Source of the DNA: an uncultured Prolixibacteraceae bacterium
GTDB lineage: Bacteria; Bacteroidota; Bacteroidia; Bacteroidales; Prolixibacteraceae
Reading direction: 5' to 3'
Length of the DNA stretch: 64,000 nucleotides
NCBI GenBank assembly: GCA_903834475.1
Contig: CAILJH010000062.1
Coordinates: 1-64,000 of the forward strand
In this document: piece after piece, positions 1 through 64,000 of the stretch
Numbering within the stretch: the stretch's first letter is position 1
How the letters are laid out: every line of letters starts with the position of its first letter
Program-made: the position numbers and the translations under genes
The notes under the pieces: generated by a model
What the model saw: the letters and a program-made list of their open reading frames with translations, nothing else
Database searches by the model: none
What the model was told of the DNA's origin: nothing

Positions 1-1
1 G

Positions 2-1141
2 CATGGAATTTTAACTCTGAATCCGGACGGAACCTTTAATTACACGGCATTTCAAGGATATTCCGGAGACGATGCATTCCGCTATGTTGTATATGATGTG
101 AATAATAACGCCAGTAATCCGGCTACTGTGACGATTCATGTGATTTCGGATTTCGATCATGATGGAATTCCTGATGATCTTGATGCTGATGCAGATGGCG
201 ATGGTATCCTGAATGTTGACGAAGTTCTTCCTGGTCAGGATTGGCATACACAAGACAGCGATGGCGACGGACATCCAAATTATCTGGATATTGATTCGGA
301 TAACGACGGAATTGTAGATAATATCGAAGCACAAAGTACACCAGGTTATATTCCGCCTTCAGGCAAAGTAAATAAAGATGGTGTCGATTTGGCCTATGAT
401 CCTGATAACGGAGGAACAAGAATAATACCGGTCGATACTGATGCAACATTAGCTAATCCTGATGGTATTCCGGATTTTCTGGATGCTGATTCAGACAATG
501 ACCATGTTCCTGATTACATTGAGGGAAATGACCTGAATGCTGATGGCAAACCTGATCATGTGCTGACCGGTAAGGATTCTGATGGTGATGGATTGGATGA
601 TGGTTTCGATACTGTTCCAAACATTTGCTCTGCTAAAGGTAATGCAACCGGAAGCAATGCGGCCATGCAGGATTTCGATGGCGATGGAATAAAGGACTGG
701 CGCGATGAAAATGATGATAATGATGAGTATCTCACGCAATTTGAAGATCTGAATATGGACGGTGATTATAGCAACGACGATACTGATTTCGACGGTCATC
801 CGGAATACCTGGATTACGGGCGTGATTGTAACTTGTTTATCCCGGACGCCTTCTCACCGAACGACGATAATATTCACGATTATTTCCAGATCTATTGTAT
901 CGATCACTTCCCGAATGCGAGAATGTATATTTTTGACCAGTTAGGGAATAAATTGTATGAAAAGAACAACTATGGAAACCTCAATGTATGGGGAACCCCT
1001 GAAAATGCCTGGTGGGATGGTCGTACAACAAACCGTTCAGCATCAGTAATTAACGGAAAAGTTACTCCGGGAACTTACTTTTATGTGCTGCAATTAGGAA
1101 ATGGAGAAGTCAAAAAAAGTTTTGTATTTGTTTCGTATTAG
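2..1141 (+). CDS. T9SS type B sorted cell-surface protein, C-terminal part (5' truncated)
   Basis: The open frame runs in from the left edge, so the N-terminus is missing. The first ~38 residues look like the last strands of a cadherin-like/tandem-95 domain (NPDGTFNYTA, GDDAFRY). The middle holds many Asp-rich calcium-binding thrombospondin type 3 motifs (DSDGDGHPN, DIDSDNDGI, DFDGDGIKD). The last ~90 residues, from IPDAFSPNDDNIHDYF to the final KKSFVFVSY, match the gliding-motility-associated C-terminal domain (type B CTD) that directs export through the type IX secretion system. It is therefore a secreted or surface-anchored, probably adhesive protein. A PorP/SprF-family gene follows 251 bp downstream, the usual partner of type B cargo. 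Ligand unknown. Family assignment is strong; function is inference. Confidence 0.9.
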   Translation, partial: HGILTLNPDGTFNYTAFQGYSGDDAFRYVVYDVNNNASNPATVTIHVISDFDHDGIPDDLDADADGDGILNVDEVLPGQDWHTQDSDGDGHPNYLDIDSDNDGIVDNIEAQSTPGYIPPSGKVNKDGVDLAYDPDNGGTRIIPVDTDATLANPDGIPDFLDADSDNDHVPDYIEGNDLNADGKPDHVLTGKDSDGDGLDDGFDTVPNICSAKGNATGSNAAMQDFDGDGIKDWRDENDDNDEYLTQFEDLNMDGDYSNDDTDFDGHPEYLDYGRDCNLFIPDAFSPNDDNIHDYFQIYCIDHFPNARMYIFDQLGNKLYEKNNYGNLNVWGTPENAWWDGRTTNRSASVINGKVTPGTYFYVLQLGNGEVKKSFVFVSY

Positions 1142-1202
1142 TAGCCCCCTTCCCGTTCCCCCAAAAGGGGAAAGCCTGGGGTTGAGTGTTTAAATTGTTT
1201 TT

Positions 1203-1250
1203 AGCTCCGATAGGAGCGTAATATTGGTGGCCCGGAGCGAAGACCCGGGT
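1203..1250. repeat. intergenic palindromic repeat pair (AGCTCC/GGAGC type)
   Basis: The text AGCTCCGATAGGAGCG is followed about 18 bp later by GCCCGGAGCGAAGACCCGGG. Each contains short inverted arms (GCTCC/GGAGC, CCCGG/CCGGG). It does not code and resembles, from memory, short dispersed repeats common in Bacteroidota intergenic regions. Confidence 0.4.
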
Positions 1251-1269
1251 ATGTGAAAAATAAAAGAAA

Positions 1270-1317
1270 CCGTCCGTGACAAGAAGATTAATAAATTTAT
1301 TGTCTTCTTTCGGACGG
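1270..1317. repeat. long near-perfect inverted repeat (hairpin)
   Basis: CCGTCCG at 1270-1276 pairs with CGGACGG at 1311-1317; inside, AGAAGA pairs with TCTTCT and AATAAA with TTTATT, giving a stem of roughly 20 bp. There is no T-run on the plus strand after the stem, so it is not a classic terminator for the upstream gene. It sits 76 bp before the PorP/SprF start and could separate expression of the two genes. Confidence 0.55.
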
Positions 1318-1392
1318 AATGGAGTTAAAGCTATTGATTTAAAAGCATGATTTTCCTGAACAGATCACAAAAATGAGTTTACAAAACAGTTA

Positions 1393-2334
1393 ATGATTCG
1401 AAGATTTCTACATATTGTTTCCCTGGTATTTTTCTTTTTACTCGCAGTGACGCAGGTAAAAGGGCAGGAATTTCCATGGTCTTTGCAGTACATTACCAAT
1501 ATGTACACGATCAATCCTGCTTACGTGGGAATATGGGACCGCGCAGGCTTTGGACTTTCCACCAGAACCAATTGGGTTGGAATTCATGGAGCTCCTTTAA
1601 CTCAGCAATTCTCCTATAACACTCCAATTAAAGATCAGAGGAGCGGTTTTGGTTTGAATGTCCAACGCTTGAATATCGGGTTAGAGAAACGTATTTATCT
1701 TACCGGGGATTATTCTTATCAGATCAGACTCGATATGCATTATTACATGCGGTTTGGGCTTCGTGCCGGGTTTCTAAGTTTCAGCAACAACTTAACAGAT
1801 TATCATCTTTATCCCGATAAAGTGCCCGATCCTGAGTTTCAGAATGACATTAATTTGTATTTCATGACGATTTTTGGCGTCGGTGCAGTCCTTTATAATG
1901 AAGATTATTACATCAGTGTGTCGATACCTCAAATGATTAATAATACCTTTAAAGTAAATCAGAGCCGCTATTCTTCCTTGTCTGAATTCCAAACCATGTA
2001 TTTATCCGGAGGATACGCCTTTAAATTGGTAAGGGATCTGGTTCTCCGACCCAACTTGCTGGTAGTGGCATCTGCCGGAAAGCCTCTTTACTTCGATGCA
2101 GCAGCGTTATTGTACTTTCCCGGGAATTTACAGGCGGGATTGAATTTGCGAAGTAACGGAGCTATGTGTTTATCCGGTCAGTACACGTTCCGGAATAATT
2201 TAAGGATCGGATATGCTGCTGAATATTTTTTACTTCCTGATATTCATAAATACCAGATAGGAACCTATGAGTTTTTTGTAGGTTATGACTTCAATTTGTA
2301 CCGAAGGAAAAACACAAGGAATAATTATTTTTAG
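1393..2334 (+). CDS. PorP/SprF family type IX secretion system membrane protein
   Basis: 313 residues with an N-terminal signal peptide (hydrophobic stretch ~8-20, likely cut after VKGQ). The mature start, SLQYITNMYTINPAYVG, is the hallmark opening of the PorP/SprF family, followed by alternating beta-strands with aromatic girdles typical of an outer-membrane barrel. Family members accompany type B CTD cargo and help it cross or attach at the outer membrane. The gene lies directly after such a cargo gene in the same orientation, so the two probably work as a pair. Not the core PorP gene: no other T9SS machinery genes are adjacent. Confidence 0.88.
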   Translation: MIRRFLHIVSLVFFFLLAVTQVKGQEFPWSLQYITNMYTINPAYVGIWDRAGFGLSTRTNWVGIHGAPLTQQFSYNTPIKDQRSGFGLNVQRLNIGLEKRIYLTGDYSYQIRLDMHYYMRFGLRAGFLSFSNNLTDYHLYPDKVPDPEFQNDINLYFMTIFGVGAVLYNEDYYISVSIPQMINNTFKVNQSRYSSLSEFQTMYLSGGYAFKLVRDLVLRPNLLVVASAGKPLYFDAAALLYFPGNLQAGLNLRSNGAMCLSGQYTFRNNLRIGYAAEYFLLPDIHKYQIGTYEFFVGYDFNLYRRKNTRNNYF

Positions 2335-2340
2335 AGGAGA

Positions 2341-2481
2341 AGCCTCACCCCAGCCCTCTCCAAAGGAGAGGGTTGCAGATTCAGCAGCGGAATGATGATT
2401 GGAAACAGATGATGAGTACAGGAGTAGAATCTCCCTCCTTGGCCGGACACTGAGCTCGTCGAAGTGAGGGGTTAGGGGAGG
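2341..2481. repeat. composite intergenic palindromic repeat
   Basis: Non-coding gap between porP/sprF and recQ. CCCTCTCC (2354-2361), AAA, GGAGAGGG (2365-2372) is a perfect 8-bp hairpin. The left edge AGCCTCACCCC is repeated in inverted form at the right edge (GTGAGGGGTTAGGGGAGGCT). Between them lies CACTGAGCTCGTCGAAGTG, itself partly palindromic. Related text occurs at 16834-16863. It may also end transcription of the two converging genes. Confidence 0.6.
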
Positions 2482-2484
2482 CTG

Positions 2485-4665
2485 CTAATTCCCCAGTTCG
2501 GACAGGAATAGAATCCGCATCAGCCGGATGTCGTTTTCAGTGTATTCATCTTCGCCGAGTGCCTGAAGCGCCATTTCAATACTGTCGTCTTCAGCTTCCC
2601 TGAAATATTCAAAAATCTCTTCCTGATGCTCTTCGTCGAGTATTTCGTCTAAATAATAATCGATATTTATTTTTGTGCCTGAATTGACAATCGTTTCAAT
2701 CTCGGTAATTAGATCTTTCATATCCAAGCCGATCGAATCAGATATATCGTTGAGCGAAAGTTTCCGGTCGATGCTTTGAATAATACCAACTTTAACTTTT
2801 GATTTGTTGGCGACACTTTTCACCACCATGTCCTGAGGGCGATCTATCTCATTTTCATCAACATAGGCTTTGATCAGTTCGATAAAATCTTTACCGTATC
2901 GTTTGGCTTTTCCTTCTCCAACACCCTGAATATATTTCAGTTCATCAATAGTAATCGGATATTGCAAAGCCATATCAGCCAGTGAAGGATCCTGAAAAAT
3001 GACAAATGGAGGGAGATTTAGTTTTTTAGACATTTTCTTCCGCAGATCTTTCAACATGCTAAACAGTTCCGGGTCGCCGGCTCCGCTGGCCTGCGCTGCA
3101 GCTGCATTAGCTTCTTCTTCTATCGCGTCATAGTTATGATTGCGAACAAGCAGAAAATCAAATGGGTTTTCCAGAAAATCATACCCTTTCTTAGTCATCT
3201 TCAAAAGGCCGTAATTCTCAATGTCTTTGCTGATAAAGCCGGCAATCATACTTTGCCTGAAAACTGCATTCCAGAATTTTTCACCATGATCGTTGCCCGA
3301 ACCAAAAGCTTCGAGTTCGTTGTGGCGGAATGACTTTACCGCAGCCGACAATCTTCCGGTCAGAATATCCGACATATGTTCGGCTTTGTATTTCTCCTTG
3401 ACTTCAATAATCGACTGAAGTGCACGGCAAATTTCATCCTTGGCTTCAATCTGTTCTTTTGGATTGATGCAATTGTCACAATTTCCGCAAGGTTCTTCCA
3501 ACTTCTCACCAAAATAATTCAGCAAAATAATTCGGCGGCATATGGCCGATTCGGCATAAGAGGCGGTATCGAGCAGCAACTGCCTTCCGATTTCCTGTTC
3601 GGCAACCGGCTTGCCCTGCATAAATTTTTCCAGTTTTTGAATATCCTTGACCGAATAAAGCGTAATGCATTTCCCTTCACCGCCATCGCGACCGGCACGA
3701 CCGGTTTCCTGATAATAGCCTTCCAGACTTTTCGGAATGTCGTAATGGATTACAAACCTGACATCCGGTTTATCGATGCCCATCCCGAAGGCAATGGTTG
3801 CAACGATAACATCCACGTCTTCCATCAGGAATTTATCCTGATTTCCTGAACGGGTAGCAGAATCCATTCCGGCGTGATAGGGTAGGGCCTTGATATTATT
3901 TACCACCAGTGCCTCGGCCAGCTCTTCAACTTTTTTCCGGCTTAAGCAATAGATGATGCCTGACTTTCCTTCGTTTTCCTTGATAAACTTGATGATCTGA
4001 GATTCGGGTTTCGATTTGGGCAATACCTCGTAATACAGATTAGGTCGGTTAAACGATGCTTTGAAGACGTTGGCTTCCAACATTCCAAGTGTTTTCTGGA
4101 TGTCGTGCTGAACTTTAGCCGTTGCTGTTGCGGTGAGCGCAATTAGTGGCGCGTCACCAATTTCAGAAATTATCGGTTTAATGCGCCGGTATTCAGGCCT
4201 GAAATCGTGACCCCATTCTGAAATACAATGGGCTTCATCAACGGCATAAAACGATATTTTGACATTCTTTAAAAAATCAATATTATCTTCTTTGGTTAAA
4301 CTTTCCGGAGCTACGTAGAGCAGTTTTGTTTTGCCGCTCATCACATCATCGCGTACATTTTGGGCGGCAGCCTTGGTGAGCGATGAATTTAAAAAATGAG
4401 CAATGCCGTCTTCAGTGCCAAAACTTCGGATAGAATCAACCTGATTCTTCATCAAAGCAATTAACGGAGAAATGATGATAGCAGTTCCATCCATAATTAG
4501 TGCAGGTAGCTGATAGCACAAAGATTTTCCTCCTCCCGTGGGCATCAATACAAAGGTGTCTTTGCCGTTCAACACACTTTTAATTACATCTTCCTGTTGG
4601 CCTTTAAAACGATCAAATCCAAAATGTTTCTGAAGATGTTCAGTTAATACATATTCTATTCCCAT
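2485..4665 (-). CDS. recQ: ATP-dependent DNA helicase RecQ
   Basis: 726 residues. Superfamily 2 helicase core: Walker A GGGKS at 44-48, DEAH box at 143-146, arginine-finger motif VI (QETGRAGRDG). The RecQ-C-terminal zinc site is visible as CRR...CGNCDNC around residues 370-395, followed by a winged helix. An HRDC domain lies near 545-615 (LPPFVIFQDPSL). The last ~110 residues form an acidic extension beginning with a helix-turn-helix-like segment; such long C-termini are usual in Bacteroidota RecQ. The enzyme unwinds DNA 3'-5' in recombination and fork repair. Monocistronic, divergent from tatC. Confidence 0.95.
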   Translation of the reverse strand: MGIEYVLTEHLQKHFGFDRFKGQQEDVIKSVLNGKDTFVLMPTGGGKSLCYQLPALIMDGTAIIISPLIALMKNQVDSIRSFGTEDGIAHFLNSSLTKAAAQNVRDDVMSGKTKLLYVAPESLTKEDNIDFLKNVKISFYAVDEAHCISEWGHDFRPEYRRIKPIISEIGDAPLIALTATATAKVQHDIQKTLGMLEANVFKASFNRPNLYYEVLPKSKPESQIIKFIKENEGKSGIIYCLSRKKVEELAEALVVNNIKALPYHAGMDSATRSGNQDKFLMEDVDVIVATIAFGMGIDKPDVRFVIHYDIPKSLEGYYQETGRAGRDGGEGKCITLYSVKDIQKLEKFMQGKPVAEQEIGRQLLLDTASYAESAICRRIILLNYFGEKLEEPCGNCDNCINPKEQIEAKDEICRALQSIIEVKEKYKAEHMSDILTGRLSAAVKSFRHNELEAFGSGNDHGEKFWNAVFRQSMIAGFISKDIENYGLLKMTKKGYDFLENPFDFLLVRNHNYDAIEEEANAAAAQASGAGDPELFSMLKDLRKKMSKKLNLPPFVIFQDPSLADMALQYPITIDELKYIQGVGEGKAKRYGKDFIELIKAYVDENEIDRPQDMVVKSVANKSKVKVGIIQSIDRKLSLNDISDSIGLDMKDLITEIETIVNSGTKINIDYYLDEILDEEHQEEIFEYFREAEDDSIEMALQALGEDEYTENDIRLMRILFLSELGN

Positions 4666-4835
4666 ATAAAAGACCAGTTAACAAATCGAAAAAATAAAAC
4701 TATTAATTGTATAAGTATCCCGAAGGTATATAAAATATCGATCAAAAAACATTCCTTCCGATTGAATTTAAATACTTTTGGCTGGCTTTAAGTAAATTTA
4801 AGATATCGACTTTTATGAGAAGAAGGAATATACCT

Positions 4836-4843
4836 TATATTTG
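4836..4843 (+). promoter_or_regulatory. candidate tatC promoter (TATATTTG)
   Basis: Matches the Bacteroidota -7 consensus TAnnTTTG, 40 bp before the tatC start. The -33 element is weak (TTTT at 4811-4814). A second match, TACTTTTG, sits at 4773-4780. Confidence 0.4.
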
Positions 4844-4883
4844 AGCAAAAATTTTAAGCATCAGAACCAATCAATCCTGAATT

Positions 4884-5750
4884 ATGGCTGAAGAAACCAG
4901 CAGAGAAGAAGAACCTACCAAGAAGAGCAAGAAGACTGTAGAAGAAAAGGCAGAAATGTCGTTTCTTGATCATCTGGAAACCCTGAGATGGCATATTATT
5001 AAATCGATCCTGGCCATTTGTATTTTTGGTACAGTTGCCTATATTTATAGTGATTTCATATGGAATACCATCATTTTTGCACCCAATAGTCACGATTTCT
5101 GGACCAGCCAGATGTTAATTAAACTTGGCGACCTTTTCGGGTATAAGTCGGCTGGGTTGATGAGTAAGCCTCTTAGTTTAATCAATTTCGATTTGTCGGG
5201 TCAGTTTATGGTGGATGTCTGGACAGCTATTATAGCTGGTTTTATCATTGCTTTTCCATACGTAATGTATCAATTCTGGAGCTTTATCAGACCTGCCTTG
5301 TACGAAAATGAACGTAAACATGCATCCGGGGCGGTAGCTATTATGTCGGGTCTTTTTTTTATTGGAGTTTTATTTGGTTACTATTTAATTGTGCCTTTTT
5401 CTTTGGATTGGCTCGCCGGGTACAGCATAAGTTCACAAGTGAGCAATCAAATCAACATTCTTTCATACATCAGCTCCGTTACATCAATTGTGATAGCTGG
5501 TGGAATTGCTTTTGAATTACCGGTATTGGTGTATTTTCTGAGTAGAATTGGAGTACTGACTCCTAAATTTTTAAGAAAATACAGAAGACATTCGTACGTT
5601 ATTCTGTTGATTATAGCTGCAATCATTACTCCTCCCGATGTACTCAGCCAGATGATTGTGACCATACCACTGGTCATACTGTTTGAAGTGAGCATATTTA
5701 TTTCGGCGCATGTTGATAAAGCAAATAAACGCAAACTGGATGAAATTTAA
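4884..5750 (+). CDS. tatC: Sec-independent protein translocase subunit TatC
   Basis: 288 residues. A charged cytoplasmic N-terminus (about 30 residues of Glu/Lys) precedes the TatC signature [15 protein letters not shown] and six predicted membrane helices; the conserved periplasmic-loop and helix text [17 protein letters not shown] is intact. TatC recognises twin-arginine signal peptides of folded exported proteins at the inner membrane. No tatA is nearby, so its partner must be elsewhere. lptB follows after 23 bp and is probably co-transcribed. Confidence 0.95.
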
Positions 5751-5773
5751 CAATCCGGTTTAATTTTTCCAAA

Positions 5774-6496
5774 ATGAAGCTGAGAGCAGAAAACATTGTT
5801 AAGAAGTACCGGAAACGCACTGTCGTCAAAGGAGTTTCATTCGAAGTAAACCAAGGTGAAATTGTTGGACTCTTGGGGCCGAATGGCGCCGGAAAAACGA
5901 CTTCGTTTTATATGATTGTTGGTTTGATAAAACCTTTGTCCGGCAGAATTTTTATTGACGAGGAAGAAATCACGAATCAACCTGTTTACAAAAGAGCTCA
6001 GAAAGGCATAGGTTACCTTTCGCAGGAAGCTTCTGTTTTCAGGCAAATGAGTGTTGAAGACAACATCCTGTCGGTTCTTGAGATGACCAAACTCCCCAAA
6101 GCTTTTCAGCTTCAGAAGGTGGAATCATTGCTCAATGAATTTGGTTTGCAACACATTCGCAAAAGCAAAGGATACCAACTTTCAGGAGGTGAGCGCCGGC
6201 GCACTGAAATTGCCCGTGCACTGGCCATTGATCCGAAATTTATCCTTTTGGACGAACCATTTGCCGGCGTTGACCCCATTGCGGTCGAAGATATTCAACA
6301 CATTATAAAAACCCTGCGTGATAAAAATATCGGGGTATTAATTACTGACCACAATGTTCATGAGACGCTCACCATTACTGATCGGTCGTATCTTTTGTAC
6401 GAAGGTTCCATTATGAAAGCCGGAACTGCAGAAGAATTGGCATCAGATGAGGAAGTTCGTCGAGTATATCTGGGGCAGAATTTCGAGCTGAGATAA
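5774..6496 (+). CDS. lptB: LPS export ABC transporter ATP-binding protein LptB
   Basis: 240 residues, the usual LptB length. Walker A GPNGAGKT at 35-42, signature LSGGE at 136-140, Walker B FILLDEP at 156-162, and the switch His in DHNVHETL. The [11 protein letters not shown]-loop region is characteristic of LptB. It powers extraction of LPS from the inner membrane together with LptF/LptG; an LptG-like permease is encoded at 43315-44391 in this window. Probably in one transcript with tatC. Confidence 0.94.
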
Positions 6497-6543
6497 TATG
6501 TTTCCTGCCAGAAGAAACAATTCGAAAAGATTTGATTGTCGTA

Positions 6544-6574
6544 TTGTGGGTGTAAAATAAATCACATACATTTG
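6544..6574 (+). promoter_or_regulatory. tRNA-Leu promoter
   Basis: TTG at 6544-6546, 20-bp spacer, TACATTTG at 6567-6574: a full match to the Bacteroidota housekeeping promoter, ending 11 bp before the tRNA. Confidence 0.65.
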
Positions 6575-6585
6575 CACCGCATTTA

Positions 6586-6667
6586 GCGGGCGTGGCGGAA
6601 TTGGTAGACGTGCCAGACTTAGGATCTGGTGCCTTACGGCGTGGGGGTTCGAGTCCCTTCGCCCGCA
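6586..6667 (+). tRNA. tRNA-Leu (anticodon UAG)
   Basis: Acceptor arms GCGGGCG (6586-6592) and CGCCCGC (6660-6666) pair perfectly. The anticodon stem CCAGA/TCTGG encloses CTTAGGA with anticodon TAG at 6620-6622, and a long class II variable arm plus T-arm GGGGGTTCGAGTCCC follow. The discriminator is A (6667). The 3' CCA is not encoded (ACA follows), so it must be added after transcription. Reads CUA and probably other CUN leucine codons. Confidence 0.97.
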
Positions 6668-6676
6668 CAGCAAAAT

Positions 6677-6720
6677 AACCGCCTTGTTTTACCTGTTAAA
6701 AGGATAAGCAAGCGGTTTTT
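6677..6720 (+). terminator. terminator after tRNA-Leu
   Basis: AACCGC-C-TTG pairs with CAAGCGGTT (6709-6717) with one bulge, running into TTTTT. Confidence 0.6.
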
Positions 6721-6807
6721 ATTAATTTTAAGCATTCGGTTTTAGATTTATAATATTTCAAATCATCTTCTTCCGGGCTCATTCCCAATAACTTTAAGAA
6801 TAGAATT

Positions 6808-8163
6808 ATGAATATTTCCAGAGAAAACATCGACAGTCTGAATGCAATCCTGACTGTTTCGATTGAGCAAAATGATTATGAGGCAAAAGTAACCGAGGTT
6901 CTCAAGAACTATCGCAAAAAAGCAAATATGCCGGGTTTTCGACCTGGGATGGTGCCTGCCGGCCTGATCAAAAAAATGTATGGGAAAACTGCTCTGGCTG
7001 AAGAAGTTAACAAGATTTTATCCAATAGCCTGAATGACTATATTCACGCTGAAAATTTGAATATACTGGGAGAACCACTTCCAAACGAAGAAAAACAACC
7101 TAAAATCGATTGGGATACTCAAACCGATTACAGCTTTGTTTATGATATCGGAATAGCACCCGAAATAAATGTTGTGCTCAACGAGCAGACAACGATGCCT
7201 TATTACAGCATTCTGGCCAGTGATGAAATGGTAAGCAAGCAATTGGATGCATACGCCGGCCGATTGGGCACCAATGAAGTTGTTGAAACAGTTGAAGATA
7301 AAGATACCGTTCGTGGAAACTTCGTTCAATTGGATGAAGAAGGAAATGAACTCGAAGGTGGAATTAAAACTGAAAAAGTTGTTATTGCTGTCGACCTGAT
7401 GAAAGATGAGGAAGTTAAATCTTCATTTATTGGTAAAATGGCTGGCGATGTGTTGGTTTTTGATCCGGTTAAAACCTATGACAATAAACACGAAGTTGGT
7501 CACATGCTGAATATTTCGCACGAAGAAGCTGAAAATCTTTCAGGAAATTTCAGTTTCAGCATCATTGAAGTGCTCCGTTTCCAAAAAGCAGAATTGAATC
7601 AGGATTTATTCAATCAGATATATGGCGAAGAATCTGGAATTTCAAGCGAAGAAGAGTTTAAAGCCAGGATTGCAACAGAATTGGAAGAAAACTTTGTGTA
7701 TTCAAGCGATTATAAATTTTCTCTTGACAGCCATGATGCATTGGTGAAAGAAATTCAGTTTGACTTGCCTGAGGCTTTCCTGAAACGTTGGATAAAAGTA
7801 ACCAATGAAAAAATGACAGACGAACAGATTGAATCTGATTTTGACTCTTTTATGCTCGATCTGAAATGGCAGTTAATAAAGGATAGAATTGTAAAAGACA
7901 ATGAACTGAAGATTACAGAAGAAGATGTTCGTGCATTGGCCAAAGAAACAGCAATGGCTCAGTTCCGGCAATATGGTCTGAACAATGTATCGGATGAGCA
8001 TTTGGAAAATTATGCCAACCACATGCTGAAAAACGAAGATGAACGCCGCAAACTGGTTACCAGGAAACAAGAGGAAGTCATTGTTGCAGCGATCAAAAGT
8101 AAAGTGATGCTCGACGTGAAGGAAATAACTTACGATGAGTTTAACAAAATGCTTGAAAAATAA
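6808..8163 (+). CDS. tig: trigger factor (ribosome-associated peptidyl-prolyl isomerase chaperone)
   Basis: 451 residues. The N-terminal ribosome-binding domain shows the signature region KKANMPGFRPGMVPAGLIKKMYG (residues ~36-58; FRxGxxP-type loop). The middle FKBP-like domain (~150-240) is divergent, as in most Bacteroidota, and the C-terminal helical chaperone domain is Glu/Lys rich. Trigger factor binds nascent chains at the ribosome exit. It precedes clpP and clpX, the classic tig-clpP-clpX order, but a strong hairpin separates it from clpP. Confidence 0.93.
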   Translation: MNISRENIDSLNAILTVSIEQNDYEAKVTEVLKNYRKKANMPGFRPGMVPAGLIKKMYGKTALAEEVNKILSNSLNDYIHAENLNILGEPLPNEEKQPKIDWDTQTDYSFVYDIGIAPEINVVLNEQTTMPYYSILASDEMVSKQLDAYAGRLGTNEVVETVEDKDTVRGNFVQLDEEGNELEGGIKTEKVVIAVDLMKDEEVKSSFIGKMAGDVLVFDPVKTYDNKHEVGHMLNISHEEAENLSGNFSFSIIEVLRFQKAELNQDLFNQIYGEESGISSEEEFKARIATELEENFVYSSDYKFSLDSHDALVKEIQFDLPEAFLKRWIKVTNEKMTDEQIESDFDSFMLDLKWQLIKDRIVKDNELKITEEDVRALAKETAMAQFRQYGLNNVSDEHLENYANHMLKNEDERRKLVTRKQEEVIVAAIKSKVMLDVKEITYDEFNKMLEK

Positions 8164-8196
8164 TTGACTCTCAATACAGCCAATAGCATATTTTCT

Positions 8197-8204
8197 TAAC
8201 TTTG
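8197..8204 (+). promoter_or_regulatory. candidate clpP promoter element (TAACTTTG)
   Basis: TAnnTTTG match 75 bp before clpP. It lies inside the left arm of the tig/clpP hairpin (8198-8259), so promoter and terminator overlap; no clear -33 TTG is seen. Confidence 0.35.
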
Positions 8205-8259
8205 TGAAAATCTGAGTCTGCCAATTGAAAGGCAAGTCCGATTTTCACAAAGTTTTTTT
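8198..8259 (+). terminator. tig terminator with perfect 15-bp stem
   Basis: AACTTTGTGAAAATC (8198-8212) is perfectly complementary to GATTTTCACAAAGTT (8240-8254), followed by a T-run to 8259. An inner GCC/GGC stem lies in the loop. Typical intrinsic terminator or attenuator between tig and clpP. Confidence 0.8.
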
Positions 8260-8278
8260 ATAAAAGGAGACACACAAT

Positions 8279-8953
8279 ATGAACGACGGAAGAGAATTTA
8301 ATAAATATGCTTCGAAGCATTTGGGAATCAGCAGCTTGAATCTGAATCGTTTTGATTCAATTTTCACCAACAGTCTGACTCCTTATATTATTGAGGAACG
8401 CCAGTTGAACGTGGCTTCCATGGATGTATTTTCAAGATTGATGATGGACCGGATTATATTTCTGGGAACGCCAATCGATGACTACATTGCCAATATTGTT
8501 CAGGCACAATTGCTGTTTCTCGAATCGGCTGATCCTAAGAAAGATATCCAGATTTATTTCAATACACCTGGCGGTTCAGTTCATGCTGGTCTGGGAATTT
8601 ACGATACCATGCAATATATTTCATCCGATATTGCCACCATCTGTACCGGAATGGCTGCTTCAATGGGTGCAGTTTTACTTACTGCAGGCGCCAAAGGCAA
8701 ACGCTCGGCTTTGCAGCATTCACGGGTTATGATCCACCAGCCTATGGGAGGTGCTCAGGGGCAGGCTTCAGACATCGAAATCACTGCACGTGAGATCATG
8801 AAACTGAAGAAAGAATTGTACGACATTATCGCCAATCACAGCGGAAAAACATACAAACAGGTTGAAAAAGATGCTGACCGTGATTACTGGATGACTTCAA
8901 CCGAAGCAAAAGAATACGGAATGATCGACGAAGTTCTGATCAGACATAAATAA
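8279..8953 (+). CDS. clpP: ATP-dependent Clp protease proteolytic subunit
   Basis: 224 residues. Catalytic triad visible as Ser128 in GMAASMG, His153 in MIHQPMGG and Asp202 in DADRDYWM. The N-terminal ~40 residues before the core are longer than in E. coli ClpP, as in related Bacteroidota. Start chosen for the AAGGAGA purine stretch 9 nt upstream. ClpP forms the double-heptamer chamber used by ClpX, whose gene follows after 16 bp, so both are almost certainly one operon. Confidence 0.97.
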   Translation: MNDGREFNKYASKHLGISSLNLNRFDSIFTNSLTPYIIEERQLNVASMDVFSRLMMDRIIFLGTPIDDYIANIVQAQLLFLESADPKKDIQIYFNTPGGSVHAGLGIYDTMQYISSDIATICTGMAASMGAVLLTAGAKGKRSALQHSRVMIHQPMGGAQGQASDIEITAREIMKLKKELYDIIANHSGKTYKQVEKDADRDYWMTSTEAKEYGMIDEVLIRHK

Positions 8954-8969
8954 AATACACACCTTGAAG

Positions 8970-10190
8970 ATGAAAATGGATAAATGTTCCTTTTGTGGGC
9001 GCGAGAAGAAAGAAGTTAGCTTGCTGATTGCCGGAATGGAAGGACATATTTGTGACAATTGTGTTGAACAGGCTCATGCCATTGTTGCTGAGGAATTCAA
9101 AAAAGAAGAAGGTTTTGATACCAAGGGAATCAAACTGATGAAACCTAAGGAAATTAAAAACTTTTTAGATCAGTATGTTATTGGTCAAAATCAGGCAAAA
9201 AAAATACTTTCTGTTGCTGTTTACAACCATTACAAAAGGCTTAACCAGCCAGTTTCAGCTGACGAAACAGAAATTGAAAAATCGAATATCATCATGGTTG
9301 GCGAAACCGGAACCGGGAAAACTCTTCTGGCCCGCACCATTGCCAAAATGTTACATGTTCCTTTTACCATTGTTGATGCAACCGTTTTAACTGAAGCCGG
9401 ATATGTAGGCGAGGACATCGAAAGTTTGCTTACCCGCCTGCTACAGGTGGCCGATTACAATGTGGAAGCTGCCGAACGAGGTATCGTTTTTATTGATGAA
9501 ATCGATAAAATTGCCCGCAAGGGAGATAATCCATCCATCACCCGCGATGTTTCCGGAGAAGGCGTTCAGCAAGGTCTGCTGAAGTTGCTTGAAGGAGCTA
9601 TTGTAAACGTTCCACCGCAGGGTGGTCGAAAACATCCGGAACAAAAAATGATTGCCATAAATACAAAAAACATTCTGTTCGTTTGTGGTGGTGCTTTCGA
9701 TGGTATCGAGAAAAAGATCGCTCACCGATTGAATACGAAAATTGTTGGATACGGAGCCCAGAAACAGGCTGACCATCTTGACCGGGAAAATATGCTTCAA
9801 TATATTGCGCCACAGGACCTGAAAGCTTTTGGTTTAATTCCTGAAATTATTGGCCGTATTCCGGTTCTGACTTACCTTGAACCACTTGACCGCAAGGCAC
9901 TTCGCAGTATTCTGACTGAACCCCGCAACTCGCTGATCAAACAGTATGTCAAGTTGTTCAATCTCGATGACATTGAATTGAGTTTTGATGAAGAAGCCTT
10001 GGAATTCATTGTTGATCAGGCAGTAGAGTTTAAGCTTGGCGCACGTGGTCTCCGGGCTATTTGCGAAAACATCATGGTAGATGCCATGTTTGAAACGCCT
10101 TCAGAAGATGTGAAGCACATGAAAATCAGTCTGGAATATGCTCAGGATAAGATTGACGGTGCGAGCGCTGTTCGTTTGAAAGCAAGCTAA
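8970..10190 (+). CDS. clpX: ATP-dependent Clp protease ATP-binding subunit ClpX
   Basis: 406 residues from the ATG at 8970; an in-frame TTG at 8964 is less likely. N-terminal zinc-binding domain with Cys6, Cys9, Cys28, Cys31 (CSFC...CDNC). AAA+ core with Walker A GETGTGKT, Walker [12 protein letters not shown], pore motif GYVGED, IGF-type ClpP-docking region and sensor-2 LGARGLR. ClpX unfolds substrates and feeds them to ClpP. It lies in the clpP-clpX operon, with a small acidic ORF 11 bp downstream. Confidence 0.97.
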
Positions 10191-10201
10191 TCTCCAATCT
10201 T

Positions 10202-10444
10202 ATGGAAGATGAATTACCATTTTTGAAAGGCGATTTTGTTCGCATTGATGGAATAAATGCCGTAGTCGTTGGAAATGAAGACGATGAAAATATTCCACAC
10301 GATCACATTGCCGTTTTTTTTGGTTCTGAAATGGCCAAACGTGAATCAGAAGGTGGCGAAGGAAATAGCAACCCGCTTGTTTGGATCGTACCAATCGATG
10401 TGTGCGAAGATGGTCTGGAACCTGAATACAGGGAAGACGATTGA
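10202..10444 (+). CDS. small acidic protein of unknown function downstream of clpX
   Basis: 80 residues, very acidic (many Asp/Glu), no signal peptide or membrane helix. The start lies 11 bp after clpX, same strand, so it is probably the third gene of the clpPX operon. A short beta-like stretch, DFVRIDGINAVVVG, and a hydrophobic segment, LVWIVPIDVC, are visible, but I recognise no family. The position suggests a role with or regulation by Clp, but this is only inference. A 12-bp hairpin follows. Confidence 0.65.
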   Translation: MEDELPFLKGDFVRIDGINAVVVGNEDDENIPHDHIAVFFGSEMAKRESEGGEGNSNPLVWIVPIDVCEDGLEPEYREDD

Positions 10445-10451
10445 TTTTTCT

Positions 10452-10485
10452 TGGATTCCATCTCTTTTAAAAAAGATGGAATCCA
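10452..10485. terminator. hairpin between the converging clpX operon and rmuC
   Basis: TGGATTCCATCT (10452-10463) pairs perfectly with AGATGGAATCCA (10474-10485). No strong T-run follows on either strand, so terminator strength is uncertain. Confidence 0.5.
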
Positions 10486-10504
10486 TAGTATATCGAAATT
10501 ATCT

Positions 10505-11851
10505 TTAGTCGATCAATTTGTCCGGAGGCAATTCCTTTGTTGTTTTAGCTCCAAGTTTCTTAATCGTTTCGGCGCGTTTCACCAGATTTCCGCTACCCAT
10601 ATATAGTTTATTCGAAGCCAGATCATAGGTCTTCCGTGTACTTTCAAGGCTTTTCCCGATTGATTCCATGTCTTCAATAAAAGCAACAAATTTGTCGTAT
10701 AATGCGCCGCTTTGACGCGCAATTTCCAAGGCATTGCGTGTTTGGTTTTCCTGCTGCCAGATCGACGCTATTGTCCGCAGAGTCGCCAATAAGGTTGATG
10801 GACTTACGATCACGACTTTGCTGTCCCATGCATACGAAAATAAATCCTGATCTTCCTGGACTGCAATACTGAACGACGATTCAATCGGAATGAACAGCAA
10901 CACAAAATCAGGGCTGTTGAAACCCTGCGAATGCTGATAATGCTTTTCGCTCAAAATTTTAATATGGCTTCTGACACTCAGTAAATGCTCTTTTACAAAT
11001 GCGGCTCTGAGTTGCTCATTATCCGAATTCACCAAACGTTCATAAGCCACCAGCGAAACTTTCGAATCGATTACGATGTGTTTCTGATCGGGTAAATGAA
11101 TCACAATATCGGGCTGATAGCGCTGTCCATTTTCTGAAAGAACACTTTCCTGTTTCCGGTACTCACGTCCTTCAGTCAGTCCCGACCGTTCCAGAATCCG
11201 CTCCAGAATCATCTCGCCCCAATTGCCCTGCTTTTTGACGTCGCCTTTCAGCGCTTTAGTCAGGTTGTTCGCTTCATCGCTTATTTTTAGATTCAGGTCA
11301 TGCAGCTTTTTTAGTTCGGCTTTCAGGTCAGTCTGATCTTTCAGTCCCTTTTCATAGGTGTCTTCCACCTTTTTTTCAAATACCTGGATCTTCTCTTTGA
11401 GCGGTGAAAGCAATTCGGTGATATTTTTTTGATTGGCCACCGAAAAATCTACTGTGTTTTGCTTCAGAATTTTGGTAGCAATATTTTCAAATTCGGTGGT
11501 GAATTTTTGCTGAAGGCCTTCCATTTCCTTTTTCTGCGATTCCAGTTTCTCCTGAAAGTTTCTGAAATCGGCTTCATCCCTTGCCAGTTGCTGGCTTTGA
11601 TTTCCATTTTCAGACCGAAGCTGTTGAATTTGCTGAAGTAATTCTTCCTTTTCTTTCTGTAAAGTTTGGTTTCGGTCTTCAAATAATGATTTTCCTTTTT
11701 CCAGTTCAAATTTCTGCTGAATCAGGATTTGTTCTCCTGAACGTTGTTCCTGTTCAAATTCAGCACGTTGTTTTTGTAGCTTCATTCTCAGAAAAATGAA
11801 TGAAAGTAGCACTCCGAAGCAGGTTCCGGCTAAAATCAGTAGAATTTCCAT
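10505..11851 (-). CDS. rmuC: DNA recombination protein RmuC homologue
   Basis: 448 residues from the Met that begins MEILLILAGTCFGVLL; a longer frame to 11908 adds 19 residues unlike the family. One N-terminal membrane anchor (~2-22), then a long coiled coil (~25-180) rich in Gln, Glu and Lys, then the RmuC nuclease-like core (GNWGEMILERILERSGL, DIVIHLPDQKHIVIDSKVSL). RmuC limits inversions between repeats; biochemical role is poorly known. Monocistronic. Confidence 0.92.
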   Translation of the reverse strand: MEILLILAGTCFGVLLSFIFLRMKLQKQRAEFEQEQRSGEQILIQQKFELEKGKSLFEDRNQTLQKEKEELLQQIQQLRSENGNQSQQLARDEADFRNFQEKLESQKKEMEGLQQKFTTEFENIATKILKQNTVDFSVANQKNITELLSPLKEKIQVFEKKVEDTYEKGLKDQTDLKAELKKLHDLNLKISDEANNLTKALKGDVKKQGNWGEMILERILERSGLTEGREYRKQESVLSENGQRYQPDIVIHLPDQKHIVIDSKVSLVAYERLVNSDNEQLRAAFVKEHLLSVRSHIKILSEKHYQHSQGFNSPDFVLLFIPIESSFSIAVQEDQDLFSYAWDSKVVIVSPSTLLATLRTIASIWQQENQTRNALEIARQSGALYDKFVAFIEDMESIGKSLESTRKTYDLASNKLYMGSGNLVKRAETIKKLGAKTTKELPPDKLID

Positions 11852-11950
11852 GATGTAAATTTTGACTAAAAATAGAGAAAAAGTGCCAGAAAGACACCAG
11901 ATCACCAAGTTTACCTGTAGATTTTGGAGTTGTGTTGATGATTTTATATT

Positions 11951-11979
11951 CTTAGTGCCTTAGAGCCTTTGTGGCAAGG
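11951..11979. repeat. short periodic intergenic repeat (CTTAGTGC type)
   Basis: The gap between rmuC and ung contains CTTAGTGCCTTAGAGCCTTT then GTGGCAAGG, which reads as about three diverged ~8-bp units. It is non-coding. From memory, similar tandem text occurs dispersed in many Bacteroidota genomes; no second copy is in this window. Confidence 0.4.
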
Positions 11980-12063
11980 AAATAGTTTTGGTTATTTTGT
12001 AGTATTATTGAATGTCTCGGTAATTTTTGGCTACTTTGTTTTATCAATTGAATCAAAATATCT

Positions 12064-12726
12064 ATGGATGTAAAGATCGAAGAAAGCTGGAAGAAGCAGC
12101 TTCAGGAAGAGTTTGAAAAACCGTATTTTCAAGAACTGACTGAATTTGTCCGGTCAGAATATGCAACGCAAACCATTTATCCTCCGGCTAAATTAATTTT
12201 CAATGCCTTTGAACAATGTCCTTTCGATCGCGTGAAAGTCGTCATATTAGGACAAGATCCTTATCATGGCCCGGGTCAGGCACATGGACTTTGTTTCTCG
12301 GTGAACGATGGTGTTGATTTCCCTCCCAGTTTGCGGAATATTTTCAAAGAAATTCATTCCGATACCGGTGCCCCAATTCCATCCAGTGGAAACTTAGAAA
12401 GGTGGGCAAAGCAAGGCGTTTTGTTATTAAATGCTACCCTGACTGTTCGTGCACAGCAGGCTGGTTCGCATCAGAAAATGGGATGGGAGAAGTTCACAGA
12501 TCAGGTCATACGAATTGTTGCTGACGAATTAGATCATGTGGTATTTATACTTTGGGGAAATTACGCCATTAGCAAGGGCGAATTCATCAATCAGCAAAAG
12601 CATTTGGTTCTGAAATCGGTTCACCCATCGCCATTATCGGCAAGCCGTGGATTTTTCGGAAACAAACAATTTTCGGCAACCAATAAGTATTTGCTTGAAC
12701 ACGGAAAAGAACCGATAATCTGGTAA
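12064..12726 (+). CDS. ung: uracil-DNA glycosylase, family 1
   Basis: 220 residues. The water-activating loop GQDPYHGPGQAHGLCFSV carries catalytic Asp65 and His68; the DNA-intercalation loop HPSPLSASRGFFG (187-199) is intact, with His187. It removes uracil from DNA in base-excision repair. Length and both motifs match E. coli Ung closely. Own transcription unit, or read through into the sugar-binding lipoprotein gene 88 bp downstream. Confidence 0.97.
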   Translation: MDVKIEESWKKQLQEEFEKPYFQELTEFVRSEYATQTIYPPAKLIFNAFEQCPFDRVKVVILGQDPYHGPGQAHGLCFSVNDGVDFPPSLRNIFKEIHSDTGAPIPSSGNLERWAKQGVLLLNATLTVRAQQAGSHQKMGWEKFTDQVIRIVADELDHVVFILWGNYAISKGEFINQQKHLVLKSVHPSPLSASRGFFGNKQFSATNKYLLEHGKEPIIW

Positions 12727-12814
12727 AATGGCTGGAATTTATTTATTCTTTCAGAATTCATCGCTTCTAAAAAACACTTTATTCATTCCAATTAATATTC
12801 AAAAAACACTGACT

Positions 12815-13819
12815 ATGAAGAGCTCAAACCTTCTTTTTATCCTGATGTTGTTGTTCAGTCTGAATTTCATGACCGGATGTAAACCGAAATCACCAAAAAT
12901 TGGAATACTGCTGCACAGCTACGAAAACGAGCGCTGGATCAAAGATAAAAATTACCTTGTTGAGGAACTGACGCGACAGGGGGCCAAGGTTATGCTTGAA
13001 GTCGCTGATAACGATCAGGATAAACAAATTGAACAGGCCAGATCATTGATAGAAAACGGGGCACAGGTGTTGATTGTTGTTCCGATTAACCAGGATGCGG
13101 CGGCCAGGATCGTTGAAATGGCTCATGAGTCAGGAGTAAAAGTGATCGCATATGACCGGTTGATAAATGGCTGCAAACTCGATTATTATGTGTCAGCAAA
13201 CAGCACGGAGATTGGGTCTCTTCAGGCTTCGTACCTGATTTCATTGAAGCCAAAAGGCAAATATGCACTTATTTGCGGTTCGAAATACGACAACAATTCT
13301 ATGCGGCTTTTTTTAGGACAGATGCATGTTCTGCAACCTAATATGGAGAAAGGTGATATTCAGCTTGTCTACAGCGAATTTACCGAAAACTGGACTTCCA
13401 CAGAAGGAAGCTTGCATGCCAACCGTATTCTTGATCAGAATCCTGATACAATTGATGCGATAATCTGTGGAAACGATGCTATGGCAGATGGTGTGCTGGC
13501 AGTATTGAAAGAGCGGGGACTGGAAGGTAAAGTATTGGTGGCCGGTCAGGATGCCGAACTGGATAATGTAAAAGCAATTATTAGCGGCGCGCAAACTTGT
13601 ACCATCCTGAAACCGCTCAGGGAAATGGCTGAGGCAACGGCAGGATTGGCGGTTTCGCTGGCTCTTGAAAAGTCATTGGATATGAAATTCACATTGGAAA
13701 GTAATGGAAAATCTTTGGTTAAATCCATTCTGATCAAATCTATTGTAGTTAATAAAAACAATATTGAAAGTACGATTATTGCATCCGGATACCACTCTGC
13801 TGCTGATTTGAGCAAGTGA
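12815..13819 (+). CDS. substrate-binding lipoprotein, D-xylose/ribose-binding (XylF-like) family
   Basis: 334 residues from the ATG at 12815; an upstream frame to 12728 would place 29 residues before the signal sequence. Lipobox FMTGC with Cys22, then a periplasmic-binding-protein type 1 fold: KIGILLHSYENERW, ALICGSKYDNNS, IDAIICGNDAMADGVL, VLVAGQDAEL. These patterns resemble the XylF branch. No permease or ATPase gene is adjacent, so it may be a sensor or serve a distant transporter. Ends 9 bp before the converging universal stress gene. Confidence 0.82.
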   Translation: MKSSNLLFILMLLFSLNFMTGCKPKSPKIGILLHSYENERWIKDKNYLVEELTRQGAKVMLEVADNDQDKQIEQARSLIENGAQVLIVVPINQDAAARIVEMAHESGVKVIAYDRLINGCKLDYYVSANSTEIGSLQASYLISLKPKGKYALICGSKYDNNSMRLFLGQMHVLQPNMEKGDIQLVYSEFTENWTSTEGSLHANRILDQNPDTIDAIICGNDAMADGVLAVLKERGLEGKVLVAGQDAELDNVKAIISGAQTCTILKPLREMAEATAGLAVSLALEKSLDMKFTLESNGKSLVKSILIKSIVVNKNNIESTIIASGYHSAADLSK

Positions 13820-13828
13820 AAAAATGTT

Positions 13829-14638
13829 TTAGTCGCACAAAATACAAGTGTCTCTTAGCGGGTTGATAATCAGAATAGGAAGATTGCCTGCTTTCCGGAT
13901 AATCTTTTCTTCGGGAAGTCCGATAATAAAATCGATCAAAGAAATGTTGGTGCTGCCAGCGAAAACCATCACATCACCATTCCATTCTGCTGCATTGATC
14001 AGGGTTTCATCGAAGATTCCCCAACTGTTGGATTTCCCCGCTATCAATTGACAGCTAACATTCAGACTGGCAAGGAACTTCCGGATAAAAACCAGGTTCT
14101 GGTTCAGTTTGCCCAATTCTTCATTATTCGTTTCTTTCGCATAAACTACATGGATGTTTGCCTTATTAAACCGTCCCAGATACGAAGCCCACAAGGCATT
14201 TTCTTTCGATGCTTTCCGGTAATCCAGCGGAACCAATACATTTTTATACTGAAGATATTCCGGTGAACTTCCATTCACAAACAGAAATCCAATATTGCTT
14301 TCACGAAAAGCTTTCAACCCGAATTTAATATCGGCCTGATGCAATACAACCAAAACAGCATCGTACTCGTCAGCCAGTTTGAACATGTTATCGCGTAGTG
14401 AACCTTGAAGCAGCAGACTGGATATCTGCATTTCGGGAAGATTGGATTTGAGGCTTTGCGATGTTCGGATCATTTTATCCTGAACCTGTTTTTTTTGAGT
14501 TTTATCTTTCCAGGTAGCGATCAAACAAAGTTCTTTTTTCAGAATATCAGCCATTCGTACCCCGTGAACAATGACTTCTTTCATTCGTTCCGAGAAATCA
14601 CAAACTACGATCACTTTTTGAGCTGAAATATTCGACAT
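13829..14638 (-). CDS. universal stress protein (UspA-like, two tandem domains)
   Basis: 269 residues. Residues ~1-130 and ~135-269 each have the Rossmann-like UspA layout (KVIVVCDFSE, NVLVPLDYRKASKENALWA). The first domain is degenerate. The second retains an acidic residue after the first strand, but the ATP motif GxxGx9GS is not clearly present, so nucleotide binding is doubtful. C-terminal DTCILCD has two cysteines four residues from the end. Divergent from the acyl-CoA synthetase gene. Confidence 0.8.
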   Translation of the reverse strand: MSNISAQKVIVVCDFSERMKEVIVHGVRMADILKKELCLIATWKDKTQKKQVQDKMIRTSQSLKSNLPEMQISSLLLQGSLRDNMFKLADEYDAVLVVLHQADIKFGLKAFRESNIGFLFVNGSSPEYLQYKNVLVPLDYRKASKENALWASYLGRFNKANIHVVYAKETNNEELGKLNQNLVFIRKFLASLNVSCQLIAGKSNSWGIFDETLINAAEWNGDVMVFAGSTNISLIDFIIGLPEEKIIRKAGNLPILIINPLRDTCILCD

Positions 14639-14664
14639 TTATTTGCTTGTTTGAACTCCTTGTA

Positions 14665-14672
14665 CAAACATA
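14665..14672 (-). promoter_or_regulatory. candidate promoter of the universal stress gene (TATGTTTG)
   Basis: CAAACATA on the plus strand reads TATGTTTG on the minus strand, 26 bp before the start. No clear -33 TTG. Confidence 0.35.
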
Positions 14673-14742
14673 ATGGATTTTTGTGAATGGCAGCACGATA
14701 GAAAGACGGTTAAAAGTCAGTTCAGGCGGGAAATCCTTTTTG

Positions 14743-14750
14743 TAACTTTG
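14743..14750 (+). promoter_or_regulatory. candidate promoter of the acyl-CoA synthetase gene (TAACTTTG)
   Basis: TAnnTTTG match 21 bp before the start codon; -33 element not obvious. Confidence 0.4.
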
Positions 14751-14771
14751 CCTGGTCAATAAATACAGAAA

Positions 14772-16832
14772 ATGATAACGAAACAATTAATTGCTCCTAA
14801 AAGTATTGTGGTTGTAGGTGCTTCAAACAATATTTCGAAGCCGGGAGGAAAGCTTCTTAAAAACCTGATCGATAACAATTATAAAGGCGAATTGTGGGTC
14901 GTCAATCCAGGTTCTGAAAATATTCAGGGCATTAAATCATTTGCTTCGGTTAACGATTTGCCAGCTGTTGAAATGGCTGTTCTGGCTATTCCTGCAGCGG
15001 CCTGTGTTGAGGCTGTTGAAGTTTTGGCAACTCAAAAAGGGGTGAAAGGATTTATCATTATTTCCGCCGGGTTTAGTGAAGAAAGTGAAGAGGGCCGAAT
15101 ATTGGAACAGCAGATTGTCAAAATAATAGATGAGAATAATGGCAGCCTGATTGGTCCCAACTGCATTGGAATAATCACCTATGCGCACACCAGCGTATTT
15201 ACCACACCGATACCAAAACTGGTTCAGATGAGTTGTGATCTCATTTCGAGTTCCGGAGCTACTGCCGTTTTTATTATGGAATCAGGAATACCCAAAGGAT
15301 TGCATTTTGCAAGTGTATTTTCGGTCGGCAATTCAGCACAAAATGGAGTCGAAGAAGTTCTTGAATTCATGGATGAGGTCTTTAATCCGGAAACCAGCAC
15401 CAGGGTGAAATTGCTTTATATTGAAAGTATAAAAGATCCTGACAAATTATTGAAACATGCTTCATCGCTCATCCGGAAAGGATGCAAAATCGCAGCCATC
15501 AAAGCCGGAAGCAGTCAGGCCGGAAGCAGGGCGGCAGCTTCGCATACCGGTGCAATGGCCAATTCAGATCTGGCTGTTGAAGCCTTGTTTCGTAAAGCCG
15601 GAATTGTGCGTTGTTATGGCCGTGAAGAATTGACCACTGTTGCCAATATTTTTCATTGTAAACCAATGAGAGGTAAACGACTGGCAATAATTACTCATGC
15701 CGGTGGACCTGCAGTCATGTTGACTGACGCTCTTGAAAACGGAGGACTGCGCATTCCGGTCATCAAAGATTCGGAAGCTAAACAAAAGTTGAAAAGCAGA
15801 CTTTTTCCAGGTTCTTCGGTCGAGAATCCAATCGATTTTCTGGCCACCGGAAATGCAGAACAGCTTGCTGCAATAATAGACGCCTGTGAACATGAATTTG
15901 ATGATATTGATGGAATGGCTGTAATTTTTGGAAGTCCGGGTTTGTCTCCGGTCCGGGATGTATATCAGGTTCTCAACCAAAAAATGCAAACCTGTAAAAA
16001 ACCGATTTTTCCGATTTTGCCTTCGGTCATCAATGTGAAAGAAGATGTAGCTTATTTTATTTCACAAGGCAATGTGTATTTTCCCGACGAGGTTTTACTG
16101 GGGAAAGCGCTAACCAGCATTCTGAAAACTCCAAGACCTACCGAAGAAAAAATATTTCTCGATCATGTTGATGTCCCGGAAATTCGCCGGATCATTGACC
16201 GGGCAGTGGATGGATTCCAGTCTCCGGATACAATTCATCAACTATTTGCAGCTACCGGAATACCAATGGTGCATGAAAATACGGTTACCACAGTGGAGTC
16301 GGCTGTTGAAGCTGCCCAAAAAATTGGTTTTCCATTGGTTATGAAAGTTATAGGACCCATTCACAAGACCGAAGTTCATGGTATTGTTCTGAATGTACTG
16401 GATATTGAAACAGTTCGTCGCGAATTCAAGCGGTTAATCAAAATCAAAGACACCACGGCTGTGTTGATAGCTGAGATGGCTTCGGGAATAGAATTGTTTT
16501 TAGGTGCCAAGTATGAAGACCCGTTTGGACATGTTATTTTATGCGGCATGGGTGGTATTTTTGTGGAAGTGCTGAAAGATGTGACTTCAGGTCTTGCGCC
16601 ACTGACCATGTGCGAAGCTGCTTCTATGATAAAGAATCTTCGATCGTATCAGATTATCAAAGGTTACCGTGGAAAAAATGGCGTAAACGAACGAAAGTTC
16701 GCTGAAATCATGGTTCGGCTCTCAACATTGCTGCGTTTTGCAACTGAAATCAAGGAATTGGACATTAATCCAATTTTAGGTGATGGTGATCATTTGGTTG
16801 TCGTTGATGCCCGGATCAGGATAGAGAAGTAG
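14772..16832 (+). CDS. ADP-forming acetyl/acyl-CoA synthetase, fused alpha-beta
   Basis: 686 residues. The N-terminal CoA-binding domain (SIVVVGASNNISKPGGKLL) and succinyl-CoA ligase-like domains carry the phosphohistidine site at His258 (AAASHTGAMANSD). The C-terminal ATP-grasp beta domain runs from ~490 to the end (GFPLVMKVIGPIHKTEVHG ... LDINPIL). It converts acyl-CoA + ADP + Pi to free acid + ATP + CoA, conserving energy in fermentation. No GNAT domain, so it is not a Pat-type acetyltransferase. With PaaK and the 2-oxoacid:ferredoxin oxidoreductase nearby, the substrate may be acetyl-, branched-chain or aryl-acetyl-CoA; specificity cannot be read from sequence. Confidence 0.88.
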   Translation: MITKQLIAPKSIVVVGASNNISKPGGKLLKNLIDNNYKGELWVVNPGSENIQGIKSFASVNDLPAVEMAVLAIPAAACVEAVEVLATQKGVKGFIIISAGFSEESEEGRILEQQIVKIIDENNGSLIGPNCIGIITYAHTSVFTTPIPKLVQMSCDLISSSGATAVFIMESGIPKGLHFASVFSVGNSAQNGVEEVLEFMDEVFNPETSTRVKLLYIESIKDPDKLLKHASSLIRKGCKIAAIKAGSSQAGSRAAASHTGAMANSDLAVEALFRKAGIVRCYGREELTTVANIFHCKPMRGKRLAIITHAGGPAVMLTDALENGGLRIPVIKDSEAKQKLKSRLFPGSSVENPIDFLATGNAEQLAAIIDACEHEFDDIDGMAVIFGSPGLSPVRDVYQVLNQKMQTCKKPIFPILPSVINVKEDVAYFISQGNVYFPDEVLLGKALTSILKTPRPTEEKIFLDHVDVPEIRRIIDRAVDGFQSPDTIHQLFAATGIPMVHENTVTTVESAVEAAQKIGFPLVMKVIGPIHKTEVHGIVLNVLDIETVRREFKRLIKIKDTTAVLIAEMASGIELFLGAKYEDPFGHVILCGMGGIFVEVLKDVTSGLAPLTMCEAASMIKNLRSYQIIKGYRGKNGVNERKFAEIMVRLSTLLRFATEIKELDINPILGDGDHLVVVDARIRIEK

Positions 16833-16833
16833 A

Positions 16834-16863
16834 GCCTCACCTAACCTCTATGAAGGGAGGGGC
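16834..16863. repeat. degenerate CCTCACCYYAACC-type intergenic repeat
   Basis: AGCCTCACCTAACCTCTATG then AAGGGAGGGG, right after the acyl-CoA synthetase stop. It resembles the edges of the composite repeat at 2341-2481. Confidence 0.4.
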
Positions 16864-16876
16864 TATTACAAAAAAG

Positions 16877-16919
16877 AAGGCTAATAAACATTGGTGAAAC
16901 ACCTTTATTTATTAGCCTT
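16877..16919. terminator. bidirectional terminator between acyl-CoA synthetase and the RRM gene
   Basis: AAGGCTAATAAA (16877-16888) pairs perfectly with TTTATTAGCCTT (16908-16919); the loop holds a GGTG/CACC mini-stem. On the minus strand it is followed by CTTTTTTG, so it mainly ends the RRM gene; it also lies downstream of the plus-strand gene. Confidence 0.75.
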
Positions 16920-16983
16920 TATGTAGTTATAGAAATTGGTAAGCTAATTTCTATATAAATAGCACATTAAAATCAGCGAATGT

Positions 16984-17469
16984 CTAATATTCAGATCTTC
17001 TGTTGCCGCCAGCACTTCCACCTTTGTTGAAGCCACCGCCTGAGCCACCTTTGTTGAAGCCACCGCCTGAGCCGCCTGAGCTGCCACCACGGAAACCACC
17101 GCCGCCGCCGCCGCCAGAGTTGCCTCCACGGAAACCGCCACCGCCGCCACCTGAATTACCTCCACGGAAACCTCCGCCAGAGTTGCCACCACGGAAACCA
17201 CCACCACCACCTGGGCGACTTCCTTCTTTTTTCTCTTCAGCTTTATTTACAACAATTGTCCGGCCTTCAATTTCAGCGTTATTCAATTCTTCAATTGCTT
17301 TTTTAGCTTCTTCGTCATTCGTCATTTCAACAAAACCAAAGCCTTTAGATCTACCAGTAGCCCGGTCTGTAATAATTTTTACGGATGTTACTTCTCCGTA
17401 TTCTTCAAAAATTTCCTGTAATTCGCTTTCCTCAATTTTAAAGGGAAGGCTTCCAACAAAAATGTTCAT
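16984..17469 (-). CDS. RRM-type RNA-binding protein with glycine-rich tail
   Basis: 161 residues from the Met of MNIFVGSLPF; a longer frame to 17505 adds 12 unlikely residues. One RNA recognition motif: RNP2 IFVGSL near 3-8 and RNP1 KGFGFVEM near 42-49. The tail from ~85 consists of FRGG-N/S-SGGG repeats and two FNKGGSGGG units, ending RRSEY. Such proteins are abundant in Bacteroidota and plant-like in architecture; they probably bind mRNA as chaperones. The tail DNA is itself repetitive, a likely site of length variation. Confidence 0.92.
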   Translation of the reverse strand: MNIFVGSLPFKIEESELQEIFEEYGEVTSVKIITDRATGRSKGFGFVEMTNDEEAKKAIEELNNAEIEGRTIVVNKAEEKKEGSRPGGGGGFRGGNSGGGFRGGNSGGGGGGFRGGNSGGGGGGGFRGGSSGGSGGGFNKGGSGGGFNKGGSAGGNRRSEY

Positions 17470-17502
17470 AAATAACTGTTTAAATAATGGATAAATGTGC
17501 AC

Positions 17503-17510
17503 CAAAAGTA
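17503..17510 (-). promoter_or_regulatory. candidate promoter of the RRM gene (TACTTTTG)
   Basis: CAAAAGTA on the plus strand; 33 bp before the chosen start on the minus strand, leaving a leader of about 25-30 nt. Confidence 0.45.
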
Positions 17511-17691
17511 GTTATATTTTGATTCAAAACACGTTTGAAAGAATAAATTATTTGCAGATTCCAAAAATTGAGTATTTTTTAGTTCCCTATTGCCTAAATA
17601 TTTACCAAGGTGAATAGGTTTTTCAGAGAAACCTGCTTGTCGCAGTAAAAAATTATATTTTACAGAGAATCAAAAATTTGGCAATTTTCTG

Positions 17692-17722
17692 TTGACACTG
17701 ATCCCCAAATCGTGTACTTTTG
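17692..17722 (+). promoter_or_regulatory. paaK promoter
   Basis: TTG (17692-17694), 20-bp spacer, TACTTTTG (17715-17722), 25 bp before the start. Full match to the consensus. Confidence 0.6.
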
Positions 17723-17747
17723 AGTATTACTATCAATTGAATACAGA

Positions 17748-19046
17748 ATGATCTGGAACGAAAAGATGGAGTGTGCAAGTCGCGACGAAATGAGAGCGGT
17801 TCAGACGATAAGACTGAAAGAGACAGTCGAAAGAATATACCACAGTGTACCGAGCTACCGGCAAAAAATGCAGGAAGCCAACCTGGTTCCAAGAGATATC
17901 CGGTCGATTGATGATCTGTGCAAACTCCCGTTTACAATTAAAAACGATTTGCGCGACAATTACCCGTTTGGAATGTTTACCGTTCCGATGAGTGAGATTG
18001 TCCGGATTCATGCTTCTTCAGGAACGACGGGAAAACCCACAGTGGTTGGATATACCCGCAAAGACTTGAATAGCTGGTCGGAGGTGGTGACCCGCTCGCT
18101 TTGCATGGCCGGGGTTCACCGCGATGATATCGTTCAGGTTGCATATGGTTATGGACTTTTCACCGGAGGTTTGGGTCTGCACTACGGATGCGAAAATCTG
18201 GGCGCTTCGGTAATTCCTATTTCAGGAGGAAATACAGATAAACAATTGCAGCTGATGCAGGATTTTGGAACTTCGGTAATTGCTTGCACACCTTCCTATT
18301 CGCTTTTTCTGGCTGAGGAAATGGAAGCCGCCGGAATAAAAAAAGAAGATCTGAAATTGCGTGTTGGGATTTTTGGAGCCGAACCCTGGACCGAAAATAT
18401 GCGCAGGGAAATAGAATCTAAATTGGGAATTAAAGCCATTGATATTTATGGTTTGAGTGAAATTATTGGCCCGGGTGTTTCCTGCGAATGCGAATATCAG
18501 GTCGGTATGCACATCAATGAAGATCATTTTGTGCCTGAAATTATTGATCCGATTACCTTGAAACCACTGCCTGCCGGAGAAATTGGCGAACTGGTTTTTA
18601 CCACCATCACAAAGGAAGGAATACCACTCATCCGGTACCGTACCCGCGACTTGACCCGTCTTAATTACGAAAAATGTGCCTGTGGCCGAACGCTGGTTCG
18701 AATGGAAAAATGTAAGGGCAGGAGCGACGACATGCTTATCATTCGCGGCGTGAACGTATTTCCTTCGCAAATTGAAAGCGTGTTGCTTGAAATGAGCGAA
18801 ACTGCCCCGCATTATTTGCTCATTGTTGAACGCGAAGGCAATCTGGACACGCTAAAACTCATGGTCGAAGTTCAGGAACAGTTTTTTTCTGATGAAATCA
18901 GACAACTGGAAGCATTGCGGAAAAAGATAACGCATAAACTTCAGAGTACATTGGGTATTTCGGTGGACGTAAAACTGGTTGAACCCAAAACCATCGAGCG
19001 CACAGCCGGAAAAGCCAAACGAGTAATTGACAACCGTAAATTGTAG
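17748..19046 (+). CDS. paaK: phenylacetate-CoA ligase (AMP-forming)
   Basis: 432 residues. ATP-binding signature [15 protein letters not shown] near 89-103, adenylation motif [15 protein letters not shown], and the C-terminal lid with [21 protein letters not shown]. It activates phenylacetate or another aryl acetate to the CoA thioester. In anaerobes without ring-cleavage paa genes it may instead act with indolepyruvate/phenylpyruvate oxidoreductases. An ACT-domain gene follows after 12 bp, a common PaaK companion. Confidence 0.93.
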
Positions 19047-19058
19047 GAGGAAACCATC

Positions 19059-19487
19059 ATGATTATTAAACAACTCACCGTATTTCTTGAAAATAAAACC
19101 GGAAGGCTGAATGAAGTTTCGCAGCTTTTGGGCATTTCAGGTATTAATATATCTGCCATGACTTTAGCCGACACCTCAGAATTCGGTATTTTGCGCATGA
19201 TCGTTTCCGAACCTGAAAAGGCACTTTCGATCCTGAAAGATGCTGAATTTTCGGCCCGGCTGACCGATGTGATTTGCCTGAACAGCCCCAATGAACCGGG
19301 AGCACTGGCCAGGGCGCTGGATATTCTTTCCGGGGAAAGTGTGTTTATTGAGTATTTATACGCCTATTCGATGGACAACAAATCAGCCAATATCGTGCTG
19401 AAACCTGATAACATTCAGAAATGCATTGAAGTCCTTCAGAAACATAAAATGGAGTTGGTCAGCTCCAGCGAGATGTATAAGATCTAA
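19059..19487 (+). CDS. tandem ACT-domain protein associated with PaaK
   Basis: 142 residues made of two ACT domains (~1-68 and ~70-142; KQLTVFLENKTGRLNEVSQL, NEPGALARALDILS). ACT folds bind amino acids and regulate enzymes; this one probably senses an aromatic amino acid or modulates the ligase encoded 12 bp upstream. The final 99 bp (19389-19487) recur at 20242-20340 with 8 substitutions and no gaps, flanking the MNT-HEPN pair. So either this gene end or the downstream copy came with the inserted module. Confidence 0.88.
   Translation: MIIKQLTVFLENKTGRLNEVSQLLGISGINISAMTLADTSEFGILRMIVSEPEKALSILKDAEFSARLTDVICLNSPNEPGALARALDILSGESVFIEYLYAYSMDNKSANIVLKPDNIQKCIEVLQKHKMELVSSSEMYKI
19389..19487 (+). 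repeat. direct repeat copy A (3' end of the ACT gene)
   Basis: Aligns without gaps to 20242-20340 at a fixed offset of 853 bp; 91 of 99 bases identical by my count. Both copies end in a TAA codon in the same frame. Confidence 0.9.
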
Positions 19488-19525
19488 ACGATTTTCCTTA
19501 TATTCGTCAGAAATATCAATTCGTA

Positions 19526-19840
19526 ATGAAACCAAGAGAAGAAATCCTAAAGGCGATTAAACAGACTTTAAATGCGATTACTCCTGATGCGCGGATAATA
19601 CTTTACGGATCTCAGGCCAGAGGCGATGCACGGCCTGATTCGGATTGGGATATTTTGGTCATTTTGGATAAACTGAAAATCGAACCTTCTGATTTCGATA
19701 CGATTTCGTATCCAATCTACGAACTTGGCTGGGAAGAAGGTGAACATTTTTCAGCAAAACTCTATACCAAATCGGAATGGCAGAAGCGAAGTTTCACCCC
19801 TTTTTTCAAAAATGTTGAGAAGGAAGGTATCCAATTATGA
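19526..19840 (+). CDS. MNT-type nucleotidyltransferase (antitoxin of an MNT-HEPN pair)
   Basis: 104 residues. Minimal nucleotidyltransferase with Gly28-Ser29 (LYGSQARGDARPDSDWDIL) and Asp40/Asp42. In MNT-HEPN systems this protein AMPylates or otherwise blocks the HEPN ribonuclease. The stop overlaps the HEPN start by four bases (ATGA at 19837-19840), so translation is coupled. The pair sits between two copies of the ACT gene 3' end. Confidence 0.88.
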   Translation: MKPREEILKAIKQTLNAITPDARIILYGSQARGDARPDSDWDILVILDKLKIEPSDFDTISYPIYELGWEEGEHFSAKLYTKSEWQKRSFTPFFKNVEKEGIQL

Positions 19841-20235
19841 GTTTAACTGACGACGAACGGAATGCAATCGTGTCTTTTAGGATACAAAAAGCAAAAGATA
19901 CTTTAGCCGAAGCAGAAGGAATCTCCACGCTAAAATACTGGAATGCAGTAGCCAACAGGTTGTACTATTCCTGTTTTTACATGACAAGCGCCCTTTTAAT
20001 TCAAAATAATTTTTCAGCACAGACTCATAGTGGAGTTATTCATTTGTTCGGATTGCATTTCATCCGGACTGGCGTCATCTCGAAAGATGCAGGTAAACTG
20101 TACTCAAAACTTTTCGAACTCAGGCAGACTGGCGATTATGACGATTTATTCAATCTGACAGAAGAAGATGTCGCACCAATGATTCCATTGGTCCATCAAT
20201 TTTTGGATGAACTAAATGGAAAAATCACAAATTAA
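19837..20235 (+). CDS. HEPN-domain protein (putative RNase toxin of an MNT-HEPN pair)
   Basis: 132 residues, all helical. HEPN features: SFRIQKAKDTLAEAEG at the start, the NRLYYSCFYMTSALL helix, and ELRQTGDYDDL near residue 100. A canonical Rx4-6H catalytic motif is not clearly readable, so activity is uncertain. The stop codon is immediately followed, in the same frame, by the duplicated ACT tail, so a nonsense suppression or single base change would fuse the two. Confidence 0.85.
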   Translation: MSLTDDERNAIVSFRIQKAKDTLAEAEGISTLKYWNAVANRLYYSCFYMTSALLIQNNFSAQTHSGVIHLFGLHFIRTGVISKDAGKLYSKLFELRQTGDYDDLFNLTEEDVAPMIPLVHQFLDELNGKITN

Positions 20236-20340
20236 CCTGCTAATATCGTGCTGAAACCTCATAACATTCAGAAATGCATCGAAGTCCTTCAGAAACATAA
20301 ACTGGAGTTGGTGAGCGCAAGCGAGATGTATAAAATATAA
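20236..20340 (+). pseudogene. orphan 3' fragment of the ACT gene (direct repeat copy B)
   Basis: 35 codons (PANIVLKPHNIQKC...EMYKI-stop) equal to the ACT protein's C-terminus with Asp to His, Met to Leu and Ser to Ala changes; other differences are silent. It has no start codon and begins directly after the HEPN stop. Downstream traces of similarity to the ACT gene's own 3' flank (TTCCTT, GTCA) suggest the repeat reaches slightly past the stop. Confidence 0.88.
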
Positions 20341-20380
20341 ATTCCTTGTCTGTCATAAAACTGAACTACGGTTCGTTTGT

Positions 20381-20388
20381 TATCTTTG
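20381..20388 (+). promoter_or_regulatory. candidate pheA promoter (TATCTTTG)
   Basis: TAnnTTTG match 68 bp before pheA, implying a leader of about 60 nt; no clear -33 TTG. Confidence 0.4.
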
Positions 20389-20456
20389 CAAACTTAAATT
20401 TACGGGAGACATCAGTATATTTTTCTTAAATTGCCCGACTCGATACATATAAAACA

Positions 20457-21293
20457 ATGAAAAAAATAGCCATACAAGGAATAGCTGGTTCGTTTCACGA
20501 AGATGCTGCCAGAAAGTACTTTGAAGATGAAATAAAAGTAGTGGAATGCAAATCGTTTACCAGCGTCTGCAATTTGATTGATGCTGATGAAGTTAGTATT
20601 GCCGTTATGGCCATCGAAAACTCGATTGCAGGCAGTCTGTTGCAGAACTACGCACTAATCCGCGAATATCATTTAAAGGTTATTGGCGAGATTTATATTC
20701 ACATTCAGATGAACCTGATGGCTAATCCGGGTGTCACAAAAGCTGATATCAAGACCATTTATTCGCATCCGATTGCCATTAAACAATGTGCTGAATACCT
20801 CGAGAAAAACTATCCGGATGTTCATCTGATCGAAAATCAGGATACCGCAGCATCAGGAAAATTGGTTCACGATGAAAAATTAATGGATGCAGCTGCGATT
20901 GGAAACCTCCGCACAGCCGAACTTTACGGGCTTGAAATCTTAGAAACCGGCCTCGAAACCAATTCGAAAAATTATACCCGGTTCCTGATTTTATCCAAAC
21001 ATGCCAGACCTAACGAACTAAGCAACAAGGCTTCGTTGTGCTTCGAAGTTGGCCATTATTACGGCGCTTTAGCCAATGTCCTGAATACTTTTGCGGAAAA
21101 TAAAATCAACCTTACCAAGATACAATCGGTGCCAATCATTGGAAAACCAAACGAATACACTTTCCATATTGATGTGGAATGGGATTCAGTGGAAAATTAC
21201 GAGAGAGCCCTTCATGCTATTCTTAAAAATGTTTCAAGTCTTTCGGTTTTAGGTGAATACGTACGTGGCGAATTAGCAATTCACAATCAATAA
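20457..21293 (+). CDS. pheA: prephenate dehydratase
   Basis: 278 residues, monofunctional (no chorismate mutase domain). Catalytic domain with GIAGSFHEDAARKYF at the start and NYTRFLIL (Thr-Arg-Phe catalytic motif) near 177-184; C-terminal ACT domain with GALANVLNTFAENKINLTKI. The usual ESRP Phe-binding motif reads QSVP, so feedback control may differ. It converts prephenate to phenylpyruvate, the last common step before transamination by a gene such as the aminotransferase downstream. Confidence 0.93.
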   Translation: MKKIAIQGIAGSFHEDAARKYFEDEIKVVECKSFTSVCNLIDADEVSIAVMAIENSIAGSLLQNYALIREYHLKVIGEIYIHIQMNLMANPGVTKADIKTIYSHPIAIKQCAEYLEKNYPDVHLIENQDTAASGKLVHDEKLMDAAAIGNLRTAELYGLEILETGLETNSKNYTRFLILSKHARPNELSNKASLCFEVGHYYGALANVLNTFAENKINLTKIQSVPIIGKPNEYTFHIDVEWDSVENYERALHAILKNVSSLSVLGEYVRGELAIHNQ

Positions 21294-21303
21294 AATAAAG
21301 TTT

Positions 21304-21828
21304 ATGAGTAAAATTGGATTATTTTTCGGTCCTTTAAAAGGTTCAGTCAACCGTGTTGCTGAAAAAATAAAAATCGCATTGGGCGAACAGAATGTAGATA
21401 TGATCTCTGTGAATGATGCCGGAGTTGCTGATCTTGAAAAGTACGACCGCATCATTTTCGGAATATCAACCGTTGGTAAAGAAACCTGGGATTCTACCCA
21501 TTCAAACTCCGACTGGAGTAAATTCTTTCCTAACATCACCAAGGTCGACTTCTCAGGAAAAACAGTCGCCATATTTGGATTGGGCGATCATGTGACCTAT
21601 TCAAGTCATTTTGTGAATGCCATTGGTGTTCTGGCAAACGATCTCCTGAAAAAAAATGCCACAATCATCGGTCAGGTTGATCCATCAGGATACGAATTCG
21701 ACGATTCGGAAGCCGTGATGGATGGAAAGTTTGTTGGTCTTCCGATAGACGAGGATTTTGAGTCGGAACTGACTGATGAACGTATCGCCAACTGGTTGAA
21801 AAGCATAAAACCGGCTTTTGGCCTTTGA
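21304..21828 (+). CDS. flavodoxin
   Basis: 174 residues. Long-chain flavodoxin fold; FMN-ring loops look normal (STVGKETWDSTHSNSDW and GLGDHVTYSSHFVNAIG). The phosphate loop near residue 9 reads FGPLKGSVNRVAEKI instead of the usual S/T-x-T-G-x-T, so FMN phosphate binding must differ. It may carry electrons for the ferredoxin oxidoreductase complex encoded nearby. It lies 10 bp after pheA and is probably co-transcribed. Confidence 0.85.
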   Translation: MSKIGLFFGPLKGSVNRVAEKIKIALGEQNVDMISVNDAGVADLEKYDRIIFGISTVGKETWDSTHSNSDWSKFFPNITKVDFSGKTVAIFGLGDHVTYSSHFVNAIGVLANDLLKKNATIIGQVDPSGYEFDDSEAVMDGKFVGLPIDEDFESELTDERIANWLKSIKPAFGL

Positions 21829-22031
21829 AAATCCGAAACATGACAAAATACAGGTTCACATTTTAGCCTGAATTTCTGTCAATTCACAACAGGGAAGGGC
21901 AGCCTGCTTTCATATTACTATTCGTGGACCGTTTGTGTTTCCGATTTGCTAAACATGCTTTGCAATAGCCTGAATTCATTTGATTTATCGCAAATACTTT
22001 GCTTATTTTTACCAAAATTCTTATTTCCCAG

Positions 22032-23342
22032 ATGGACAAAACGCCGGTAAAACACGAAATTATACAGAAATATCTCGAACAGCTAAGGATCGGCGATCCC
22101 GGAAAAGCTTCGATCCGTGAAATTGTGGCCTTGATTAACCTGATTGAAGAGGAAAGCAAAGTCAAATTTATACGCATGGAAATGGGTGTTCCCGGACTGC
22201 CGGCAGCAAAGGTTGGAGTTGAAGCTGAAATCAAGGCACTTCAATCGGGAGTTGCTTCAGTTTATCCGATGATGGACGGCATCAAACCGCTCAAATCCGA
22301 AGCTTCCCGTTTCATCAGGCAATTTATGGACATTGATATTGATCCTGCAAGTTGTATTCCTACTTCAGGAGCGATGCAGGGAACTTTTTCAGCTCTGCTG
22401 GTTGCCGGAAATGTGGATAAGAAAAAAGATACCACACTTTTCCTCGATCCGGGATTTCCCGTACAAAAACAGCAGATGACTGTGATGGGTCATAAATACG
22501 AGTCATTCGATGTTTTTGATTTCAGGGGAGAAAAACTTCGTGCCAAAATCGAATCATATTTAGCTGAAGGGAATATTAATTCAATGGTTTATTCAAACCC
22601 GAATAACCCAAGCTGGATTTGTTTTACAGAAGAAGAATTACAGATCATCGGCGAACTGGCCACCAAATACGATGTCATCGTAATGGAAGATCTGGCTTAC
22701 TTCGGGATGGATTTCAGGAAAGATTTATATACGCCGGGTGTACCGCCTTATCAGCCAACCGTTGCAAAATATACCGATCACTACATCTTATTTATTTCAG
22801 CATCCAAAATATTTTCGTATGCCGGTCAGCGTTGTGCCATCATGGCAATTTCGAATTCCCTGTGGAACCGTCAGTATGAAAACCTGCAAGCCCGTTTCGG
22901 CAGCAAGCCGTTCGGATTTACTATCGTAATGCAGGTTTTGTACGCGCTTTCTTCAGGAATAACACATTCAACCCAACATGCTTTGACGGCTATGCTTAAA
23001 GCAGCAAGCGACGGTGAATTCAATTTTATTGAAGACGTAAAAGAATATGGCCGGAAAGCGAAAATCATGAAAGATTTATTTGTGGACAATGGGTTTATAA
23101 TCGTTTACGAAAAAGATGGTGATGAGCCAATTGCCGACGGATTCTACTTTACTGTTGGATATCCCGGTATGACCGGAGGTGAACTTTTAGCAAACCTTCT
23201 GCATTACGGAATCAGCGCAATTACCTTGAAAAATACGGGTAGCGAAAAGGAAGGTTTGCGGGCTTGTGTTTCGCATGTAAAACGCGCGCAATTTGATGAC
23301 CTTGAGAATCGGCTGAAACTTTTTAACGAAAACTTCGGATAA
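22032..23342 (+). CDS. PLP-dependent class I/II aminotransferase
   Basis: 436 residues from the ATG at 22032; the frame extends to 21999 but without family support. Fold-type I signatures: SNPNNPSWICFTEEEL (substrate Asn), VMEDLAYFGMDF (PLP Asp/Tyr) and SASKIFSYAGQR with the Schiff-base Lys. Substrate not determinable; in this pathway context an aromatic aminotransferase working with PheA is plausible. A Crp/Fnr gene begins 3 bp after the stop, so the two are one operon. Confidence 0.88.
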   Translation: MDKTPVKHEIIQKYLEQLRIGDPGKASIREIVALINLIEEESKVKFIRMEMGVPGLPAAKVGVEAEIKALQSGVASVYPMMDGIKPLKSEASRFIRQFMDIDIDPASCIPTSGAMQGTFSALLVAGNVDKKKDTTLFLDPGFPVQKQQMTVMGHKYESFDVFDFRGEKLRAKIESYLAEGNINSMVYSNPNNPSWICFTEEELQIIGELATKYDVIVMEDLAYFGMDFRKDLYTPGVPPYQPTVAKYTDHYILFISASKIFSYAGQRCAIMAISNSLWNRQYENLQARFGSKPFGFTIVMQVLYALSSGITHSTQHALTAMLKAASDGEFNFIEDVKEYGRKAKIMKDLFVDNGFIIVYEKDGDEPIADGFYFTVGYPGMTGGELLANLLHYGISAITLKNTGSEKEGLRACVSHVKRAQFDDLENRLKLFNENFG

Positions 23343-23345
23343 AAA

Positions 23346-23918
23346 ATGAGCACAGGGGTCAATGATCTGTTCATCGGTTACAATCAGACGTTAATGCAAC
23401 TGAAAGAATATTTTGCAGAGATTGCCCCTGTAAAACTGAAGAAGGGAGAGGTGTTTCTGGATTATGGCGATCAGTCACAAAAACTCGGAATTGTGCTCGA
23501 CGGATTACTTTACTCTTCATATGTATCGGATAACGGACAAGAATGGATATCCAATTTTTTCTATCCTCCGAATCACGCGATTATCAGTAGCCACGAAAGT
23601 TTTTTATTGGGCAAAAAATCTGCTGAATCCATTCGTGCCTACGAAAATTCCACAATTATTTTCATTTCCAAGTCGGAATATGACGCTCTTACCACGCAAA
23701 ATTCACAGTTGGAGCACATGGTAAGGGTTATTGCTGAAGAAAGTTATGTTCATGCACTCAAACGGGTATATGATTTCCAGTCGTTGACTGCATCTCAAAG
23801 GGTCCGGAAATTTATATCAGAAAACGGTGATCTGGTATCGCGCGTGCAGAGGCAGCACATCGCCTCATATCTTGGAATTCACCGGAATATATTTACCAGG
23901 ATACTGCATAAAATCTGA
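23346..23918 (+). CDS. Crp/Fnr-family transcriptional regulator
   Basis: 190 residues: cyclic-nucleotide-binding-like beta roll (~20-115; LKKGEVFLDYGDQSQKLGIVLDG) and a C-terminal helix-turn-helix (RQHIASYLGIHRNIFTRIL). No N-terminal cysteine cluster, so it is not an Fe-S Fnr. Effector unknown. It starts 3 bp after the aminotransferase and sits just before the kor operon, which has a GCAAC-TTTT-GTTGC palindrome in its promoter; direct control of kor is a reasonable guess. Confidence 0.87.
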   Translation: MSTGVNDLFIGYNQTLMQLKEYFAEIAPVKLKKGEVFLDYGDQSQKLGIVLDGLLYSSYVSDNGQEWISNFFYPPNHAIISSHESFLLGKKSAESIRAYENSTIIFISKSEYDALTTQNSQLEHMVRVIAEESYVHALKRVYDFQSLTASQRVRKFISENGDLVSRVQRQHIASYLGIHRNIFTRILHKI

Positions 23919-23922
23919 TTTC

Positions 23923-23936
23923 GCAACTTTTGTTGC
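23923..23936. promoter_or_regulatory. candidate operator palindrome upstream of the kor operon
   Basis: GCAAC-TTTT-GTTGC, perfect 5-bp arms, five bases after the regulator stop. It overlaps the candidate -33 TTG (23933-23935) of the kor promoter. Could also be a short terminator stem. Confidence 0.4.
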
Positions 23937-23958
23937 ATATCCGGGGGACAAGTTCAGT

Positions 23959-23966
23959 TAATTTTG
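23959..23966 (+). promoter_or_regulatory. candidate kor operon promoter (TAATTTTG)
   Basis: TAnnTTTG match 53 bp before the ferredoxin gene; TTG at 23933-23935 with a 23-bp spacer, slightly long. Confidence 0.45.
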
Positions 23967-24018
23967 CATCAACTGACTCAGTTTAAGTGAATACAATAAC
24001 ATCAATAAAAATAGAATC

Positions 24019-24276
24019 ATGGCAAAAGTTATTGGAGCGGTAGTAGTCGACAACGAAGAATGTAAAGGTTGTGGCCTCTGCGTGGTGGCATGCCCTCAGG
24101 ATGCTTTAAGTCAAAACAAACAGGTTAACGGCCGCGGATACCATTATTCATTTATGAAGAATCCGCAGGCCTGCATCGGATGTTCAAACTGCGCAACCGT
24201 TTGCCCCGACTCCTGCATTGTCGTCTATCGTGTGAAAATAAATGAAGTTCGTACTGAACCGGTATTGGTTTCATAA
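24019..24276 (+). CDS. korD: 2-oxoacid:ferredoxin oxidoreductase, delta subunit (2x4Fe-4S ferredoxin)
   Basis: 85 residues with two full [4Fe-4S] motifs, [12 protein letters not shown] and [12 protein letters not shown]. First gene of a four-gene operon whose other products are the alpha, beta and gamma subunits of a 2-oxoacid oxidoreductase. It passes electrons from the TPP site to ferredoxin (or flavodoxin). Symbol follows the 2-oxoglutarate enzyme; the related Vor enzyme cannot be excluded. Confidence 0.9.
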
Positions 24277-24325
24277 GCACTTTGGGCACCTTTTAAACAG
24301 ACCATAAATCTAAAATCAAAGCATA

Positions 24326-25411
24326 ATGGGAGAATTAAGATTAATGAAGGGAAATGAAGTCATTGCCGAGGCTGCCATTCGCTGTGGTTGCGACGGATAT
24401 TTCGGCTACCCCATAACCCCTCAGTCAGAAATAATGGAAACCCTGATGGATCGCGAACCATGGAATGAAACTGGCATGGTTGTTCTGCAGGCCGAAAGTG
24501 AAATTGCTTCCATACATATGGTACATGGAGCTGCAGGCTCCGGAAAAAAAGTTATGACCTCATCCTCAAGCCCCGGAATCAGCTTAATGGCTGAAGGGAT
24601 ATCCTATATTGCAGGCGCTGAATTACCGTGCCTGATTGTGAATGTTCAGCGTGGCGGACCGGGTTTAGGAACCATTCAACCATCCCAGGCGGATTACTTC
24701 CAGTCGACCAAAGGCGGAGGACACGGTGATTACCGGTTGATTGTACTTGCTCCATCGTCGGTTCAGGAAATGAATGACTTTGTTGAAACCGGCTTTAAAC
24801 TGGCTTTCAAATATCGCAATCCTGCAATGATTCTGACTGATGGTGTAATTGGCCAGATGATGGAAAAAGTTGTATTAGCCGACTATATTCCAAGAGTTAC
24901 TGATGAAGAAATTGACCGCAGACATGGCTCATGGGTAACCAACGGACGCAAACCGAACCGTGGACGAAATATCATCACTTCTCTTGAAATGGATTCCCTG
25001 AAAATGGAGCACAACAATATTCGCCTTCAGGATAAATATGCCAAAATGGAAGAAGAAGATGTGCTTTTTGAAGAAGTGCAATGCGAAGACGCTGAATACC
25101 TTTTGGTTGCCTTTGGTTCGTCTGCCCGTATCTGTCAGAAGGCTGTCGATCAGTGTCGTGAGAAAGGCATAAAAGTAGGCCTTTTGCGACCCATTACTTT
25201 GTTCCCATTTCCAAAAAAACCGATCGCAGCGCTGGCAAAACGTGTAAAAGGAATGCTGGTCGTTGAAATGAATGCCGGACAAATGGTCGAAGATGTTCAG
25301 CTTGCCGCCGGATGTAATATTCCGGTAAAACACTTCGGAAGAATGGGTGGTATTATTCCGAGTCCCGCAGAAGTGGTGGAGGCTCTCGAACAAAAACTGA
25401 TAGGAGGATAA
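24326..25411 (+). CDS. korA: 2-oxoacid:ferredoxin oxidoreductase, alpha subunit
   Basis: 361 residues. Pyrimidine-binding domain with GYPITPQSEIME near the N-terminus, AGSGKKVMTSSSSPGISLM, and domain II after ~240 (LLVAFGSSARICQKAVD). Separate alpha subunit without the gamma domain, as in Kor/Vor enzymes. Oxidatively decarboxylates a 2-oxoacid to its acyl-CoA, or runs in reverse for CO2 fixation. korB starts 3 bp after the stop. Confidence 0.9.
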   Translation: MGELRLMKGNEVIAEAAIRCGCDGYFGYPITPQSEIMETLMDREPWNETGMVVLQAESEIASIHMVHGAAGSGKKVMTSSSSPGISLMAEGISYIAGAELPCLIVNVQRGGPGLGTIQPSQADYFQSTKGGGHGDYRLIVLAPSSVQEMNDFVETGFKLAFKYRNPAMILTDGVIGQMMEKVVLADYIPRVTDEEIDRRHGSWVTNGRKPNRGRNIITSLEMDSLKMEHNNIRLQDKYAKMEEEDVLFEEVQCEDAEYLLVAFGSSARICQKAVDQCREKGIKVGLLRPITLFPFPKKPIAALAKRVKGMLVVEMNAGQMVEDVQLAAGCNIPVKHFGRMGGIIPSPAEVVEALEQKLIGG

Positions 25412-25414
25412 TTT

Positions 25415-26215
25415 ATGAACTTGGCAGATATTATTAATCCAAATAACCTGGTTTACGAGAAACCAAAATTACTGACCGAAAATACGATGCATTACTGTCC
25501 GGGTTGTAGCCACGGAGTGGTGCATAAACTGCTTGCCGAGGTTATCCTTGATCTGGATATTCAGGAAAAAACCATTGGCGTTTCGCCGGTAGGATGTGCC
25601 GTTTTTGCATACAATTATATTGAAATCGACTGGCAGGAAGCCGCTCACGGAAGAGCGCCTGCTGTTGCTACCGGTATTGCCCGCTGCAATCCTGATAAAG
25701 TGGTTTTCACCTATCAGGGTGACGGCGATTTAGCTTCGATTGGTGCAGCTGAAATTTTACACGCCTGTAACCGCGGCGAAAACATAGTAGTCATTTTTGT
25801 AAACAACGGAATATATGGAATGACCGGTGGCCAAATGGCACCAACTACGCTGATAGGCCAGGTTACCGCTACCACTCCCAACGGCCGTGATGCCGGCAGA
25901 AACGGATATCCTTTAAAAATTACCGAATTGATTGCCCAATTACCCGGCACTTCCTATGTGACGCGTCAATCGGTTCATACACCGGCATCAATTCGTAAAT
26001 GTAAAAAGGCAATTTCCAAAGCATTTCAGGCGGCAATCGATAAAAAAGGAACTTCGTTTGTAGAAGTGGTTTCAACCTGTAACATGAACTGGAAACTGAG
26101 TCCGGTAAAAGCAAACGAGTGGATGGTTGACAATATGTTCCCATTCTACCAGCCCGGCGACCTCAAAGACAGCACAAAAACTGATCCTGCAAGTTATACA
26201 CCACTTAAAAACTAA
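25415..26215 (+). CDS. korB: 2-oxoacid:ferredoxin oxidoreductase, beta subunit (TPP-binding)
   Basis: 266 residues. HYCPGCSHGVVHKL provides early Cys residues; the thiamine-pyrophosphate motif is GDGDLASIG...NNGIYGMTGGQMAPTT (GDG to NN spacing normal). Binds TPP and Mg and forms the active site with KorA. Lies between korA and korC with gaps of 3 and 5 bp. Confidence 0.92.
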   Translation: MNLADIINPNNLVYEKPKLLTENTMHYCPGCSHGVVHKLLAEVILDLDIQEKTIGVSPVGCAVFAYNYIEIDWQEAAHGRAPAVATGIARCNPDKVVFTYQGDGDLASIGAAEILHACNRGENIVVIFVNNGIYGMTGGQMAPTTLIGQVTATTPNGRDAGRNGYPLKITELIAQLPGTSYVTRQSVHTPASIRKCKKAISKAFQAAIDKKGTSFVEVVSTCNMNWKLSPVKANEWMVDNMFPFYQPGDLKDSTKTDPASYTPLKN

Positions 26216-26220
26216 AACTG

Positions 26221-26775
26221 ATGACCGAAGAAATCATTATAGCCGGATTTGGCGGACAAGGAGTACTTTCGATGGGGAAAATATTGGCTTATTCAGGTGT
26301 GATGGCCAATCAGGAAGTTTCGTGGTTTCCGTCATACGGCCCCGAAATGCGCGGTGGTACGGCCAATGTTACCGTTATCCTAAGCGATAACAGGATCAGT
26401 TCACCGGTATTAAATGAATATGATACCGCCATTATTCTGAACCAGCAGTCGATGGACAAATTTGAACAGCATGTAAAACCGGGCGGCGTTTTAATTTACG
26501 ATCCTAACGGAATTATTCATCCTCCCAAACGCGTCGATATTAATATCTACAAAATTGAGGGAACACTGATTGCTGCAGAATTAGGCAATGTGAAAACATT
26601 TAACATGGTGGTTTTGGGCGCATATCTGAAAGCAAAACCGGTAGTTAAAATGGAAAGTGTTGAGAAAGGTCTGGAGAAATCACTCCCGGCCCGCCACCAT
26701 TACCTGATTCCGATGAATCTCCAGGCTGTTCAGAAAGGCTTTGAAAGCCTTGAACTTGTTCAGGGAGTTTCATAA
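26221..26775 (+). CDS. korC: 2-oxoacid:ferredoxin oxidoreductase, gamma subunit
   Basis: 184 residues, opening IIIAGFGGQGVLSMGKILAY, the gamma-subunit signature, and SYGPEMRGGTANVTVILSD. It completes the KorDABC set, and a strong terminator follows at 26828. The 2-oxoglutarate form is most common in Bacteroidota central metabolism; branched-chain or aromatic 2-oxoacids are alternatives given the neighbours. Confidence 0.9.
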   Translation: MTEEIIIAGFGGQGVLSMGKILAYSGVMANQEVSWFPSYGPEMRGGTANVTVILSDNRISSPVLNEYDTAIILNQQSMDKFEQHVKPGGVLIYDPNGIIHPPKRVDINIYKIEGTLIAAELGNVKTFNMVVLGAYLKAKPVVKMESVEKGLEKSLPARHHYLIPMNLQAVQKGFESLELVQGVS

Positions 26776-26827
26776 CAATCTGATATCATGATTGTTTATT
26801 TCTGTCAATAGACAGGATTTGTTATAG

Positions 26828-26859
26828 AAAAAGGCTGTCCTTAAAAGTACAGCCTTTTT
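26828..26859 (+). terminator. kor operon terminator
   Basis: AAAAAGGCTGT (26828-26838) pairs with ACAGCCTTTTT (26849-26859), ending in a T-run. Confidence 0.85.
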
Positions 26860-26906
26860 CGTTCAATAGTTTTTGCATTTAAGCTCAAAGTGTATTAAAG
26901 TTGATG

Positions 26907-26914
26907 TATTTTTG
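26907..26914 (+). promoter_or_regulatory. candidate promoter of the CotH/LTD gene (TATTTTTG)
   Basis: TAnnTTTG match 23 bp before the start; -33 element not obvious. Confidence 0.4.
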
Positions 26915-26936
26915 GGCTGTTTTATTGAAATGAAAT

Positions 26937-29900
26937 ATGAACCTGGCCAAGCTTTTCGTTGTGTTTTTCTTGTCTGTATTTTTCTGCGACAATTCAGAAG
27001 CACAAATTGTATTGAATGAATTGTCGAACAGAAACTCCGGACAAATTGCCGATGAGGACAATTCACCGGAAGATTGGATTGAACTCTACAATCCATCAGG
27101 TTCGGCAGTAAATCTGGCTGGTTATTACTTAAGCGATGATTCTCTGAATTTTGAAAAATGGGCATTTCCAACTTATCAGATGCCATCCAAAGATCATTTG
27201 GTTGTATTTGCATCGGGAAAAAACCGGTTGGTTCCACCCGAAAATTTTCATTGGGAAAGCCCTGTCTTACCAGGAAATACCTTCGATTACACTGTTCCCA
27301 CTGCATCGACTTCGGTCAGCTGGATGAAGCCAGCTTTTACTCCAACAGGATGGAGTCAGGGCAAAGGGGGCTTTGGTTTTGGAGACAACGATGATGCAAC
27401 CATTGTGCCAACAAGTGCAATGGCTGTTTATATCCGTAAATCATTCATAATACCAGTAGGATTCTGGTATACAGATATTGAACTGCACGTTGATTATGAT
27501 GATGGTTTTGTGGTCTATTTGAACGGAATTGAAATTGCACGTAAATTCATCACCGGAACACCTACCTGGAATTCAGCAGCTGCTAACACACATGAAGCTA
27601 CCATGTATTCGGGCGGAAAACCTGAGAAAATTGCGATAGATACCACCTTGGTAAAATCATTGCTAATCACCGGGAAAAATACTTTTGCTGTTGAAGTACA
27701 CAACTATCTTCCGACTTCAGGCGATTTGAGCATTATCCCATTTTTTTCATTCAAGATCAACGATTTATACTTGTTTTTCGAACGGACGCCAACCTCAATA
27801 ATACCTTCAGGGTCGGAAAATCTGCATACAAATTTCAAAATCGACAGCAAAGGAGAAAAAATCTTTCTGTTCAATAAAAAGGAAAATACGCATGAATCCG
27901 TTTGGGTGAAAGATTTGTCTGCCGGATGGTCGGTAGGTAGAAAAAGTGATGGTGCCGATTCCTGGGGGATATTTGTACAACCCACGCCATCGTTTGCCAA
28001 TACAACGAAAGCTTATTCTTCGGAACGGGAACCGGAGCCGGTGTTTTCGGTTTCTGAAGGTTATTACACCAGTAAACAAAGCATCAGTCTAACCACAACA
28101 TCTCTGACGGCGGAAATAAGATACACTACAGATGGAAGTGAACCAATTTTCACTTCAAACTTGTACGGCGGAGTTCCTCTGACGATTACAGTTACCGGAA
28201 TTATCCGTGCTGCCTGTTTCAGTAAGGGCGATAAGTTGCCCGGACGTTCGGTATCCAACACTTATTTTATAAATAATTCCGGACATTCTATTCCTGTACT
28301 TTCTGTTATTACGAACAATACCAACTTGTATGGAGGAAGTGGAATATTCGATAATTGGCAACAGGAATGGGAAAAGCCATGCTATGTTGAATATTTCGAT
28401 GCCAATAAAAAAAAGCAATTTGAGCAGTTCTCCGGAATCCAGATCGATGGTGGGGCAGGAGGAAGCCGGTCGAATGCGCAACACTCGTTCAGACTCGAGT
28501 TCGATAACAGTCTTTATGGAGAAGGAAATGTGCATTATCCGCTAATTCCTGACCGGCCTGAAAGGAATCGTTATAAATCTGTTTATCTGCGCAATGGAAG
28601 TAATCAATGGCAGACCTTTCAGTTTAAAGATGCCATGGAGTGTAAAATGATGAGTTACAACACCAATAATTACTATTCGAATTGCACTCCTGTCGTAGTT
28701 TATATCAATGGTTCGTATTTTGGTGTTTATGAGATGCGCGAAAAGACAAATGATGAATATTTTCAGGAAAATTACAAAGCTACAATCGATTCAACTTTTC
28801 AACTTCTTTCGCTCAGCTGGTATTATCAATCAATTCTCAGGGCTTTGAACGGATCGGTCACTGCATTTGCAACTGATTATAATAACTTCTTAAATTTAAA
28901 TCAGTCAGAGACAAGTTATCTGCAAAAAGCTGATCAGATTCTCGACCTTGACTATTACACCGACTACATTATTGCCCAATCGTGGATCGCAGATAGCGAC
29001 TGGCCTTACAATAACATTAAAATTGTGAAAGGTGATTTTACCAAAAACCGATGGCGTTTTATTTTACAGGATTTGGAGTGGTCGCTCAATCCTAACGGAT
29101 GGACAAATTCATCAACCGATCATATCAGCTTTATGTTGAATTACGATCCAAACGTACCTTATCTCAGATTTTGGAAGGAATTGATAAAAAATCAAGCGTA
29201 TAAAAAGCGGTTTATCAACCGGTTTGCCGATATTATGAATACCTCGTATTTACCACAAAATACAACCGCCATTGCGCAATCGGTTTATGATAGGTCTTTT
29301 TCCGAAATGCGTGGTGAATATGCGCGATGGAGTGGTGAATCACAGGCAACAGCTAAAATTAGCCAGTATGTGAATAACCTGGCCATTTTTAAAAGTGAAT
29401 TGACAAACCGTTCGACTGTTGTCCGCGATAATATAGTCAGCAATTTTGGTTTGACAGGTAAGTACACTATTGAACTTCAGGTGCAACCTGAAAATGCCGG
29501 AGTTATCCAGCTAAATACGATTTCTCCTGAAATATATCCCTGGACTGGTGTCTATTTTGCTGATGTTCCGATCCGGATGGAGGCAAAAGGAATGGGTAAT
29601 TATATTTTCGACGGATGGGTGCCAAACGGTTTTATTAAAGATGTGAATAACCCGGTCATTGAGGCAGATGTAAAGATCAGTGGATATAAGTTTATAGCAA
29701 AATTCAGGAAACAGGCTCCTGAACAAGCCATCACAATCAGTGAGATCAACTACAATTCAGGAACTGAGTTTCCCGCGGGAGACTGGATCGAACTGTATAA
29801 CTATGGAGAAACTGCTGTTGATATTACCGGCTGGTATCTAACGGACATCAAATCAGAACATTTATGGAACATACCAGGTTCGACAACAATTCTTCCCAAT

Positions 29901-30485
29901 GCACGTTTAGTTTTGGCTTCAAGCAGCAGTAAATTCAGTTTCGTTTATCCAACGGTGAAAAATGTTTTGGGTTCATTCGAATTTGGACTGGGATCGCCAA
30001 CAGATAGCGTTCAACTTTTTAACAACAAAAACAAACTTATTGCCGGAGTTAAATACAGCAGTCAGGCTCCATGGCCTACTGAAGCTTTCGACAAAGGAAT
30101 GACACTCGAATTAAAGGATCCGAATATAGGCCTGAACTTTTCAACCAATTGGTTTGCTGGCTGCGTGGGTGGTTCGCCTGGCTCAGCGTATTCTAAATGC
30201 ATACCAACAGGTAGCAGAGTCTCTCCTGAAATTTCTTCAGCCCGATTATACCCAAACCCGGCAAACGATCATATTCAGGTAGTTTTGCCTACAATGTGGA
30301 GTGGACAACGAATGACTTGTAATATTTTTGATGTAATGGGCAAAGAGGTAAGAATCGGTGTGCCACAAGTATCCCAAAATGGATTGCAACTCCCAATCGC
30401 AAATCTTAGCGATGGTATTTATGTCATTCATTTGTCAGGTGGAAACTATCATGAAAACCTGAAATTTATCAAGCGGAAAGAATAA
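26937..30485 (+). CDS. secreted CotH-kinase/lamin-tail-domain protein with T9SS type A sorting domain
   Basis: 1182 residues. Signal peptide to ~22 (NSEAQ). Lamin-tail domain (~23-100, IVLNELSNRN...DWIELYNPSG), a beta-sandwich (~150-280), a chitobiase/hexosaminidase C-terminal-like segment (~375-440, IRYTTDGSEP), a CotH kinase domain (~450-800, with RFILQDLEWSLNPNG), a second lamin-tail domain (~930-1060) and a type A CTD at the end (LYPNPANDHIQV ... LSGGNYHENLKFIKR). Exported by the T9SS and probably attached to the surface. CotH domains phosphorylate proteins in spores; substrate here unknown. Confidence 0.9.
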   Translation: MNLAKLFVVFFLSVFFCDNSEAQIVLNELSNRNSGQIADEDNSPEDWIELYNPSGSAVNLAGYYLSDDSLNFEKWAFPTYQMPSKDHLVVFASGKNRLVPPENFHWESPVLPGNTFDYTVPTASTSVSWMKPAFTPTGWSQGKGGFGFGDNDDATIVPTSAMAVYIRKSFIIPVGFWYTDIELHVDYDDGFVVYLNGIEIARKFITGTPTWNSAAANTHEATMYSGGKPEKIAIDTTLVKSLLITGKNTFAVEVHNYLPTSGDLSIIPFFSFKINDLYLFFERTPTSIIPSGSENLHTNFKIDSKGEKIFLFNKKENTHESVWVKDLSAGWSVGRKSDGADSWGIFVQPTPSFANTTKAYSSEREPEPVFSVSEGYYTSKQSISLTTTSLTAEIRYTTDGSEPIFTSNLYGGVPLTITVTGIIRAACFSKGDKLPGRSVSNTYFINNSGHSIPVLSVITNNTNLYGGSGIFDNWQQEWEKPCYVEYFDANKKKQFEQFSGIQIDGGAGGSRSNAQHSFRLEFDNSLYGEGNVHYPLIPDRPERNRYKSVYLRNGSNQWQTFQFKDAMECKMMSYNTNNYYSNCTPVVVYINGSYFGVYEMREKTNDEYFQENYKATIDSTFQLLSLSWYYQSILRALNGSVTAFATDYNNFLNLNQSETSYLQKADQILDLDYYTDYIIAQSWIADSDWPYNNIKIVKGDFTKNRWRFILQDLEWSLNPNGWTNSSTDHISFMLNYDPNVPYLRFWKELIKNQAYKKRFINRFADIMNTSYLPQNTTAIAQSVYDRSFSEMRGEYARWSGESQATAKISQYVNNLAIFKSELTNRSTVVRDNIVSNFGLTGKYTIELQVQPENAGVIQLNTISPEIYPWTGVYFADVPIRMEAKGMGNYIFDGWVPNGFIKDVNNPVIEADVKISGYKFIAKFRKQAPEQAITISEINYNSGTEFPAGDWIELYNYGETAVDITGWYLTDIKSEHLWNIPGSTTILPNARLVLASSSSKFSFVYPTVKNVLGSFEFGLGSPTDSVQLFNNKNKLIAGVKYSSQAPWPTEAFDKGMTLELKDPNIGLNFSTNWFAGCVGGSPGSAYSKCIPTGSRVSPEISSARLYPNPANDHIQVVLPTMWSGQRMTCNIFDVMGKEVRIGVPQVSQNGLQLPIANLSDGIYVIHLSGGNYHENLKFIKRKE

Positions 30486-30488
30486 TCA

Positions 30489-32147
30489 CTAATTCAGTAC
30501 TACTTTCAAATCCTGGTGAATGGTTTTTCCTTCAATTCGAATAAAATATATCCCTGGACTTGGTTTTTTGCCTGAGGAACTTGTCCCTTTCCAAACGATC
30601 ACTTCATTCTTATTGATCGGTCCGTGCGGATGGATGCTTTCAATGAACTCTCCTTTCATTCCCATCACATTAATTCTGACAATTTCATTAATCTCCCGGT
30701 TTGCGATTATTTTTACCTGACCTGAAGAAGGGATCGGAAATGCCTGAAAATAAGTATTATCAACTTGTTTTAAATAAATATTTCCAGTCGGAATTTTGAA
30801 TGTAAAGCTTGTCGTATCGGAGTATACATCAGTTCCATTGCTGTATGAATTTGACATGAATATATACTGAGCACCCATTGTTCCAATAAAATTAAAAATA
30901 TATGGAACTGAAAAATCTTTCACAAAACTTGTAGCATCAAATGTTTTTGTTGTTTTGTTGAATCTAAGCAGGCTCATATTCAATATGTTCGCAGGAGGAA
31001 TAATATTTAACGCAGTGGTAGTCGTTTTTGTAATATTAGCACTGATGATGGGAGCATGAAAATATCCATGGTATTTAAGTGCTTTAAATTCATTGATCCT
31101 GATTAAATCATCGGTACTGTTTGAAATACCAGTAATGGTAAGTCGTACAAAGCGCATTTCAGTTGAAGGTATTATATTGGAATCATAATTTGAAATGATG
31201 TCAGTCCGCAAAGTTTTGTCAACAACCATGGTCCAGGCAGAACTGTCGGTAGAAGTTTCAATTTTATATTGAATACCCTTGGTTTTGGCATCTTTAAAAA
31301 ATAATTCAAACTGATCGGTCTGCTGAAGACTTCCAATATCAATGGTCAATGAGGATGGAAATCCCTTGAAAGTCCAGGATGAATACAAATCTCCATCAAT
31401 AGCTGAAGTAGCGTACATATTTATGCTGTTGTCAGCACTAATTGATTTCAACTTTTTCCGAAGCAATAAATTCTCATCGAAAACTTTGTTGTATGATTTG
31501 CCTGTTAAGGCTTTGTACATGATTTCGGCTACAAAATGAGCACCAGCAACATTTGGATGAATACCATCAGAAAGTAGACTTGACTTGTCAAGAGTCGGTA
31601 TATAGCAATCAATGATTTTTACTTGTTTGTCTTCCGAGATCTGATGAATAATCGGAATAATCTCATCATGAATGACCACATCGTCAATGTCATACAATTT
31701 TTTGAAAACCTTGAGCGGATAGCAAATGTAAATTTCCGGTTTTGATGCCAGGTGTGCAAAGGTGTCTATCATTGCAACATAGTCCTTGTAAAAATCAGCT
31801 TTATAGGCCCAGTTGTAGTATTTACTATCGTTTGTACCCAGAATGATTACAACAATATTGGGATTAAATTTCAGTGCATCAGCAAATTTTTGCTCAGCCC
31901 AAATCGGAAAGTCTCCCTTTTTGAGCATAGTTCTTCCGCTTACTCCAAAATTTCCAATTTGCCAGTCGGAAGTAAGCATATTGCCTAATTGTGCAGGATA
32001 AGCATAAAGTGTGGGGTTGGATAAGCCGCTACCTGCAGTAATACTATTGCCGATGAATGCAACTTTGGTAATTTTTTGCTGTCCTGAAATATTCTGAATC
32101 AGCGTGATAAAAAGGGATATTCCTAAAAGTATTTTAAAAGTTTTCAT
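30489..32147 (-). CDS. secreted SGNH/GDSL hydrolase with T9SS type A sorting domain
   Basis: 552 residues. Signal peptide to ~22. SGNH blocks: Ser35 in FIGNSITAG, GTND at 104-107, and Asp194/His197 in SDGIHP. Residues ~230-355 look like an F5/8-type discoidin/galactose-binding domain (YSSWTFKGFPSSLTIDIGSL), and the C-terminus (FQAFPIPSSGQVKI ... IHQDLKVVLN) is a type A CTD. A secreted esterase of sugar acetyl groups is likely. It converges on the CotH gene with only 3 bp between stops. Confidence 0.88.
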   Translation of the reverse strand: MKTFKILLGISLFITLIQNISGQQKITKVAFIGNSITAGSGLSNPTLYAYPAQLGNMLTSDWQIGNFGVSGRTMLKKGDFPIWAEQKFADALKFNPNIVVIILGTNDSKYYNWAYKADFYKDYVAMIDTFAHLASKPEIYICYPLKVFKKLYDIDDVVIHDEIIPIIHQISEDKQVKIIDCYIPTLDKSSLLSDGIHPNVAGAHFVAEIMYKALTGKSYNKVFDENLLLRKKLKSISADNSINMYATSAIDGDLYSSWTFKGFPSSLTIDIGSLQQTDQFELFFKDAKTKGIQYKIETSTDSSAWTMVVDKTLRTDIISNYDSNIIPSTEMRFVRLTITGISNSTDDLIRINEFKALKYHGYFHAPIISANITKTTTTALNIIPPANILNMSLLRFNKTTKTFDATSFVKDFSVPYIFNFIGTMGAQYIFMSNSYSNGTDVYSDTTSFTFKIPTGNIYLKQVDNTYFQAFPIPSSGQVKIIANREINEIVRINVMGMKGEFIESIHPHGPINKNEVIVWKGTSSSGKKPSPGIYFIRIEGKTIHQDLKVVLN

Positions 32148-32166
32148 ATCTGAGGTCTACTTGTAC

Positions 32167-33462
32167 TTAAGTTTTCTGCTTCTTTTTCTTGGCTGCAGGG
32201 AAAAGGACATTATTCAGAATTAGCCGGTAACCGGGTGAGTTGGGGTGCAAATTCAGGTCAGTAGCCGGATCGCCAACAAAATGCTGGAAATCTTCCGGAT
32301 CATGTCCTCCGTAATAAGTCCAGAAACCTTTCCCCAATTCACCATGAATGTATCGCACTTCACCGGCGGCTTTGTTTTCGCCCATAATCAAAACATTTGA
32401 TTTGACCATTTTCTTATCGAAAGCGGTGGTTTGCCCCATAAAACCTTTGATCATATTGACATGGTTTTGGCAAAGCATGGTTGGTACCGGATCCCATTTG
32501 GCTGAAAACTGAAACAAGGTGAAATAATCCTGTTCCCGCGGTACTTTTCTGGAGGTTGAAACATCAATATCAGAAAATTTATATTCGTATGGATTCCTGT
32601 TGATGGTGAAGTTTTGAAATGCCAGCGTATTATTGAAGTCCAGCTTTGAATTCATATCGGGGTCTGCTGGGTCACCATCAAACATCGATTCGCAAATGTC
32701 AACTCCCTGTGCGGCTTGCGCAATGTCATACGTATCAGTGGCTGCACACATGGCAAACAAAAACCCTCCGTTACTGATAAACTGATGAATTTCTCGGGTA
32801 ACGACTTTTTTCATTTCGGAAACCTTCATAAATCCCAGTTTCTGAGCGAGTTCCTTGTTGATCCGCACATCTTCCTGATACCATGGAACATGTTGGTATG
32901 CCTGGAAGAATTTTCCGAACTGCCCGGTAAAATCTTCATGGTGAAGGTGAAGCCAATCGTAATCTTTCAGCTTTCCGTTAATGATTTCTTCGTCATAAAC
33001 CACATCGAATTTGATTTCGGCATACGTCAAAACCAGGGTGACTGCATCGTCCCAGGGTTGTTTGTTGGGAGGAGAATAAACTGCGATGCGTGGGGCTTTA
33101 TTTAAACTCACCGCATCCTGATTTAAGTCTTCACGGGCGATTTCGGTCAGTAAATTATTGGCCTGTCCATCGGCCAGAGTTTCAAAACTAACCCCACGAA
33201 CTAAGCATTCGCTGGCAATGGCCTGCTGATGCTGAATCAGGAAACTTCCACCCCGGTAATTGAGCAGCCATTTGACTTCAATTCCCTGTTCAAGTGCCCA
33301 GAATGTTATTCCGTAGGCTTTTAAATGATTGGTTTGCTTTACGTCCATTGGGACTAAAATGAAGGCTGCGTTTGCCGTTTCGACGAGCAAAAACAAGATT
33401 CCGGCGAAAAGCCATTTAACCCACCGATCAGAACGGAATATGCTCGCCTCCTGAATTTTCAT
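32167..33462 (-). CDS. conserved secreted Bacteroidota protein (often labelled asparagine synthetase B)
   Basis: 431 residues from the Met at 33462, which precedes a signal-anchor (WLFAGILFLLVETANA). A longer frame to 33546 runs far inside dnaB; with this start the overlap with dnaB is 35 bp. Body motifs: FILVPMDVKQTNHLKAYG, WLLNYRGGSFL, HLHHEDFTGQFGKF, FYYGGH-like GFWTYYGGHDPEDF. From memory relatives are labelled asparagine synthetase B, but no N-terminal Cys nucleophile or SGGxDS loop is present here, so that name is not supported. The C-terminus ends in KKKKQKT. Function unknown. Confidence 0.75.
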   Translation of the reverse strand: MKIQEASIFRSDRWVKWLFAGILFLLVETANAAFILVPMDVKQTNHLKAYGITFWALEQGIEVKWLLNYRGGSFLIQHQQAIASECLVRGVSFETLADGQANNLLTEIAREDLNQDAVSLNKAPRIAVYSPPNKQPWDDAVTLVLTYAEIKFDVVYDEEIINGKLKDYDWLHLHHEDFTGQFGKFFQAYQHVPWYQEDVRINKELAQKLGFMKVSEMKKVVTREIHQFISNGGFLFAMCAATDTYDIAQAAQGVDICESMFDGDPADPDMNSKLDFNNTLAFQNFTINRNPYEYKFSDIDVSTSRKVPREQDYFTLFQFSAKWDPVPTMLCQNHVNMIKGFMGQTTAFDKKMVKSNVLIMGENKAAGEVRYIHGELGKGFWTYYGGHDPEDFQHFVGDPATDLNLHPNSPGYRLILNNVLFPAAKKKKQKT

Positions 33463-34999
33463 ACTGGCTGAATTTGTCGTTGTCGAACGAAGAATTGACA
33501 GGAATTGCTTGGGGCTTATTGCCGAAGGATTTGCCTGAATCTTCATTCATTTTTGATTGCATTTTTTGTCCGAAATGACCACCTCCGATATCTTCAGGAA
33601 TAATATTTTCCATATCTGAGAATTTGGCCAGGTTCTTTTTAAACGACAGTCTCACGTCGTCGATTGCACCGTTTCTGTGTTTGGCAATAATGATTTCGGC
33701 CACGCCGATGAGGGAATTATTGTTTTCGTCCTCAGTAATTCCGTAATATTCCGGGCGGTGAATAAACAATACAATATCGGCATCCTGCTCGATTGCACCC
33801 GATTCACGAAGGTCGGAAAGCTGTGGCCGTTTTCCCTCACGCGATTCAACTGAACGGTTCAACTGAGAAAGTGCTATGACCGGAATGTCCAGTTCCTTGG
33901 CGATGGCTTTGAGTGAACGCGAAATCATACTCACTTCCTGTTCACGGCTTCCCCGGTTGTCGGTGCCTGCAGTCATTAACTGGAGATAATCGACAATCAC
34001 CAAACCAATGTTGTGTTGCAGTTTCAGACGACGGCATTTGGCCCGGAATTCAAAAATAGACAAAGCAGGCGTATCGTCGATGAACAATGGGGCATCATCC
34101 AAAATGGCAAGTTTCCGATGGAAATGGTCCCATTCCCAACCTTGCATCCGGCCATTCTTTATTTTTTCTGAACCTAATTCAGTTTCAGCAGAAATGAGTC
34201 GGTTTACCAACTGCATCGATGACATTTCGAGCGAGAAAACGGCCACCGGAACTTTGTGTTCGACCGCCATATTCCGGGCCATCGAAAGAACAAAAGCTGT
34301 TTTTCCCATCGATGGACGTGCTGCAACAATGACCAAATCGGTTTTTTGCCATCCGGAAGTAATCCGGTCGAGAGCCGTAAAACCGCTGGGAACCCCACTC
34401 AATCCATCTTCGCGCCTCGAAGCTTCTTCGATTTGGATCGCAGCTTCGCGCAAAAGCGATTTAATTGGCATGGTTTCCTTTTTGATGTTTCCTTCGGCAA
34501 CCTGAAAAAGGGCTGTCTCCGAATAATCGATCAAATCGTCTACATCAACCGTGTCGTCGTAGGCTTTGGTCTGAATTTCAGTTGAAACGCGAATCATTTC
34601 GCGCTGGATAAATTTCTGGGCAATAATCCTGGAATGAAATTCGATGTGTGCAGCTGAAGCAACCCGTGAGGTTAACTGTGTGATCATCAGTGGTCCGCCA
34701 ACTTCTTCGAGCAAGGTTCTGTTCTTCAATTCCTGGGTAACCATCAGCAAATCAACCGGCTTTTCGTGGGTCGACAGGTACTTGATTACCTCAAATATTT
34801 TCTGGTGCTCTTCTTTGTAGAAACTCCGGGTGTCAATAATATCTGCAACGGTAATGTATGCATCGCGTTCGAGCATCAAAGCTCCAAGCACAGCTTCTTC
34901 CACTTCAATTGCTTGTGGCGGAATCTTGCCGTATTGAGCATTGATTTGATCGATGCTCATTTTTGCTTGTTGCTGGTAATTCTTTTTTTCTCCGGCCAT
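33428..34999 (-). CDS. dnaB: replicative DNA helicase
   Basis: 523 residues. N-terminal helical domain (PPQAIEVEEAVLGALML), linker, and RecA-like C-terminal domain with Walker A ARPSMGKTAF, Walker B VIVDYLQLM, and the arginine finger region. The Q/S/N-rich C-terminal tail (~460-523) is typical of Bacteroidota. It unwinds DNA at replication forks. The 3' end overlaps the next gene by 35 bp, so downstream translation may be coupled. Confidence 0.96.
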   Translation of the reverse strand: MAGEKKNYQQQAKMSIDQINAQYGKIPPQAIEVEEAVLGALMLERDAYITVADIIDTRSFYKEEHQKIFEVIKYLSTHEKPVDLLMVTQELKNRTLLEEVGGPLMITQLTSRVASAAHIEFHSRIIAQKFIQREMIRVSTEIQTKAYDDTVDVDDLIDYSETALFQVAEGNIKKETMPIKSLLREAAIQIEEASRREDGLSGVPSGFTALDRITSGWQKTDLVIVAARPSMGKTAFVLSMARNMAVEHKVPVAVFSLEMSSMQLVNRLISAETELGSEKIKNGRMQGWEWDHFHRKLAILDDAPLFIDDTPALSIFEFRAKCRRLKLQHNIGLVIVDYLQLMTAGTDNRGSREQEVSMISRSLKAIAKELDIPVIALSQLNRSVESREGKRPQLSDLRESGAIEQDADIVLFIHRPEYYGITEDENNNSLIGVAEIIIAKHRNGAIDDVRLSFKKNLAKFSDMENIIPEDIGGGHFGQKMQSKMNEDSGKSFGNKPQAIPVNSSFDNDKFSQYENSGGEHIPF

Positions 35000-35063
35000 G
35001 TTTCAGGAATTCAGTCTGTCAGGGACTTGTTTGTTTTCTGCGCACATAGATTTCGCAGGGATT

Positions 35064-35071
35064 CAAAGGTA
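35064..35071 (-). promoter_or_regulatory. candidate dnaB promoter (TACCTTTG)
   Basis: CAAAGGTA on the plus strand, 64 bp before dnaB on the minus strand, immediately beyond the toxin-locus terminator. Confidence 0.4.
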
Positions 35072-35098
35072 AAAAAAAAGGAGACCTTTTGGTCTCCT
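35072..35098 (-). terminator. terminator of the decayed toxin-antitoxin locus
   Basis: AGGAGACC-TTTT-GGTCTCCT (35079-35098) is a perfect stem; on the minus strand it is followed by a run of T at 35072-35078. Confidence 0.8.
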
Positions 35099-35121
35099 GA
35101 GATATTAAGTTATTGACAAAA

Positions 35122-35390
35122 TTACTTCGGAAAGAATTTATAAATCACACTGCGATGCAGAAACCTGATTAATTCAATGCCTTGTTTCTCAATGATAAAA
35201 CCAATACGATAATCCCCAATTCGGATACGGTAGGCATTTTATCTTCCTTTCAGCTTTTTGCAATTAGGAATATCAGAAAGTTTATCCACTTTCTGAATTA
35301 ATTCAATGCAATCGGCAATTGAATAAAGAAGTTTTTGATCAGCAATTTTATTGGTGTCTTTTTCGAATGACAATCAATCAGAATTTTCAT
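35122..35390 (-). pseudogene. RelE/ParE-family toxin, broken by a frameshift and a stop codon
   Basis: Reading the minus strand, ATG at 35390 overlaps the antitoxin stop (ATGA) and gives MKILID; a single-base frameshift at about 35370-35376 then leads to SFEKDTNKIADQKLL ... CKKLKGR, a TAA at 35239-35241, and [16 protein letters not shown] ... IYKFFPK ending at 35122. The pieces join into a ~88-residue RelE/ParE toxin with the usual [12 protein letters not shown] core. Two separate lesions make it inactive. Confidence 0.85.
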
Positions 35391-35584
35391 TTTCTGAGTT
35401 TTTGAAGATAACTGTCCGTTTTTACATATTTTCCGGTACGGCCTTCCTTGATTGCCTGAAGCATGCCGATATCTTCTTTTTCTTCTTCTGTTAAATATTT
35501 TACACTGATTCCAATCTTTTTGGCAAGATCGGTAAGCATTTTTAAATCTGCTTTTGAATTTGCTTGTAATACAGCAGTTTCCAT
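35387..35584 (-). CDS. antitoxin-like protein paired with the RelE-family pseudogene
   Basis: 65 residues, intact. N-terminal half with TAVLQANSKADLKMLTDLAKKIG resembles a dimerising helix segment; the C-terminal half is charged (KYVKTDSYLQKLRK), as in toxin-neutralising tails. Its stop overlaps the toxin start by four bases. Now apparently a leftover, since the toxin is broken. Confidence 0.75.
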   Translation of the reverse strand: METAVLQANSKADLKMLTDLAKKIGISVKYLTEEEKEDIGMLQAIKEGRTGKYVKTDSYLQKLRK

Positions 35585-35706
35585 TTTGATTATTTATAAA
35601 GTAATGGAACGTAAGTACAAAATATCCTTTAATTCAATAACTAAAAAACTCTCATTGTTCATAGTTGTAACAATCAACCACCTTCCCATTTTTGGGGTAG
35701 GCTTTC

Positions 35707-36684
35707 TCATTTCAGTTTATCTTCGATGATCATCCCCAAAACATCACCTAATTTTCGGTCCATGGCTGCAATTTGCTGCGGAACGAAGCTGGTGGAGGTC
35801 ATGCCGGGGGTGGTATTGACTTCGAGAAAATAAAATTCATTGTCTTTCAGGATATAATCGATGCGGACAATTCCGGAGCAATCACACAAATCATAGATGC
35901 GTGATGAGAGTTGCTGTACTTTTTGAGTCAGCTCAGGTGAAATGCGTGCAGGAGTAATTTCATCGGTTTTTCCGGCAGTATATTTGGCTTCGAAATCGAA
36001 AAACTCGTTTTGCGGAATGACTTCAGTGACCGGGAAAATCAGTTCCTGATCAGAAAGTTTGACCAGACCACAGGTGAATTCTTTTCCGTCGATAAACTGT
36101 TCGATCAGGATGTCTGCGCTTTCAGTCATGGCATGTTTCAATGCATCTAAAAGTTGATCTTTCTCCTTTACTTTAGTTACCCCGAAGCTTGATCCGCCGG
36201 CATTTGGTTTTACAAACAAGGGCAAGCCAAGCTCTGCAATGAGCTGATCCGCATCCGCGTGATCGCCCTTGAACAAGCGAACCGATTTAGCCATCGGAAC
36301 ATTGAAATTCCGGAGGTAATTGCTGCAAAAATATTTATTGAAAGTAAGCGCAGAAGAATAGACACCACAGGTGGAGTAGGGGATTTTCACCATATCGAGA
36401 TAGCCCTGTAGTTTACCATCTTCGCCGGGAGTTCCATGAATAGTGATGTAAGCAAAATCGAAGTTGACTCTTTTGCCATTCCGGATAAACGAAAAATCGC
36501 CTTTATCAATCGGAGTAAATGGTTCATCGTTTTCAAAAACAACCCATTCCAGGCCTTTCATCTGGACTTTCCAAACATTGTATTTGGCAGGATCAATTGA
36601 CTGAAATACATTGATGCTGCTTTTGACCGAAATCACAAATTCGGATGAGTCACCTCCATAAACAACTGCAATATTCTTCTTCAT
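35707..36684 (-). CDS. ddl: D-alanine--D-alanine ligase
   Basis: 325 residues from MKKNIAVVYGGDSSE; the frame extends 10 residues to 36714, but that extra text is derived from the flanking inverted repeat. ATP-grasp fold: IHGTPGEDGKLQGYL, KPNAGGSSFGV (glycine loop), and FLEVNTTPGMTSTSFVPQ (metal and substrate residues). It joins two D-alanines for peptidoglycan precursors. In related genomes ddl directly follows rluD; here the repeat-bounded GxxExxY cassette lies between them. Confidence 0.94.
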   Translation of the reverse strand: MKKNIAVVYGGDSSEFVISVKSSINVFQSIDPAKYNVWKVQMKGLEWVVFENDEPFTPIDKGDFSFIRNGKRVNFDFAYITIHGTPGEDGKLQGYLDMVKIPYSTCGVYSSALTFNKYFCSNYLRNFNVPMAKSVRLFKGDHADADQLIAELGLPLFVKPNAGGSSFGVTKVKEKDQLLDALKHAMTESADILIEQFIDGKEFTCGLVKLSDQELIFPVTEVIPQNEFFDFEAKYTAGKTDEITPARISPELTQKVQQLSSRIYDLCDCSGIVRIDYILKDNEFYFLEVNTTPGMTSTSFVPQQIAAMDRKLGDVLGMIIEDKLK

Positions 36685-36694
36685 TTTTAATAAG

Positions 36695-36718
36695 TTTTGA
36701 ACCACATAGAACACATAG
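36695..36718. repeat. inverted repeat, left end of the GxxExxY cassette
   Basis: TTTT then GAACCACATAGAACACATAG. Its reverse complement occurs at 37154-37177 with one mismatch in 24. Unit CACATAG is repeated within the arm. Confidence 0.85.
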
Positions 36719-36719
36719 T

Positions 36720-37133
36720 TTATTCTATAGGCAGTTTTCTGAAATATTCCGTAACAAATGTTTGTTGACCATCTTTAAATAAATTCAAACAATTGAAATT
36801 GATTAATATACCCTTGGGCTTTTTTAAAAGTTTCAGGTAAGATAATAATTGAGCTTCATGAATTGGCAATATCACATCGACTGTTTTTAATTCAACTACA
36901 ATCAGATTATTCACCAATAAATCGAACCTGAGTTCACATACTAAGTCTAAACCCCTAAAATTCAGAGGAACTGATTGCTGTCCGACAACAGTATATCCAT
37001 TCTGGATTAATAGATGAGCCAGGCACTTTTCGTAAATACTTTCCAGTAACCCAGGACCAAGTTCCTTATGAACCTCAATGGCGTAACCAATAATTGCCCG
37101 ACTTAATGTGTTAACATCCTTTTGAGTGGTCAT
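36720..37133 (-). CDS. GxxExxY protein (PD-(D/E)XK nuclease-like)
   Basis: 137 residues. Family motif GPGLLESIY with Gly28, Glu31, Tyr34, and a PD-(D/E)XK-like triad Asp71 (FDLLV), Glu81 and Lys83 (VVELK). No characterised activity; family members occur in many copies per genome in Bacteroidota, Planctomycetota and cyanobacteria. It lies in the same orientation as rluD and ddl and separates them, enclosed by 24-bp inverted repeats. Nuclease function is inference from the fold. Confidence 0.9.
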   Translation of the reverse strand: MTTQKDVNTLSRAIIGYAIEVHKELGPGLLESIYEKCLAHLLIQNGYTVVGQQSVPLNFRGLDLVCELRFDLLVNNLIVVELKTVDVILPIHEAQLLSYLKLLKKPKGILINFNCLNLFKDGQQTFVTEYFRKLPIE

Positions 37134-37153
37134 AAATTACTAAAATAAATTTT

Positions 37154-37177
37154 CTATGTGTCCTATGTGGTTCAAAA
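37154..37177. repeat. inverted repeat, right end of the GxxExxY cassette
   Basis: CTATGTGTCCTATGTGGTTC then AAAA. It is the reverse complement of 36695-36718 apart from one base and begins directly after the rluD stop codon. Confidence 0.85.
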
Positions 37178-38239
37178 TTATTCGTTTATCCGGTTACTCA
37201 GGTAATTCCGCCATTTTACAATCACATTGGCCAGATCATCCGGAAGTGCCGATTCGAATATCATTTCTTCGCCGGTTACCGGATGCACAAAACCCAGCAT
37301 TTGAGCATGCAGCGCCTGTCGTGGAATCATTTCAAAACAATTGGCAACAAATTGCTTGTATTTGGTGAATGTTGTTCCTTTGAGAATGCGGTCGCCACCG
37401 TAATTGTCGTCGTTAAACAGCGGATGTCCAATGTGTTTCATGTGCACCCTGATCTGGTGTGTCCGTCCGGTTTCCAGGCGACATTCAACCAGATTCACAT
37501 ATCCAAGCCGTTCGATGACTTTGTAATGTGTAACCGCAGGTTTCCCATAATCTTCGTCAGGGAAAACGGTAAAGACCTGCCTGTTTTTCAGGCTTCGGCC
37601 AATATTTCCTGTAATGGTTCCTTCGTTATTTTCCATGTCCCCCCACACCAGGGCAACGTATCTGCGCTTGGTCGTTTTTTCGAAAAACTGAAGTGACAGT
37701 TTTACCTTGGCTTCAATAGTTTTAGCAACAACCAGCAAGCCTGAAGTGTTCTTGTCAATCCGGTGGATGAGTCCCGGACGCGGATCGTCGGAATTGAAAA
37801 GCGGAAGTCCCTTGAAATGAAAAGCCAATGCATTAACCAGTGTTCCGGAGTAATTTCCGTGACCGGGATGGACAACCAATCCGGCAGGTTTATTGACAAC
37901 CATCACATCATCATCTTCATAGACAATATTTAAAGGAATGTCCTCTGCGATTATTTTAAGTTCGCGACGTGGATAATCCATCATGATCGAGATTTCATCT
38001 CCCGGTTTAACTTTGTAACTCGATTTTACGGCCTGTTTGTTAACCAGGATATTTCCCGCATCAGCAGCTGATTGAAGTCGGCTTCGGGTAGCATTCAGCA
38101 GGCGGTTCGAAAGAAATTTGTCGATCCGAAGCAAGGATTGCCCGGCATCAACAATTATGTTGTGATGTTCAAACAGGGCGCCGTCTTCGGTCTCTTCAAG
38201 TTCTTCAAATTCGTCAATCAATTCGTTTTCGTCTATCAT
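37178..38239 (-). CDS. rluD: 23S rRNA pseudouridine synthase RluD family
   Basis: 353 residues. Acidic N-terminal extension (~1-30), S4 RNA-binding domain (~35-95, LRIDKFLSNRLLNATRSRLQ) and RluA-type catalytic domain with Asp162 in HRIDKNTSGLLVVAK. Makes pseudouridines in helix 69 of 23S rRNA if orthologous to RluD. The start abuts the PASTA gene stop with no gap, so translation is coupled. Confidence 0.92.
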   Translation of the reverse strand: MIDENELIDEFEELEETEDGALFEHHNIIVDAGQSLLRIDKFLSNRLLNATRSRLQSAADAGNILVNKQAVKSSYKVKPGDEISIMMDYPRRELKIIAEDIPLNIVYEDDDVMVVNKPAGLVVHPGHGNYSGTLVNALAFHFKGLPLFNSDDPRPGLIHRIDKNTSGLLVVAKTIEAKVKLSLQFFEKTTKRRYVALVWGDMENNEGTITGNIGRSLKNRQVFTVFPDEDYGKPAVTHYKVIERLGYVNLVECRLETGRTHQIRVHMKHIGHPLFNDDNYGGDRILKGTTFTKYKQFVANCFEMIPRQALHAQMLGFVHPVTGEEMIFESALPDDLANVIVKWRNYLSNRINE

Positions 38240-39064
38240 TTAGAAAAATGAGTTTTCAGGTTTTTCTGCTTCAGGTTTTTCCTGAAGTTTGGATGGATCA
38301 AGCGTAAGGAAGATGTCGATTGCTGTTCCGCGGGCAACTTCAAAAACTTCGGCAGGATCCGGAGTTTGTTTCCAAATTAATCCTTTAATCTTTTGGTCTT
38401 CAGAAGTGAACGATTCGTCATAGGTAATGTTTCCGACATTAAGGAAAGCTTCGCCAATTGCAAGCCGGGCTTCGGCGATATTCCTTCCGAACAAGGTAGG
38501 AACCTCGCTGGTTTCGCCATTACTTGTGCTTCCAAGGATCAGATCAACAACCGATCCTTTGGGTGTCATTTCGCCTACACGAACTGTTCGCCCATCGATT
38601 TTTTGTTCGAGCACAAGATTTGGGAACTCGGAAGTGATGTATTCTATTTTGCCTGCAATCAATCCTGAACTTTCAATCAGGTTGATGGCTTGCCGGTATG
38701 AAATATCGGTCAGTTGGGGCATTGATATTTTTACCTGGCTGATTGCACTTAAAGTGACCAGGATGTTTCGGTTTTGCTTCACCTTCATACCCGGTTTTGG
38801 AAACTGATCCAAAACGGTTCCTGGTGCAACCTCATGAGAATAAACCGAATCGCGTATCTGAAACCTTAAATCGAGTTTGTTAAGAATGGAAGTCACTTCC
38901 TGACTGGTTTTTCCTCTCAGATCCGGAATCTCTACCGAATCGCCATGATTGGTGTAAAACCGCAGGACGATCATATTCACAACAATCAGGAAAATTGTAA
39001 TTCCAACAACTGCAATTGCATTGTTCTTGAAGGTTTTACTTTTAAAAAATTCTTTCAGGGTCAT
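38240..39064 (-). CDS. PASTA-domain membrane protein
   Basis: 274 residues. Short cytoplasmic N-terminus (FKSKTFKNN), one membrane helix (~15-33), then three PASTA domains (~40-110, 112-185, 190-260; EIPDLRGKTSQEVTSIL, MPQLTDISYRQAINLIESSG, EVPTLFGRNIAEARLAIG). PASTA domains bind peptidoglycan stems, but here there is no kinase domain. First gene of the PASTA-rluD-(GxxExxY)-ddl operon. Confidence 0.9.
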   Translation of the reverse strand: MTLKEFFKSKTFKNNAIAVVGITIFLIVVNMIVLRFYTNHGDSVEIPDLRGKTSQEVTSILNKLDLRFQIRDSVYSHEVAPGTVLDQFPKPGMKVKQNRNILVTLSAISQVKISMPQLTDISYRQAINLIESSGLIAGKIEYITSEFPNLVLEQKIDGRTVRVGEMTPKGSVVDLILGSTSNGETSEVPTLFGRNIAEARLAIGEAFLNVGNITYDESFTSEDQKIKGLIWKQTPDPAEVFEVARGTAIDIFLTLDPSKLQEKPEAEKPENSFF

Positions 39065-39096
39065 GCGTTATAATTCAAAAATTCTTTGGATGAACA

Positions 39097-39104
39097 CAAA
39101 AGTA
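39097..39104 (-). promoter_or_regulatory. candidate promoter of the PASTA-rluD-ddl operon (TACTTTTG)
   Basis: CAAAAGTA on the plus strand, 32 bp before the PASTA gene start on the minus strand. Confidence 0.45.
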
Positions 39105-39204
39105 GTTTAAAAATCAGCAGGTAGGATTCCTCTTGAGGAGAATCGCAGTAAAAACGAATTTTCTACAAGCAAATCCTATTAATAAAATGAATCGATGAAG
39201 GATT

Positions 39205-39243
39205 TAAAAACACAAAAAGGTAAAGAAATATATTCTTTACCTT
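39205..39243 (-). terminator. rpmH terminator
   Basis: AAGGTAAAGAA (39217-39227) pairs perfectly with TTCTTTACCTT (39233-39243); on the minus strand the stem is followed by TTTGTGTTTTT. Confidence 0.8.
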
Positions 39244-39274
39244 CTGTATATTTTAGAAACCCGAAAGTTTTCGA

Positions 39275-39433
39275 CTATTTTTTGTGTCTTGGTTCGTCAG
39301 AAACTGTCAGTTTTTTTCTTCCTTTTGCACGACGTGCCTTCAGAACTTTACGGCCACTGGCTGTTGACATCCGTTCTCTGAATCCGTGTTTGTTCGTTCT
39401 TTTTTTGTTTGATGGCTGAAATGTCCTTTTCAT
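39275..39433 (-). CDS. rpmH: 50S ribosomal protein L34
   Basis: 52 residues reading [52 protein letters not shown]: the full L34 signature (KRTFQPS...KHGFRxRM.T..GR.VLxxRR.KGRK). Very basic; binds 23S rRNA. The C-terminal seven or so residues are longer than in E. coli, as in Bacteroidota. It has its own promoter and terminator. rnpA and dnaA, often adjacent in other phyla, are absent. Confidence 0.97.
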
Positions 39434-39477
39434 CAGTATGTCTTTTTAATTGTATTTTTCGTTTTTATTTCGGTCTG

Positions 39478-39507
39478 CAAAAATAGTCCTTTTTTAATAT
39501 TCTGCAA
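39478..39507 (-). promoter_or_regulatory. rpmH promoter
   Basis: Minus strand: TTG (39507-39505), 19-bp spacer, TATTTTTG (39485-39478), 44 bp before the start. Full match to the consensus. Confidence 0.6.
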
Positions 39508-39614
39508 ATCAATCGTGCCTTTATTTCATGTGAAATTAATTTATTTTCAATTGTCCCATGGAACTCGTCATTAACGCTATGGGAAAAACCTGAGTTATAT
39601 TGTTGCGACTCGTT

Positions 39615-40244
39615 TCATTTATTTTTCACAGCCAGGTGAATCAGCCTTTTTGTTTCAAAAAATTCTTCCTGAAAATAGTTCTGAAGATCATAGACTTTTA
39701 CTTGTTGACCGAATGAACTGATTTCTTCTTCAAAATCGCCACCTTTTAAATAGATGATGCCGTTAGGTAAATCATTGTTGTTTTGCTTCGAAACCTTGGA
39801 TTGTACCATGGAAACGAAGCGAGGAAACGCTGTCACCGCACGGCTCACCACAAAATCGAATTTTTGAGATACCTCTTCCACCCGGATATGTTCGGCTTTT
39901 ATATTTTGAAGATTTAATGCATTGGCAATTTCGTTCACCACTTTAATCTTTTTTCCGATGGAGTCGACAAGCAGGAAAGTGGTTTCAGGAAAGAAAATCG
40001 CCAGCGGAATTCCCGGAAAACCTCCGCCTGTGCCAACGTCCAGCACTCTGGTTCCGGGTTTAAATTGAATAAACCGGGCAATGGCCAGTGAATGAAGGAC
40101 GTGCCGTTCATAAAGCTGTTCAATGTCTTTTCTCGAAACAACATTAATTCGGGTATTCCATTCATCGTACAATGAACCTAACTGGCCAAACTGTTTGATT
40201 TGCTGATCGGAAAGGTCAGCAAAGTATTTTGTAATAACTTCCAT
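39615..40244 (-). CDS. rsmG: 16S rRNA (guanine527-N7)-methyltransferase
   Basis: 209 residues. SAM-binding motif I VLDVGTGGGFPGIPLAI near 68-84, and VVSRAVTAF and the family's early YDEWNTRINVVSRKD motif. Methylates G527 of 16S rRNA. Follows the ECF sigma gene on the same strand after 17 bp, so probably co-transcribed with it and the glycosyltransferase gene further upstream. Confidence 0.94.
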   Translation of the reverse strand: MEVITKYFADLSDQQIKQFGQLGSLYDEWNTRINVVSRKDIEQLYERHVLHSLAIARFIQFKPGTRVLDVGTGGGFPGIPLAIFFPETTFLLVDSIGKKIKVVNEIANALNLQNIKAEHIRVEEVSQKFDFVVSRAVTAFPRFVSMVQSKVSKQNNNDLPNGIIYLKGGDFEEEISSFGQQVKVYDLQNYFQEEFFETKRLIHLAVKNK

Positions 40245-40261
40245 TCGTGATTGGGGATAAA

Positions 40262-40873
40262 CTATTGCTCGTGCACGTCAATTTCGGTCGATTCAATCAT
40301 ATTGAAGAGCATTTCGCGGGCTCTGAAAAGTTGTGCCTTTACAGTTCCGAGGGGCAAATGTAGTTCTTTTGCAATTTCTTCGTACGAATATTCCCTGAAA
40401 TAACGAAGTTCAACCAGTATGCGGTATCGGGGTTTTAAACGGTGAACAATTTTTCGCATCAAAACGGCACGTTGAATCCGAATCAACTTTTCTTCAGGAT
40501 CTGGCTCGGTTGAGCGCAGTTTTACTGGCGTCTCGCCGTCTCCGTTTTCCTGATTGTTTTCAATCGAAACAAATACTCCGTGTCGTTTCCGGAGAAAATC
40601 GATGCAGTTATTGGTTGCAATCTTAAACAGCCAGGTGCTGAAAGCAAAATTCGGTGAATACTGATGCAAACTTTTGAAGGCTTTTCCGAACGCTTCAAGG
40701 GTTAAATCTTCAGCATCGTTTTTATTATTCACCATTTTAAGCAGCATAAAATAAATTGCATCCTTATATCGGCTCATCAGTTTGGCAAAAGCTTTCTCGT
40801 CACCGGTTAGTGCCGTTTGTACCAGTAAATAATCATACTGAGCTTTGTCCGATAATTGTGGATTTAGTTCCAT
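40262..40873 (-). CDS. ECF-type RNA polymerase sigma factor
   Basis: 203 residues from the Met of MELNPQLSDKAQYDYLLV; a longer frame to 40918 would overlap the glycosyltransferase gene by 55 bp, while this start overlaps by 10. Region 2 (YKDAIYFMLLKMVNNKNDAEDLTLEAF...FSTWLFKIATNN) and region 4 (YSYEEIAKELHLPLGTVKAQLFRARE) are both clear. No adjacent anti-sigma gene, so it may belong to the broadly conserved, always-on ECF group found beside rsmG. Confidence 0.9.
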   Translation of the reverse strand: MELNPQLSDKAQYDYLLVQTALTGDEKAFAKLMSRYKDAIYFMLLKMVNNKNDAEDLTLEAFGKAFKSLHQYSPNFAFSTWLFKIATNNCIDFLRKRHGVFVSIENNQENGDGETPVKLRSTEPDPEEKLIRIQRAVLMRKIVHRLKPRYRILVELRYFREYSYEEIAKELHLPLGTVKAQLFRAREMLFNMIESTEIDVHEQ

Positions 40874-42000
40874 CTGCTTCTGCGGTGAATAATGTACATC
40901 GACCAAATAAACCACCAATTAATAAATGGTTTGATTAATATGTACACAAACGAAGATACGAATATTTTTCGTTCGTTCAATCGATTTAACAACATCCTGA
41001 TGATAATTAATTGAAGAATTATAAAGATCAGAGGCAGAACGAGAAAGGTGATCCAGTATTCAGGATGAAGAATAATCAGGGTAGCTGTCAGTCCCGGTAA
41101 AAGTATGCGGGTAAAATCGTCCGTAAAAAGGCTGATTTTTTTTATCCAGGCCAAACTTTGCCTGATTTGAACTCCTTTTTTCAACAGTTTAAGGTGATCG
41201 CCCCGGTCGTCTTCAATATTTTCGCGGATAGCCAATTCCGGATTGGTTGTAATTTTCACATTTTCTTTTTTAAAATTCTCGTTGAAAATCAGTTCAAGGT
41301 TGGCGAAATTACGGTTCAGCTTCTGTCTGAATCCCTGCGTTTCGAAGTATAAGGTTTTTTTAAAAAGAACATTGTTTTCGTTGAATACAAAGGGTTCCCC
41401 GGCCACGGTCCATGCTCCGCTGATCATGAATTGATTGAACCTTTCGAGACGGCAAAGCAGATTCCGGAATCCTTTGGCCCGTTCGATGTTGGTATAGGCA
41501 ATCACTGCTTCGGTTTCAGGAGCAATTAAACTGTTTAGTCTGGCCAGCCAAACCGGATTTATTCCGCCTGAAAAGGATGTCAGTAACAGAATCCATGGAG
41601 AAGATGCTCCTTTTAAACCGATATTTATGGCTTGCTTTCCGGAAAAACGGATTTCCTGGTTTAGACTGGTAACTTTGAGCTTGGGGTTTGTTTCGGCAAG
41701 AACATTCAGGATTTCGTAAGTATTGTCTTCGGAATTTTCGTTAATAACCAGCAGTTGATAATCCTGGAACTCCTGTTCGTTAAAATTATTCAGTATTTCC
41801 CTGATTCGTTCTTCCTCATTTCTTACCGGTACAATAATGGTCACCTGATTTGAATTTTCGGCTGAAGGACTATCCTTGTGCCGAGCGAGTTTCAGGTAAT
41901 GACTGAGCAAATAATAAATCTGGATTAAAAATACCAATGATGCTGAAGCTAACAGCACCAGGTCGCTGATAGTGAGAATCTGAAAGTTAATAATCTTCAC
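40864..42000 (-). CDS. membrane glycosyltransferase, family 2-like
   Basis: 378 residues. N-terminal membrane helix (~10-32), GT-A domain (VTIIVPVRNEEERIREIL near 53-70; LLVINENSEDNTYEIL), and two C-terminal helices (~300-355). The acceptor-binding D-x-D region is not obvious and one usual QxxRW motif is absent, so activity may be altered. Acceptor unknown, probably envelope glycolipid or polysaccharide. Confidence 0.8.
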   Translation of the reverse strand: MKIINFQILTISDLVLLASASLVFLIQIYYLLSHYLKLARHKDSPSAENSNQVTIIVPVRNEEERIREILNNFNEQEFQDYQLLVINENSEDNTYEILNVLAETNPKLKVTSLNQEIRFSGKQAINIGLKGASSPWILLLTSFSGGINPVWLARLNSLIAPETEAVIAYTNIERAKGFRNLLCRLERFNQFMISGAWTVAGEPFVFNENNVLFKKTLYFETQGFRQKLNRNFANLELIFNENFKKENVKITTNPELAIRENIEDDRGDHLKLLKKGVQIRQSLAWIKKISLFTDDFTRILLPGLTATLIILHPEYWITFLVLPLIFIILQLIIIRMLLNRLNERKIFVSSFVYILIKPFINWWFIWSMYIIHRRSRWN

Positions 42001-42047
42001 TTTGGAATTGCTAAATTAATTGATGGTTGTTGATATTTTGATCGCGG

Positions 42048-42055
42048 CAAAATTA
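42048..42055 (-). promoter_or_regulatory. candidate promoter of the glycosyltransferase/sigma/rsmG operon (TAATTTTG)
   Basis: CAAAATTA on the plus strand, 47 bp before the gene start on the minus strand. Confidence 0.4.
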
Positions 42056-42142
42056 ATAAACCTGACGGTTTTATCCTTCCAATTTTTAATTAGATTTAAC
42101 AGTTGTCTTTTTGTTGTTTCCCTGTCGTTCCACTTTTATGCC

Positions 42143-42150
42143 TATCTTTG
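42143..42150 (+). promoter_or_regulatory. candidate tgt promoter (TATCTTTG)
   Basis: TAnnTTTG match 22 bp before the chosen tgt start; it lies inside the longer frame from 42020, which argues against that longer start. Confidence 0.45.
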
Positions 42151-42172
42151 GGCACTCAAAAAAAATCGGTTC

Positions 42173-43303
42173 ATGCAATTTGATTTAAAACATACCGCTG
42201 AAGGCAGCAAAGCAAGGGCAGGTTTTATCACCACTGACCACGGGACAATTGAAACGCCCATCTTCATGCCTGTTGGCACTGCCGGTTCGGTGAAAGGGAT
42301 ACACAAAAGAGATTTGAAAGACGATATCGGTGTTCAGATTATTCTTGGAAATACCTACCATTTGTACCTTCGGCCGGGTTTACCAATCATTGAAGGAGCC
42401 GGCGGAATTCATAAGTTCAATGGCTGGGATGGACCAATCTTGACCGACAGCGGTGGCTATCAGGTGTTTTCGCTGGGAGATATCCGGAAATTAAGCGAAG
42501 AAGGTGCCAAATTTCAGTCGCATATTGACGGTTCTGCACATTTATTCACTCCTGAAAATGTAATTGACACCCAGCGCACGATTGGTGCCGACATCATGAT
42601 GGCATTTGATGAATGTACACCCGGAGATGCCGAATATGAATATGCACGGAAATCGATGGAGATGACCCAACGCTGGCTCGACCGCTGCTTTAATCAGTTT
42701 GAAAAAACATCACCCAAATATGGCTATTCACAATCGCTTTTTCCGATAGTTCAGGGAGCTGTTTATCCCGAACTGCGTGCGATTGCTGCTCAAAATGTAT
42801 TGCAATATCATAGCGATGGTTATGCTATCGGAGGTCTTTCAGTGGGAGAATCTGAAAAAGATATGTATGCCATGATTGAAGTTGTGAATGAAATACTTCC
42901 GGAGAATAAACCACGTTATCTGATGGGAGTGGGAACTCCGGTCAATATTCTGGAAGGAATTGACCGCGGTATTGATATGTTCGACTGTGTGATGCCCACG
43001 CGCAACGGGCGCAACGGAATGCTCTTCACAAAAAAAGGAGTCATGAACATGCGCAATAAAAAATGGGCCGATGATTTTTCTCCGGTTGATCCCGAAGGAA
43101 CCTCGTTTGTGGACCATCATTATTCCAGAGCATTTCTGCGCCATCTGGTTATCTCGGGTGAAATGCTCGGTGCCCAAATTGCAAGTCAGCATAACCTGGC
43201 TTTCTATCTCTGGCTGGTAAAAGAAGCCCGGAGACAAATTCTGAATAATTCGTTTAAAGGCTGGAAAGAAGAGATGGTTCAGCAACTTTCAGTACGATTA
43301 TAA
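42173..43303 (+). CDS. tgt: tRNA-guanine transglycosylase without zinc cysteines
   Basis: 376 residues from MQFDLKHTAEGSKARAG. Active-site DSGGYQVFSL (Asp92) and nucleophile Asp271 in FDCVMPTRNGRNG are intact. The region that carries CxCxxC in E. coli Tgt reads SPVDPEGTSFVDHHYSRAF with no cysteine; only the His of SQHNLAF (His340) remains. The enzyme exchanges G34 for preQ1 in Asp, Asn, His and Tyr tRNAs. lptG follows after 11 bp. Confidence 0.92.
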   Translation: MQFDLKHTAEGSKARAGFITTDHGTIETPIFMPVGTAGSVKGIHKRDLKDDIGVQIILGNTYHLYLRPGLPIIEGAGGIHKFNGWDGPILTDSGGYQVFSLGDIRKLSEEGAKFQSHIDGSAHLFTPENVIDTQRTIGADIMMAFDECTPGDAEYEYARKSMEMTQRWLDRCFNQFEKTSPKYGYSQSLFPIVQGAVYPELRAIAAQNVLQYHSDGYAIGGLSVGESEKDMYAMIEVVNEILPENKPRYLMGVGTPVNILEGIDRGIDMFDCVMPTRNGRNGMLFTKKGVMNMRNKKWADDFSPVDPEGTSFVDHHYSRAFLRHLVISGEMLGAQIASQHNLAFYLWLVKEARRQILNNSFKGWKEEMVQQLSVRL

Positions 43304-43314
43304 ACCCTTGATTT

Positions 43315-44391
43315 ATGCTGCGTAAAATTGATTTCTATATCATTAAAAAATTTCTGGGGACGTTCTTCTACTCTATTGCATTAATCATCAGTATTTCGAT
43401 CGTTTTTGATATCTCCGAAAAAATTGATGATTTTTTATCCAAAGATGTTGCCCTGAAGTCGATTGTATTTGATTATTACATCAATTTCATGCCCTACTTT
43501 GCAAATTTGTTTAGCGGGCTCTTTACTTTCATTTCAGTCATCTATTTCACTTCAAAACTTGCCTACAATACCGAAATCATTGCGATTTTAAGCAGCGGAG
43601 TTTCTTTTAACAGGTTGATGCGTCCATACCTGGTTGGTGCTTCAGTCATTGTTTTGTTTTCGTATATGCTTGGAAACTATGTGATTCCACCAGCCAATAA
43701 GAAAAGGGTCGAATTTACGAATATGTATATCGGAACCCGGAAAGCAGGTACCGAGCGAAATATTCACCGGCAGATTGAGCCCGGAATCTTTGTGTACATC
43801 GATTCATATAATGCATCAAATGATGTTGGGTATAAATTTACGGTAGAAAAATTTGTCGATAAAAAGCTGGTTTCCAAGTTGTCATCAGACTATATCAAAT
43901 GGGACCGGGAAAAGAAGAAATGGACTATTCACAATTATTCAGTTAGAAACATTAATGGTTACACTGAAAAAATCAACACGGGAGCTGAAATTGATACCAC
44001 ATTAAATATGGTTCCGGAAGATTATCAGGTGGTCGAAAATATAGTGGAAACGATGACTTTACCGGCATTGAATGAATCAATCGATAATTTGAAGCTTCGT
44101 GGAGTAAACACCATCGATTATGAAATTGAGAAGCATAAGCGACGTTCGCAACCATTTTCCGCATTTATCCTAACCATAATTGGTATGTCTCTTGCATCGA
44201 GGAAAATCAAAGGAGGCATTGGTTTTCATCTGGGCCTGGGGCTACTTCTAAGTTTTTCATACATTCTGTTTATGCAGGTTACTACCGTTTTTGCTACAAG
44301 CGGGCTGCTCTTGCCATGGCAGGCCATGTGGATACCAAATATTATTTATGGAGGACTTGCTTTCTACTTGTATAAAAGGGCTGCGAGGTAA
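43315..44391 (+). CDS. LptF/LptG-family LPS export permease
   Basis: 358 residues. Six membrane helices in the YjgP/YjgQ order (three near 12-115, three near 290-355) around a periplasmic beta-jellyroll (~125-270). Opening LRKIDFYIIKKFLGTFFYS and helix LAYNTEIIAILSSGVSFNRLMRP are family signatures. With LptB (5774-6496) it forms the LPS extraction pump. Bacteroidota usually have two such permeases; only one is here. Confidence 0.9.
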   Translation: MLRKIDFYIIKKFLGTFFYSIALIISISIVFDISEKIDDFLSKDVALKSIVFDYYINFMPYFANLFSGLFTFISVIYFTSKLAYNTEIIAILSSGVSFNRLMRPYLVGASVIVLFSYMLGNYVIPPANKKRVEFTNMYIGTRKAGTERNIHRQIEPGIFVYIDSYNASNDVGYKFTVEKFVDKKLVSKLSSDYIKWDREKKKWTIHNYSVRNINGYTEKINTGAEIDTTLNMVPEDYQVVENIVETMTLPALNESIDNLKLRGVNTIDYEIEKHKRRSQPFSAFILTIIGMSLASRKIKGGIGFHLGLGLLLSFSYILFMQVTTVFATSGLLLPWQAMWIPNIIYGGLAFYLYKRAAR

Positions 44392-44500
44392 GGATTAAAA
44401 ATCAAACTATGCATAGGATAGTTCAAAAGCAAATAAAACAGTTACTGGTTCAAATTACTTGTAAATGTTTTATAAAACATGTCAGGCAATAAAAAAATGA

Positions 44501-44508
44501 TAATTTTG
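44501..44508 (+). promoter_or_regulatory. candidate promoter of the carboxyltransferase operon (TAATTTTG)
   Basis: TAnnTTTG match 83 bp before the start. A perfect 12-bp palindrome GTTTTATAAAAC at 44467-44478 sits just upstream where a regulator could bind. Confidence 0.4.
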
Positions 44509-44591
44509 CCCTTTCTTAAACGTATTTATACAGGCACAAAAATAGAATATCGTTCTATTCCAATAGATTATTTTAATCAAAAACAAATTCT

Positions 44592-46136
44592 ATGTCACTG
44601 AAAAGAAGCATTTTAGACCTTCGAAAACGAAAAGATGAAGTTCGATTGGGTGGAGGAGAGGAAGCCATTGAGAAGCAGGCTGCAATGGGTAAATTAACCG
44701 CTCGTGAACGAATCCTTGCAATTGTTGATGAAGGCTCATTTCATGAATATGATATGTTCGTTGAACATGCAGGTACTGACTTCGACATGGGCAACAAAGT
44801 CCTTGCCGGCGATGGGGTAGTTATCGGAACCGGAACTATTTATGGATCACCGGTTTGTCTGTTTGCCCAGGATTTTACTGTTGCAGGTGGTTCACTGGGT
44901 TTATCGCATGCACGAAAGATTACCAAAATTATGGATCATGCCCTGAAAATGAGAGTTCCCTTAATTGGTATTAACGATTCAGGTGGCGCGCGTATTCAGG
45001 AAGGCGTAAATTCATTGGCTGGTTACGGCGAAATTTTCTTCCGCAATACCCTTTCCTCAGGAGTTATTCCACAGATTTCAGTCATTCTCGGTCCTTGCGC
45101 AGGTGGTGCAGTATATTCGCCAGCTCTGACCGATTTTGTGTTCGTGGTTGAGAATATTTCGAAGATGTTCATCACCGGACCTGCCGTCATCAAGAGTGTT
45201 CTGGGTGAAGATATTTCGATGGAAGCGCTTGGTGGTGCTCGTGTTCATGCTGAAATTACCGGAAATGCCCATTTCTATGCATTGAGCGAAAAAGAATGTT
45301 TTGAGCAGATCAAAACTCTGATTACATATATTCCGTGGAATAATACTCAGAAAGCGAAATCATTCCCTCCTCAGGAGCCAAAAACAAAATTGAAAATTGA
45401 AAATATCGTTCCGTCTGATGCCAGGCTACCTTACGATATTCGCGATATCATTAAATCGATTACCGACAGTTCGGAGTTCTTCGAAATCATGGAGCTTTTT
45501 GCTGCCAACATTGTCATTGGATTTGGCCGCATGAATGGCGAAACTGTTGGATTCGTAGCCAACCAGCCGATGGTACTTGCAGGTGTTCTCGATTGCGACA
45601 GTTCTGACAAAGCAGCCCGTTTCATCCGCTATTGCAACGCTTTCAATATTCCGATTATTACGCTGGAAGACATGCCTGGATATTTACCAGGTGTTGATCA
45701 GGAACATGCCGGAGTTATTCGTCACGGAGCCAAAATTCTGTATTCCTATTCAGAAGCTACAGTACCGAAAATTACTGTTATCATTCGTAAAGCATACGGT
45801 GGTGGATACATAGCAATGAATTCGCGCCATTTACGTGCCGACTTCGTATTTGCATGGCCAACAGCCGAAATCGCTGTTATGGGACCTGAAGGTGCTGCCA
45901 ATATTGTTTTCCGAAAGGAAATTGCAGAAGCTGCCAATCCGGAAGCCATGCGTCAGCAAAAGATTCAGGAATACAAAGATAAATTTGCCAATCCTTATGT
46001 TGCTGCATCGAAAGGTTACATCGACGAAGTCATCGAACCGCAGGAAACACGCAAAATTCTGTTGCATGCACTTCAGATATCAACACACAAAGATGTTCCG
46101 GCTCCGGCCAAGAAACATGGACTTCCACCATTTTAA
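44592..46136 (+). CDS. acyl-CoA carboxylase / methylmalonyl-CoA decarboxylase carboxyltransferase subunit
   Basis: 514 residues, the size of PccB/MmdA. Two crotonase-like halves; oxyanion motifs GGSLGLSHARKI, GGARIQEGVNSLAG and, in the C-half, YGGGYIAMNSRHL and GPEGAANIVF. Transfers CO2 between biotin and an acyl-CoA, probably propionyl/methylmalonyl-CoA. A biotin-carrier gene follows 16 bp later, but no biotin carboxylase or OadB-type decarboxylase gene is nearby, so whether it carboxylates or decarboxylates cannot be told from context. Confidence 0.92.
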   Translation: MSLKRSILDLRKRKDEVRLGGGEEAIEKQAAMGKLTARERILAIVDEGSFHEYDMFVEHAGTDFDMGNKVLAGDGVVIGTGTIYGSPVCLFAQDFTVAGGSLGLSHARKITKIMDHALKMRVPLIGINDSGGARIQEGVNSLAGYGEIFFRNTLSSGVIPQISVILGPCAGGAVYSPALTDFVFVVENISKMFITGPAVIKSVLGEDISMEALGGARVHAEITGNAHFYALSEKECFEQIKTLITYIPWNNTQKAKSFPPQEPKTKLKIENIVPSDARLPYDIRDIIKSITDSSEFFEIMELFAANIVIGFGRMNGETVGFVANQPMVLAGVLDCDSSDKAARFIRYCNAFNIPIITLEDMPGYLPGVDQEHAGVIRHGAKILYSYSEATVPKITVIIRKAYGGGYIAMNSRHLRADFVFAWPTAEIAVMGPEGAANIVFRKEIAEAANPEAMRQQKIQEYKDKFANPYVAASKGYIDEVIEPQETRKILLHALQISTHKDVPAPAKKHGLPPF

Positions 46137-46152
46137 CCAAAAATAAAGGATT

Positions 46153-46476
46153 ATGGCAGATCAGGAAAAACAATACATTATTGTACACAGCGCAAAATAC
46201 GAAACGACTTATACTAAAAAGTACCTCAACCGGAAAGTTTGGGAAGAGCCCAATTTCAACCTAATCAAATCCTATATTCCCGGAACCATCATTGATGTTT
46301 TGGTTAAAGAAGGTCAGGTTTTAAACGGCGGCGAAAGTATTATTGTGCTTGAAGCAATGAAAATGTACAACGATGTACAAATGCCTTTTAAGGGTAAAAT
46401 CTTAAAAATTCATATTGAAAAAGGTCAGAAAATTCCCAAGAATTTTGTGATGATCGAGATTGAACCAGTGGTATAA
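46153..46476 (+). CDS. biotin carboxyl carrier protein (biotin/lipoyl-attachment domain)
   Basis: 107 residues. The biotinyl domain (~38-107) has Lys70 in VLEAMKMYND as the biotinylation site and IPGTIIDVLVKEGQ at its start. The first ~35 residues (KYETTYTKKYLNRKVW) look like a docking segment for partner subunits. Works with the carboxyltransferase just upstream. A terminator follows. Confidence 0.93.
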   Translation: MADQEKQYIIVHSAKYETTYTKKYLNRKVWEEPNFNLIKSYIPGTIIDVLVKEGQVLNGGESIIVLEAMKMYNDVQMPFKGKILKIHIEKGQKIPKNFVMIEIEPVV

Positions 46477-46494
46477 AATCATCAGACAAGATTG

Positions 46495-46528
46495 AAAAGA
46501 GCATTTCCGGATTGGAGATGCTCTTTTT
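46495..46528 (+). terminator. terminator of the carboxyltransferase-BCCP operon
   Basis: AAAAGAGCAT (46495-46504) pairs with ATGCTCTTTT, with TCC/GGA continuing inside; T-run at the end. Confidence 0.8.
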
Positions 46529-46586
46529 CATTTCAGATACATTTGTATTTTCCCGGCAAGATGGCTCGACAGGCAAAAGATTGTTG

Positions 46587-47837
46587 CTACAAGATATTGA
46601 ACGTAGTACCTAACCGAAATCCAAAATGTTTCGACATATAAACTTCCTCGGGCAAAAAACCTTCTGTTTTGTAGATAAGACCTAAATCAACCGAAATCCT
46701 TTTCAAAGATTTTGATCCGGGCCTGTTGAAAAAATATTTTCCGGTAACATCTAAGGCACCACCCATCTTTCCCTGTTTTTCGTTGAAATCAAGATGCAGG
46801 GGTTGTTCCCAGTAATGTGCCGATACGGTGGCCGTAATTCTTTGGTTAATCGGGTAATACTTTAAACTCATACCTCCGGCCATGAACCAGTTCACCCTGT
46901 TCTGATATTCACGAACATAGGCCTGAATTTTGTATTTTTTGTAGCTTATCCAGAAGTTCTCGTCGATTAAATCACCAAAAGGACAGATCACATGACCCAT
47001 TCCGGCATTGACTTTCAGGTTTTTGGAGATTGAAATTGAAGGTATTCCAATCATATTCAGATTAATGAGATTCAGCAACGAACGGTATCCCAATTTATAA
47101 ACATAGTCTTTTTCTTCTGCGCTCAAATCGTTCCACAGCGTGTAGCGGTGAAAAGGCATGATTGGCCTGTATAAATGACGCGCAGCACCATAAATATCGT
47201 TTCCAACCACATCACGCTTGAGTTCGTTCGATTCTTCCGGTCCGTCAACGTTGTAATGAATAAATCCTAACAGATAATACTGGATGAGGAATGCTTTTCT
47301 CATGATGTATTCAACAGCAAGGTTCCGAAAGGATTCGTCCCCAAAAGCCATCATTGTTTCTTCGCGGTTACCAAGCATATAATCAGATTCTGAACCAGCA
47401 GTATAAAGCCGCATAAAATCCGGAAAATCACTATCACGAAGGTTAGCTAAGGTATGGTCGGTTATCCCGGCTATATATCCTGCTCTTCTTGAAAAATAGT
47501 AAGGCTGGGATATGGATCCAATACTTTTTGCGGAGAGTATAGAGCGGTGACCTTCTTCATGTGTTAATGCTCCCAACACCGTAAAATACAAAACGGTTTG
47601 AATGGAGTAATTGACAACCGGACTTAAACTATTATCAAGTGACTTCGATAAAAGCCTGAAGCCGCTCAAATAATCCTCATTGAACTGTCTCATCATAAAT
47701 AGGCGGGCAGGTGAATCCTGAAAGATAAACGAATAATATTTTGGTTGTGCAACAACCTTTGTGCTGTCTGCATCCCGGGCGAACAAAGATGTATTCGAAA
47801 CCACAAGCAAAAGGATGAACAGGATGGTATGTTTCAT
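46587..47837 (-). CDS. exported protein with HExxH motif and predicted beta-barrel C-terminus
   Basis: 416 residues, signal peptide to ~20 (SNTSLFARDA). A hydrophobic segment (TVLYFTVLGALT, 81-92) leads directly into HEEGH at 93-97, the zincin consensus, and Glu-rich GSESDY at 148-153 may supply another ligand. The last ~130 residues alternate aromatic/polar strands and end GFRLGTTFNIL, an outer-membrane-barrel signal. It could be an outer-membrane-linked zinc protease, but I recognise no family. Alone between convergent/terminator-bounded genes. Confidence 0.7.
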   Translation of the reverse strand: MKHTILFILLLVVSNTSLFARDADSTKVVAQPKYYSFIFQDSPARLFMMRQFNEDYLSGFRLLSKSLDNSLSPVVNYSIQTVLYFTVLGALTHEEGHRSILSAKSIGSISQPYYFSRRAGYIAGITDHTLANLRDSDFPDFMRLYTAGSESDYMLGNREETMMAFGDESFRNLAVEYIMRKAFLIQYYLLGFIHYNVDGPEESNELKRDVVGNDIYGAARHLYRPIMPFHRYTLWNDLSAEEKDYVYKLGYRSLLNLINLNMIGIPSISISKNLKVNAGMGHVICPFGDLIDENFWISYKKYKIQAYVREYQNRVNWFMAGGMSLKYYPINQRITATVSAHYWEQPLHLDFNEKQGKMGGALDVTGKYFFNRPGSKSLKRISVDLGLIYKTEGFLPEEVYMSKHFGFRLGTTFNIL

Positions 47838-48186
47838 GGAGGTCTCTATTTCGATTTTTTTTAGATGTAGGACATTTTTTGACTGCTAATTCGACCCGGT
47901 AAAATTATCTGATAAAGTTCAGAGTTATAAGTAAAATACTTTCAGAATTCCAGCAAGTAAGATCATAAAAGAATAATCTGCAATTTTTTCGGGTCGTTTT
48001 TTATTATGTGTGTGGTTTAGTAAAGAATTTACTGAAATTTTCCTTTAGAATAAGCTCGAATCAAATGGTTTAAGCCCGTTATATTCTATTAACTTTTCTT
48101 TACGGTTTTTAAGCAAAAAGAGTTGCAGGTCTTTTATTTGAAAAGAATGGCTTCTCTCAAAACCTTGAATACTGAGGTTTCTAAAG
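47838..48186. other. long AT-rich intergenic region
   Basis: About 350 bp without a credible gene. It contains the start-proximal region of the HExxH gene on the minus strand, no clear TAnnTTTG promoter, and an inverted pair CGACCCG (47892-47898) / CGGGTCG (47990-47996) followed by six T, which may bracket a small structured RNA. Confidence 0.5.
47892..48002 (+). ncRNA. possible small RNA bounded by complementary ends
   Basis: CGACCCG and CGGGTCG lie 91 bp apart and the second is followed by TTTTTT. The interior is AT-rich with little obvious secondary structure. Evidence is limited to the terminal pairing plus T-run. Confidence 0.2.
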
Positions 48187-48223
48187 AAAAACCCCTTTCA
48201 TTGCTGCAATGAAAGGGGTTTTT
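48187..48223. terminator. strong bidirectional terminator
   Basis: AAAAACCCCTTTCATTG (48187-48203) and CAATGAAAGGGGTTTTT (48207-48223) are perfectly complementary over 17 bp with a 3-nt loop. It ends the M16 peptidase gene on the minus strand. Confidence 0.9.
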
Positions 48224-48251
48224 GGATTGAATAATTTTTCGGAAAAACCTG

Positions 48252-51062
48252 CTATGGTTTTGGTTTAAAGATGATATCCACCACATCAGCCTTTGCCAGG
48301 AATTCATTTACAAATTTCTGAACCTGGGCCGTTGTCATCTTCTGAAGTATCTTCTCATAGTTATCGGCTGAGCTTGGATCGTACGAGTACGTATAATAAG
48401 TATTCAAAGCCTGAAGCCAGTAATTGTTGTGCAGTTTCGACTGTTCCCGGTTTTTAAGGAGACTTTCAAGTGCCTTGTCTAAATCTGTGGCAGTTGGACC
48501 TTCTTTGGCAATTTTATCTATTTCGCGGTAGATAATCGCTTTCAGATAGTTGGCTTTTGCCGGATCAGTATCAAAAGTCAAGCTAAGGCTTTTTTCTGCT
48601 TTCGGGAATTTGGACGAACTGGCCGAAACCCGTACACCATATGATCCACCTTCCTTCTCACGGATTTCGTCGATATACCTGAGGTTCAGAATATCGCGGA
48701 ATACGCTCAGTAAAAGGTTTTGTTCAGGAGAATAATCCATTTTTGTATCGAAATTTACCGAAACGGTTGACTTTTTAACTTCGAGCGGAATTTCAATTTC
48801 GCGTGTGGTTTTACCCTTAGGTCCTTCTACTTTGCGGTCGGTCCATGTTTCTTTTCGTGGCAAATTGGTCAGCGAACCAATATACTTTTCAGCCATCGCT
48901 TTGGCAGTTGCTTCATCAATGTTACCAACAATAAAATATCTAAAAGCACCGGCATCAATAAACCGGTCCTTGTAAATCGCTTCTATTTGTTCCAGCGAAA
49001 TCTCATTGAACAATTCAGGAGTCATTAGTTTGGTTCGCGGATTTTTGCAGGTCAAAATCAATGACAATGAGTCACCTATAATTTTTTGAGGATTATTGGC
49101 CATGTTGGCAACAAAAGCTTTATAGCGGCCTAGAAGCGCATCGTAAGCTTCTTTATCGAACCGGGGATTTTCGAATTGCAGATACAAAAGTTGCATCATA
49201 GTTTCGAAGTCTTTGGGAGTACTCGATCCGCTAAATGTTTCGTTCAGATCGGATAAACCAACACCCATGCTAACCTTTTTACCGGTCAGGGCTTTTTTCA
49301 ATGCAGTGGCATCGTAATCGCCAACACCAAAAGCGCCCATGAACTGGTTGAGCATCATGGCAGAAGCTACTTTGTCGTTTTCAACTTTAGAACTTCCGCC
49401 ATTACTCACAGCAATAAGCGAAACCTGGTCTTTTTCGTAATCTGCCTGACGGAAAATCACCTTGGTTTCGTTGCCCAAAGTCCATTCAACGGCATTAAAT
49501 TCAGGAAGTTTTTTGGTGCTTTTTACTTTTGAGCCAGTCAGTTCTTTCTTGATTAAGTTGGTTGAAACGACCTGGTCAGTATAAGGTTCAACCTTGCTGT
49601 TATCCACTTCAGACATGATGCCCAATGCCTGTTCTTTGGTAAGATGTTTAGCTTCCGGTTTATCAGGTCCCATCACAACAACCACGCGGTTTTCAGGAGT
49701 CATCCATTGTTTGGCTTTAGCCGAAACTTCTTCGAGCGAAATTGTTGGTACTATTTTTTGTGCAAATTCCCAGTCGAAATCTATTGATGTTATTGGCTCG
49801 CCGTCGATATAATTACTTTTAAAATCTGAAGCATACTGATCATTGCTGATTTTATCACGTTGTTTATAGCGGCTTTCAATTGAAGTTAAAAGGTTGGTTT
49901 TCGCACGGTCAAGTTCACCAGTTGTAAAACCATTCTGATAAATACGTTCTGCTTCAGTATAGATTGATTTAAATGCCAGATCGTCCTGGTCAGGTTTTGC
50001 TGTTGCCGAGACCGAGAATACCTGATATCCGGTAATAAACCCACCATATCCTATATTTCCTGAAATGAAAGGTGCTACTCCTTTCTGAAGAAGTTCAGTG
50101 ATCCGGTCCCTTGCCATCATGCTAAACAGTGACTGGATGGTTTGTTCGCGAAGGTAGTTCATGTTCTTTTCTGAAGCTTCAGGCGCCTTGTGTTTGATAT
50201 ACAGCGAAATGGAATAGCTATCAGCTTCCTTGTCGGATGCCAGCACGTACAATGGTTCCTTGTGTTCCGGAACAGCATAGAATTCACGCTTATGCGGGTT
50301 AGCGACTGGTTCTATTTTAGATAAAAGTGCTTTAACTTTTTGTTCCACAGCATCCACATCAATGTCGCCAACAATGGCAATAGCCTGTAAATCGGTACGG
50401 TACCATTCGTGATAGAAATCGCGGAGCGTTTGGTATTTGAAATTTTTAATCACATCCAAATCGCCTATCACATCACGGTTCATGTATTTCGAACCGTTCA
50501 GCAAAACCGGAAGGTATTGGCGTTGCATGCGGAATCCGGCAGTGCGGCGTGTCCGCCATTCTTCGGTAATCACACCACGTTCAGCATCAATTTCCTCGTC
50601 GGTAAGCAAAAGAAAATGAGACCAATCATTCAGAACCAATAAACAGCTGTCGACCAAACCTTCGCTTTTCACCGGAACATCGCTCAGGTTGTAAACGGTT
50701 TCACCAAAACTGGTATATGCATTGATGTTCCGTCCAAATGAAACGCCATGCTTTTCGAGCGTGTTGATGATTCCTTTTCCAGGAAAATGCTGGGTACCAT
50801 TAAAGGCCATATGCTCCAGAAAGTGGGCCAGACCATTCTGGTCATCGTTTTCGAGCAAAGCGCCAACATCCTGAATGATGTAAAAACTTGCCCGTTCTTT
50901 CGGCTCTTCGTTGTGCCTGATGTAATAGGTCATTCCATTAGAAAGTTTACCTGTCCGCACTGCCGGATCAACCGGAGCTGGCTGAGAAAGGACATTCTGG
51001 CTAAATCCCAAACCTGACAACTGCAAGAGTGCAGCGATCAGTAGTAATCTGAATTTGATCAT
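48252..51062 (-). CDS. M16 family zinc metallopeptidase (pitrilysin-like)
   Basis: 936 residues from MIKFRLLLIAALLQ; the frame reaches 51122, but that start precedes the signal peptide with 20 basic residues. Signal peptide to ~22 (LGFSQ). Inverted zinc motif HFLEH at 80-84, followed by the ERGVITEEWR glutamate region; the full four-domain M16 layout with an inactive second half (KKSTVSVNFD, REKEGGSYGVRVSASS). Periplasmic or surface peptidase for peptides. Closed by a strong terminator. Confidence 0.94.
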   Translation of the reverse strand: MIKFRLLLIAALLQLSGLGFSQNVLSQPAPVDPAVRTGKLSNGMTYYIRHNEEPKERASFYIIQDVGALLENDDQNGLAHFLEHMAFNGTQHFPGKGIINTLEKHGVSFGRNINAYTSFGETVYNLSDVPVKSEGLVDSCLLVLNDWSHFLLLTDEEIDAERGVITEEWRTRRTAGFRMQRQYLPVLLNGSKYMNRDVIGDLDVIKNFKYQTLRDFYHEWYRTDLQAIAIVGDIDVDAVEQKVKALLSKIEPVANPHKREFYAVPEHKEPLYVLASDKEADSYSISLYIKHKAPEASEKNMNYLREQTIQSLFSMMARDRITELLQKGVAPFISGNIGYGGFITGYQVFSVSATAKPDQDDLAFKSIYTEAERIYQNGFTTGELDRAKTNLLTSIESRYKQRDKISNDQYASDFKSNYIDGEPITSIDFDWEFAQKIVPTISLEEVSAKAKQWMTPENRVVVVMGPDKPEAKHLTKEQALGIMSEVDNSKVEPYTDQVVSTNLIKKELTGSKVKSTKKLPEFNAVEWTLGNETKVIFRQADYEKDQVSLIAVSNGGSSKVENDKVASAMMLNQFMGAFGVGDYDATALKKALTGKKVSMGVGLSDLNETFSGSSTPKDFETMMQLLYLQFENPRFDKEAYDALLGRYKAFVANMANNPQKIIGDSLSLILTCKNPRTKLMTPELFNEISLEQIEAIYKDRFIDAGAFRYFIVGNIDEATAKAMAEKYIGSLTNLPRKETWTDRKVEGPKGKTTREIEIPLEVKKSTVSVNFDTKMDYSPEQNLLLSVFRDILNLRYIDEIREKEGGSYGVRVSASSSKFPKAEKSLSLTFDTDPAKANYLKAIIYREIDKIAKEGPTATDLDKALESLLKNREQSKLHNNYWLQALNTYYTYSYDPSSADNYEKILQKMTTAQVQKFVNEFLAKADVVDIIFKPKP

Positions 51063-51174
51063 ACGTACGATTTTTTTTGGTTTTGTTTTTTGCCGACAAG
51101 ATTTAATAGGGTGGCTTGTCATAATACTATCCGATAGGTAACAGACAAGTGTTCATCATTACAATTAATCTGTA

Positions 51175-52821
51175 TTATTTTTTTTGATCAATTCGTTTCA
51201 GTAAGACGAACCCCCCTTTTTTTTCTACAAAAACAAGTTGCGGATTTTGATCAAGAATTGTTTGCATTGCGGTTACTTTTACCACGAAATAAACATCACG
51301 ACCAGTTTCTCCGTGCAAAAGAAACTCTTGCTCATCACAATCATTGCAAGCCTTTTGAGGTTTGTCAGAATAGAAATACGGAGCATAACTTTTGTATCCC
51401 AGCGTTGATATCCAAACAGGCTTTCCCTTAAATGAAGATATAAATCCGATAGCTGGTCCTTGTGAATACTGCTCAATTTTCGGAACTACCATAAACATAA
51501 AAAGAAGTACAAAAAGTGCAGTACTTAAATAAATGGTTAATACCTGTTTAAACCCTCGCATGAAAAAAACTGCAACAATCAGGGCTATACCAAAAGCCAG
51601 ACCAACCATAAACTCGAATCCACTCCAATTAACCGCAGTATTGATGCAGGCAATGGCAAAATCGTCTTTTATATATTTTTCCAGCACAGTGGAAGGAATG
51701 CCTTTTGCAATGAGTTGCACGAGGCCGGGAGCAATGGCCCAAATGGTTCCCAAAAGCAGAATTAAGGATTTTTCAAGCTTATTTAAGCTTAGCTTGTTGA
51801 TATACATATCGTAAATCGAGACTGCAGCCAGATAGCTCAAAGGAAAATAGCATAGCGAACTGTAATGGACAATCTTGGTTTTGACCAAAGAGAAAATAAC
51901 GAGTACCACATAGAATAATATGATCATCAGCTTTCGGTAGTCATTATTTTCAGAGCTTTTTCTAAAGAAAGCCCTGAAAGCTATAATGGAAGTCGGAAAG
52001 ACACCCACGAACAGTACTATAGGATGGTAGAAAATACTGCCACCATGCCCGGCATCTTCAGTTTTCATCAGCTTCATTTGATAGTCGATAAAATCAGCAA
52101 CCAGTTGCCAGTTTCCAATAGCGATTTGATACAGGTGATATGAACCTCCGGTAAGAACAAGAACGAAGGTAAAGATCAGTAAATCAATCCATTTTAGGAA
52201 TTTTAGTTTTCGTTCGAGCAATAAATACAGGCCAATTGACAGGCCAAATAACAAAATGGCAACCGGTCCTTTCGTTAATGTAGCCAAACCAAGAATTCCG
52301 GCAGAAAGAATAAGATTTATAGTTCCTTTGACTTTGAATTCTCTCTTTCCGATGTGTTTGAATGCAAAATAGATGGAGGAGAAAATACACAAGTTAAACC
52401 AAGGGTCGATGATTCCGGACTTAAAATACAGAAAAGGTAAGATTGAAGCGCCATAAGCAATGGTCCAGGCCAATCCAAATTTGTGGTTCCTCAAGCTATT
52501 TCCAATTTCAAACAAAACAAGCAAACTCAGTACTCCGCAAATTGCATTGGGGAATCGAGCTGCAAACTCATTGATTCCAAAGATTTTCATACTTAGAACC
52601 TGCATCCAGATAAACATTGGTGGTTTTTCCCAGAACGGCATGAAATTAATCCGGACAGTACTGTAATCGCCAGTTGTGATCATTTCACGCGCAGATTCGG
52701 CAAAATTGATTTCATCCCAATCAAACAAATGGACTAAACCATTGAATGACATGAACATAAGTAGAGCAACAAAAATTATTAATAGCCTGATCCGGTTTTC
52801 AATCGACAAGTTTTGAATCAT
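51175..52821 (-). CDS. GT39-family (ArnT/PMT-like) membrane glycosyltransferase
   Basis: 548 residues, about 11-12 membrane helices. First periplasmic loop has the catalytic acidic pair in LFDWDEINFAESAREM and WEKPPMFIWMQ. Transfers a sugar from a polyprenyl-phosphate carrier to a lipid or protein acceptor. Its start overlaps the PAP2 gene stop by 4 bp (52818-52821), so the two are translated together; lipid A modification with 4-amino-4-deoxy-arabinose or another sugar is a good guess. Confidence 0.9.
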   Translation of the reverse strand: MIQNLSIENRIRLLIIFVALLMFMSFNGLVHLFDWDEINFAESAREMITTGDYSTVRINFMPFWEKPPMFIWMQVLSMKIFGINEFAARFPNAICGVLSLLVLFEIGNSLRNHKFGLAWTIAYGASILPFLYFKSGIIDPWFNLCIFSSIYFAFKHIGKREFKVKGTINLILSAGILGLATLTKGPVAILLFGLSIGLYLLLERKLKFLKWIDLLIFTFVLVLTGGSYHLYQIAIGNWQLVADFIDYQMKLMKTEDAGHGGSIFYHPIVLFVGVFPTSIIAFRAFFRKSSENNDYRKLMIILFYVVLVIFSLVKTKIVHYSSLCYFPLSYLAAVSIYDMYINKLSLNKLEKSLILLLGTIWAIAPGLVQLIAKGIPSTVLEKYIKDDFAIACINTAVNWSGFEFMVGLAFGIALIVAVFFMRGFKQVLTIYLSTALFVLLFMFMVVPKIEQYSQGPAIGFISSFKGKPVWISTLGYKSYAPYFYSDKPQKACNDCDEQEFLLHGETGRDVYFVVKVTAMQTILDQNPQLVFVEKKGGFVLLKRIDQKK

Positions 52822-53519
52822 AGGATTTGTTTTCTAATGGAATTTTTTGGTCTAAGCGAAATTTTTCTGTCTATCCACGGGTTGTTAATCTGCCTGCTAA
52901 AATAATAAATCGGGATGGTTATTGATATGGCAATATAGGAACCTACGAAAACATCCAGAGGGAAATGGGCTGAAAGATAAATCCGTGAAAAGCTAACCAG
53001 GGCGGCAGTGCAAAAAAGGATGAATTTAAGATATTTGTTTTTGATCAGAATAGCCAGGTATAAGAAAATCCCGAACGCCGTAGCCGTGTGACCCGAAGGA
53101 AAGCTATATAGTGATGGAGGATTATATGCCGGCACATGCCTGATTACTTCAGTAAATTCAAAATATGCAACCGGACGATCAAATTCGGGGAAATAATATC
53201 TTTTTAGCAGAGTAACGAGGATTGAAATGACAAAAGTTGCGGTTAAAAAGGTCAATGATTCGCGAAATGAAATAAAAAGCAAAACGGCGACAAGAATATA
53301 AGGAACAAATCCATCGCCCAAGTTCGTTATATGGTAAAAGAAATGATCGGCAAAATCACAGTTGTAGCTGTTTATGTTCAGAAATAAACCGGCACTCCCA
53401 TGAATTCCGATAAGAAATAAAAGGTAAGTTGAAAGCACAATAAATGGAGCAATAAAATATTTATTGTCCAGAATTACCTTGAGAATTCCGGAAGCTTTCT
53501 TAGAAGAGAATATACTCAT
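52818..53519 (-). CDS. PAP2-type membrane phosphatase
   Basis: 233 residues from the Met of MSIFSSKK; four residues earlier another Met gives 53531. Three acid-phosphatase motifs: KRYYFPEFDRP, FPSGHTATA, and SRIYLSAHFPLD. Six membrane helices. Family removes phosphate from lipid A or undecaprenyl pyrophosphate. Coupled by ATGA overlap to the GT39 gene, so it probably prepares or recycles the same lipid substrate. Confidence 0.9.
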   Translation of the reverse strand: MSIFSSKKASGILKVILDNKYFIAPFIVLSTYLLFLIGIHGSAGLFLNINSYNCDFADHFFYHITNLGDGFVPYILVAVLLFISFRESLTFLTATFVISILVTLLKRYYFPEFDRPVAYFEFTEVIRHVPAYNPPSLYSFPSGHTATAFGIFLYLAILIKNKYLKFILFCTAALVSFSRIYLSAHFPLDVFVGSYIAISITIPIYYFSRQINNPWIDRKISLRPKNSIRKQIL

Positions 53520-53537
53520 TGGACCCAGCAATTTTTA

Positions 53538-53545
53538 CAAAGATA
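53538..53545 (-). promoter_or_regulatory. candidate promoter of the PAP2-GT39 operon (TATCTTTG)
   Basis: CAAAGATA on the plus strand, 18 bp before the chosen PAP2 start on the minus strand; that start would then have a very short leader. Confidence 0.45.
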
Positions 53546-53640
53546 GTATCCTGATATTTCAAAACGATGTCATCTTGTAAAATTGCTTCGATTTTGCTTG
53601 AATTTTGAATTTTAAACCCTGCAGGCACTTCACTGAGCGG

Positions 53641-54870
53641 TTAATTCTGACCCGGATCCATTACTTTTCCTATAAACAGTATGGCATTCGTATCTTTCTC
53701 CCGGATTGCAAAAACAAACGGATGATCAACCCGGAAGATATTTAGATCGGGTCCGGCAGAAGTTACACCAACAGTAATCCCGGTAACTGCTGCCGCTTCG
53801 GTTCCGCGCTCATCAACTTTGATGTAGGTTTTGTGCATCACTTCCGAAATAACCAGTCGGGTATCATCCGAAATTCTGCTCAGGTCGGCTTTTGAATCAA
53901 TGAAAGCATCGGTCATTCCAAGAGCTTTCAATTGGTCAACCAGACTTTTATCAAATTTGAACTCGAACTTCGGAAGGAATACTTTTTTCTTTTGTTCGGT
54001 CATTTTTGAAATCCATTCGTTAACATGATCCGAGGTCAACAGTGAAATCGCATCATGGGTGGTTTTTCCGTCGACCGGCAGAAAAATCAGCATCGAATAT
54101 TTTCCGCTTCCATAAGGCATTTCAAGCAGTTGAAAATCAGTATTACTGAAGTAATTGAAAGGATTTTCGATATACATGGTTGGAACCTTAACCACATTCT
54201 GATCTTCTTTTGTGAACGACTGGTCGGCAGTTTTCTGATTTTCAAAGCGGTATGTCCACTCACCGTTGAAATAAATGGCATTCAGCAGGTACATCACATC
54301 TTCGGCTTTTACCTCCTGAATGATTTTATCGATTTTTCCTTTGGTTTGTGTATTTACCCAGCCATTCACTGTATTCAGGGTTTCCGTAGTTTTTGAAAAA
54401 TCGAGTCCTGAAACTTCAGCCTGATAAAAATTTTGGTTTGTAGCAATGAAATCAGTTTTGATGTTGAAGGTATTCCGGTAGAAAATCGCATTTGCAATCG
54501 AGAGTTCAACTTTTGGATCATGGCTTATCAGAGACGAAACCAGGTCTTTATAGCTTTGGTTGATATCAGCCGAAGTCAGATTGGCTTTGTGCAGCATTTC
54601 TTCCATCTGAAGTTTTGTGTTTCCTTCGGTTCCATTGTAAACCATGGCTAACGCAAGAGATATACTCAAGGGAGAAATCATCGAATTCTTTTGCTGATCG
54701 ACTGAAGAACTCACTTTTTGGAAGATTTCGAATCCAAACTGGTTGTCAGCCGAAATGATTTTGGCTGATTTTTCTGAAGGAGATAAATCAGAAACCTGAG
54801 GTACTTCGGGTTTATCGCTGCAGGCTGTGATTAAACTCACCAATACTAAAAATGAAAATAGTCGTATCAT
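53641..54870 (-). CDS. serpin-family protease inhibitor lipoprotein
   Basis: 409 residues from MIRLFSFLVLVSLITACSDK; the frame reaches 54990, but the lipoprotein signal starts here (lipobox ITAC, Cys17). Serpin fold throughout: NSMISPLSISLALAMVYNGT, VNTQTKGKI, MYLLNAIYFNGEW, hinge region VDERGTEAAAVTG and signature FRVDHPFVFAIRE. The reactive-centre loop lies between TGITVG and DLNIF. Inhibits serine or cysteine proteases by trapping; target unknown, perhaps host or competitor enzymes. Confidence 0.94.
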   Translation of the reverse strand: MIRLFSFLVLVSLITACSDKPEVPQVSDLSPSEKSAKIISADNQFGFEIFQKVSSSVDQQKNSMISPLSISLALAMVYNGTEGNTKLQMEEMLHKANLTSADINQSYKDLVSSLISHDPKVELSIANAIFYRNTFNIKTDFIATNQNFYQAEVSGLDFSKTTETLNTVNGWVNTQTKGKIDKIIQEVKAEDVMYLLNAIYFNGEWTYRFENQKTADQSFTKEDQNVVKVPTMYIENPFNYFSNTDFQLLEMPYGSGKYSMLIFLPVDGKTTHDAISLLTSDHVNEWISKMTEQKKKVFLPKFEFKFDKSLVDQLKALGMTDAFIDSKADLSRISDDTRLVISEVMHKTYIKVDERGTEAAAVTGITVGVTSAGPDLNIFRVDHPFVFAIREKDTNAILFIGKVMDPGQN

Positions 54871-55127
54871 GTGTTTTCGTTTAAAATCTATTTCCAAGAT
54901 GAGGCAACTTTCATAATGGTTGCGCTGCAATTTTAGTTTATATTTCCCGAAGTTCAGGATTTGCCTGAGGAAAACAAAATGGTTACGCAACTAATCTGTT
55001 TCGAGAACCATCTAAGAATCGAAACATGAATCAATGAATGTTATATCAACTTCCGGAATTCGGTTTGAACAGTATTTTGAAACTTATTTGATGGAATTTT
55101 TTAAGCCCCAAAGTGAATTAATTCGGT

Positions 55128-55135
55128 TAAATTTG
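55128..55135 (+). promoter_or_regulatory. candidate promoter of the ECF sigma operon (TAAATTTG)
   Basis: TAnnTTTG match 23 bp before the TTG start; transcription would begin about 55141, just upstream of the gene. Confidence 0.4.
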
Positions 55136-55158
55136 GGTGATCAGAAAACAGTGCACTC

Positions 55159-55719
55159 TTGGAAGATTTTAAACCTCTCATATCCGAATGTATTGCCGGC
55201 AACCAAAAGGCTTTGGCAGAACTATACCATCATTTTGCGCCAAAAATGTTCGGGGTTTGTTTGCGTTATGCGAAGGATACGACTGAAGCTGAGGATAATC
55301 TGCAGGATGGGTTTATCAAGGTCTTTGCCAATTTGAAAACATTCCGTAACGACGGGTCGCTTGAAGGCTGGATTCGGCGGATCATTATTAATGTATCGCT
55401 CGAGAAAATCAGGAAGCAACATTTGATGTATCCGGTTGAAGATGTTTCGATTTACGATTCAGTCAATTTTTCGGATGATGTGATTGCCAAGATTTCGGCT
55501 GACGACCTGATGAAATTGATTCAGGAATTGCCTCCGCGATACCGGCTGGTTTTTAACCTTTATGTGATGGAAGGAATGTCGCATCAGGAAATTGCGAAGG
55601 AAATGTCGATCACGCAAGGAACATCGAAATCGAATCTGGCGCGTGCCCGCGAAATATTGAAAAGGAAAGTTCATGAAACTTTCGGCGAATTAAAAGCTCA
55701 AAATAATTATACTGCATGA
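55159..55719 (+). CDS. ECF-type RNA polymerase sigma factor, TTG start
   Basis: 186 residues. Region 2 (LYHHFAPKMFGVCLRYAKDTTEAEDNLQDGFIKVF) and region 4 (MSHQEIAKEMSITQGTSKSNLARARE) are complete. No in-frame ATG or GTG lies between the stop at 55138-55140 and the conserved N-terminus, so initiation at TTG is likely. Overlaps the next gene by 4 bp (ATGA at 55716-55719). The partner membrane protein is its probable regulator or target. Confidence 0.9.
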   Translation: MEDFKPLISECIAGNQKALAELYHHFAPKMFGVCLRYAKDTTEAEDNLQDGFIKVFANLKTFRNDGSLEGWIRRIIINVSLEKIRKQHLMYPVEDVSIYDSVNFSDDVIAKISADDLMKLIQELPPRYRLVFNLYVMEGMSHQEIAKEMSITQGTSKSNLARAREILKRKVHETFGELKAQNNYTA

Positions 55720-57104
55720 AGAATACCAATAATATAGACGAACTGTATCGCGAAAAGCTCCAGAACTTTGAGAAGGATCCACCTTCTTATTTGTTGGAGA
55801 ATATTTTGGCGTCGACAGCGGTCAATAAAAAAAGTCGGAAAATGGTTTCCTGGCGGATTGCCGGTGTGGCAGCCGCCTTGCTTCTGGCTTTTGTTGCCGG
55901 TTGGCAATTCAATTCACGCGAACAGTTGGAATTGAAGCCGCAAACAGTGATGACTCAAAACCCGGCTCCAAAAACTGAAACAGAAACATTAATTCAGGCT
56001 GAAGCGAAAATCGCAAGAAATCCGTCTGAATCTTCCAATGCTATGGTTGCCTCATTGCCTGAGATGGATCAGGCTAAAAGTTCAAAATCCATAAAAATCA
56101 ATTCTATTTCTGAAACTGAACCAAGTCCACCAATTAATGAAACGTCACTTCTGAAGCCACTTGATTCGCGATTCAGCAAAATACCAAACGAAACTGCTTC
56201 AATAAAAAAACTTCATGAACGAAAAACGAAGGAAGTTACCAATGACTTGGCTGAAAGATCAATCGATCAGCAGATTATGGAGCAAAATAAACAACTGACA
56301 GTGGCTCAGAATGCGGATAAGCAAAAGGCTCATTGGCTGGTTGGGGCACAGGTTTCTCCCGGATACAATATTTCGAACAGTTCTCATTCTGCTCAATATG
56401 CGAGCAACATGTTAGCGGCTGAATCTACTCATTCGGTTGATCTGGGTGCAGGATTAACGGTTGAATATAAACCTGGAAAACGCTGGAGTGTGCAAAGTGG
56501 TGTTTATTATTCTGGAATGGCACAAAACTCTGGTGTTTCAGGAAGTCAGAACTCGAAGAATTCTTTTGCACCCGGACTTGCAGCAGATTTTATGAATACG
56601 AGCGTGAATGTTGATGCCAGTACAAATAAATTATCTATGAATAGTACGGCCGGAGTGATTGAATTGAAGGGTATTCCATCACAGATTATATTGGGGTCGA
56701 AACTTGAAAGCAATTCGGTAACTCCTGCCGTTTTTACATCGGATGTTCAGTTTACCCAAAACTTTGAATACATCGAAATACCGCTTTGTCTGAGGTACAC
56801 TTTGATTGATTCGCGAATTGGCGTGGAAATGATGGGTGGATTCAGTTCAAACCTGTTGGTTGGCAATGAAACCTATCTGCAAGGTGCTTCCGGTAAATCG
56901 TTGGTTGGCTCGACCAAAGATATGGAACCCATAAATTACAGTGGTACTATGGGCGTCGGACTGAAATATAGCTTGTCGAAACGGCTTTTCCTGAATGTTG
57001 AACCCCGCGTAAAATATTACTTGAATTCGCTGAACAGCAACTCTTCGGTTAGTTACAAGCCATACTCAATCGGTGTTTTTACCGGATTGAGCTACCAGTT
57101 CTAA
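55716..57104 (+). CDS. anti-sigma-like membrane protein with C-terminal outer-membrane beta-barrel domain
   Basis: 462 residues. Cytoplasmic N-terminus (~1-44, YREKLQNFEKDPPSYLLENI), one membrane helix (~46-64, VAAALLLAFVAGW), a long low-complexity periplasmic linker (~66-200), then a barrel-like domain (~200-462; HWLVGAQVSPGYNIS, WSVQSGVYYSG, YIEIPLCLRYTL, final GVFTGLSYQF). The layout, an inner-membrane anchor plus an outer-membrane domain, would span the envelope. Overlap with the sigma gene suggests control of that sigma. Unusual architecture but known in Bacteroidota. Confidence 0.82.
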   Translation: MKNTNNIDELYREKLQNFEKDPPSYLLENILASTAVNKKSRKMVSWRIAGVAAALLLAFVAGWQFNSREQLELKPQTVMTQNPAPKTETETLIQAEAKIARNPSESSNAMVASLPEMDQAKSSKSIKINSISETEPSPPINETSLLKPLDSRFSKIPNETASIKKLHERKTKEVTNDLAERSIDQQIMEQNKQLTVAQNADKQKAHWLVGAQVSPGYNISNSSHSAQYASNMLAAESTHSVDLGAGLTVEYKPGKRWSVQSGVYYSGMAQNSGVSGSQNSKNSFAPGLAADFMNTSVNVDASTNKLSMNSTAGVIELKGIPSQIILGSKLESNSVTPAVFTSDVQFTQNFEYIEIPLCLRYTLIDSRIGVEMMGGFSSNLLVGNETYLQGASGKSLVGSTKDMEPINYSGTMGVGLKYSLSKRLFLNVEPRVKYYLNSLNSNSSVSYKPYSIGVFTGLSYQF

Positions 57105-57127
57105 ATTCGACCGGAGCAGTTTGACAG

Positions 57128-57206
57128 ATGCTGAAACAAGTTCAGCATGACTCTTCGAACATTTTTCTTACTCAAGGGAAGAGTCACCCTGAACTTGTTT
57201 CAGGGT
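57128..57206. repeat. paired intergenic palindromes (TGAAACAAGTTCAG / CTGAACTTGTTTCAG)
   Basis: ATGCTGAA-ACAAG-TTCAGCAT (57128-57148) and ACCCTGAA-CTTGT-TTCAGGGT (57186-57206). Each is a perfect 8-bp stem, and their loops are complementary, so the two palindromes are inverted copies of one unit 37 bp apart. Overlapping short reading frames are not genes. Confidence 0.75.
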
Positions 57207-57325
57207 CAGTTCAATTTGTTAGTGATATCATTAAAAATGATATTCGAGATCTGCGCAACCTTTTGTTTAGTCAAACCATCTTCTTCTTAAAATACCGCCT
57301 TCAACAAGTATAAACCCAAAATCCA

Positions 57326-58108
57326 ATGAAAAAAAACCTGATCCTGGTCATTGCTCTGTTTTTACTGCTTCCTGCGTTTGGCCAGAAAAGCAAAAAAGAT
57401 GTCGTTTACCTGAAGACAGGTGCTGTAATCCGGGGACAACTCCTTACCTGCGACCTGGCGACTGTGAAAATAAATTCAGACGGAAACTTGTGGGTATTTA
57501 ATCCTTCTGAAGTTGACAGCGTTTCATGGAATTCAAAAAAAGTTTCAAGATCTTCAAAATTAACGGACGAATTTGGTCTGGCAAAAGACTATTTCTTCGA
57601 CACTTCCATGGGTGTGCTAGTTGGAAATTCCGGAAATGCACAAAAAGCGCCGTTCTCGTTTATGGCATCGGCAAACTTCAAGGTTTTTGATAAACTTTAC
57701 GTTGGAGCTGGCCTTGGAGCCGATTTTTTGACCGAAACTTACATGCCGGCATTTGCCCAGGTTCAGTATAAATTCAGGAATACCCGGTTCACTCCGTTTG
57801 TCAATTTGCAGTTCGGCTACATGGTTCCGCTCGAAGACAGTAACAATCAGAACTATAATAATTACTACCCATCATATTCTAATTATTATCCTGGTGTTCA
57901 AACTCAAACCAATGGAAAGCTCAGAACCGAAGGCGGCATCATGATTAATCCTTCTGTAGGGTTTCAACGGTTTACTTCTGAAAACTTCGGGTGGTTCTTC
58001 TCATTTGGCTATCGCTTCCATCAGCTGAACTATTCAGGAGACAATAGTTACAAGCTTGAAGAAAACTATTCGCGACTTTCACTTAAAATCGGAGTTATCT
58101 TTAATTAA
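57326..58108 (+). CDS. outer-membrane beta-barrel protein of unknown function
   Basis: 260 residues. Signal peptide to ~20 (LLLPAFGQ). Residues ~25-70 (DVVYLKTGAVIRGQLLTC) resemble a small SH3/Sm-like beta fold, followed by eight or so amphipathic strands and a Tyr/Asn-rich loop (NNYYPSYSNYYPG). Ends RLSLKIGVIFN, a barrel-terminal pattern. Downstream of the sigma operon and 9 bp before the LVIVD lipoprotein gene. Confidence 0.8.
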   Translation: MKKNLILVIALFLLLPAFGQKSKKDVVYLKTGAVIRGQLLTCDLATVKINSDGNLWVFNPSEVDSVSWNSKKVSRSSKLTDEFGLAKDYFFDTSMGVLVGNSGNAQKAPFSFMASANFKVFDKLYVGAGLGADFLTETYMPAFAQVQYKFRNTRFTPFVNLQFGYMVPLEDSNNQNYNNYYPSYSNYYPGVQTQTNGKLRTEGGIMINPSVGFQRFTSENFGWFFSFGYRFHQLNYSGDNSYKLEENYSRLSLKIGVIFN

Positions 58109-58116
58109 ACCCAGCC

Positions 58117-59403
58117 ATGATACAGACTAAAAAAACATACTTCATTCTAATGTTCCTGATGGCGATAGCCAGTTCATGTACCGACAAGGTTTACGAAACT
58201 TTCATGGCTAATTCACCGGTTTACCTGAGCTACACCGATTTGCGGTCGGCTGTTAAAATGACTGCGGCCCGCGAATTGAATAATCCCGGGAAGATCTATT
58301 TCAAAGATCAGTACATTTTTATCAACGAAAAAATGTTAGGCGTCCATGTTTATGATGTTAGCAATCCGGCGAATCCTCAGAATAAAGGGTTTATCGAAAT
58401 TCCGGGAAACGTTGATATTGCCATAAAGGACAATATTCTTTATGCCGACAGTTATGTTGACTTGGTTTCGATTGATGTATCCAGTTTTTCGGCGATAAAG
58501 GAAGTTGGTCGTCTTCAGAAGATATTTGCTTATACTTTGCCCATTTACGATACCAAATATCCATTGGCCAAAGTCGATCAGGAAAATGGTGTGGTTACCG
58601 CCTGGGATGTGAAAAGTGTAAGGCAGGAAATTGAACAGCGGTATTATCCGGTTTATTATGACAACAGCAAATATTTGTATTATGATGCTGCAGCAGTTAG
58701 TGCAGGCGTTGGCGGAACCAGCGGAACCGCATACGGTGTGGCTGGGAGTATGGCCCGCTTCGCTTTATATAAAAACATGCTTTATACGGTCGATCCATAT
58801 AATTTGTACACCTTAAAGCTGAATTCGGCTTCAGATGTTACTTTGCTAAATACAACGATGTTAGGATGGAATGTGGAAACCATTTTTATAACCGATAATC
58901 ATATGTTCTTAGGCACGCAAAACGGTATGATCGTGCAATCTCTTGAAGTACCGGAAAACCCGTCTCAAATTGCTTCCTATTCGCACATTACCGCTTGCGA
59001 TCCGGTGGTAATCAAAGGCGATCTGGCTTTTGTGACACTGAAAGGCGGAACAACCTGTCGTGGAACCGTGAACCAATTGGATGTAATCCGGATGAGCAAT
59101 GGATATTCAAAATTTGAACTGCTCAAATCGTATCCGATGTTTGGTCCGCAGGGACTTGGGATTGACGATGACCTGCTTTTTGTTTGTGATGGTGATGCCG
59201 GCTTGAAAATTTACAATTCATCAGATCCTTTGGCTATCACCAGCAATATGATTGCAAGTTTCCCGTTAATTAATGCATATGATGTCATTCCGATGAATAA
59301 CTATCTGTTTATGATTGGCGATAAAGGATTTATGCTTTACGATTATTCAAATGTTCAGAACATTAAACAAATTGGTTTTATTCCGGTAGTGAAAAAATCA
59401 TAG
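58117..59403 (+). CDS. LVIVD-repeat lipoprotein
   Basis: 428 residues. Lipobox ASSC with Cys21. LVIVD-type beta-propeller repeats: YIFINEKMLGVHVYDVSNPANP, NILYADSYVDLVSIDVSSF, DDDLLFVCDGDAGLKIYNSSDP, NNYLFMIGDKGFMLYDYSN. Family is widespread in Bacteroidota; function unknown, probably a surface scaffold. Closed by a strong terminator. Confidence 0.88.
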   Translation: MIQTKKTYFILMFLMAIASSCTDKVYETFMANSPVYLSYTDLRSAVKMTAARELNNPGKIYFKDQYIFINEKMLGVHVYDVSNPANPQNKGFIEIPGNVDIAIKDNILYADSYVDLVSIDVSSFSAIKEVGRLQKIFAYTLPIYDTKYPLAKVDQENGVVTAWDVKSVRQEIEQRYYPVYYDNSKYLYYDAAAVSAGVGGTSGTAYGVAGSMARFALYKNMLYTVDPYNLYTLKLNSASDVTLLNTTMLGWNVETIFITDNHMFLGTQNGMIVQSLEVPENPSQIASYSHITACDPVVIKGDLAFVTLKGGTTCRGTVNQLDVIRMSNGYSKFELLKSYPMFGPQGLGIDDDLLFVCDGDAGLKIYNSSDPLAITSNMIASFPLINAYDVIPMNNYLFMIGDKGFMLYDYSNVQNIKQIGFIPVVKKS

Positions 59404-59449
59404 CCAGTCCGCAAAACGAGGACTTTGAAGTACTGTGGTAGCCTCTTTT

Positions 59450-59482
59450 AAAAAACCGGATGATCTTTTCATCCGGTTTTTT
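59450..59482 (+). terminator. terminator after the LVIVD gene
   Basis: AAAAAACCGGATGA (59450-59463) pairs with TCATCCGGTTTTTT (59469-59482), ending in six T. Confidence 0.85.
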
Positions 59483-59505
59483 GTTGGAATAAAAGCAAGT
59501 CTTTG

Positions 59506-59536
59506 TTGACTGAAGAAATTAAAACCGCTACTTTTG
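59506..59536 (+). promoter_or_regulatory. lytic transglycosylase promoter
   Basis: TTG (59506-59508), 20-bp spacer, TACTTTTG (59529-59536), 28 bp before the ATG at 59565. Full match; it also rules out the upstream TTG start at 59541. Confidence 0.6.
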
Positions 59537-59564
59537 CGAATTGTCAAATTTCGAAAAATTGAAT

Positions 59565-60491
59565 ATGAAGATTAAGATATCACCCCGGTTTTTCAGGTTG
59601 TTGTTTATTGTTCCTGCCTTTGTTGTTCCATCGCTGACTGCTTGTTCAAATTCTTCGCGTAACCAACCCGATTCAATCGGAACGCATTTGTTTACTCCGG
59701 TTGAGTTGCCATCAAAACTTGAATTTGCAGGTGAAAGTGTCCCCATGGAATACTACGACGTGCGTGAAAGTCTCGATCGGGAATTGCTGTCGGCAGTTTA
59801 TTTCCATTCGCAAACCATCCGGTATATTAAAAATATGCCACGTTACTTCTCAATCATTGAGCCAATTCTGAAGTCAAATGGAATACCGGAAGATTTAAAA
59901 TACCTGTGTGTTGCCGAAAGTGGGTTTGATGTCCGGGCAGTTTCGCCCGCCAGGGCGGCTGGCTTGTGGCAATTGCTCGAATCAACCGCCAGGGAAAATG
60001 GTCTGGAGGTTAACAAGGAAGTCGATGAACGGTTTAATATTGAAAAATCTACTTTGGTAGCTTGCCGAATGTTTAAGTCAGCATTTCAAAAATACAAAAG
60101 CTGGTCTTTGGTTGCTGCGTCATATAACGGAGGCCGGGCCGGTTTAGATCATCAGATGGCCATGCAAAAGGCAGGCAGTTATTACGATTTGATGTTTGTC
60201 GAAGAAACATCGCGTTATGTATTCCGGATTCTGGCACTAAAAATGGTGATGGAAAATCCGGAAAAATATGGATTCGGGATTAAAAAGAAGGAGCTTTATC
60301 CAATTATTGAAACTACAACTGTTGAAGTTAAAGGACCTGTAAAGGATTGGGCAGCTTTTGCCATCGGGAAAGGAATCAGCTATAAAACTCTAAAAATGTT
60401 CAATCCCTGGTTACGTGAAACTTTCATGAAAAATCCCACCGGTAAGACTTATACATTGAAAATTCCGGAGAAAGGTTTTAGAACACAATAG
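59565..60491 (+). CDS. lytic murein transglycosylase lipoprotein (MltD/Slt-like)
   Basis: 308 residues. Lipobox LTAC with Cys27. SLT domain with catalytic Glu118 in CVAESGFD, GLWQLLESTARENGL and the ASYNGG motif. Cleaves peptidoglycan glycan strands forming 1,6-anhydro ends. The C-terminal ~60 residues (KGISYKTLKMFNPWL ... YTLKIPEKG) resemble a LysM-like segment. Outer-membrane lipoprotein acting on the wall. Confidence 0.92.
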   Translation: MKIKISPRFFRLLFIVPAFVVPSLTACSNSSRNQPDSIGTHLFTPVELPSKLEFAGESVPMEYYDVRESLDRELLSAVYFHSQTIRYIKNMPRYFSIIEPILKSNGIPEDLKYLCVAESGFDVRAVSPARAAGLWQLLESTARENGLEVNKEVDERFNIEKSTLVACRMFKSAFQKYKSWSLVAASYNGGRAGLDHQMAMQKAGSYYDLMFVEETSRYVFRILALKMVMENPEKYGFGIKKKELYPIIETTTVEVKGPVKDWAAFAIGKGISYKTLKMFNPWLRETFMKNPTGKTYTLKIPEKGFRTQ

Positions 60492-60497
60492 AATTTT

Positions 60498-60596
60498 TCG
60501 TCTGTTGCCTGAAGGCAATGACAAAGGATATTCATTGATCGAAATTTCAGTAATCCTTCTTCAAAGCAATATCCTTAGCCATCAGCTTCAGCTGAC
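60498..60596. repeat. intergenic palindromic repeat between lytic transglycosylase and uvrA
   Basis: TTGCC-TGAA-GGCAA near 60506-60519 and CAGCT-TC-AGCTG in ATCAGCTTCAGCTGACGG near 60581-60598, separated by AT-rich text. Like the other gaps here it resembles dispersed Bacteroidota repeats. Confidence 0.5.
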
Positions 60597-60603
60597 GGAA
60601 TGA

Positions 60604-63492
60604 ATGAGAAAAATCAAGATAAAAATGCAGAACGCTGAAAATATACATACTCCGGAAAATCTGACCGAAGAAGATGGCCTGATTGTGGTTCATGGCGCCC
60701 GTGTCCACAATTTACAGAATGTGAATGTCGAAATTCCAAGAAATAAACTTACCGTAATTACTGGTTTGAGCGGCAGCGGTAAATCGTCGCTGGCATTCGA
60801 CACCATATATGCCGAGGGACAACGTCGCTACATCGAAACTTTTTCGGCTTATGCCCGCTCGTTTCTCGGAAACATGGAGCGTCCGGATGTGGATCTGATA
60901 TCAGGATTGAGTCCAGTTATTGCCATTGAACAGAAAACCACCAATAAAAATCCGCGCTCTACTGTTGGAACGGTTACCGAAATTTACGATTTCCTTCGGC
61001 TTTTGTATGCCAGGGCCGGAGAAGCCTTTTCATACAACACCGGCGAAAAGATGGTAAAATATACCGATGACCAGATTTTGTCGCTGATTAAATCTTCTTT
61101 CTCCGGAAAAAAAATCCTGATTCTGGCTCCCATGGTCAAAGGACGGAAGGGGCATTACCGCGAACTGTTTGAGCAAATCCTGAAAAAAGGCTTCCTGAAT
61201 GCGCGGATCGATGGGGTGGTAACCGAACTGAAAGCCGCCATGCGGCTCGACCGGTACAAAAATCACTTCATTGAAATTGTAATCGACCGTTTGCTGGTTG
61301 ACGAAGCCAGTGATAAACGCCTGCACGATTCGCTGCAGATTGCAATGAAAAATGGTCATGGCATCTGCATGATCCTTGATCACGATACACAGGAAGCCAA
61401 GTATTACAGCCGGCAGCTGATGTGCCCGACAACCGGAATTTCATACAACGAACCTGCTCCTCATAATTTTTCGTTTAACTCGCCGCAAGGTGCTTGCCCA
61501 AAATGCAATGGTTTGGGAATGATCAGTGAAATTGATCTCGAGAAAATCGTTCCGGATAATGCAAAAAATATACTTAACGGTGGAATAGCTGCACTGGGTG
61601 CACATAAAAATACGCTGGTTTTCTGGCAGATTGAAGCTTTGGGCGAAATGTTTGGTTTTACCCTGAAAACACCCATCAAGGATATTCCTGAAGATGGACT
61701 GAATGCGATTCTCTTCGGAACCAGTGAGCGGATTCATTTAAAGAATTCACCGCTCGGAACTTCCATGAATTACATGATGACCTACGAAGGCGTGATCAAA
61801 TACATTGATGCGCAGAAAGATGATAATCCTTCACAGAAAGCACAGAAATGGGCCAATCAGTTTGTCCGTGAAACGCCCTGTCCGGAGTGCAACGGACAGC
61901 GGCTCAAAAAGGAATCGCTCTTTTTCAGGATCGATGGAAAGAACATTTCGGAACTCGCCCGTCTTGATATTTCAGAGCTCAGTCAGTGGTTGGTTAATCT
62001 GGAAGACCGGCTGACCGATCGCCAGAAAAAAATAGCCGTTGAGGTGATCAAGGAAATCCGTGACCGGATTCGTTTTCTGGAAGATGTCGGTCTCAATTAT
62101 CTTTCACTCGACCGGACTTCCAGAACCTTATCAGGCGGTGAATCACAGCGTATCCGGTTAGCTACCCAAATCGGATCACAACTCGTAAATGTGCTCTATA
62201 TTCTCGATGAACCGAGCATTGGCCTTCATCACCGCGACAACCTCCGGCTCATCCATTCATTAGAACAGCTGCGCGATACGGGCAACTCCGTTATCGTAGT
62301 TGAGCACGATAAAGATATGATGATGAATGCCGATTATCTGATTGACATGGGACCTTTTGCAGGCCGTCATGGCGGACAGGTGGTTGCTGCAGGTACTCCT
62401 CAGCAAGTTCTCCGCGCCGGAACATTGACTTCCAAATACCTGTTGGGCGAAGCTAAAATCGAAATTCCGAAGAAACGGCGCAAAGGAAACGGTCACGTAC
62501 TTTCATTGAATGGCTGTACAGGCAATAACCTGAAGAATATTTCAGTTGATTTGCCACTGGGTCAGTTGATTTGTGTCACCGGTGTTTCAGGAAGCGGCAA
62601 GTCAACCCTGATAAACGCCACTTTGCAACCTATTTTAAGTCAGCATTTTTATGGATCGGTAAAAGATCCGCTTCCGTATTCCGGAATAGTAGGACTAAAT
62701 CACATCGATAAAATTGTTCAGGTCGATCAGTCGCCGATTGGACGCACCCCACGCAGTAATCCGGTTACCTACACCGGTGTTTTCTCTGATGTCCGGAATT
62801 TATTTGCGCAGCTGCCCGAAGCCAAAATCAGGGCTTATCCGCCGGGCCGGTTTTCGTTCAACGTAAAAGGTGGCCGCTGCGAAGATTGTCAGGGCGGTGG
62901 ATTGAAGCAAATTGAAATGAATTTTCTGCCTGATGTTTATGTCCATTGCGATACCTGCAACGGTCGCCGGTATAACCGCGAAACGCTGGAAGTTCGCTAT
63001 AAAGGAAAATCCATCGGCGATGTGTTGGATATGACCATCAACCAGGGAGTCGAATTTTTTGAGCACATTCCGTCCATTGCCCATAAACTGAAAACTATTC
63101 AGGATGTGGGTTTGGGTTACATTACACTTGGACAATCGTCCACAACTCTTTCCGGAGGCGAATCGCAGCGGGTAAAACTGGCTACCGAACTGGCTAAAAA
63201 AGATACCGGGAAAACCATGTACATTCTTGATGAGCCAACGACAGGTCTTCATTTCGAAGATATCCGGGTTTTGCTTGAAGTCCTGAATAAACTGGTGGAT
63301 CGTGGAAATACGGTTATCGTCATCGAACACAATATGGATGTGATCAAAGTGGCAGATCATATTATTGATATCGGACCTGAGGGCGGTAAAGACGGTGGGA
63401 GAGTGGTTTGTTTGGGTACGCCGGAAGAGGTTATCCGAAATGAGGAATCGTTTACTGCAAAATACCTGAAAACGGAACTTGAAAATTTATAA
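60604..63492 (+). CDS. uvrA: excinuclease ABC subunit A
   Basis: 962 residues. Two ABC modules: Walker [10 protein letters not shown] at 54-62 and GVSGSGKST in the second half, signatures [13 protein letters not shown] and [13 protein letters not shown], Walker [12 protein letters not shown] and [11 protein letters not shown]. The second zinc module CEDCQ...CDTC is complete; the first reads CPTTG...CPKC, missing one Cys. Recognises bulky lesions in nucleotide-excision repair. Start could also be Met8 (60625). Confidence 0.95.
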
Positions 63493-63494
63493 CT

Positions 63495-64000
63495 ATGAAC
63501 ACAATCGACATTTACTGCGTCAATACCGGCACTAAAAAATCGTATCCGCTTGGAATAACTTTATCTGAAATAAAGGACGATTTTCAGGTTAAACTCGATA
63601 ATCCCATCATTGGGGCAATGGTCAACCACAAGGTCAAGGAACTTTCCTTTGTATTTGTCAAGAACAAAAAAGTGGAGTTCATCGACTATTCGCATCCTGA
63701 TGGACTGCGTCTGTACGTCCGCTCGTTATTTTTTATTCTGTATGCTTCAGTTCGTCAGTTGTTTCCTGATGTCAAACTAAAGATGATGCATGGTATTTCG
63801 CGAGGGTACTATTGCGAGCTTTCAGGACTAAACCGACCAATTACCGAGTCAGATATATTTGCCATTAAAAGTGAAATGCGGCAGTTGGTTGATCGGGATA
63901 TTCCTTTTGAAAAAATAGGACTGCCTACTGATGAAGTTGTTGAAATTTGCAGAAAGCAGAATCTTCCTTATAAAGCAATGCTTCTCGAACAGCAGGGTAC
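63495..64000 (+). CDS. nucleoside kinase, N-terminal part (3' truncated by window)
   Basis: 168 codons before the edge. It opens MNTIDIYCVNTGTKKSYPLG, a TGS-like domain, then a threonyl-tRNA-editing-like segment (MMHGISRGYYCELSG) as in Bacteroidota fused uridine/cytidine kinases whose kinase domain lies further downstream. The P-loop would be beyond position 64000. Begins 2 bp after uvrA. Confidence 0.8.
   Translation, partial: MNTIDIYCVNTGTKKSYPLGITLSEIKDDFQVKLDNPIIGAMVNHKVKELSFVFVKNKKVEFIDYSHPDGLRLYVRSLFFILYASVRQLFPDVKLKMMHGISRGYYCELSGLNRPITESDIFAIKSEMRQLVDRDIPFEKIGLPTDEVVEICRKQNLPYKAMLLEQQG

Follow-up and report, generated by a model that had tools for sequence, protein, structure and literature searches.

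A GxxExxY gene between inverted repeats of short units at rluD-ddl in a Prolixibacteraceae genome: a candidate gene-bearing form of a two-part element

Homing endonucleases include I-Ssp6803I, which is an enzyme of the PD-(D/E)XK type. It is mentioned in PMC3943268, and a further system that resembles the locus described below is the REPtron, namely a RAYT (TnpA-REP) gene placed between REPs, together with dispersed REPINs, for which a Y1 transposase is used (PMC3116915, PMC3733652). Dispersed short palindromes are also known in the form of CGTC-tagged REPs, which count the Bacteroidetes among their phyla and have no dedicated transposase (PMC3733652). Finally, the 23S intervening-sequence protein (S23, PF05635; PMC4990558) is encoded by a small single ORF lying between inverted repeats, within a stem-loop of the 23S rRNA.

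This report concerns a 483-bp unit found in a window of 64 kb, i.e., the whole stretch of DNA that was analysed, from an uncultured Prolixibacteraceae bacterium. The single gene of this unit belongs to the GxxExxY family, a widespread, multi-copy and uncharacterised group of proteins for which we know of no role. No link of this family to repeats was found, and the name PDDEXK_3 was not met, in the open-licence literature, a scope that makes either absence weak evidence; PMC8934634 mentions GxxExxY, its topic being other than repeats. Our reading is that the 483-bp unit is probably the gene-bearing form of a two-part element, akin to both REPtrons and homing systems, with a nuclease that acts on its own repeats. 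What would be new here is the combination of a repeat-flanked gene and dispersed non-autonomous hairpins with a catalytic protein unrelated to those of the known systems.

The unit lies between rluD, encoding a 23S rRNA pseudouridine synthase (37178-38239, minus strand), upstream, and ddl, encoding a D-Ala-D-Ala ligase (35707-36684, minus strand), downstream, and these two neighbours later serve as yardsticks of silent-site divergence. An inverted-repeat search recovered its arms at 36695-36718 and 37154-37177, each of 24 nt, complementary at 23 of 24 positions (96%) and separated by 435 nt, as a first-pass annotation of this DNA had described them. No second arm pair with at most one mismatch and within 600 bp occurs in the window, none of 40 dinucleotide shuffles produced a comparable inverted pair, and the 20-mer GAACCACATAGNACACATAG is present twice in the window versus 0 expected. 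The upstream arm, on the 5' side of the gene (37154-37177, minus strand), reads TTTTGAACCACATAGGACACATAG and has CACATAG units at 37169-37163 and 37160-37154, while the downstream arm (36695-36718, plus strand) reads TTTTGAACCACATAGAACACATAG, with units at 36703-36709 and 36712-36718; each is thus built from TTTTGAACCACATAG followed by a second CACATAG, at a unit spacing of 9 bp. The sole gene between the arms (36720-37133, minus strand) encodes the GxxExxY protein of 137 aa, and one base separates its stop codon from the downstream arm. The placement given in the first-pass annotation also holds: one arm adjoins the rluD ORF at its stop, the other ends 10 bp short of the start codon of ddl (ATG, at 36684), and the ten-codon ddl extension that it called spurious arises from a mechanical ORF that begins inside the arm. 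The intervening 10-bp spacer (36685-36694, minus strand; CTTATTAAAA) is conserved, with no more than one change, in every relative that has the cassette, which is not so at junctions that are empty or carry only a hairpin. The two-unit build of the arms (CACATAG twice) and the dispersed hairpins discussed below had been overlooked.

The protein matches TIGR04256 (E 3.3e-36; 124.2 bits against a cut-off of 35) and PF13366 (E 5.7e-35; 120.6 bits against a cut-off of 22), and not PF01797, the Y1 HUH transposase profile, which agrees with the earlier identification of the enclosed gene as GxxExxY. In an alignment of 22 diverse family members, G28, E31 and Y34, which form the motif that names the family, are invariant, as are D71, E81 and K83, i.e., the D...ExK triad of the PD-(D/E)XK superfamily, along with Q95 and Y99. 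The AlphaFold2 model (pLDDT 92) has its nearest fold in the Cas4 protein SSO0001 (PDB 4ic1; Foldseek E 2.5e-3, probability 1.0), with Z 9.1 over 107 residues and an rmsd of 5.0 in the VIA comparison. Weaker matches are to lambda-exonuclease-type proteins and to the archaeal Holliday-junction resolvase Hjc (Z 7.3, where a Z below about 8 may mean no more than a shared fold), and a sequence search against solved structures returned no significant match. The likeness to Cas4 consists of this best fold match and of the D, ExK and QxxxY motifs; however, the GxxExxY protein is shorter, its alignment has no invariant cysteine where Cas4 has the four conserved ones of its Fe-S cluster, and no CRISPR gene adjoins it. 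On this basis, the protein is a member of the PD-(D/E)XK nuclease fold of the RecB/Cas4-like kind, and a predicted nuclease. Its gene is under purifying selection, with dN/dS values of 0.02-0.11 between intact rluD-ddl copies and an invariant active site.

The arrangement of gene and arms is shared by most of the family. The home genome has three further full GxxExxY genes, and all three have inverted repeats of short units on both sides, differing in sequence (CGCAGAG, CGCTAAG/CGCAAAG, and an AGGATT type, respectively). It also has a fragment (L036, G000:C22:196-285), which is short, has an early stop codon and appears to be a remnant. For wider sampling, loci were picked by protein similarity, without regard to repeats. 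Of 33 loci in the home genome plus 60 relatives, 25 reach an inverted-repeat score of at least 28 between their flanks, versus 0/59 control windows shifted by 900 bp for the relatives' loci (maximum 25). The same score is reached by 60 of 80 named loci from many phyla, for which the shifted controls (n=146) peak at 30, their 95th percentile being 24. A unit-pair test, in which two or more pairs of C[AG][CT]NNA[GTA] heptamers spaced 7-13 bp were required in the flanks, was positive at 79/113 loci, drawn from the home order, many other phyla and one archaeon, versus 6/201 control windows taken 400-1400 bp away at the same loci. The enrichment is large (odds ratio 75, p 3e-39), and since the heptamer form was derived from these same loci, the argument rests on the control windows and not on the p-value alone. 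About a quarter of the loci fall under the inverted-repeat threshold, several of which nonetheless have unit pairs. These counts, a kind of survey that the first-pass annotation had proposed, make it very probable that a GxxExxY gene and its flanking repeat are linked.

The unit type varies with lineage, from CACATAG here to CACAGAG, CACAGAT, CACAAAT, CGCTAAG and others elsewhere, and it is co-inherited with the protein. When the last three letters of the unit were used as a label on the protein tree, 27 changes were needed, versus a mean of 43.7 after shuffling, and none of 200 shuffles was as low, with the GAT and AAT types tightly clustered. Because part of this result is due to orthologous cassettes that several genera share at one locus, it speaks for linkage, not for repeated co-adaptation. 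The likeness to REPtrons is that of a conserved, lone small gene between inverted short repeats, with several gene-repeat pairs per genome, each having its own repeat type. The differences are that the protein is of the PD-(D/E)XK type (PF13366) and not a Y1 HUH tyrosine transposase, that the arms are multi-unit and have no GTAG tag at the palindrome end, and that the unit stays near one general form (CACxxAG/T) across phyla. Regarding insertion sequences and MITEs, the cassette has no transposase. In these same genomes, PF05635 genes (L181-L210, relatives; four-helix-bundle or 23S intervening-sequence proteins) also have their own inverted units of about 7 nt in their flanks, 19/30 loci scoring at least 28 versus 0/58 controls, and some of them have a GxxExxY gene no more than a few kb away. 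They are a second, parallel class that resembles the one described here in the small ORF between inverted repeats, and differs from it in the four-helix bundle, for which no nuclease fold is known, and in the units themselves.

The second feature shared with REPtrons is that repeat pairs without a gene are dispersed between genes in the home genome. A pattern search for ACCACATAGNNCACATAG with at most 2 mismatches located 23 matches there, versus 0 for the reversed control, mostly as short inverted pairs, intergenic, about 45-75 bp long and with no gene inside; two dispersed pairs, folded as single strands, give stable hairpins (z -5 and -7). These palindromes resemble the CGTC REPs in being short, dispersed and flanking no RAYT (PMC3733652), and differ from them in having no CGTC tag and in having a candidate cognate gene. 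Read by eye, 19 of about 20 CATAG pairs have 2-base spacers between units that differ from arm to arm while the units match, a pattern that would fit unit recognition better than selection for stem pairing alone, albeit as a weak argument because the search pattern itself demands the units. One CATAG hairpin of G000 (L009, G000:C44) sits within a longer tandem repeat (about 146 bp), and a related hairpin locus is present in G021 (L217, G021:C94).

Within the genus, genomes that carry the cognate gene are richer in dispersed hairpins for two repeat classes, with few independent contrasts. CATAG copies number 14, 1, 16, 20, 5 and 14 in the cassette genomes and 0-5 in the others (p 0.003 by a Mann-Whitney test, and 0.009 when the arms of the cassette itself are not counted, shared ancestry being uncorrected), and the supported branches provide one phylogenetically independent contrast only. 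G007 is an exception, having an intact gene, a damaged upstream arm, a match in its own downstream arm only and no dispersed copies, and several gene-free genomes also hold copies. The first-pass annotation had named repeats scattered at random, independently of the gene, as evidence against a mobile cassette; copies apart from the gene do exist, whereas their arrangement as paired hairpins speaks against randomness. For the other class, CACAGAT copies number 21, 11, 104, 11, 27 and 6 in genomes with the cognate gene and 0-15 in the others (p 0.003, again with shared ancestry uncorrected), several genomes without the gene holding 8-15.

The 104 CACAGAT arm matches are those of G016, a cognate-gene genome in which a recent burst has produced about 50 hairpins. 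The 16 that were sequenced have the common core ACCACAGATTACACAGAT...ATCTGTGTAATCTGTGGT, which TTC precedes and GAA follows in nearly every case, and are centred in outer inverted repeats that vary from copy to copy, the outer arms scoring 39.0 with their own partner versus 19.8 in mismatched pairs (p 4e-6). GAATTC occurs on both sides in 6/16 and may be part of the palindrome. A good uninterrupted outer palindrome centred on GAATTC was not found in G016 (one place comes near, with 3 mismatches), so the outer arms may travel along as a composite; the hairpins may either have inserted into older ones or have spread jointly with these arms. Three of these hairpins lie inside or beside CATAG arms (L228, L317, L331), so that the two repeat classes are nested. 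The outer arms (e.g., L322, L324, L333) also have a longer motif in common near TTTAAATTTTTACTTTTTAGACACCTTC, which suggests a larger composite dispersed element.

The history of the rluD-ddl junction could be followed across the genus, where the comparison proposed by the first-pass annotation found relatives in three states. The cassette is present in six genomes (G000, G021, G007, G011, G017 and G018, the last with a frame-breaking change in the gene), a gene-free, hairpin-like CATAG element in G002, G008, G014, G016 and G022, and neither of them in several others; the hairpin-only junctions begin at differing bases, roughly 5-30 bp past the stop of rluD. On the ddl tree, whose support is weak in places, the cassette bearers need 4 changes. 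The dS of the GxxExxY gene is 0.20-0.48 in all cassette pairs, whereas that of ddl, and of rluD where computed, is 1.0-2.1 in non-sister pairs (pairs with G007 rest on ddl dS and DNA identity), and DNA identity in the non-sister pairs is 88-94% for the gene versus 79-83% for ddl. Windowed identity is elevated over the cassette and drops to about 66-85% within ddl, and the tract of low divergence stops at the arms or close to them, the left drop in G007 falling at the arm itself. Synonymous constraint was rejected as the source of the low values, since the sister pair G011/G017 has equal dS in rluD (0.38), the GxxExxY gene (0.40) and ddl (0.38). Because the gene dS is far below the flank dS, the cassette entered, or was exchanged at, rluD-ddl after these lineages split, i.e., it arrived horizontally or was exchanged in the non-sister lineages. 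Pure vertical descent, which would have told against a mobile unit, is accordingly retained for the sister pairs G000/G021 and G011/G017 and excluded for the non-sister lineages by their silent-site divergence. The exchange step itself may have been driven by a nuclease or have been ordinary recombination. The earlier idea of a single-gene cassette thus stands with regard to a gene-and-repeat unit that is horizontal at rluD-ddl, and falls short in that it would describe the gene-bearing form alone, within a system of two parts.

At most other loci, the gene was inherited vertically. At loci A-C and E, the GxxExxY gene and its flanks mostly have dS values that are alike, or that are saturated in both, so vertical descent is dominant there. 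At locus D, the place that holds a cassette in G018 and G020 is occupied in G021 by one of a different class (56-58% amino-acid identity), and the flanking proteins are at least 90% identical. Comparison across genomes covered 3690 of the 4644 bases of a combined hairpin query, with all of its pieces except L225 and L014. At one locus, G021 has a hairpin only and G024, of another genus, a hairpin and a GxxExxY gene, with an extra right arm and duplicated adjoining bases in G024. At C71, a hairpin-bearing stretch of about 79 bp in G000 and G021 corresponds to 3 bp in G011 and G017, with no clear duplication at this divergence, and at C168 and C163 replacement of the intergenic stretch has left no clean empty site; no exact strain-level pair with an empty site was found. 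In agreement with the first-pass annotation, which had seen no evident target-site duplication, none that is convincing was found at the rluD-ddl junctions, in the C71, C168 and C163 comparisons, or around the 16 G016 hairpins.

These observations also define the likeness to homing of the I-Ssp6803I type: the protein is a small PD-(D/E)XK nuclease, as predicted here, the gene may interrupt a repeat that is found uninterrupted elsewhere, and dS points to horizontal entry at a fixed site beside conserved genes. The cassette differs in having no intron or intein, its site being an intergenic palindromic hairpin with many genomic copies. In the two-part element that we propose, one part would be a gene for a PD-(D/E)XK nuclease from the GxxExxY family, and the other its cognate inverted repeat of short direct units, also present as dispersed gene-free hairpins. 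The protein would bind units of its own class where they occur in pairs, and would cleave DNA that has formed a hairpin or a cruciform; repair of the break would copy hairpins into new intergenic sites, and carry the gene into sites that already bear, or resemble, its hairpin. An action of the protein on the repeats is plausible, and we infer the binding, cutting, movement and repair route.

Among the alternatives, the hairpins could be an independent host or parasite repeat, such as hairpins at 3' ends, in or between which GxxExxY genes happen to land. We regard this as unlikely: it agrees with the existence of intergenic hairpins that contain no gene, with their persistence in some genomes where the gene is missing, and with CACAGAT hairpins nested in other repeats, but it would not lead one to expect that most family members are flanked on both sides, that every GxxExxY lineage keeps to a repeat type of its own, whatever the genus or phylum, or that copies are more numerous where the cognate gene is present. 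Less probable again is that ordinary homologous recombination swapped an rluD-cassette-ddl allele through the conserved flanks while the nuclease was idle. The conservation of rluD and ddl, and the similarity of both junction sides among most cassette bearers, would suit such a swap; the return of identity to about 66-85% within ddl, and the drop at the left arm in G007, would not, and the family-wide repeats and dispersed hairpins would be left unexplained.

A mover acting in trans, i.e., a RAYT or another transposase encoded elsewhere, is marginally less credible than such a swap. Y1_Tnp genes are common in the genus, with five matches in the home genome, and REPINs of RAYTs are alike in general anatomy (PMC3116915), yet the two home-genome genes with clear flank repeats (L213, L214) have the GCATAGGGCAA / CCCTGAAAGGGCG type and not CACATAG, the arms have no GTAG tag of RAYT REPs, and Y1_Tnp occurs in all the genus genomes searched, whether these have 0 or 20 CATAG copies. 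A RAYT was rejected as the mover on the ground of those unrelated flank repeats. Finally, it is highly improbable that the host retains the protein for its own benefit, as a nuclease of defence or repair, with the repeats as its regulatory or autocleavage sites; strong purifying selection, long vertical retention at several loci and the fold, similar to RecB, Cas4 and lambda exonuclease, would agree with this, while the lone gene in a housekeeping operon with no defence partner genes, its patchy presence at rluD-ddl, and the dispersed gene-free copies, which would need a separate explanation, argue against it.

If the two-part element proposed above is taken beyond this genus, GxxExxY proteins might be a second, RAYT-independent class of repeat-associated enzymes, which would recognise the multi-unit inverted repeats that belong to them and would spread both gene-free hairpins and a gene that homes into hairpin sites, in many bacterial phyla and some archaea, a generalisation to which we give an even chance. 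If true, it would reveal what a large family of uncharacterised proteins does, give the RAYT/REPIN systems a nuclease-based counterpart, provide a source for short dispersed palindromes that lack a known enzyme, and account for lone GxxExxY genes in housekeeping operons. The linkage of gene and repeat gives each member of the family a testable candidate substrate.

Two other inverted repeats of the window are terminator-like. At 8198-8254, past the end of a gene, a stem of 15 bp (AACTTTGTGAAAATC) encloses a loop of 27 bases and a T run comes next, and a perfect 18-bp inverted repeat, AAAAACCCCTTTCATTGC, with a 1-base gap lies at 48187-48223.
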